From Bacillus sp. 522_BSPC (GTDB taxonomy: Bacteria; Bacillota; Bacilli; Bacillales; Cytobacillaceae): a DNA stretch of 35,591 nucleotides. Position numbers and translations under genes: made by a program. The notes below the pieces were generated by a model. The model worked only from the letters and a program-made list of their open reading frames with translations, had not been told where the DNA came from and did not search any database. Below are positions 1-35,591 of this stretch, one piece after another (position 1 is the stretch's first letter; each line of letters starts with the position of its first letter). Location of the stretch: assembly GCF_001076885.1 (NCBI RefSeq), contig NZ_JVDT01000013.1, positions 1 through 35,591 of the forward strand, given 5' to 3'.

Positions 1-43
1 CAAAAAGGATATTTATTCTCCCACAAACATTTTACTCATACAT

Positions 44-107
44 AGCCAAAAGAAACTAGCAAATATCCTTAAAGCAGTGGATATTGCTAGCTTCCTTTGG
101 CTTTTCT
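44..107. terminator. Long hairpin downstream of mnmA
   Basis: Arms 44-68 and 79-102 form about 22 base pairs around a 10-nt loop. Two positions (51/95 and 55/91) are A-C mismatches if the plus strand is transcribed but G-U wobbles if the minus strand is. The minus-strand RNA, the 3' end of the mnmA transcript, therefore folds better. A short T run follows only on the plus side (103-105), so it is not a textbook intrinsic terminator for mnmA. It could be a 3'-end stabiliser or a terminator shared with a gene beyond the left edge. Confidence 0.5.
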
Positions 108-149
108 AAAAAAACTGCCGACTAACTATTATTAGCCCGACACCTATTA

Positions 150-2469
<2,320 letters not shown>

Positions 2470-2592
2470 TTAGTTAGTTATCTTTTGTAATCACTATTTA
2501 CACATATTTTGTTGTTTTTACAGGTTCATGTAAAAACCAGTCCGTGCCATACGTTTCAAATACTATCGAAATAAAATAATTTCAAAAAATTT

Positions 2593-3012
2593 TTATATAT
2601 AAAACATATAACCATCCGTACTGCCATCTTCTTTGTGATTAGCGAGGTCTTCAATTGTTGTTGAATCCAGCACATCCTTTACCGCATCTCTGATTTTCAT
2701 CCATAATGCTTTTTTGGCTGGTTCCTCATCTTCAATTCCTTCTACTGGGCTAATAGGTCCTTCTAATATGCGGATAATATCTCCAGCTGTTATTTTATTT
2801 GGATCATCTCCTAAAACATAGCCGCCATAAGCTCCCCGAATACTGCGTACATATCCTGCGTTACGCAATGGTGCAACTAATTGCTCCAAATAATGTTCCG
2901 AAAGATTATTTGCTTGTGCAATGGACTTTAAAGAAATCGGTCCTTCTCCATGTTTCTTTGCTAATTCCATCATAATCGTTAATCCATATCTTCCTTTAGT
3001 CGATATCTTCAT
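2593..3012 (-). CDS. cymR: Rrf2-family cysteine metabolism regulator CymR
   Basis: Transcription repressor of the Rrf2 family. In Bacillus CymR represses cysteine and sulfur uptake genes together with CysK. The chosen start gives 139 residues beginning MKISTKGRYGL, the family N-terminus. The frame continues upstream, but that part lies over the neighbouring gene and is not conserved. A GGGAGG ribosome site sits just before the ATG. The winged-helix segment is about residues 1-80 (recognition region NNLSEHYLEQLV, then RGAYGGYVL). No Fe-S cysteine cluster is present, as expected for CymR and unlike IscR. The start overlaps the stop of the upstream membrane-protein gene by one base (TAATG), so the two are translationally linked. 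yrvO and mnmA follow. Confidence 0.93.
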   Translation of the reverse strand: MKISTKGRYGLTIMMELAKKHGEGPISLKSIAQANNLSEHYLEQLVAPLRNAGYVRSIRGAYGGYVLGDDPNKITAGDIIRILEGPISPVEGIEDEEPAKKALWMKIRDAVKDVLDSTTIEDLANHKEDGSTDGYMFYI

Positions 3013-3695
3013 TATTTTGCCTCCCGCTCCATTTTCGGTTGTTGAATGTTTTTCCCTGTTCTCACGTTTCGATTCAATATATAGGCCGTCCATTTTGTAC
3101 ACTGTGGAATACTCCACCCGGCAATTCTCCCTATTAAGATAGCATAAATAATGGTTCCCCATGAAACCGGTCCACCTAAGATCCATCCTATTATTAAAAC
3201 CATGGCTTCCATAAATAATCTAGTCTTCGCAATGCTTCCACCAAATTTTTCAGACAAGACAATCATTAAACTATCTCTTGGGCCTGCCCCAAGTTTTGCA
3301 GAGATATAGATTCCCATTCCATATCCCATTATGATTAATCCTATTAAAAACATGATCCATCTGTTAAATAGTGCCGATGGAGTAATCATAATAGGAAGAA
3401 GCAAAAAGAAATCAATAAATATTCCTACTAGCACCATATTTAATAGTGCTCCAAATGGCGGGAACTTTTTAGAAAGAATGGCTGCAATTAATAATATAAA
3501 AAATCCGACTATAATTGCCCAGCTACCAATAGTTAAGCCAAATTGAATATGCAATCCAATATTTAAAATGTCCCAAGGGGCTGATCCTAAATTTGCTGTA
3601 ATAACTAAAACAATACCTAATGACATAATCAAAAGCCCTAAAATAAAAATGATTAGTCTTTCAACTGGTTTATCCTGTCTTATTAAAGATTTCAT
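3012..3695 (-). CDS. YczE/YyaS/YitT-family membrane protein
   Basis: Integral membrane protein of 227 residues with about five hydrophobic segments (roughly residues 12-34, 53-76, 82-104, 112-134 and 163-187) and a basic C-terminal tail. The repeated pattern ANLGSAPWD (near 33) and AKLGAGPRDS (near 133) is typical of the YczE/YitT family, which has no firmly established substrate. The stop overlaps the cymR start by one base, so it is co-transcribed with and translationally coupled to cymR. This arrangement is not in the B. subtilis order I know. A link to sulfur or cysteine handling is only a guess from position. Confidence 0.8.
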   Translation of the reverse strand: MKSLIRQDKPVERLIIFILGLLIMSLGIVLVITANLGSAPWDILNIGLHIQFGLTIGSWAIIVGFFILLIAAILSKKFPPFGALLNMVLVGIFIDFFLLLPIMITPSALFNRWIMFLIGLIIMGYGMGIYISAKLGAGPRDSLMIVLSEKFGGSIAKTRLFMEAMVLIIGWILGGPVSWGTIIYAILIGRIAGWSIPQCTKWTAYILNRNVRTGKNIQQPKMEREAK

Positions 3696-3947
3696 TTGCT
3701 GCCCCTTTTACTTTTCCTATATTATGTGTTTCTATCTGTCTAATTACCATTAAGCATTATAGCATATTTACTAATGAATTGTTGAGAAGAAAACCTAGTC
3801 TCCGTTCAATATCCAGTATAATTATTTTATTTCCTATCTATTCAATAGGGTATCATATTTTTTCCGTTTCTATCTAATCAGCGGATTATTGTATTTCTAT
3901 TTAACCTGCTTTACTATTATTTTTAGTTATGGCATCTCCTCATCCAT

Positions 3948-3989
3948 GGAAAAAGAAAGAATTTCTTCTCTGAAAAAGAAGAAATTCTT
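3948..3989 (-). terminator. Intrinsic terminator of the M20/GNAT/NSAR cassette
   Basis: A perfect 12-bp stem (arms 3957-3968 and 3978-3989) is followed on the minus strand by a T-rich run at 3948-3956. It starts six bases after the stop of the M20 gene and ends the cassette transcript. The rest of the 3696-3947 gap is AT-rich and presumably holds the promoter of the yczE-like/cymR unit. I could not choose one box pair with confidence. Confidence 0.85.
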
Positions 3990-3994
3990 AATGG

Positions 3995-5143
3995 TTATTG
4001 TTTTTCTTCCATTATCCTAATTGCTGATAAAACCATAATTTTTATTCCATGAAGCAAGCTATTTAACTGAAAATGCATGTCTGGATGATGGAGACCTGGC
4101 TCTAAATCAGTTCCTAAGCCAATCATTGTTGTTTGAAGATGGCTATTTGCTTTCGAATAATAATGAAAATCTTCCCCACCAGGTGTCACCGGTGGTTTAA
4201 CTAACCCTTTCTCGCCAAGGATCTCTTTAATGCTCTTAGCTACTATCCCTTCCATCCATTTATTAGGATTTGCTGCAGGCATTTCTGATAATAATTCTAA
4301 TTCTACTTTTGCACCATTTACTTCTCCAGCTAATCTTATTTCGCTTTCTAGTTTAGCAATAAGTTCCTCCATTGCCTCATTCGTTTGTGCTCGAACATCT
4401 AGTCCAAACTCCGCATAATCTGGAATAATATTAAAATTCTTTCCTCCCGCTTGAGCAAATGTTAATTTTGCCGATGCCGGAATAACCGGATTTAACGGGA
4501 TGGAACGAATAGCTAAATTAATTGCTGTTAGGCTATCAATCACATTTATTCCTAAATGAGGTCTTGCTGCATGTGCCTGCATTCCATAAATTTTCCCTTT
4601 AATGCTTGCTGCTGCTCCATGATAAATAGCTGGAGAGCATTCGCCAAATCTCATTTCCTGAATTGGTCGTACATGTAGCCCTAATAAATAATCCACATCT
4701 TCTAAAAGTCCTTTATTGATAAAAGAAATCGCGCCACCACCAGTCTCTTCTGCTGGCTGAAAAAAGCATTTAATGCTAGCTGTTGGTTCTACGCCTAATG
4801 CCTTTAAACACTTTAATGTAAAAATTAAAATAGTCGTGTGTGCATCATGACCACAGGAATGATTTGCTTTCCATTCTCCGTTCACTTGCTGCCATAAAGC
4901 ATCCATATCTGCGCGAAGACCTATGACAGGTCCGTTTCCATCCCCAAAAGAACCTACTATTCCTGTCTGATCATCAAATATTTCATAAGGAATCGATAGC
5001 TTCTCTAATTCACCCTTTATAAATTTTGTGGTTTCTATTTCTTCCCAACTTATTTCAGCATTTTCATGAAGATAGTGATACATTCCCAATATATTCTCTC
5101 TTTGTTGGTCTACCCAATGGTCTATTTCTTCCCGCATTTTCAC
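3995..5143 (-). CDS. M20-family amidohydrolase (probable N-succinyl/N-acyl-L-amino acid hydrolase)
   Basis: Metal-dependent peptidase M20 family amide hydrolase of 382 residues, of the HipO/AmaA/YkuR type. Metal ligands visible are C97 and H99 in SCGHD, E132-E133 in PAEETGG, H157 in GLHVRP and a C-terminal histidine in GLHHPDMHF. The dimerisation (lid) domain is about residues 170-290. The ATG is preceded by GGAGGG. It is the last gene of a three-gene cassette with a GNAT acyltransferase and an N-succinylamino acid racemase. In Geobacillus the equivalent enzyme hydrolyses N-succinyl-L-amino acids, and I infer that role here. A generic hippurate or N-acetyl-amino acid hydrolase cannot be excluded from the sequence. 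Confidence 0.85.
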   Translation of the reverse strand: MKMREEIDHWVDQQRENILGMYHYLHENAEISWEEIETTKFIKGELEKLSIPYEIFDDQTGIVGSFGDGNGPVIGLRADMDALWQQVNGEWKANHSCGHDAHTTILIFTLKCLKALGVEPTASIKCFFQPAEETGGGAISFINKGLLEDVDYLLGLHVRPIQEMRFGECSPAIYHGAAASIKGKIYGMQAHAARPHLGINVIDSLTAINLAIRSIPLNPVIPASAKLTFAQAGGKNFNIIPDYAEFGLDVRAQTNEAMEELIAKLESEIRLAGEVNGAKVELELLSEMPAANPNKWMEGIVAKSIKEILGEKGLVKPPVTPGGEDFHYYSKANSHLQTTMIGLGTDLEPGLHHPDMHFQLNSLLHGIKIMVLSAIRIMEEKQ

Positions 5144-5203
5144 CCTCCTATTGTTATTCCACTACACAATTATTATTGATTCCTTAATTATGAAAGTTTT
5201 TTG

Positions 5204-5992
5204 TTAAACAGAGCTAACAATATAATAGTTCACTAACTTATTTGTTGTTTGAAATGATTTCACCTTATACCCCTTTTTAAACAGAAGCATAAATGCATCT
5301 CTTAGTATGAAACGCCACTTTTCTGCTATCATAAAGTTTCTTTCTTTTATCATATGTATATTGTTTGGAACAGGAATCTTATAATAATCAACTTGTTCAG
5401 AAATTGTTTCTAACGAGGAGGGGCTAGGTATATCTTCAACCATCTTCCATGAAACACAAGATTGAATTTGCTCTTCTAGTGGAACATAATCAACAGAACT
5501 TTTTTTAAGATCCCATTCTAATACAAATCTGTCAGAAGGTAAGCCACCATTTAATTCATCATTCATTATTCCGTAATGATTAGGATAATAGGTTTTTACT
5601 ATCCCGCCAAGTTTTGCAATATTAAGATAGGCATTCCTTGATTCTAATGGATCAAAAGTCCATATGATTTTTTTGTATCCCTGTCTTAATGCTAGTTCTT
5701 TTTGCTTTACTTTCATCTTATAGCCTAATCCACCATCTCGAATTTGTTGCTTAACAGCCATCATATGTGACACTAGATAGGCTTCATTTTGATAAAATCC
5801 AGGAAACCCATAACAAAAGCCAACTAATTCTTCCTTCAAAAACACTCCAATGATGATTCCGCCGTTATGAAGAGAAGCGACTAAAAATGGATAAGGCGTT
5901 GTATTCTTTTTGTTCCAAATGTCATCTTGAAATTCTACGACCTTTTGTATGTCTTTTTTATCGGTGACCTCTCTTATTATATAGGGATGCAT
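5204..5992 (-). CDS. GNAT-family N-acyltransferase (probable amino acid N-succinyltransferase)
   Basis: 262-residue GCN5-related acyltransferase. The N-terminal GNAT core (about residues 5-165) shows the beta-4 strand LVSHMMAVKQQIRDGGLGYK, whose Q/R-x-x-G-x-G/A-type acyl-CoA loop is recognisable as RDGGLG. It is followed by KKIIWTFDPLESRNAYLNI. The C-terminal extension of about 90 residues has no domain I recognise but is typical of the proteins encoded beside NSAR enzymes. It lies 22 bases downstream of the racemase gene and 60 upstream of the amidohydrolase, one transcript. In the Geobacillus pathway this enzyme succinylates D-amino acids from succinyl-CoA. The substrate here is inferred from context only. 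Confidence 0.8.
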   Translation of the reverse strand: MHPYIIREVTDKKDIQKVVEFQDDIWNKKNTTPYPFLVASLHNGGIIIGVFLKEELVGFCYGFPGFYQNEAYLVSHMMAVKQQIRDGGLGYKMKVKQKELALRQGYKKIIWTFDPLESRNAYLNIAKLGGIVKTYYPNHYGIMNDELNGGLPSDRFVLEWDLKKSSVDYVPLEEQIQSCVSWKMVEDIPSPSSLETISEQVDYYKIPVPNNIHMIKERNFMIAEKWRFILRDAFMLLFKKGYKVKSFQTTNKLVNYYIVSSV

Positions 5993-6014
5993 CCATCATT
6001 TCCCTCCCAATCTC

Positions 6015-7136
6015 TCATACGGTTTTACTTTCATAAACTTTCGTAGTTAACAAGTATTTATTAATGACTTCCTTATTCAACTTAAAACCAATACCATCAC
6101 CAGTCGGAACATCAATCTCTCCTGGCCTAGACAAAGTAACCTCTGGAAAAATAATATCTTCTTTCCAATATCGATTAGATGCAGATGTGTCTCCAGCGAT
6201 TGTGAAAGAAGGTAGGGTTGTAATGGCAATATTGTGGGCTCTTCCAATTCCACCTTCCAGCATCCCTCCACACCAAACTGGAATGCTATGTTTTTCACAT
6301 AAATCATGTATTTTTTTGGCTTCTGTCAGTCCCCCAACACGACCAATTTTAATGTTAATAATTCTACAGCTTCCTAGTTCAATCGCTTTGCGTGCATCTT
6401 CTACCGAATGAATACTTTCATCTAAACATATAGGGGTTGCAAGCTCACTCTGTAATATCGAATGATCAATAATATCATCATAGGCTAACGGCTGTTCAAT
6501 CATCATTAATTTAAGTGGATCCATTTCTTTCAGTCGCTCAATATCTGCTAGCGTATATGCAGAGTTAGCATCAGCCATTAAAGGAATATCGTAGCCAAAT
6601 GTTTCCCGAATTTTAGTCAATGGCTCTAAGTCATATCCTGGCTTAATTTTTACTTTGATCTTTTTATAGCCTTCCGATAGGAATCGATCCACTTTTGATA
6701 GGAGCTTGTCTGTCGTCTCTTCGATACCTATACTTACTCCTACAGCAATGGATGAGCTTACTCCACCCAGTGCTTTTGAAAGAGAAATCCCCTTTTTCTT
6801 ACTATATAAATCCCACACAGCTCCTTCTAATGCTGCTTTTGCCATATTATTTCGTCTAATAGGCGCAAATCTTTTAGTAACATCATCTGGATGATTAATT
6901 TCCTCTTTTAACAATAGTGGAATTAGAAATGCATCTAGCATATAGGAAACAGTTCCTGTTGTTTCTTCACTATAGGTTGGATCTGGCAAAGCAACAGACT
7001 CCCCATACCCAATGTGCTCGCCACTAAATATTTTTATAATGAGAAAGTCCTTCTCTAAGAGTTTCCCAAAGCTTGTCTCAAAGGGACTCACCAATGGCAT
7101 TTTTACATGTTGAACTTCTATTTTATCGATTTTCAC
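6015..7136 (-). CDS. N-succinylamino acid racemase / o-succinylbenzoate synthase (MenC family, enolase superfamily)
   Basis: Enolase-superfamily enzyme of the NSAR/OSBS family, 373 residues. It has the alpha+beta capping domain (about 1-125) and the barrel (about 130-340). Every catalytic residue is at the family's usual number: K163 in KVKIKPG, D189 in MADANSAY, E214 in MIEQPLAY, D239 in CLDESIHS and K263 in NIKIGRVGG. It abstracts the alpha proton of N-succinylamino acids for racemisation, and many members also make o-succinylbenzoate for menaquinone. No other men genes are present, and the GNAT and M20 neighbours favour the racemase role in the D- to L-amino acid route. A dual function is possible. 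It is the first gene of the cassette. Confidence 0.88.
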   Translation of the reverse strand: MKIDKIEVQHVKMPLVSPFETSFGKLLEKDFLIIKIFSGEHIGYGESVALPDPTYSEETTGTVSYMLDAFLIPLLLKEEINHPDDVTKRFAPIRRNNMAKAALEGAVWDLYSKKKGISLSKALGGVSSSIAVGVSIGIEETTDKLLSKVDRFLSEGYKKIKVKIKPGYDLEPLTKIRETFGYDIPLMADANSAYTLADIERLKEMDPLKLMMIEQPLAYDDIIDHSILQSELATPICLDESIHSVEDARKAIELGSCRIINIKIGRVGGLTEAKKIHDLCEKHSIPVWCGGMLEGGIGRAHNIAITTLPSFTIAGDTSASNRYWKEDIIFPEVTLSRPGEIDVPTGDGIGFKLNKEVINKYLLTTKVYESKTV

Positions 7137-7262
7137 CTTTTCACGTCCTTCTCTTCTATTCTCTTTCTTCTATTTTAATAGTTATTTGAATTTTGTGTAC
7201 ACTTTTCATTCGATTTTCGAAATTTTTTCTAGTAAAAAGGACGTTAACATTTCAGACAAGTC

Positions 7263-7290
7263 AAAAAAGGATAGAAAATCTTATCTATCC
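7263..7290 (-). terminator. Intrinsic terminator of rarA
   Basis: Stem arms 7269-7275 and 7284-7290 (GGATAGA with its complement) with a six-T run on the minus side. The 5' arm includes the last codons of rarA, so the hairpin overlaps the coding end. A-rich sequence on the other flank could let it work in both directions. Confidence 0.85.
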
Positions 7291-8564
7291 TTTTTAAAAC
7301 CAGCTAATTTTTCATAAATTGCGCCAAGTTTCTTCTCTTCTCCTGCTTCTGTTGGATGATAATACTGTGTTCCTTTGAGCTTCTCTGGTAAATATTCTTG
7401 ATCGACCCAACCACCAAATGTTCCAATGGGATGGTCATGTGGGTAAATATAGCCAACATGTCCTAGCTTTTTGCTTCCTTCATAATGTCCATCTCTTAAA
7501 TGCATGGGAATATCTCCAACTCTGCCACTGCGGACATCTGCTATTGCTGCATCTAATGCTTTATAGGCAGCATTGGATTTAGAAGATAAACACATCTCAA
7601 CCACTGCTACAGATAGAGGAATTCGCGCTTCTGGAAGCCCTAATCTTTCACTCGCTGTTACAGCCGCTAATACATTATTCCCGACAGATGTTTTCGCAAG
7701 GCCAATATCTTCATAGGCAATTACGAGTAATCTTCTATTTACTGCCACCAAATCTCCTGTTTCAAGTAAATGGGCCAGATAGTAAAGGGCTGCGTCGACA
7801 TCACTACCACGGATGCTTTTTTGAAGACTAGATAAAAGGTTATAGAAATGCGAACCTTTTTTATCGCCAAAAACGCCAACCTTTTCTATCATTTGGTCAA
7901 TTGTTTCATCCTTGATAGTAAAAATGCCGTCCTCTTTATCTGATGAATAGACAATAGACTCTAGAAGAGTTAATGATTTTCTTGCATCCCCATTTGTACC
8001 TTTTGATATTCGCTTAATTTGCTCCTCACTAATTTGAATGGAAAGATTTCCTAGCCCTCTTTCTTCTTTTAAAGCTCGATGCAATAATTCTTCTATATCG
8101 CTATCTGTTAATCTTTTTAACTGTTTAATTTGTCCACATCTGCTTCTGATCGCAGGGTTCACATCATGATAGGGATTTTCTGTTGTTGCACCTATTAGAA
8201 CAATATCCCCTCTTTCTACATGAGGTAATAAATAATCCTGCTGGGCTTTATTAAAACGATGAATTTCATCTAAAAAAAGAATGACTTTACCTGTCAATCT
8301 TGCTTCATCCACTACAGCTTCTACATCTTTTTTTCCTGATGTAGTCGCATTTAGTGCAATAAAGGGAAGCTTTGTTGTACCAGCAATGGCAAAAGCAATC
8401 GAGGTTTTGCCAATTCCAGGTTCACCATATAGAAGCATAGATGGAACATGTCCATTTTTAATCATTTTATATACACTTGTTGTTTTACCAATAATTTCTT
8501 TTTGACCAACTACTTCATCAAGATTAGTAGGGCGCATTCGATATGCAAGTGGTTCCCCGTTCAT
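7281..8564 (-). CDS. rarA: Replication-associated recombination protein A (RarA/MgsA)
   Basis: AAA+ ATPase of the clamp-loader class that acts at stalled replication forks with SSB. It has 427 residues, the usual length. Walker A GEPGIGKT is at 47-54 and Walker B FLDEIHRF includes D99-E100. Sensor 1 is GATTENPY, and the C-terminal tetramerisation region has the family motif GHYEGSKKLGHVGYIYPHD. The start MNGEPLAYRMRP is the conserved N-terminus. In B. subtilis rarA (yrvN) lies between tcdA and cymR. Here both gaps have been widened, by an ABC transporter on one side and the D-amino acid cassette on the other. Confidence 0.95.
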   Translation of the reverse strand: MNGEPLAYRMRPTNLDEVVGQKEIIGKTTSVYKMIKNGHVPSMLLYGEPGIGKTSIAFAIAGTTKLPFIALNATTSGKKDVEAVVDEARLTGKVILFLDEIHRFNKAQQDYLLPHVERGDIVLIGATTENPYHDVNPAIRSRCGQIKQLKRLTDSDIEELLHRALKEERGLGNLSIQISEEQIKRISKGTNGDARKSLTLLESIVYSSDKEDGIFTIKDETIDQMIEKVGVFGDKKGSHFYNLLSSLQKSIRGSDVDAALYYLAHLLETGDLVAVNRRLLVIAYEDIGLAKTSVGNNVLAAVTASERLGLPEARIPLSVAVVEMCLSSKSNAAYKALDAAIADVRSGRVGDIPMHLRDGHYEGSKKLGHVGYIYPHDHPIGTFGGWVDQEYLPEKLKGTQYYHPTEAGEEKKLGAIYEKLAGFKKDR

Positions 8565-8661
8565 TTATACACCTTCTTGTTTAACTTCTTTCATTTATTA
8601 TATCGTAAAAGAAGAATAGAAGAAAAAAGAATGAAAGTCAAAAGAACCTTCATTCAAAAAA

Positions 8662-9615
8662 TTATGCTGCCACATCTCTCTTCTTAAATACCCAAAAGGC
8701 TAAACCAATGAACACAATAAAGTAAACGGATAGCATAGTAATGGAGAAAGTCAACGTCATGCCGCTTACCAATGGTGTTCCTTCAAAATACTGTGTCAAA
8801 TCTGTATTAGCAAATAATAAAAATTTAGCCCAATCAAACCAATTGGCTAACAATACGGTTACTGTACTCCCCATAAACATTAAGAAAATGGAAATACCGA
8901 TTGCAAGAGAACTGTTCCGGAAAACTGACGATATCATAAACGCCATCGTAGTAAGCATAAGGAGACTAATTGAATTTAGCCCATAAAAACTAATTAAATG
9001 AAGGAGCATGCTTTGTTCCTTCACTATCCCATTATTGTAATGTAAATACGGATATGCATCATCTGGAAGACCAAATAAAATAGCTCCTAGAATAAACGAA
9101 AAGGCAAACACGACAAGTATGGATAACAAACCGAATAGCAATACCGTTAAATATTTGGATAGTAATATCTTCGTTCTCTTCAAAGGTCGGATAAGCAGAA
9201 GCTTTACTGTCCCCCAATTAAACTCATTTGCGACTATTCCAGCAGCTATAATAATCATAAATAAACCGGCGATACTAATTAACTGGATACAATCAGAAAC
9301 AAAATCCCATGCAGAATACTCTACATTTGTACTATAATCATGCTTTATTCGATACTCATTTATCGTCATTTCCTTTGTATAATATTCTCTCATTTCGGTT
9401 GGAAGATGTTCATCCTCAAGCATTTCTTGGTAGCGTTTATTTTCCAATTCAAGACCATGCTTCCAGTTTTCATTATCTGGAACAGAAAATCCGCTAGATT
9501 GATATTTATTAAATGCTCCAAATAGTAGAACAGCAAGTAATAAGATACCAATCATCACTAGTGTTGCTGGACGTTTCCAAATTTTCATCCATTCATTCCT
9601 TATTAACTGAATCAA
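8662..9615 (-). CDS. ABC-2 type transporter permease
   Basis: 317-residue membrane subunit with an N-terminal membrane segment (about 16-36), a long external loop rich in charged residues (about 37-105), then five further hydrophobic segments ending in a short basic tail. This layout is typical of ABC-2 permeases of the BcrB/NatB/YxlG kind that export peptides, antibiotics or ions. It lies two bases downstream of the ATPase gene, so the pair is one operon and very probably one exporter. No two-component or sigma regulator adjoins it and no substrate can be named. The pair is inserted between rarA and tcdA compared with B. subtilis. Confidence 0.85.
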   Translation of the reverse strand: MIQLIRNEWMKIWKRPATLVMIGILLLAVLLFGAFNKYQSSGFSVPDNENWKHGLELENKRYQEMLEDEHLPTEMREYYTKEMTINEYRIKHDYSTNVEYSAWDFVSDCIQLISIAGLFMIIIAAGIVANEFNWGTVKLLLIRPLKRTKILLSKYLTVLLFGLLSILVVFAFSFILGAILFGLPDDAYPYLHYNNGIVKEQSMLLHLISFYGLNSISLLMLTTMAFMISSVFRNSSLAIGISIFLMFMGSTVTVLLANWFDWAKFLLFANTDLTQYFEGTPLVSGMTLTFSITMLSVYFIVFIGLAFWVFKKRDVAA

Positions 9616-9617
9616 AA

Positions 9618-10532
9618 TTATTCTCCCTCCTTTTGATTAGTCAATTCCAAGAATCGATCCTCTAATGTTTTTGAAACTTCTCTTATTCCAAAAATATCAA
9701 TATTGTGTATGACAAGGGTTTTAATTATTTCTGGTATTTTTTCCTTCGATACAGTAATTAGAATTCCTTGTCCCCTTTTAATACATAGCACATCAGATGA
9801 AATTTCTTGTAAGTGATTTATCGCTTCATCAATAGGATTTAGCTCTATTTCAAACACTTGCTCAACGGCAACAAAGTCCTTGACTAATTGTACATCAACT
9901 AGTCGCCCATCTTGAATTATGCCAATTCGGTCACACATCATTTCCATTTCAGATAATAAGTGGCTTGAAACAATTACTGCCATATTTCTTTCTCTTGCTA
10001 GCATTCTTAAATGATCCCTAATTTCTCGTATCCCGGCTGGGTCTAAACCATTTGTTGGTTCATCTAAAATCAATACCTTCGGATCATGCAAGAGGCTTTG
10101 AGCAAGACCTAATCGTTGTCTCATTCCGAGTGAATATGTACGCACTTTGTCATGGATTCGATCTGTTAATCCAACTAATTCAACAGTTTCCATTATTTTC
10201 TCTTTAGATATCCCCTTCATCATTCTTGCATAATGTATGAGATTCTCATACCCACTTAAAAATTTATACATCTCTGGATTCTCTACAATTGCTCCTACAT
10301 GCTTTATTGCTTCCTCAAATTGATCGCGGACACTCTCGTTACAAATATAAATATCTCCATCACTCATATTTATTAATCCAACAATCATACGTATTGTTGT
10401 CGTTTTACCTGCACCATTTGGACCAAGAAAGCCAAATACTTCTCCCGCTTCTACCTGGAAACTTAAAGAATCAATTATTTTTCTACCCTTTATTACTTTA
10501 GAAACATTTTTTAATTCTACAACGGAAGACAA
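9618..10532 (-). CDS. ABC transporter ATP-binding protein
   Basis: 304-residue ATPase of the CcmA/BcrA group. Walker A GPNGAGKT is at 37-44, the signature is SLGMRQR at 134-140, and Walker B LILDEPTNGLDP includes D157-E158. It is followed by the H-loop in VIVSSHLLSEME. The last 80 or so residues form the small accessory domain common in export ATPases. It is paired with the permease two bases downstream. The DRA family resemblance (antibiotic or lantibiotic self-protection) is a general family feature and not evidence for a particular drug. Confidence 0.92.
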   Translation of the reverse strand: MSSVVELKNVSKVIKGRKIIDSLSFQVEAGEVFGFLGPNGAGKTTTIRMIVGLINMSDGDIYICNESVRDQFEEAIKHVGAIVENPEMYKFLSGYENLIHYARMMKGISKEKIMETVELVGLTDRIHDKVRTYSLGMRQRLGLAQSLLHDPKVLILDEPTNGLDPAGIREIRDHLRMLARERNMAVIVSSHLLSEMEMMCDRIGIIQDGRLVDVQLVKDFVAVEQVFEIELNPIDEAINHLQEISSDVLCIKRGQGILITVSKEKIPEIIKTLVIHNIDIFGIREVSKTLEDRFLELTNQKEGE

Positions 10533-10706
10533 TATCTCTACCTACCTTTCGTTATTGTATATTTTCTTCATCCACTCAACTATCTATTTTTTATTAGCCT
10601 TATTAAAGAAACCTTAGAAACTAACTCATTGTATTAGTTTACTATTTGGTTCACACTGATACAATAGGCTATGTTCATTGCTAATGGATAGTTTCTCTAT
10701 TAAAAC

Positions 10707-10747
10707 AAAAAGGATGACCTCTATTGTTTATGAGATCATCCTTTTTT
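10707..10747. terminator. Intrinsic terminator between tcdA and the ABC operon
   Basis: Arms 10707-10721 and 10732-10747 form a 15-bp stem with one mismatch. It is flanked by an A run on one side and a T run on the other, so it can end transcription in either direction. On the minus strand it ends tcdA before the ABC operon starts. Confidence 0.88.
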
Positions 10748-10786
10748 AATTTTAACTATTATTTAAAGAATGGCCAAAATAAAAGC

Positions 10787-11554
10787 TTATTTTTCATCCT
10801 TAACACGTGTAATTTTTATATCCGTTAATAGCTCTTTAACAACATGACTCGCCATTATTAAACCAGCTACAGAAGGAACAAAAGCATTAGAAGAAGGCGG
10901 CATTTTCGCCTTTCGAATTGGCGCATTATCTTTTCCGACCACTTTACGAACATCTTCGAGAATGACTATTGGACTTTCATCAGAGAATACAACATTAATC
11001 CCTTTTCTAATTCCTTCTTTACGAAGTCTTGTTCGAATTACCTTTGCAATTGGATCTGTATGTGTTTTACTGATGTCTGCAATTTGAAAACGGGTTGGAT
11101 CCATTTTATTTGCTGCTCCCATACTTGAAATAATTGGGATATTTCTTTGTAAACATTCTTTCATTAAATGTATTTTATAAGAGATTGTATCGGAAGCATC
11201 CATTACAAAATCTAAGCCATATGCAAAAATTTCTTCATACGTTTCTTCTGTATAGAACATTTTCAACGCAATTACTTCACAGTCTGGATTAATATCTGCG
11301 ATACGTTCTTTCATAATATCTACTTTAGGACGACCAACAGTGGATAATAATGCAATTACCTGTCTGTTGACATTCGTAATATCTACATCATCTTTATCGA
11401 TTAAGATTAATCTTCCTACGCCTGAACGAGCTAACGCTTCTGCAGCAAATGAACCTACGCCCCCGATTCCTAGAACAGCCACAGTGCTGTTTTTCATCGT
11501 CTCTAGCCCTTCTTTACCAATAGCTAACTCATTTCTCGAAAATTGGTGCAACAT
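10787..11554 (-). CDS. tcdA: tRNA threonylcarbamoyladenosine dehydratase TcdA
   Basis: E1-like ATP-dependent enzyme that cyclises t6A37 of ANN-decoding tRNAs into ct6A. It has 255 residues. The nucleotide-binding loop GIGGVGS is at 29-35, followed by LILIDKDDVDITNVNRQV with the usual Asp and Arg contacts. The C-terminal segment PPSSNAFVPSVAGL is characteristic of TcdA (YgdL/YrvM). A GGAG site is 9-12 bases before the ATG. It sits downstream of aspS as in B. subtilis (yrvM). It is transcribed after a 368-base gap that carries its own terminator and structured repeats, so it probably has its own promoter. Confidence 0.95.
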   Translation of the reverse strand: MLHQFSRNELAIGKEGLETMKNSTVAVLGIGGVGSFAAEALARSGVGRLILIDKDDVDITNVNRQVIALLSTVGRPKVDIMKERIADINPDCEVIALKMFYTEETYEEIFAYGLDFVMDASDTISYKIHLMKECLQRNIPIISSMGAANKMDPTRFQIADISKTHTDPIAKVIRTRLRKEGIRKGINVVFSDESPIVILEDVRKVVGKDNAPIRKAKMPPSSNAFVPSVAGLIMASHVVKELLTDIKITRVKDEK

Positions 11555-11605
11555 TTGTTTTCAACTCCATTTAATTTTTCCTAAGCAATTATGTTTACAT
11601 ATTCC

Positions 11606-11777
11606 CTTATCAGGAACTTTCATTCAGAAAGAATAAATTATTACTTATGAAATATATCATAAATTTTTATCAGCTACCACTACCCTTTCCTTGTTCCCGA
11701 TAAGAATTAAATTTTATTACTCTCCTTTTATGATAGCTGTTAATAATGAGCGTTTTCTTAAAACAGCAATGGAACAA
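11606..11777 (-). ncRNA. Structured aspS-tcdA intergenic segment; candidate small RNA or leader
   Basis: Three inverted repeats overlap here. On the minus strand, 11771-11777 (TTGTTCC) pairs with 11691-11697 (GGAACAA), enclosing a second stem of 11762-11767 with 11736-11741. The 3' arm of the outer stem is also part of 11693-11704, which pairs over 12 positions (one G-U) with 11606-11617. The two outer pairings exclude each other. In B. subtilis the aspS-yrvM gap encodes the 6S-1 RNA (bsrA/BS190), so a small RNA is expected in this place. I could not match a 6S closing stem or a clear promoter, so the identity is open. An alternative is a 5' leader of tcdA. Confidence 0.35.
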
Positions 11778-11831
11778 AATATATCATTCAGTCTGCGGTT
11801 AATTACCACAACCGTCTTTTTCAACATTCAT

Positions 11832-11884
11832 AAAAAACCCAAACAATTATATGAAGCATTATCTTCGCATAATTGTTTGGGTTT
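11832..11884 (-). terminator. Strong intrinsic terminator of hisS-aspS
   Basis: Sixteen paired positions in arms 11835-11850 and 11869-11884 are followed on the minus strand by six Ts (11832-11837, partly in the arm). It stands 38 bases after the aspS stop and ends the T-box-controlled operon. Confidence 0.93.
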
Positions 11885-11922
11885 ATATTTGGAATACTTT
11901 TGTCTCAGTATCTTTCTTCCGA

Positions 11923-13692
11923 TTATTTATCTAGTTTTAACTGTAAATGTAAATCAGTTAATTGATTTTCACTTACTTCACTTGGAGCATTTGTCATAAG
12001 ACAGCTCGCACTCGCTGTTTTAGGGAATGCAATTGTATCACGAAGATTGGTGCGACCAGATAACAACATAATTAAGCGATCTAATCCGATTGCAATTCCG
12101 CCATGTGGTGGTGTGCCATATTCAAAAGCTTCTAACAAGAAACCGAATTGTGCATACGCCTCTTCCTTCGTAAATCCTAATAAGCTAAACATTTTCTCTT
12201 GAATGTCTTTTTCAAATATACGCAAGGAGCCTCCCCCAAGCTCATAGCCATTCAGCACAATATCATATGCTTGTGCTTTCACCGCTTTAGGATTCGTCTC
12301 CAGCAATTCTAAATCAGTTCTTTGGGGCATTGTAAATGGATGATGTGCTGCATAAAAACGGCCTTCTTCTTCGTCATATTCAAATAATGGCCAATCTGTA
12401 ACCCAAAGGAAGTTAAACTTGCTCTGATCAATTAAATCTAGCTCTTTCGCTAATTTTAAACGTAACGCTCCTAATGCATCGGCAACAACGTTCTTTTTAT
12501 CAGCAACGAATAATAATAGGTCACCAGCTTCTATTGATAAAGCTTGCTCTAATCCTTTTTGCTCTGTTTCGGAAATAAACTTAGAGATAGGTCCTTTTAA
12601 TCCATCTTCTTCTACTTTTAACCAAGCAAGACCTTTTGCTCCATATACTTTTACAAACTCTGTTAATGCATCAATATCTTTACGAGAATACTTACTGCCA
12701 GCATTTTTTACATTAATTGCCTTTACTTGGCCACCTGTTTCAACTGCTGAAGCAAAAACCTTAAAGCTTGAGTCTTTTACAATTTCAGAAAGATCTACTA
12801 ATTCCATTTCGAAACGAGTATCTGGTTTGTCTGATCCATATCTACTCATTGCTTCATCATATGGCATTCTTGGCATTGGTAAAGGAACGTCTATTCCTTT
12901 TACTTCTTTCATGATTTTTGCCATCATTTTTTCCATCATGCTCATGATGTCCTCTTGACTCATAAAGCTTGTTTCGATATCAAGCTGTGTAAATTCCGGT
13001 TGTCGATCTGCACGAAGGTCTTCATCGCGGAAACAACGAGCGATTTGATAGTATCTCTCTACGCCACCAACCATTAATAATTGCTTGAAAATTTGCGGTG
13101 ACTGAGGTAGTGCGTAAAATTCACCTGGATGCACACGGCTTGGTACCAAATAATCCCTTGCCCCTTCAGGCGTGCTTTTCGTTAAAATTGGTGTTTCGAT
13201 ATCTAGGAATCCTTCACTATCAAGATAATCTCTCATCACTTTTGTTACTTGATGACGCATTTTCAATGTTTCAAACATAACAGGTCTTCTAACATCTAAA
13301 TAACGATATTTTAAGCGTACATCTTCTGCAACATCTGTTTGATCAGAAATAACAAAAGGAGGAGTTTTCGCTTCATTTATGATTTTAATTTCATCTGCAA
13401 TTATTTCGATTTTTCCTGTTTGAATGTTTTCATTGACTGTACCTTCTTGACGTGCAACTACTTTACCTTTTATATCAAGAACAAATTCATTTCTTACCTT
13501 ATCAGCGATTTCGATTGCAGCTTTATTAATTTCTGGATTAAACACTACCTGTACTATACCAGTACGATCACGTAAATCAATAAATATTAGTCCGCCAAGG
13601 TCTCGTCTCTTTTGTACCCAACCCTTTAAAACAATACTTTCACCAATCGATTTTTCTGTTACTTCTCCACAAAAATATGTTCTTCCAAACAT
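11923..13692 (-). CDS. aspS: Aspartyl-tRNA synthetase
   Basis: Class II aminoacyl-tRNA synthetase of 589 residues, bacterial type. The N-terminal OB-fold anticodon-binding domain is about residues 1-105. Class II motif 2 is visible as [19 protein letters not shown] and motif 3 as [12 protein letters not shown]. The bacterial GAD insertion domain is about 280-420. It starts with [11 protein letters not shown] and has an AGGGAGG site in front. It is the second gene after hisS, 113 bases downstream with no terminator between, so both are controlled by the upstream T-box. Whether it is discriminating (AspRS) or also charges tRNA-Asn cannot be said without looking for asnS and gatCAB elsewhere. 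Confidence 0.97.
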
Positions 13693-13805
13693 GAAGTATC
13701 CTCCCTATTGTCAACAATTGTATATGCCCTTTTTAATATTCCTACTGAGTCATTCATATGTTTTATTTTTAACTGTTTTCCATTGAAAACAGCCCTAAGA
13801 TATGC

Positions 13806-15080
13806 TTAAAATGCTTCAAAATCCTTTAATGCATTTACAAGCTCCGTTAAATCTATTTCCTTTTGTTTTCCTGTTTCTAACTGCTTTAAGTTAATTTTGT
13901 TGTTTTGTAGTTCATTTTCTCCTAAAACAGCTACATATTTAGCATGGAGACGATCAGCAGCTTTAAATTGAGCTTTTACTTTCCTGTCAAGATAATCTCT
14001 TTCAGCAGAGAAGCCAGCTTGTCTAAGCTCATTTACTAATCCTACCGTATAATCCATTGCTTCTTCACCTAATGAAACTAAATAGCAATCCACTTTCTTT
14101 TCAATAGGTAATTTAATTTTTTCAGCTTCAAGGGCTGCAAGTAGTCTTTCTAAGCTCATTGCAAAGCCAATACCAGGAGCTTCTGGACCGCCTAGCTCTT
14201 GTGTTAAGCCATTGTATCTGCCGCCACCACATAACGTAGTAATCGCCCCGAATCCTTCTGCTTCACTCATTATTTCAAAAGCAGTATGGTTGTAATAGTC
14301 TAGACCTCTTACAAGGTTTGAATCTACTACAAAAGGAATATTTAAAGCTGCTAAATATTTTTGCACTTTTTCAAAATATGCCTTTGATTCTTCATTTAAA
14401 TAATCTAATATCGAAGGAGCAGATTGCATTAACGGATGGGTATGATCTTTTTTGCAATCTAAGATTCTCATTGGGTTTTTTTCTAATCTTGTTTGACAAT
14501 CATGACAGAATTCCTCAATGCTCGGTTTAAAGTGGGCCATTAATGCTTCACGATGAGCTTGTCTGCTTTCTTTATCACCTAAGCTGTTAACAACAACTTT
14601 TAGCTTCGATAACCCCATTGTTTGATAAACGGAAAAAGCAAGTGCTATAACTTCTGCGTCAATTGCAGGATCTTTACTTCCAATTGCCTCCACACCAAAT
14701 TGAACAAATTGACGAAAGCGTCCAGCTTGTGGTCTTTCATAACGGAACATTTGTCCTAAATAAAAAAGCTTAATTGGCTGGGAAGCATATCCATGCATTT
14801 TATTCTCAACAAATGAACGAACAACCGCTGCTGTTCCTTCAGGTCTTAATGTTAGGCTTCTTTTTCCTCGATCCTCAAACGTATACATTTCCTTTGTAAC
14901 AATATCTGTTGTGTCCCCAACGCTTCGTAAAAATAACTCTGTATGTTCAAATATAGGAGTACGGATTTCACTGTATTGATATCGATCACAAAGCTGTTTA
15001 ATTTTTTCTTCAACATATTGCCACTTTTCTACAGTACCTGGCAAAATATCTTGGGTTCCTCTTGGAATATTAATATGCAT
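13806..15080 (-). CDS. hisS: Histidyl-tRNA synthetase
   Basis: Class II synthetase of 424 residues. Histidine-specific motifs are [14 protein letters not shown] and GGGRYNGL. Motif 2 is [15 protein letters not shown] and motif 3 ends in [11 protein letters not shown]. The C-terminal anticodon-binding domain is about 325-424. I chose the ATG at 15080, which begins [15 protein letters not shown] and follows an AGGGAGG site. A start 30 codons upstream would lie inside the T-box terminator and is not credible. It is the first gene of the hisS-aspS operon, with expression set by the T-box leader directly upstream. Confidence 0.97.
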
Positions 15081-15142
15081 TTTATGTATCCTCCCTGCTA
15101 TTAAAAAGCGCCTATGTCTGCGCTGTATTCGTATAATTTCAA

Positions 15143-15432
15143 ATAAAAAAATCTCGTCCCTTGCATCCATCTGAATACAAGGGACGAGATTTTTCCCGTG
15201 GTACCACCCTAATTGAAGATTTTCTTAAATCTTCCACTTTGCAGTTAACGCCTGCTCACGTTTCTACCTACTTTATGAAGCAAAATATTTTCAGAAGAAA
15301 GCCTCCCAGAGTGTTCTTTCTCTATGGCATCATGTAGAAATGCTTGCAGCCTAATGGACATTTCCTCTCTGTTCATGTGTTTCATAGATACTTTTCTCGA
15401 TCAATGGCTTTACTAGATTATTTATTATTATC
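15143..15432 (-). promoter_or_regulatory. T-box riboswitch leader of hisS-aspS
   Basis: The conserved T-box sequence AGGGTGGTACCACG is on the minus strand at 15197-15210. Just after it comes the terminator stem TCTCGTCCC (15181-15189) with GGGACGAGA (15152-15160) and a seven-T run. The T-box region can instead pair upstream as antiterminator. Upstream, 15301-15430 has the size and features of stem I. In the stretch GAACACTCTGG, the CAC at 15311-15313 is the likely specifier codon, which reads His and agrees with hisS downstream. Uncharged tRNA-His would stabilise the antiterminator and switch the operon on. The T-box and terminator are certain; the specifier is an inference. Confidence 0.95.
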
Positions 15433-15438
15433 TCATTA

Positions 15439-15467
15439 ATAATAAATAGGAACGATTATATTGTCAA
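15439..15467 (-). promoter_or_regulatory. Sigma-A promoter of the hisS-aspS T-box operon
   Basis: A perfect -35 box TTGACA (15462-15467) and a -10 box TATTAT (15439-15444) are separated by 17 bases. Transcription would start near 15432, at the beginning of the T-box leader. It lies just downstream of the small yrzK-like gene. Confidence 0.85.
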
Positions 15468-15495
15468 TAGGGTACAAACATGATTTTCCTACAGT

Positions 15496-15684
15496 TTATA
15501 ATTTCCCTAATTGTTTCTTTAGTTTTTTTACTTCACCTAATGAAAGACCAAATTCAGATGCAAGTTCAACTGCATTAGAAGAATTTCCTTCTCTTTTTAT
15601 GAAATCGTGAAAATCTACACCTAGTAATTTGGAATCAATTTCACTAACTGATAAACTTTTTTCGCCAAATCTCATGCATTTCAC
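15496..15684 (-). CDS. Small conserved protein, YrzK-like, with helix-turn-helix-like C-terminus
   Basis: 62 residues, soluble, mixed charge. The second half (ELASEFGLSLGEVKKLKKQL) has the spacing of a helix-turn-helix like that in sigma region 4, but the protein is too short to be a sigma factor. It has a purine-rich ribosome site (AAAAAAGGGTGAA) before the ATG. A small protein (yrzK) lies at this same place between hisS and yrvJ in B. subtilis, which supports it being a real gene. I do not know a function. A DNA- or RNA-binding role is only suggested by the predicted helices. Confidence 0.7.
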   Translation of the reverse strand: MKCMRFGEKSLSVSEIDSKLLGVDFHDFIKREGNSSNAVELASEFGLSLGEVKKLKKQLGKL

Positions 15685-15879
15685 CCTTTTTTCTGTTATT
15701 TTTTTATAGTATTACCATGAGTAGCTAAAAAATATCATCAAAAATAAGTTTCTTGTCTAAATTTGATTAGAAAAAAGAAGAATATCTTAAAGGAATCTAT
15801 ATTCTAAATGAAGAATCCTATTTAAGTGCAAATTTATTCTAGTCATCATTAGACGATTTATGGAAGGAGTGCAGCTTGT

Positions 15880-17415
15880 TTGAAGAATATGAAATGGATG
15901 CTATTCCTTTTAGTCAGCATCTTCTTCATTCCTACACATCAACTTGTATCAGCAGAAAATCAATTAACCGTTCAAGCGAATACGGTGGTAAATGTTAGAG
16001 AAAATCCCGGGCTTGATCAAACCGTAATTGGAAAAATGGAGATAGGAAAAGCGTATCCCTTATTAAAAGAAGAAAAGGATTGGATAGAAATTCAATATAC
16101 TTCTAGTTCTACTGGATGGGTTGCTGCTTATTTAGTAACAAAAAATGGTCAGAACACTGATAATGGAACAATAGAAACGGAACAGTCCACTTCTATTTCA
16201 ACGAAAGCGACCATCACAGAAAATGGTCTCCGCTTACGAAAAGGACCTGGTACGAATTACCAAGTCATTACAACTTTAGGAAAAGGGATTGAGGTTACTG
16301 TTCTTTCCACTAGTGGAGATTGGTATCAAATCAAAACAAGTTTAGGATCTGGCTGGGTACATAATGATTATCTTCAATTTGGAAAGTCCGAAAGCCAATC
16401 AAGTACAATTGAGGAGACGGAAGATTCTAATCTGCAATCAGCGACTGTTATAGAGGATCAAGTTAATCTTCGCAGTAATCCATCTACAAACGCTGATATC
16501 ATTGGCAAAATCAGTATAGACACTGTAATTACCATTATAGAAGAAGAAACGGAATGGGCAAAAATTCAATACTCTGGTAATATTGGCTGGGTACATAAAG
16601 ACCTGTTAGAAAGTGGTGATATCGAAAGCAGAAAAGGACAAAAAACAGATAAAACGATTAAGCTTCTTTATGACAGAACAAATATTAGAAGTGATGCAAC
16701 CGTAAATTCAAAGGTTTTACTTATTGCAGATAGCGGTGCAACCTTTCAAACCGTAGAAGTACTGGATGATTGGTATAAAATTAAGCTTTCAAACGGTGAA
16801 TTCGGATATATTGCAGAATGGATTGTAGAAGATATCGCAACAGAAAGCGAAGATGCTAATGAAGGAAATTCTACTGATTTAAAAGGAAAGACCATTGTTT
16901 TAGACCCTGGTCATGGAGGAAAAGATAGCGGCACAATTGGGGTAATAGGTACATTAGAAAAGGATTTAAATCTTCGTACAGCTAAATTGCTTGCCAATAA
17001 ACTAGAAGCTTCTGGCGCAAACGTAATCCTTACCAGAAAAGATGATATATTTATATCACTGCAAAGCAGGGTCGATATTAGTCATTTCTATCATGCCGAT
17101 GCTTTTATCAGCCTTCATTATGATAGTATTAATGATAGCTCTGTTAATGGTGTCACTAGCTATTACTATACATCTAATCAGAAAAAACTTGCTACTAGCT
17201 TACATAAAAGTATTATTGATGCAACAAATCGAAAGGACAGAGGTGTTAGAAAAAATGAGTATGTTGTTCTAAAGCAAAATAGACAAGCAGCAACTCTATT
17301 AGAATTAGGCTATTTAAGTAATCCTGCTGAGGAACAAACTATGCTTTCTAGCAAATATCAAGAAACCATTTCTACGGCTATTTATCATGGTTTGGAGAAT
17401 TATTTTAGTTATTAA
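15880..17415 (+). CDS. yrvJ: N-acetylmuramoyl-L-alanine amidase with four SH3b domains (YrvJ)
   Basis: Secreted cell-wall hydrolase of 511 residues. A signal peptide occupies about 1-26 (hydrophobic core, then VSA/E). Four bacterial SH3 repeats follow (about 27-88, 104-168, 187-247 and 262-320), each with an N/L-R-x-x-P-like start and a GW(V)- or GY(I)-type end. The Amidase_3 catalytic domain runs from about 334 to 509. Zinc and catalytic residues visible are H345 in DPGHGG, E in LEKDLN, H in SLHYDS and E in LLELGY. The start is TTG with AAGGAG ten bases upstream; ATG three codons later is the alternative. Plus-strand gene in a minus-strand neighbourhood, ended by a bidirectional terminator shared with dtd. 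In B. subtilis yrvJ has the same place. Confidence 0.93.
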   Translation: MKNMKWMLFLLVSIFFIPTHQLVSAENQLTVQANTVVNVRENPGLDQTVIGKMEIGKAYPLLKEEKDWIEIQYTSSSTGWVAAYLVTKNGQNTDNGTIETEQSTSISTKATITENGLRLRKGPGTNYQVITTLGKGIEVTVLSTSGDWYQIKTSLGSGWVHNDYLQFGKSESQSSTIEETEDSNLQSATVIEDQVNLRSNPSTNADIIGKISIDTVITIIEEETEWAKIQYSGNIGWVHKDLLESGDIESRKGQKTDKTIKLLYDRTNIRSDATVNSKVLLIADSGATFQTVEVLDDWYKIKLSNGEFGYIAEWIVEDIATESEDANEGNSTDLKGKTIVLDPGHGGKDSGTIGVIGTLEKDLNLRTAKLLANKLEASGANVILTRKDDIFISLQSRVDISHFYHADAFISLHYDSINDSSVNGVTSYYYTSNQKKLATSLHKSIIDATNRKDRGVRKNEYVVLKQNRQAATLLELGYLSNPAEEQTMLSSKYQETISTAIYHGLENYFSY

Positions 17416-17445
17416 GTTATGAAAAGGAAAAAACTTAACATAAGC

Positions 17446-17490
17446 AAAAAAGAACTTTCAAAGGATCAAATTCTTTGAAAGTTCTTTTTT
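17446..17490. terminator. Bidirectional terminator between yrvJ and dtd
   Basis: Perfect 13-bp stem (17451-17463 with 17473-17485), with an A run before and a T run after, so it serves both convergent genes. Confidence 0.95.
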
Positions 17491-17512
17491 ATTTTCTTTT
17501 TTAGTAGTAGGA

Positions 17513-17953
17513 TTATTTACTATCCAATATCAGTGTTACAGGTCCGTCATTGACTAGATGTACATCCATCATGGCACCAAATATGCCTGTTTCGACGGTT
17601 AGGCCGTGATTACGTAAAAGCATATTAAATTGGTCATATAGCTCTTTTGCCTGATCTGGTTTTGCTGCATTCATAAAATTGGGCCTTCTCCCTTTACGAG
17701 TATCTCCATAAAGGGTAAACTGAGAAATCGAAAGAATCGAGCCTTGTCTATCCAAAATACTTTCATTCATCTTCTCGTTTTCATCCTCAAATACGCGAAG
17801 ATGGGCAATTTTATCTGCAAGATATTTCGCATCCTCTAGCACATCGCTATGTGTTATGCCAACTAGAAGAACAAAGCCTTTCTCTATAGATCCAACTACT
17901 TTTCCATCTACTTCTACCATTGCTTCTTTTGACCTTTGCAATACGACACGCAT
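17513..17953 (-). CDS. dtd: D-aminoacyl-tRNA deacylase
   Basis: Removes D-amino acids (and glycine from tRNA-Ala) mischarged on tRNA. It has 146 residues, full length. The catalytic-site motifs SQFTLYGDT and NDGPVTLIL (the Gly-cisPro loop) are both present. It lies 11 bases downstream of relA and is co-transcribed with it, an arrangement conserved in Bacillus. With the N-succinylamino acid racemase cassette, this window holds two systems that deal with D-amino acids, though they are not linked in one operon. Confidence 0.96.
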
Positions 17954-17964
17954 ATCATTACTCC

Positions 17965-20160
17965 TTAGTTCATTATTCTTCGAACAGAATAGACATCTGG
18001 AATTTGTTTGATACGATCCACTACTTTATGAAGATGATTAACATTTAAAATCATTATGCTCATATTAATCGTAGCGACTTTGTTACGGTCAGATTTGCCA
18101 GATACTGCCGATATATTAGTTTTTGATTCATTTACTGCCTGTAGAACTTCGTTTAATAAACCTCTTCGATCATAGCCGCTTATTTCAATTTCGACATTAT
18201 ATTCTTTTCGATTATTTAAATTCGTTTCCCATTCAACTGGGATTAATCGAGCTTTTGCATCCTCTGTATCAATATTCGTACAATCCGCTCGATGGACTGA
18301 AACTCCTCGTCCTTTTGTAATGAATCCAACTATTTCATCACCAGGAACTGGGTTACAGCAGCGAGATAGACGGATTAATAAATTATCAATTCCAGTAACT
18401 CGAACACCTGAAGCGCTTTTTTTATTATTAGGGAATGACTTCAATTCCGCAACAGCATTTGTAATGGTAGATATTTGTTCTGCATCTCTCTTTTTACGCC
18501 ATTTTTCTGTTAATCTATTTGCTACTTGGAGTGCAGTTATTCCATTATAGCCAACAGCTGCATACATATCATCTTCCGTCATAAAATTAAATTTCTCAAT
18601 AACAATCTTTACATTTTCTGGTGTAAGAATTTCCTTAATATCAAACTCCATATTACGGATTTCTTTTTCAACTTGTTCCTTGCCTTTTTCAATATTCTCT
18701 TCGCGCCGTTGTTTTTTGAAAAATTGTCTAATTTTATTCTTTGCTTGGGAAGTCTGGGCTATTTTTAACCAATCCTGACTTGGTCCATAAGAATGTTTAC
18801 TTGTATGAATTTCAATTATATCGCCTGTTTTCAACTTATAATCGAGGGTTACCATCTTTCCGTTCACTTTAGCACCAATGGTTTTATTCCCTATCTCTGA
18901 ATGGATTCGGTATGCAAAGTCAATAGGTACAGAACCAGAAGGTAACTCAAATACATCTCCTTTTGGTGTAAAGACAAATACCATATCAGAAAATAAATCA
19001 ATTTTCAGACTTTCCATAAACTCTTCCGCATTGACGATATCATCTTGGAATTCTAGTATTTCTCTAAACCAAGTTAATTTTTCTTCAAGAGAAGAGCCTT
19101 CATTTACCGACTTTCCTTCTTTATATGCCCAATGTGCAGCAATCCCATATTCTGCAATTCGATGCATATCTTGTGTACGAATTTGTACTTCTAATGGGTC
19201 ACCTTTTGGGCCGATTACAGTTGTGTGTAAGGACTGGTACATATTAGCCTTAGGCATTGCAATATAGTCTTTAAAACGACCTGGCATTGGCTTCCATCTT
19301 GTATGAATAATGCCTAAAATCGCATAGCAGTCTTTAATACTATTGACAACAATTCGAACTGCTAATAAATCATAAATTTCATTAAATTGTTTATTCTGAA
19401 TAACCATTTTGCGATAAATGCTATATATATGCTTTGGTCTACCTGAAATATCAGCCAGAATATTTACTTCCTTCGTTCCTTCACGAATTTCAGTGATTAC
19501 TTCATCTAAGTATTGTTCTCTTTCCGCTCTTTTTTTCTTCATCAAGTTTACAATACGATAATATTGCTGTGGATTCATATAACGTAATGCTGTATCCTCT
19601 AGTTCCCATTTAATAGTAGAAATTCCTAGACGATGTGCAAGTGGGGCAAAAATTTCCAATGTTTCATTTGAGATGCTGCGCTGTTTTTCAGCCGGTAAAT
19701 GCTTCAGTGTTCTCATATTATGAAGTCTATCTGCAAGTTTAATTAAGATGACACGAATATCTTGCGCCATAGCTACGAACATTTTACGATGATTTTCTGC
19801 TTGCTGTTCTTCATGAGATTTATATTTAATTTTCCCGAGTTTCGTTACACCGTCAACGAGCATGGCCACTTCACTGTTAAATGCTTTAGTTATATCTTCT
19901 AAAGTAATTTCAGTATCTTCAACAACGTCATGGAGAAAACCTGCTGCAACTGTTGCTGGATCCATTTCTAAATCAGCCAAAATGCCTGCTACTTGGATTG
20001 GATGAATGATATATGGTTCCCCAGATTTTCTATATTGTTCACGATGAGCATCTCTTGCATATTCATAAGCCTTTTCAATAAAAGCTACGTGCTCCTCGTT
20101 TAAATATCCTCTAGTCTTATCGATGACTTGTTCGGCGGTTAATACTTGATCATTCGCCAT
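17965..20160 (-). CDS. relA: Bifunctional (p)ppGpp synthase/hydrolase RelA
   Basis: Long RSH protein of 731 residues. The hydrolase HD domain has H53 in [10 protein letters not shown] and H77-D78 in [10 protein letters not shown], so hydrolysis should be intact. The synthetase domain is about 200-345 ([15 protein letters not shown] and MYQSLHTTV). TGS (about 390-450), a helical/zinc-finger region with [11 protein letters not shown], and a C-terminal ACT domain (about 655-731) follow. I start at 20160 (MANDQVL) because the AAAGGTG ribosome site lies inside the five codons of a longer possible reading. dtd follows; apt is upstream, separated by a terminator, which gives relA its own promoter in the 20161-20565 gap. 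Confidence 0.97.
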
Positions 20161-20565
20161 GTAATCACCTTTCATATCACAATTATATTATTATATTTAA
20201 ACATTCTTTTTATTTCACTATTTTTAAGCTAAGCACATTAAAAAGAATAAAATTTATTTTAGAATGATTATTACTATTATCGAAAAAAAAAGGAAGATTG
20301 TAAAGGGATTGGAAGTAAATTTTATACAGAAACATAGAAAAATGTCGAATGAAGGCGATTTCTATAAAAAACTAGTGAATTTTCTTCCTTTTTTCCGTGT
20401 TAAATTAATTTCTTTAGATAATATATTTGTTGCAATAAGTGCACCGTCTAAAATTCATGTTTGATTCCTTATCTTAGTCCCCATAATATATCTACAAATA
20501 GTCGGCTGGTCCCTTATGCTTAAAAATATCCACAAGAAAAAACTTAGGAAACTGCCTTAGTTTAT

Positions 20566-20592
20566 GAAAAAGAGCGCTCTTAATTAGCGCTC
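20566..20592 (-). terminator. Intrinsic terminator of apt
   Basis: Stem GAGCGC (20587-20592) with GCGCTC (20572-20577), followed by five Ts on the minus strand (20567-20571). It ends the recJ-apt unit. The remainder of the gap to relA (20161-20565) is AT-rich and has no gene I believe. It presumably holds the relA promoter. A plus-strand 66-codon frame there has no ribosome site. Confidence 0.88.
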
Positions 20593-20629
20593 CCTCAAAA
20601 TATTTAAGCTAAAACAATCCTTCTATGGA

Positions 20630-21142
20630 TTAATATTCCATTAATGTTAAAACATCGTATCCATCTAAATTTTTACGTCCTTCAAGATAAGATAATTCAA
20701 TTAAAAATGCAATACCAGCTACAATGCCACCTAGCTCTTCTACTAATTTAATTGTTGCTTCAATTGTTCCACCTGTTGCTAATAAATCGTCTGTAATAAG
20801 GACACGCTGACCTGGTTTAATAGCATCCTTATGGATTGTTAATACGTCTTTACCGTACTCTAATCCATATTCTACTTTAATTGTTTCTCTTGGCAATTTT
20901 CCTTCTTTTCGCACTGGAGCAAAACCCACTCCAAGGGAATATGCAACTGGACAGCCAATGATAAACCCTCTAGCTTCTGGTCCTACAACTATATCAATTT
21001 CTTTTTCTTTCGCATACGCTACAATTTGATCTGTTGCATATCTATATGCTTCGCCATTATCCATTAATGTTGTAATATCCTTGAATCTGATCCCTTCTTT
21101 TGGCCAATCTTCAACGATCGTAACAAATTGTTTTAAATCCAT
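20630..21142 (-). CDS. apt: Adenine phosphoribosyltransferase
   Basis: Salvages adenine with PRPP to AMP. It has 170 residues. The PRPP-binding motif [13 protein letters not shown] is at about 114-126 and the PPi-binding PEARGF loop is near residue 54. The start overlaps the end of recJ by ten bases and its GAGGAGG ribosome site lies within recJ. The apt message is thus the tail of the recJ transcript, and its translation may be coupled to ribosomes finishing recJ. Since recJ is interrupted by a group II intron whose frame closes early, apt expression could be affected by splicing. No separate apt promoter was evident. Confidence 0.97.
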
Positions 21143-23219
21143 TCTTTTACTTCCTCCTCATTATTAACGGATTTTATTAGAATAAGATCAAACCAATTTT
21201 TTAGTTGCTCATAAGATGAATAAATTAATTCATTTTCTAGCTCAAATTGCGCTTGCTTTTGTTGAAATGAGATCGACTCTGATAAATCTCTTTTCGGTAC
21301 ATTCTTATTCAAAGAAATAAATCCATCCTTCATTGTAACAAAATTTAGTTCAAAAAACACCTTTGACATAAAATCTACCGTTTCTTTGCTCCAACCTTTC
21401 CTTCTAGCAAGCTCGCCACCAAATTTATCAAGGTGAAACATTCCCTGTTTTGCCAAAAATGCATAGAACCATTTGAAATGGTCACGAGTTGGCATTGTAC
21501 TAAAAAAATCACTTTGTTGTTTATAAAAAACGGCATAGATTCTTTCAGGTTGATTGTTAGCAAGCAATGTTTTTAACATATCCAAATTTGGAGGATAATC
21601 TGCAAGGACGATAGACTTATCCATCGAAACAAGTAAGGCAGCATCCTCTATCGTTTCAATTACCTGGTAGGAGACTCGCAGTTCCATCCCTTTTGGAACA
21701 GAATCTTGATGGAAAAAGATCCAGAGAGCATCCATAGGAACTGTTTCATATAAATGATCCATTTTCCTTAAACTTCTATAGTCAAACAACTGCCAGTGAG
21801 AAACCTCCATATCTTGTATAAAGATTTGTGGTTTTTTACGATTATTCCATTCATTTATTGAAAGCTCACCAAGAACAGATACCTTCGCACTTGGTGAAAT
21901 ATGATCACATAGCTCTCCAATTCCAAATCCTATTCCATCTAAATCAAATTCGTCTTGCTTTAAGATAATCTTTAAATGGTTTTGATTGGAGCCTATTTTC
22001 CTCATATTCTCTATTTCTAGGTCATGAAAAGTCATTTTCGGCTTGGGATTATCTACTCCAAACGGAGCAAGCATTTGCATATCTTCGATTGATTTGATGG
22101 AAATCTCTTTTAGAGAAAAGCTTCCATCCACCTTTGTTAGTGGAACGAGATTGTCTTTCGTTAGTTGTTCAAAGGCTAATTTATTTAAGTTACTTCTCAG
22201 CACTTCTACATCATCTATTTTTAATGACATTCCTGCTGCCATAGGATGTCCACCAAAATGAGGAAGAATATCTCTGCATGTGGATAAATTATGATACAAA
22301 TCAAAGCCTTCTATACTCCTAGCAGAACCTTTAGCAATTCCCTTTTCATAATCAAAGCTTAATACAATCGTTGGACGGTAAAATTTCTCCACTAATCTGG
22401 AAGCAACGATTCCGACCACACCAGGATTCCAGCCATCTTTTCCAACAATAAGAACATTATTTTCTGTTAAAGGATAATATTGTTCAACTTGAGCGATAGC
22501 TTCCTCTGTTATTTGATTAACAATTGCTTGTCTCTCTTTATTTGTTTCTTCCATTTCTAGTGCAAGTTCTTTGGCTAAGTCGGGATCTTCTGTTAGCAAT
22601 AGCTCTACAGCAGGATCTGCACTACCAAGTCTACCAATTGCATTTATTCGTGGCGCTAGCATAAACCCGATTGTTTCTTCATTAATGGAATTTTTCTCCA
22701 CATTCATTTGACGATATAAAGCATTTAAGCCAATATTATCTGTTTCTTGTAAGGCTTTTATCCCTTTTTTGGCAAGGAGACGATTCTCACCAGTCAAAGA
22801 AACAAGATCGGCAATTGTTCCTATTGCAGCAAATGGCAATAAAGGAAGGGGAGCATGGCCAAGTAGTGCATGGGATAACTTGAAGGAAACACCAACCCCT
22901 GCTAAATCACGAAAAGGATACTTGCTACCCTCTATTTTCGGATGTATGATTGCAAGAGCCTCTGGTAAAATCGGACCTGGCTCATGGTGATCTGTAATGA
23001 TTAGATCTATCTCTAATTCTTTTGCCACTTCTGCTTCATGAACAGCAGCAATACCTGTATCAACCGTGATAATTAATTGCACTCCAATGCTTTTTGCATA
23101 ACGAAAAGCACCTTCGTTTGGTCCATAGCCTTCTGTAAATCGGTTTGGAATATAAAATTCTACATTAGCACCAAGACTCTCTAATGTTTTCATCATGACT
23201 GTTGTACTGGTTACCCCAT
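21133..23219 (-). CDS. recJ: RecJ single-strand exonuclease, 3' exon (after group II intron)
   Basis: 3' part of a 5'-3' single-strand DNA exonuclease acting in mismatch and recombination repair. Read after splicing, this exon supplies residues 93 (part) to 787. It holds DHH motifs [11 protein letters not shown] and ITDHHEPG, then [12 protein letters not shown], and the DHHA1 part with [11 protein letters not shown] and [11 protein letters not shown]. The C-terminal region is an OB-like domain plus the Bacillus-type extension. The exon contains no stop or frameshift. The conserved reading starts with GGGGTAACC (GVTSTT); the frame also stays open about 30 codons upstream through intron domains V and VI, which is not protein. 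Joined to the 5' exon it gives 787 residues, the normal Bacillus length. Confidence 0.93.
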
Positions 23220-23302
23220 ATAGTGATAGGTAAAGTTTTGATACAATCTCCACTTTTTCCCCCACTTCACACCGTACGTGAGAGTTTCCCCTCATACGGC
23301 GT
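23220..23302 (-). ncRNA. Group II intron domains V and VI
   Basis: Domain V is 23269-23302: the lower helix is CGCCGTA with TACGGTG, there is a two-base CG bulge, and the upper helix TGAGGG/CTCTCA is capped by a GAAA tetraloop. The catalytic triad is CGC (23299-23301), a known variant of AGC. Domain VI spans about 23222-23266, with AGTGG pairing to the CACT near the end. It leaves an unpaired A at 23227, eight bases from the 3' end, the normal branch point. Both elements appear undamaged, so the intron keeps what it needs for the chemistry. Confidence 0.93.
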
Positions 23303-23385
23303 TCCATCGAGAATGTTCAAAGCTATTTTAATCTACATAACTTAACAGAATTCACTTTTTCACAAAATTAGTTATATAAGTCCGT

Positions 23386-24806
23386 TTATATCGTTATTTC
23401 ATCAAATTCCATTTTCTTACGTAAGGTGTTCAATTTATTTAAACTTTGTTTATTAGGTATAAGTTGAATGTATCTAGAGATTGTTTCTTCATCAACAGCA
23501 TGTAATAAAATGTGAATTTCCCTATCTATTAAACAGAGGTTTTTGTATTCATCAGTTCCTCCCATAGTTCTTGGGATAATATGATGACAATGTATCGAGT
23601 TCGGATTAAGTTCATTTCCTGTAACTCTACATTTACCTCTTTGTCCACTAAATAAAGCAATTCTATTGTCGTTATACTCCACACTTCTGTTTCTAACTGG
23701 ATTTTCCATGAGAAATCTCATTGTTGTTATATTAACTGTAGTTAGATTCTTGTGTATTTCTAAGCGACCTTCTTTAGTATACGCATTTACGATGTTCCTT
23801 TTCATCATTGGACTTTTGTGCTTTATAAATCCAATAGGTAGAAAAGGGTCGGTTGAGACAAATCGCATTTGCTTGCTGATTCCGTATTCTTTTCTGATGA
23901 ATTCAGATGATATGTGACCTATCTTTTTGACCCGTCTTTTCATACGGTGGTCTTTAAGACATGCATTAACTTCGTATGCTATGTTGCCCATATCTTGGGA
24001 TATCATTGTTGCAATACGGAAGTATTGATGAAGCCCTATGACGGTTGAGTTGTATAATGCTACCTTTCGCTGTTGGTCATTAGTTCCACTATCATATCTA
24101 ATTCCATTGATAAGTTCTTTTAGATTGTCTTTGGTTCTTTGTTTCGCTTTATCACACATATGACTTTTGACAATCCATCTGCTTCCTTTTGGAATAAGTT
24201 TCATTTTAAAGCCAAGGAATTCTGAATAATCCTTTTTGAGATTTACTATTTTTGATTTCTCTTCGCTTATTTCTAGGTCAAGTCTATCCTTTCTGCATTA
24301 GCCTATAACTTTGTGCTATTGCATTTTCAACTGACCTATTTGGTCTGAATCCATGACTTCTATCTGAGAATTTTGTTTCAACAATCGGTTCTAGGACTTG
24401 TAATATACATTGTTGGATTACTCTATCCCATTATGGCTGGTATTCCTAGTGGTCTAATTTTACCGTTTGGCTTTGGTATTTCAACTCTTCTTACTGCTTT
24501 AGGTTTGTAGTCTCTTAGCTTATTCCTTACATAGCCTATAAATTGTTCCTCTGTAAGTTTTGCTATGTCGGTAATCTTACGACCATCGACACCAGCCGTT
24601 TTACTCCCTATGTTTTTCTTGATGTTACGATACGCTAATTTAATGTTTTCAGATGAACTAATGATACCCATTAAATTCTTGAACATACTACCAGATTTAC
24701 TTTGTTCATGTAGCATGTCAAACGTATCTTGCATTCTGTAGTATTCGGCATTTCTTAGCTTGGACTTTTTAACATTTTGTACGATTCGTGAATTTGCCAC
24801 AGCCAT
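23386..24806 (-). pseudogene. Group II intron reverse transcriptase/maturase, frameshifted and internally deleted
   Basis: Three pieces of one protein. Piece 1 starts at ATG 24806 after AAAGGGG and covers RT0 to early RT2, ending in VEIPKPNGKIRPLGIPAI. One extra A at 24431/24432 shifts the frame; without it the text continues as WDRVIQQCILQVLEP and HGFRPNRSVENAIAQ (to about 24290). There the sequence jumps to RLDLEISEEKSKI, which belongs to the end of the RT domain, in another frame. The stretch between, including YADD and the RT3-RT5 core, is gone (about 150 residues). Piece 3 retains the thumb/maturase region and an HNH endonuclease (CRVTGN, HCHHIIPRTMGG, LLHA). The protein cannot be an active reverse transcriptase. 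The C-terminal 272-codon piece could still be made if translated. Confidence 0.93.
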
Positions 24807-25528
24807 CAACCCCTTTCTCAAGTGGTGATTCTATTAGTCATATTCGAATCTGTGTAAATGTTATGCATTTATTAGCCTTTGAATTTCCCGACTAGAGCCT
24901 ATCCCTCCACCACTTGTTATCATGGTTTCAAAGGTACTATGACTCCACTCTCACGAAGATAAATCAGTTTTAGTAGGGGCAATGCCTCTTTATTTACTGA
25001 ACTGCTTCAAAGGTAGGTTAATACCTCCACATTCTTCGCTTTCCACGTTCCGATTCCTCTATCCTTACATATATCCTTAGGTTTCTCCTATGGTCCTGTA
25101 TGCTAGAGCTTGCCTGTAACAAGCTATGGGCTTTCATAACGCCAGATTCTTACTTACCCACACATACGATGGCACTACCACCTGTTGCATTTCTACAACA
25201 TCTACGTCTAGACCCGTACATTCAGAGATTCGTCAGTGCTTATGCAGCACATTCTAACCATAGATTTTTTATGGACTCCCGGCATATAGGATACACCATC
25301 CACCTCTGGACAGCTTTCGTGTTAGTTATGACCTAACTTACGATATCTCTCTGCCGACTTTACCGAGCTTCATACCCTTCTATTTAACCTTAGAAAAGGC
25401 ATGTCGGAGTATCAGAGTAGGCATTTCAAGGCGTTACCCTATCATTCTACCTATCAAGAAATCAGTTCTCCTAGGGATATTAAGCGACTCCCTAGTGCCT
25501 AACCTTTTCAGTTAGGAACGTGTCGCAC

Positions 25529-25805
25529 CCGCGTCATAATCACCAAAGATTAAAATTGATTCCTTATTAGCGATTGCTTTTCGTATTCTTTCCACCGCTA
25601 TGTCCATTCCTAATAACAAAAACGGGTCATGAAATTCATTATTATCATCATATAAAAATGCTTTTGCCTCTTGTATTGTATGATATCCTCTTTTTAATAA
25701 TAGAGAGGCAACAATTGGGGATATTTTTAATTCTTCTGCTAATACAGATGCTTTTTCTTTATTTGGGATTTCTTCTTGTATCCATCTTTTTTTAGGACGT
25801 AACAT
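25529..25805 (-). CDS. recJ: RecJ single-strand exonuclease, 5' exon
   Basis: First 92 codons of RecJ plus one base of codon 93. It begins MLRPKKRWIQEEIP and ends ILIFGDYDA, just before the Asp completed by the 3' exon. The catalytic motif I DYDADG is therefore split between exons, while the DHH motifs are all in the 3' exon. If the transcript is not spliced, ribosomes read GATRS and stop five codons into the intron (stop at 25512-25514), giving a 97-residue product without a nuclease site. A ribosome site precedes the ATG (GAGGTG). Upstream, lapA is followed by a weak hairpin; the recJ promoter should lie in 25806-25948 but was not resolved. Confidence 0.92.
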
Positions 25806-25948
25806 TCAATCACCTCAATCTAACTATTATACAAGTTAAAAGAAGTGGTTTCAATCTAAGATCAATGGAAAAAGCCTTACGCTATTTTTAAAAAAAATTC
25901 ACCTTTTGCAAAGATTTATGAATAGGGGGTAATATTTGTTTATCCTAT

Positions 25949-26012
25949 AAAAAGATGCCTATACAGAAAAGAATGATAGTAATAAACAAAGCATCTTCTC
26001 TGCAAGGCATCT
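25949..26012 (-). terminator. Possible terminator downstream of the LapA-type gene
   Basis: AGATGCC (26006-26012) can pair with GGCATCT (25953-25959), with four Ts after it on the minus strand. The loop is about 46 bases and holds a second copy of GATGC that could compete, so this is a weaker candidate than the other terminators here. Confidence 0.5.
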
Positions 26013-26017
26013 AGTTT

Positions 26018-26317
26018 TTATTTTGAATCTATGGGAGCATCAAAATTTTTATTTTTACTATTGTTTTTTTCTTCCCGTTCTCTTTTTTCTTTCTCTAATT
26101 GTTTAACACGTCTTTGCAATGAATAAATACGAATCATTCCAGCTGATCCAATAATTAGACCGCCAAGAAGAACAGAAATTAAAATAACTAAAATAAGCGG
26201 CCATTGCCCTACCCCAAATAAATAATTAACAGATACTGAATCTACATTAATAACTGCGAATACTGCAACGATTAATGCAAAGATAATTCCAAACAACATA
26301 TTCCATTGAATTTTCAC
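26018..26317 (-). CDS. LapA-family (lipopolysaccharide assembly A domain) membrane protein
   Basis: 99 residues from a GTG start with GGGAGG eight or so bases before it. The frame extends 30 codons further upstream, but that part is basic, unlike the family, and has no ribosome site. It has two transmembrane segments (about 5-24 and 38-62) and a strongly charged coiled-coil tail rich in Lys and Glu (RRVKQLEKEKREREEK). This is the LapA/DUF1049 layout. In Bacillus the same kind of gene (yrvD) lies between recJ and secDF. The role in Gram-positive cells is not known to me; in Gram-negatives LapA proteins are inner-membrane partners in LPS regulation. Confidence 0.8.
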   Translation of the reverse strand: MKIQWNMLFGIIFALIVAVFAVINVDSVSVNYLFGVGQWPLILVILISVLLGGLIIGSAGMIRIYSLQRRVKQLEKEKREREEKNNSKNKNFDAPIDSK

Positions 26318-26439
26318 TTTCTTCCTCCCTTTTTCATACTTTCTATCCTTATTATTTCCTAATTTCCTATTTCTCACTAAATTAAACGAAAAATGGCCTG
26401 CCTCCAATTAATTTAGGGGACAGGCATCTATTAAAATTA

Positions 26440-28692
26440 TTACACTTGTGGCTCATCAGAAATTGGACGTTTTTCCTTATACGTAACTAAGACACCTTTT
26501 CTCTTCAATTCCTTCTTCTTCCACACATACCATAGCTGTGATGCAATAAAGATAGAAGAATATGCACCACCAATTAAACCAATTAATAAAGCTAGTGAGA
26601 AGTTTGTTATTGCATTGCTACCAAATAGTAATAGAGCAACTACACAAATGACAACTGTTAATACTGTATTTATCGAGCGAGCAAATGTCTGTCTAATACT
26701 CGTATTAATAATATCTTTTATTTCTTGCGATGTTTTAATGCGCTTCTTCTTCGCTAGATTTTCTCTTATACGGTCAAAGGTAACAATTGTATCATTAATA
26801 GAATAACCTACAATGGTCAACACAGCTGCAATAAAGGTAATATCTACTTCCAGTCGCGTAATACTAAAGATTACTAAAATAAAGAATGCATCATGAAGAA
26901 GTGCTATTACAGCAGCCAATGCCATATAAATTTCAAAGCGAATCGTTACATAAAGAATAATCCCAATAGAAGAAAAAACAATTGCATAAATAGCATTTTT
27001 AGCAAGTTCTTTTCCAACTGTTGGAGAAACACTGCTTACATTTGGATCATGACCATACTTATTTTCAAATTCTGCTTTAATTGTATTAATTTTATCTTGG
27101 CTTAAATCACCTTTAATACGAATAGCAGCTACATTTTGCTCATCACCTGAAATAATAATATCATCTGCTTTTACATTCAGCGTGTCCAATTGATCCTCAA
27201 TTTCAGCAGTTGTTAATGCTTTGTCTGCCATTACTTCTATACGTGATCCACTTGCAAAATCAATTCCAAGGTTAAGCTTGAATATAAACATAATGACAAG
27301 CCCTGCAACAATTAAAATACTTGAAATAGTAAAAAATACATTTTTATATTTCACAAAATCTAGGCGATCGAATTTTGTTGGCAAGGTTAATGTATCATAA
27401 TTTTCATTTATGTGTTTTACATCTTTCTTGTTTACGCCAAACCAGGTAATCTTTTTATCAAAAGCCTTACTCTTAACAAGTAAACCAAGCAATAAACGCG
27501 AGCCGTAGACTGCAGAAACAAAGCTCATTAAAATACTGACAATTAACAATGTCGCAAACCCTTTAACAGAGCTTGTCCCATAAACAAATAGAATGATAGC
27601 TGCAAGCATAGTTGTTAAATTGGCATCAACTACGGTTGAAGTTGAATTTTTATTTCCAGCCTGAACAGCAGCTCTTAGTGACTTTCCTACTCTTAATTCA
27701 TCCTTAATTCTTTCATAAGTAATGATGTTTGCATCTACTGCCATACCAACCCCGAGAATAAGTGCTGCAATACCTGGAAGTGTTAGTACACCATTCATTA
27801 AGTCCAGGACGAGCAGATTTAAATAAACATAAATAGATAGTGTAATAACAGCCACTAATCCTGGTAGACGATAGTATAAAAGCATAAATAAAAATACGAT
27901 TCCTACACCAATTATACCCGCTTTTACTGTATCTTTTAATGCCTGATCTCCAAACTGAGCGCCAACACTAGTGGAATATTCCTCAGTCAATTTTACTGGT
28001 AAAGCTCCTGCATTTAATAATTCCGCTAATCGAGTAGCCTCATCCACTGTAAAATTACCAGTGATAGAAACCGTATCGGAATTAATGACTTCACTTACCA
28101 TTGGTGCTGATAAATATTTAGGCTCTTCCTTTGCTGCCTCTTCACTATAAGAATCTCCATCTTCAAAATCTAACCAGATTACCAATGGACTACCTAAAAC
28201 AGATTCAGTTACTTCTTTAAACTTATTTGCATCTTTAAGCTTTAAAGAAACACTAGGTTTGCCATACTGATCAAATTCTTGGGCAGCTCCACCTTGCACT
28301 AGATCAGAGCCATCCAGTAATTTCTTATCTTGAATATCTCTAAATGTTAAATTTGCTTCTGTTGAAAGCATTTCTCTAGCTTCATTTTGATCTGTAATTC
28401 CTGCTAGCTGTACTCTTATTCGGTCATTGCCTTCAATTTGGATAACTGGTTCACTAACTCCTAAAACGTTAATCCTTTTATCCAAAGCTTGGGCCGTGCT
28501 TTTTAATGCCGATTCATCAATTTTCCCTTTTCCCTTTTCCAGTGGCTCTACTTTATATAGCACTTCAAAGCCACCTTGCAGGTCTAATCCTAGCTTAATC
28601 TCACCTAAAATCTTATTGGTTGTTCCTCCCATTAATCCTGCCGCCAAAACAATGATTAATAAAAAAGCAACAATTCTACTGCGTTTAACCAT
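26440..28692 (-). CDS. secDF: Protein translocase fusion subunit SecDF
   Basis: Sec accessory membrane protein that uses the proton gradient to help pull proteins out of the translocon. It has 750 residues and is a natural SecD-SecF fusion as in Bacillus. The SecD half is residues 1 to about 425: TM1 at 7-26, a large external domain to about 250, then TM2-TM6 with the PGIAALILGVGMAVDANII segment. The SecF half runs from about 445 to 730: TM7, a short external domain, and TM8-TM12 with IVGYSINDTIVTFDRIREN. Cytoplasmic tails are short and basic. It is monocistronic or read before lapA. YajC, another Sec accessory protein, is encoded later in the window in a separate operon. Confidence 0.96.
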   Translation of the reverse strand: MVKRSRIVAFLLIIVLAAGLMGGTTNKILGEIKLGLDLQGGFEVLYKVEPLEKGKGKIDESALKSTAQALDKRINVLGVSEPVIQIEGNDRIRVQLAGITDQNEAREMLSTEANLTFRDIQDKKLLDGSDLVQGGAAQEFDQYGKPSVSLKLKDANKFKEVTESVLGSPLVIWLDFEDGDSYSEEAAKEEPKYLSAPMVSEVINSDTVSITGNFTVDEATRLAELLNAGALPVKLTEEYSTSVGAQFGDQALKDTVKAGIIGVGIVFLFMLLYYRLPGLVAVITLSIYVYLNLLVLDLMNGVLTLPGIAALILGVGMAVDANIITYERIKDELRVGKSLRAAVQAGNKNSTSTVVDANLTTMLAAIILFVYGTSSVKGFATLLIVSILMSFVSAVYGSRLLLGLLVKSKAFDKKITWFGVNKKDVKHINENYDTLTLPTKFDRLDFVKYKNVFFTISSILIVAGLVIMFIFKLNLGIDFASGSRIEVMADKALTTAEIEDQLDTLNVKADDIIISGDEQNVAAIRIKGDLSQDKINTIKAEFENKYGHDPNVSSVSPTVGKELAKNAIYAIVFSSIGIILYVTIRFEIYMALAAVIALLHDAFFILVIFSITRLEVDITFIAAVLTIVGYSINDTIVTFDRIRENLAKKKRIKTSQEIKDIINTSIRQTFARSINTVLTVVICVVALLLFGSNAITNFSLALLIGLIGGAYSSIFIASQLWYVWKKKELKRKGVLVTYKEKRPISDEPQV

Positions 28693-29081
28693 TATGTATT
28701 AATCCTCCTCATGTAATACAAAGCAGAAACTTCCCCACTTATGGCCATACTTTACCGTTGGTTGGCCAAACTAAATGATGTCATCTTTTTAATATGAACC
28801 TTTCAATCGGCTGTTATTCTATTTTCTAGATGTCTCACTTCTTTCAAGTAACTTAATAATAGCAAGTACTTCAAATTATTTAGAATAAACTCATTATGGA
28901 ACAGTTTATCATGACTGTCAATTTGTATAAGAAAAATATACTAGTAAAATTATTCTACCTGTCACATAAATTTAACGCCTTTTTGTTCATCCCTATTCTT
29001 TCCTTTCTAAATCCTTTAAAAATAGCTCCAAAAGAAGTTAAGAGGAAGCTTTTTTGATTATTCCTTCGACAGAAGCTTTCT
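28693..29081. other. Intergenic region between secDF and comN
   Basis: 389 bases without a believable gene on either strand. It is AT-rich and contains short imperfect repeats such as AAGCTT at both 29046 and 29072. I saw no convincing terminator or tRNA. The secDF promoter must lie in this stretch or start further upstream. Confidence 0.5.
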
Positions 29082-29381
29082 TTATTTCAATAATTCTTTT
29101 TTCTCTTCTTCTGATAAGACAGAAAGCAAATCTGTTGTTTTGAATGCCTCGATAGTAGCATAGTTCATGAAGTTTGCTACCTTAACATTAAGTATATCCT
29201 GCACTAATTCTGCGATTCTAATAGCTTCAGAGGGCTTTTTCCATTTTTTCTTTGTCAAAAACACCCACAGCTCGTCTTCCTTAATGGTGTCATAACCAAG
29301 TAAATGAAACTCTTCTATTTTACTATTTAATGCAGGCTTTACTTGTGAACGATACTGGTCATATATATGTGTTGACGACAT
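29082..29381 (-). CDS. comN: Post-transcriptional regulator ComN
   Basis: Small soluble protein of 99 residues, matching ComN (YrzD, Post_transc_reg family), which in B. subtilis acts on the comEA late-competence message. Conserved text includes SKIEEFHLLGYDTIKEDELW, KKWKKPSEAIRIAELVQDIL and NYATIEAF. I start at the third ATG (MSSTHIY) because GGAG is nine bases before it. Two earlier ATGs in frame have no ribosome site. It is divergent from spoVB, 215 bases away. Its position beside secDF and spoVB is the same as in B. subtilis. Competence genes themselves are not in the window. Confidence 0.88.
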   Translation of the reverse strand: MSSTHIYDQYRSQVKPALNSKIEEFHLLGYDTIKEDELWVFLTKKKWKKPSEAIRIAELVQDILNVKVANFMNYATIEAFKTTDLLSVLSEEEKKELLK

Positions 29382-29521
29382 TCCAATCCACTCCATTACA
29401 GTCATTTTATGTTTAATCTATAATCATGAGCAATCTCTGTTACCAAAGCAACAATATTTTGAAAACAACCCTTTATAAAATAGCTTCTTTGCAATCAACA
29501 CGTTTACTTTTAAAAAACCTT

Positions 29522-29552
29522 GTCATGCTTTGTCCACATTGTTGCATATAGA
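29522..29552 (+). promoter_or_regulatory. Candidate sigma-E promoter of spoVB
   Basis: GTCATGCT (29522-29529), a 15-base spacer, and CATATAGA (29545-29552) resemble the mother-cell sigma-E boxes GTCATATT and CATACAAT. spoVB is sigma-E dependent in B. subtilis, which supports the choice. The -10 match is only partial, so this is tentative. Confidence 0.35.
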
Positions 29553-29596
29553 TAATTGTATAGTATTATTCGCTATTTGAGAAGGCAGGGAATAAA

Positions 29597-31141
29597 ATGT
29601 CTAAGTTTTTAAAAGGAACAATGATTTTACTTATAGCTGGATTTATTACCAGAGTATTAGGATTTATAAATCGAATTGTGATTGCACGGTTTATTGGAGA
29701 TGATGGGGTTGGGCTTTATATGATGGTATATCCAACAATGATTTTAGTTGTTACCATCACTCAACTTGGACTACCTGTTGCCATCTCTAAAAATGTGGCA
29801 GAAGCGGAAGCGGAGGGTAATTTACGTAAAGTAAAGAGCATATTAATTGTTTCATTAAGTACAACCCTAGGCTTAACTCTCCTATTTACACCAGCTTTAT
29901 TTCTTTTGGCTCCTTATCTTTCTCAAACATTGTTTACAGATGAACGGACACTTTTGCCGCTTCTTGCGATTACGCCAATCATACCCATTATTGCTGTTTC
30001 CTCTGTATTAAGAGGATATTTTCAAGGAAGACAAAACATGAAGCCTGCAGCAACCTCGCAAGTAATTGAACAAGTCATTCGTATTGCATTGATTGCCACC
30101 TTAACAAAAGCGTTTTTACCACTTGGTGTTGAATATGCTGCAGCTGGCGCAATGTTAGCATCTGTTCTTGGTGAACTAGCTTCCTTGTTTTATTTACTAG
30201 CATCCTTTAAATGGAGAAAAACATTCCATTTACGGAAAAGGTTCTTTCAATACGTACATAATGGGAAAAGTACTTTTCAAGAGCTAATGACTATTGCATT
30301 ACCGACTACAGGGAGCAGAATGGTTGGAAGCATCGCTTGGTTTATTGAACCAATTGTTGTTGCTCACAGCTTATCTATAGCAGGTCTCTCTGCTGTAAAT
30401 GCAACAAAACAGTATGGGGTATTAACTGGATTTGCGCTTCCACTCTTGATGCTGCCATCCTTCTTTACTCAATCCTTATCAACTTCTCTTGTTCCTGCAA
30501 TTAGTGAAGCCAAAGCAAGTAATCAATTAAAGCTAATTGAGCATTTATTACAGCAAGCACTTAAATTTACCTTTATGACGGGTGGCCTAGCCATTATTGT
30601 GCTCTATGTATTAGCAGAGCCTTTAATGACCATTATGTATGGAAGTACAAGAGGAACCTCTTTCATTCAATTAATGGCACCTTTTTTTATTCTCAATTAT
30701 TATCAAGGACCTCTCCAAGCAGCTTTGCAAGCCTTGAATTTTGCCAGAGCAGCAATGATTAATAGTTTTATTGGCGCCGGTGTAAAAACAGGGTTGATTT
30801 TGCTTCTTGCAAGTAGGCCAGAATTCGGAATATACGGTGTAGCCATTGCGTTAATTGTGGGGTTTGTTTTAGTAACAATGCTCCATTTTGCAACAATCTT
30901 AAAGACAATTAGCTTTTCTATAATTGTCAAAGATTATCTGAAAATGCTACTTAGTATTTCCTTAACGGCATATTTAGGAACCTTTTTAGTCAAGACTATT
31001 TCATTTTCTTCTATCTTATTGCAATTAATTAGTATTACAAGCATCATATGTATTTTTTATGTAATATTGCTTTTCCTTTTCCGTTTAATGACCAAAAAAG
31101 ATTTAGCAAAAATCCCATGGTTTGGCCGCTTTTTCTCTTAA
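29597..31141 (+). CDS. spoVB: Stage V sporulation protein B (SpoVB)
   Basis: MOP-superfamily (MATE/flippase-like) membrane protein of 514 residues with about 12-14 membrane segments throughout. It starts SKFLKGTMILLIAGFITRVL and ends in a basic tail. SpoVB is needed for spore cortex formation, probably for moving lipid-linked peptidoglycan precursors in the mother cell. The ATG has a GAAGGCAGGGA site. Plus-strand gene that converges on the DUF421 gene with a hairpin between. It is good evidence that the host forms endospores. Paralogs (YkvU, YtgP-type) are possible, but the location beside comN and yrbG is specific for spoVB. Confidence 0.95.
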   Translation: MSKFLKGTMILLIAGFITRVLGFINRIVIARFIGDDGVGLYMMVYPTMILVVTITQLGLPVAISKNVAEAEAEGNLRKVKSILIVSLSTTLGLTLLFTPALFLLAPYLSQTLFTDERTLLPLLAITPIIPIIAVSSVLRGYFQGRQNMKPAATSQVIEQVIRIALIATLTKAFLPLGVEYAAAGAMLASVLGELASLFYLLASFKWRKTFHLRKRFFQYVHNGKSTFQELMTIALPTTGSRMVGSIAWFIEPIVVAHSLSIAGLSAVNATKQYGVLTGFALPLLMLPSFFTQSLSTSLVPAISEAKASNQLKLIEHLLQQALKFTFMTGGLAIIVLYVLAEPLMTIMYGSTRGTSFIQLMAPFFILNYYQGPLQAALQALNFARAAMINSFIGAGVKTGLILLLASRPEFGIYGVAIALIVGFVLVTMLHFATILKTISFSIIVKDYLKMLLSISLTAYLGTFLVKTISFSSILLQLISITSIICIFYVILLFLFRLMTKKDLAKIPWFGRFFS

Positions 31142-31155
31142 ATATTTATTTTACT

Positions 31156-31197
31156 AGCAATCAGCAGATGTTGAAAAACATTCCACTGATTGCTTTT
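31156..31197. terminator. Terminator between spoVB and the DUF421 gene
   Basis: Stem AGCAATCAG (31156-31164) with CTGATTGCT (31186-31194). A TTT follows on the plus strand; the minus side has no long T run. It most probably ends spoVB and may also serve the convergent gene. Confidence 0.75.
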
Positions 31198-31228
31198 GCT
31201 ATCTTGTAAACGATTATCAGAATGTTTT

Positions 31229-31870
31229 TTAATGATCCATTAAATCAATATAAAATTCCCCATCTTGGTAGCTGCAAAATGATATGTTTTTAATATTGGT
31301 ATAGCCTTTTTCTTTTAATTGCTGCCTAAGCCATAAATTTGTTTTGCCTATTTTTGTTAAATTACTTTCTTGAATGATCCCATCCATAATGAGTGGGATG
31401 GTAATAGATAGTTTATTTTTTTCTTTTTCAAATACAGATAATTTTCCTGATGTTTCCAATATCGCAAATTCTACATCTGCAATATTGCGGATGTTTTTTT
31501 CTCTCAGCTGAATTAATAAATCATCATAATTATATCGCTGACTTTTCATTGCTGTTTCATCAATTTCGCCATTTTTGATGATAAAGGTTGGTTCTCCTTC
31601 AATAAAATCGCGCATTTTTTTGCTTTTCAAGGATAAGAATGCTAGTAACACTTGAATGGATAAAAGAATAAACATTGGCAATAAAGTTGGCAATAGAGGA
31701 TCCTGATAATCTTCTATTGCGACAACAGCTATTTCAGCAATCATGATGAAAACAACTAAATCTAATATACTTAATTCTCCTATTTCCCTTTTTCCCATTA
31801 AGCGAAAAATAAGAACGATAAGCACATATATCAAAATCGTTCTAAACAAAATGATCAAATATTGTTCCAC
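31229..31870 (-). CDS. DUF421 (YetF-like) membrane protein, YrbG ortholog
   Basis: 213 residues, started at GTG 31870 with GGAGGAG five or so bases upstream. An apparent TTG start six codons earlier overlaps that ribosome site. It has three membrane helices (about 6-24, 33-50 and 55-78) with GKREIGELSILDLVVFIMIA between and within them, then a soluble C-terminal domain of two similar halves (FIEGEPTFIIKNGEI, then a stretch with WLRQQLKEKGY). This is the DUF421/YetF architecture. In B. subtilis the gene here is yrbG. Function is unknown; some relatives (YetF, YkjA) belong to spore germination-linked complexes, which is not evidence for this one. Confidence 0.85.
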   Translation of the reverse strand: MEQYLIILFRTILIYVLIVLIFRLMGKREIGELSILDLVVFIMIAEIAVVAIEDYQDPLLPTLLPMFILLSIQVLLAFLSLKSKKMRDFIEGEPTFIIKNGEIDETAMKSQRYNYDDLLIQLREKNIRNIADVEFAILETSGKLSVFEKEKNKLSITIPLIMDGIIQESNLTKIGKTNLWLRQQLKEKGYTNIKNISFCSYQDGEFYIDLMDH

Positions 31871-32140
31871 ATTATCTCCTCCGATCAAATATGTTCCCTA
31901 TTTAATCTGCACCATACAGAAAAAATAATACGAGAAAGAACACGTTGACACATCACCAAACACTGAAAAACTGCTATCTAAATAGGGATAATCTGAAGGT
32001 GATTCTTTCATTTTGCACATCTTAATCAGAAAAATACGATTTCAACTATTTTTTTATTCTATTTTTACTTGTACTGAATATGCTTGTACTAGAATACTTT
32101 TATAGAAGATTTAAGATGGGGTGGAAAGGAGAGGTTTACA

Positions 32141-32521
32141 ATCGAAGAGAGTAAGCATGTTGGCAGTTCTGTTTTATACGGATTAATTGCCATTTTCATT
32201 ATGTTAATAACGAGTAGTTTATTCTTTTCCTTATTATTAAGATTTACATCTATTCAAGAATCATCTCTGCAATATATTATTACTGCTGTATCGTTTATTA
32301 CTTTGTTTGCAGGTGGTTTTATTTCAGGTGGGAAAGGGAAAGAAAAAGGCTGGTTTCTAGGCGGTCTTACAGGGCTAATCTATTCTACCATCATTTTTTT
32401 ATTTTCCTTTTTAGGATCTGATCAGCTATTTACGATGGAGCAAACAATTTATCATGTATGTTATACGCTTATTTGTATGATGGGTGGAATTTTGGGTGTA
32501 AATCTTTCAAAAAATAATTAA
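32141..32521 (+). CDS. TIGR04086-family membrane protein (YrzE-like)
   Basis: About 126 residues with four membrane segments. The first ATG in frame (32201) would cut the first segment in half. Reading back, the frame is open to a stop at 32090-32092 and contains no ATG, GTG or TTG. A good site AAAGGAGAGG (32125-32134) stands six bases before an ATC at 32141, after which EESKHVGSSVLYGLIAI reads like the family N-terminus. I therefore place the start at that ATC, unusual (compare the AUU start of infC), or else the base has mutated or is a sequencing error. It is convergent with yajC and shares a bidirectional terminator with it. YrzE function is unknown. Confidence 0.75.
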   Translation: MEESKHVGSSVLYGLIAIFIMLITSSLFFSLLLRFTSIQESSLQYIITAVSFITLFAGGFISGGKGKEKGWFLGGLTGLIYSTIIFLFSFLGSDQLFTMEQTIYHVCYTLICMMGGILGVNLSKNN

Positions 32522-32562
32522 TAACACACTTAAAAATGTATATTTACCGCAACTAAAAAAAT

Positions 32563-32598
32563 AAAAAGTGCAATCTTATTGGTAAGACTGCACTTTTT
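32563..32598. terminator. Bidirectional terminator between yrzE-like gene and yajC
   Basis: Arms 32563-32578 and 32583-32598 pair almost fully (one mismatch), with five As before and five Ts after, so it can act for both convergent genes. Confidence 0.94.
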
Positions 32599-32602
32599 GC
32601 TC

Positions 32603-32905
32603 TTATTCTTCTACTTTGTCTAAAGTTGGGCTTGCAACTGTTGCGGAAGATTCTACAACTTCACGAATTGCATTGCGATCAAAAGTTAAGCGTGAACCAT
32701 CTTTTGATTTTAATACAATTGTCCCCTCATCAATTGCATCGATTGTAGCATGCATGCCGCCAATCGTGACAATCTTATCCCCTTTTTTCAAGCTACTCTG
32801 CATATCGCGTACAGATCTTTGACGCTTTTGCTGTGGACGAATTAGCAAGAAATAGAATAATACAAACATTAAAATAAACGGTAATAAACTTGCAAGTTGT
32901 GCCAT
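32603..32905 (-). CDS. yajC: Preprotein translocase subunit YajC
   Basis: Small single-pass membrane protein of 100 residues that associates with SecDF in the Sec translocase. The N-terminal helix is about 4-21 (LLPFILMFVLFYFLLIRPQQ), then the conserved RPQQKRQ and a soluble domain with DKIVTIGGMHATIDAI. A GGAGG site precedes the ATG. It is the last gene of the queA-tgt-yajC operon, 30 bases after tgt. This order is conserved across many bacteria. Its terminator is shared with the gene on the other strand. Confidence 0.95.
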   Translation of the reverse strand: MAQLASLLPFILMFVLFYFLLIRPQQKRQRSVRDMQSSLKKGDKIVTIGGMHATIDAIDEGTIVLKSKDGSRLTFDRNAIREVVESSATVASPTLDKVEE

Positions 32906-32935
32906 TTATATTTCCCCTCCTTTCAAGTTCTTCTA

Positions 32936-34114
<1,179 letters not shown>

Positions 34115-34236
34115 TCATCAACTTCCTATCGTTTTTTACATAATGATATTTATTAAACAAACTTATAGAATCAACTATATATTCTAATGAATATCACTGC
34201 GAAACTCAAGTAATTCGTGAACCTATCTTCCTTTAT

Positions 34237-35265
34237 CTAACGTATAAACATAGCATCGCCAAAACTAAAGAATCGATATCTTTCTTTTACTGCCGTTTCA
34301 TAAGCATGAAGTACATTTTCTCTTCCAGCTAGTGCACTAACTAACATTATCAATGTTGATTTAGGTAAATGAAAATTCGTAATCATTCCATCAATTCCTT
34401 TAAACTCATAGCCAGGATAAATAAAGATACTTGTCCATCCACTGCTTTCTACAAATTTTCCGTTATTTGCGGATGCAATTGTTTCAAGTGTTCGAGTAGA
34501 CGTTGTCCCAACGGAAAGAATCCGCCCACCTTCTGCACGTACTTTATTTAATAATGATGCCGTTTCTCCATTAATTTGATAAAATTCGGCGTGCATTTCA
34601 TGCTTATCTACTTCTTCTACATTAACAGGACGGAAGGTACCAAGACCAACATGAAGAGTAATAAATGCAATATGTACTCCCTTTTCTTTCAAAGCATCCA
34701 ATAAATCAGTTGTAAAATGTAGTCCAGCTGTCGGAGCAGCCGCAGAGCCTCTTTCTTTTGCATAAACTGTTTGATAACGATCTTGATCGTCTAATTTTTC
34801 TTTAATATATGGCGGCAACGGCATCTCACCAAGTTGATCTAGAATCTCATAAAAAATCCCTTCATACTGAAAATCGAGAATCCGACCTCCGTGCTCTAAT
34901 TCTTTTACACACACAGCTTTTAATTTACCGTCTCCAAAGGTAATAATCGTACCTTCTTTTACCCTTTTAGCAGGCTTGACAAGTGTTTCCCATTTGTCTT
35001 CCTCTTGTTGCTTTAATAAAAGCACCTCGATATGTGCTCCAGTATCTTCTTTCTCGCCATGTAATCTTGCTGGCAATACTCTTGTATCATTTAATACTAG
35101 ACAATCACCAGGATTGATATACTCATAAATATCCTTAAATTTGCGATGCTCTAATTCACCAGTATCTTTATTTACAACCATTAATCGACTACTTGTGCGA
35201 TCCTCTAAAGGAGTTTGTGCGATTAATTCTTCTGGTAAATGAAAATCAAATAAATCTACTTTCAT
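34237..35265 (-). CDS. queA: S-adenosylmethionine:tRNA ribosyltransferase-isomerase QueA
   Basis: Transfers the ribosyl part of SAM to preQ1 at tRNA position 34, giving epoxyqueuosine. It has 342 residues, exactly the usual Bacillus length, from the ATG at 35265 ([21 protein letters not shown]). A GTG three codons upstream overlaps the AGGTGA ribosome site and is not used. Conserved motifs are [10 protein letters not shown] near the N-terminus, [13 protein letters not shown] in the middle and [17 protein letters not shown] near the end. It is the first gene of the queA-tgt-yajC unit. Confidence 0.97.
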
Positions 35266-35302
35266 GTCTGTCACCTATTCTTTCTTTCATGCAATTAAAA
35301 TC

Positions 35303-35512
35303 TTAACGAAATTTTCCTATAAAATAAAAAACGAGCGATAAAACAATACTAATTACAATGCAAGTTGTAATCGGAAAATAAAAAGTCGAATGTTCTTTTT
35401 TTATTAGAATGTCACCAGGAAGCTTTCCAATAGGGACAAATTGCATGATAAGCCCGATCAGAAATACAATTATGCCGATGATCATTATATATTTGGAAAT
35501 TTCATTCATCAT
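35303..35512 (-). CDS. DUF2905 membrane protein (YrzS-like)
   Basis: 69 residues with two membrane helices (about 9-27 and 47-67) and the family core FVPIGKLPGDILIKKE between them. In B. subtilis this kind of gene (yrzS) stands between ruvB and queA, so ruvB is the gene I would expect next, past the right edge. The start is either of two adjacent ATGs. Function is unknown. Confidence 0.85.
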   Translation of the reverse strand: MMNEISKYIMIIGIIVFLIGLIMQFVPIGKLPGDILIKKEHSTFYFPITTCIVISIVLSLVFYFIGKFR

Positions 35513-35591
35513 TCTCTTCCTTTATATCATTTGTTTTATTTTATAGATTGGCTGTTTTCGTAAAGTTTGTTGCGATTACCCGCAGCCGGAA

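Follow-up and report, generated by a model that had tools for sequence, protein, structure and literature searches.

Interruption of recJ by a group II intron

Analysis of 35,591 nucleotides of Bacillus sp. 522_BSPC (contig NZ_JVDT01000013.1, positions 1 to 35,591; the window) finds recJ split by a 2309-nt group II intron (25528-23220, minus strand) inside the codon for the last Asp of the motif DYDADG, a residue that we take, from work on other RecJ proteins, to bind metal. Judged from the sequence, it is highly probable that a retroelement settled at this codon, that its intron-encoded protein (IEP) was broken later, and that the ribozyme still splices to give full-length RecJ. The features are as follows.

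21133..23219, minus strand, recJ exon 2: AT of the split Asp codon, then GVTSTT... to the stop; DHH, DHHA1, RecJ_OB and C-terminal domains (Pfam)
23220..25528, minus strand, group II intron, 2309 nt
23222..23266, minus strand, domain 6: bulged A at 23227, eight nt from the 3' end
23269..23302, minus strand, domain 5: CGC triad at 23299-23301, G-U pair kept
23386..24204, minus strand, C-terminal remnant of the IEP, 272 aa: end of the reverse transcriptase (RT)/maturase model (TIGR04416 279-352, E 0.0007) and HNH (Pfam)
24290..24291, minus strand, site at which 476 nt of the intact copy (L069, see below) are missing; position approximate
24423..24821, minus strand, N-terminal remnant of the IEP, 132 aa, RT start: TIGR04416 positions 2-73; stop after a 1-nt insertion near 24433
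25160..25164, minus strand, tentative EBS1, UGUGU: 5/5 pairs possible (two wobbles) with IBS1, ACGCG, 25530-25534
25202..25206, minus strand, proposed EBS2, CGUAG: 5/5 pairs possible (two wobbles) with IBS2, UUAUG, 25535-25539; in an unpaired loop according to RNAalifold
25268..25470, minus strand, part of domain 1: Rfam RF02004, model 1-201 of 201
25529..25805, minus strand, recJ exon 1: 92 codons and G, base 1 of the split Asp codon

The intron begins with GTGCGACACG at 25528 (GTGCG, which fits GUGYG) and ends with ...CACTAT at 23220. Both Rfam ribozyme models are matched over their full length: RF02004 (group-II-D1D4-5) at 25470-25268 (minus strand; 184.8 bits against a cut-off of 34.5, E 1.7e-42) and RF00029 (D5-D6) at 23304-23220 (minus strand; 60.9 bits against a cut-off of 40, E 9.3e-10), the latter match ending exactly at 23220. 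An earlier note on this DNA had placed an intron at 23220..25528, between bases 1 and 2 of the DYDADG Asp codon, and the Rfam matches and the intron ends confirm these coordinates to the nucleotide. The CGC triad of domain 5 and A23227, the presumed branch point, are present in 7/7 intron copies. EBS1 and EBS2 were chosen after a scan that lists other candidates too; the assignment of EBS1 is doubtful on this account and because RNAalifold puts its stretch in helices.

Host gene and selection on its exons

When 25529 is joined to 23219, the split codon reads G|AT (Asp) and the product is a RecJ of 787 aa containing DYDADGVTSTT, the sole stop being terminal; the intronless recJ genes of four congeners likewise encode 787 aa. 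The earlier statement that this join restores the Asp and a 787-residue enzyme from undamaged exons therefore holds. An exon-2 protein query finds one recJ match in the genome. Because, in one set of 80 recJ relatives, the closest named one is that of Niallia circulans NBRC 13626 (89%), the host (Bacillaceae) is called Niallia-like here and its genus is named accordingly. Elsewhere in the window, a T-box leader (RF00230, 128.7 bits, 15177-15413, minus strand) lies just upstream of genes that, judging by their translations, are hisS and aspS.

The spliced recJ has a dN/dS of 0.072 against the congener G009 at a dS of 0.50, and across ten pairs from five species the ratio is 0.063-0.081 (NG86 throughout), the intron-bearing recJ behaving like its intronless congeners. 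Private residues number 13 in our genome (G000), 11 in G009, 21 in G001, three in G008 and two in G012. These comparisons give no sign that selection on the recJ exons has been relaxed, although a recent insertion could not show relaxation. Even an intron that splices poorly might persist, recJ being dispensable in B. subtilis.

Loss of the intron-encoded protein

Relative to the intact copy of the intron at locus L069, the IEP frame is broken twice, by a 1-nt insertion and by a 476-nt deletion that removes the RT core including YADD. The recJ intron is thus unable to move itself now, and with its own maturase/RT dead, a point absent from the earlier note, splicing would have to be autonomous or helped in trans. 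Compared with L069, the two remnants have dN/dS values of 0.047 and 0.072 (dS 1.7 and 2.3); such low ratios suggest that selection acted on the IEP during most of the interval after the copies diverged and that the break is probably not old, and if it is recent, the constancy of the exons tells little about the period that followed. Broken IEPs are common, amounting to about 30% in one survey (PMC8919778). The 272-aa C-terminal remnant was considered as a possible small maturase. An ATG at 23307 (domain 5), open into exon 2, was set aside; the counterpart frame in L069 begins with GTG further in.

The same recJ codon in other genomes

Two further genomes carry an intron at this codon. In Bacillus sp. 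FJAT-42315 (genome G574, locus L069) the intron is 2785 nt long and encodes a 636-aa IEP with YADD, which scores 347 bits with TIGR04416 (cut-off 300); in genome G225 the copy has 976 nt and no room for an IEP. The spliced recJ frames of both are open. On sequence criteria this is a single intron lineage at one recJ codon in three states: with an intact IEP, with a broken IEP, and too short for an IEP. The empty site that the earlier note proposed to look for in related genomes is the rule, the codon being uninterrupted at 108 of the 110 recJ loci inspected (all 80 of one set of recJ relatives and 30 of the 151 genomes found with the exon-2 query; the sets may share genomes), and the two interrupted loci are our own and L069. 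A scan of 397 genomes of the order, which left out G574, found the pattern of exon and intron start in two, G000 and G225.

The 5' part of the ribozyme is 89.5% identical between G000 and L069, compared with 65.4% over the opening 1000 nt of exon 2; these values, together with the patchy distribution, favour horizontal acquisition of the intron by recJ. The intron may instead be an old vertical inheritance that has been lost many times, since the identity of the IEP to that of L069 (76-83% at the protein level) sits inside the range of the neighbouring proteins (apt 86, relA 80, dtd 71, secDF 65 and recJ 57-58%, neighbour names having been read from translations). Carriage of the recJ copy by phage was set aside, the pattern of the recJ exon-intron joint having 0 matches in viral contigs. 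Relatives of the L069 IEP occur in 63 records of a phage collection, the best place in each being below 60% identity (top 50.6%), and 13 plasmid records have short matches that cover at most 4% of the query among the matches listed.

A search of an open-access library, in which subscription papers are mostly absent, for 'group II intron' together with recJ yielded no intron in recJ as judged by titles and the beginnings of abstracts. Two observations made in the comparison of recJ loci concern other records. One titled Chryseobacterium sp. ISL-80 has a recJ locus of the Bacillaceae type (62% identical) and is probably mislabelled; and in G057 and G031, with two and three matches respectively, the best RecJ match ends early (at residue 604 with TGA, and at 617), possibly through another interruption or a frameshift.

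Further introns of the same class

Besides the recJ intron, the genome contains eight more introns of the same class with both Rfam parts. Their joints, except that of the Gfo/Idh gene, were read by eye from flanking translations, and the host gene names are NCBIfam/Pfam matches of single exons, several of them under the whole-protein cut-off.

polC (L033, G000:C57:60000-67500): joint PDIDL|N FSGE; lacks a frame large enough for an IEP but retains 61 residues with similarity to that of L069
pcrA: joint DEYQD|T NR
topB: joint SDHHA|IIPTEQ (less exact)
nrdD, two introns (L028, G000:C271:22500-36000): joints NSMH|SRGGG and RRITGY|LVGS (the second less exact), each with a TIGR04416 protein above cut-off
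nrdJ: joint FIDN|A NEMT
DHH-type gene, the second interrupted gene of this type (L030, G000:C176): joint QYDTW|D WEKN, by eye after base 1 of the Asp codon
Gfo/Idh: joint in VYDPD; spliced frame joined and open

For polC, exon 1 covers positions 5-976 of profile NF001688 and exon 2 covers 978-1444; the DHH-type gene, at 27.6 bits, falls short of the 28.1-bit cut-off, and nothing matches its exon 2. The interrupted motifs are presumably conserved active-site motifs. Both polC and pcrA are essential in B. subtilis. The host thus appears, from these joints, to run several DNA-metabolism genes through group II introns. The earlier note had likened the recJ intron to known exceptions such as that of Geobacillus recA; it is not a lone case in this genome. 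In the same open-access library, with the same shortage of subscription papers, titles and the beginnings of abstracts showed none on such introns in connection with pcrA, topoisomerase or ribonucleotide reductase.

The intron in the Gfo/Idh/MocA-type gene (Pfam) is a short copy of 801-938 nt, located in a G|AY Asp codon in VYDPD, and is carried by four species of the genus (G000, G009, G008 and G012), with the spliced frame open in 4/4. The gene is uninterrupted in G001, and the other eight of the 13 genus genomes have no match at E 1e-60. Across the six carrier pairs dN/dS is 0.048-0.061 at dS up to 1.26, and between G008 or G012 and G000 or G009 it is 0.048-0.058 at dS 1.09-1.26; the four pairs with the intronless G001 are saturated in dS and give no ratio.

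Proteins matching TIGR04416 are present in 11 of the 14 genomes surveyed (G000-G012 and G225), G007, G008 and G011 having none. Our genome has eight above cut-off in addition to three fragments of the recJ intron, and six of the eight align with most of the L069 IEP at 46-54% identity. G012 has one RT, in a 431-aa frame, that is 45% identical to the L069 IEP across 221 residues, and G225 has one RT match, 30% identical to that IEP, which adjoins a group II D5-D6 match. The search with RVT_1 took in five genomes and that with the L069 IEP six; G008 (a single contig, rated 100% complete) has no match to TIGR04416, RVT_1 or the L069 IEP, and its Gfo/Idh intron is still there. Because the short copy is found in G008 despite the lack of a match to two RT models, the lineage may splice without a cognate maturase.

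A 445,863-base contig of G009 (G009:C2; loci L196 and L197) has six IEP matches whose same-scoring partners lie on two contigs of G010 (five on C22, one on C19). One intron there adjoins a gene that by eye resembles a DNA methyltransferase, and the contig is a possible vehicle.

Conservation of the ribozyme

In domains 5 and 6, all 29 pairs are kept in 7/7 copies (203/203 cells paired), and five pairs have changes on both sides. On four of five measures none of 500 shuffles of these two domains scores as high, on the fifth (further pair types) 6/500 do, and a control with the structure slid along the sequences leaves 34-49% paired. For domains 1 to 4, RNAalifold predicts 192 pairs, 33 of them with two-sided changes; five of the 192 are unpaired in the G000 recJ copy and four to seven in the other copies, gaps counted. 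Agreement in pairing is inflated because the structures were predicted from the same sequences; the independent Rfam models agree with the predicted domains.

Between the recJ copies of G000 and L069, 34 of 218 comparable predicted pairs differ (three of 221 having been set aside for gaps), and 31 of these 34 are still paired (in 13, neither side is the same), while three are broken. In domain 6, three adjacent pairs that are GC, CG and CG in L069 are AU, GC and UA in G000. The tentative EBS1, UGUGU, can form 5/5 pairs in the recJ copies and 4/5 in the Gfo/Idh copies of G000 and G009; the Gfo/Idh copies of G008 and G012 have UGGGU at this position, which can form 5/5 pairs with AUCCA, and one predicted helix pair there is broken. 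EBS2 reads CGUAG or CAUAA in the copies, either of which can pair 5/5 with UUAUG.

Probable splicing of the recJ intron

Two same-site copies, covariation and undiminished purifying selection support a group II intron whose removal restores RecJ, as the earlier note had proposed; the intron is real and very probably still spliced out. The idea in the earlier note that splicing may be tied to temperature or magnesium is a conjecture. In the sequence of events that we infer, a site-specific group II retroelement of an HNH-bearing class would have inserted itself into the G|AY codon within DYDADG of RecJ, and its reverse transcriptase/maturase would later have been broken in the Niallia-like lineage, leaving a splicing-only intron. 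The ribozyme would recognise exon 1, branch at A23227 and join the exons, so that full-length RecJ would be made from the spliced mRNA. An unlikely alternative is that the intron is dead and recJ a pseudogene. The IEP is broken, and one review describes most copies of introns in bacteria as truncated or inactivated (PMC4424553); however, the exons are intact, the dN/dS of recJ is unchanged, and domains 5 and 6 are intact with two-sided changes. We reject a pseudogene on the grounds of the dN/dS and the exons. An assembly artefact or contaminating sequence is more improbable still: the assembly is a draft of 291 contigs with a contamination estimate of 1.64%, but the joints fall exactly at the splice sites, related introns occur elsewhere in the assembly, recJ has a single match, and the same site is filled in two further genomes, which leads us to reject this explanation also.

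If the intron is spliced, as we favour, the reaction may be performed by RNA alone or with help from one of the six related maturases of sister introns in the same genome. Recruitment of a maturase in trans (for example, from the nrdD, pcrA or topB intron), which would make RecJ dependent on the protein of another intron, has a little under an even chance in our estimation. The six related IEPs, of which the nearest is 54% identical to that of L069, are consistent with it, as are reports that IEPs of Thermosynechococcus elongatus mobilise ORF-less introns in trans (PMC2882425), that splicing in trans has been shown for a cyanobacterial IEP, and that ORF-less introns of bacteria are nearly always accompanied by a related IEP (PMC4424553, for both). 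Against it stand the short copy of the lineage in G008, with its lack of a match to TIGR04416 or RVT_1, and the short copy in G225, where the one RT match is 30% identical and adjoins a match to group II domains 5 and 6. The other possibility, that the ribozyme lineage needs no intron-encoded maturase any more, may well be right but falls somewhat short of being probable; it draws on the short Gfo/Idh copies that G008 and G012 keep, with the spliced frame open and a gene dN/dS of 0.048-0.058. However, help could come from RNA helicases of the host or from a maturase that the two searched models do not cover, G008 may have lost its IEP recently, dS against the intronless G001 is saturated in all four pairs, and the argument concerns the sister Gfo/Idh copy rather than that of recJ. 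For the recJ copy, sister maturases acting in trans and autonomy are about equally likely.

Comparison with known introns

A group II intron in recA of Geobacillus kaustophilus has been reported to be active (Chee and Takami 2005, as cited in PMC3522654 and PMC4424553). Like it, the recJ intron is of group II and interrupts a housekeeping gene for DNA repair in a member of the Bacillaceae; it differs in the gene, in the broken RT and in the presence of eight sister introns in other genes of the same genome. Likewise, the ORF-less introns of T. elongatus have no working IEP, and IEPs of relatives can act on them in trans; according to the same report, few introns of that species lie within genes (PMC2882425), whereas those described here lie inside coding motifs, and the short copy persists in a genome with no detected RT. 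Group II introns of phages, too, lie in conserved genes, are in several cases ORF-less and have been suggested to receive help in trans (PMC12350094); unlike them, the present introns are in chromosomal bacterial genes, and the recJ joint pattern was not seen in viral contigs.

We tentatively propose, at somewhat less than even confidence, that the intron lineage is now stable and maturase-free in chromosomal genes (intact in recJ of FJAT-42315, broken in the Niallia-like recJ, ribozyme-only in recJ of G225 and in the Gfo/Idh gene of four species), and that polC, pcrA, topB, nrdD, nrdJ and recJ of one genome use group II splicing. If so, the DNA metabolism of this genome would depend on ribozymes, much as in organelles. 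A 2015 review (PMC4424553), to which later cases may have to be added, knows of only one ORF-less intron of bacteria whose genome has no related IEP, C.te.I1 of Clostridium tetani; the G008 copy looks similar, being ORF-less with no related IEP detected in the genome, but the recJ lineage, unlike C.te.I1, still has a copy with an intact IEP. Since L069 preserves that intact form, the path by which a retroelement turns into an intron that only splices can be followed in this lineage. With one lineage in three states at one codon, and with a reduced copy kept across species at dS above 1, also in G008, where no RT was detected, the conversion of a mobile retroelement into a resident intron, which is presumed to lie at the origin of spliceosomal introns, becomes directly testable in a genus with cultured members.
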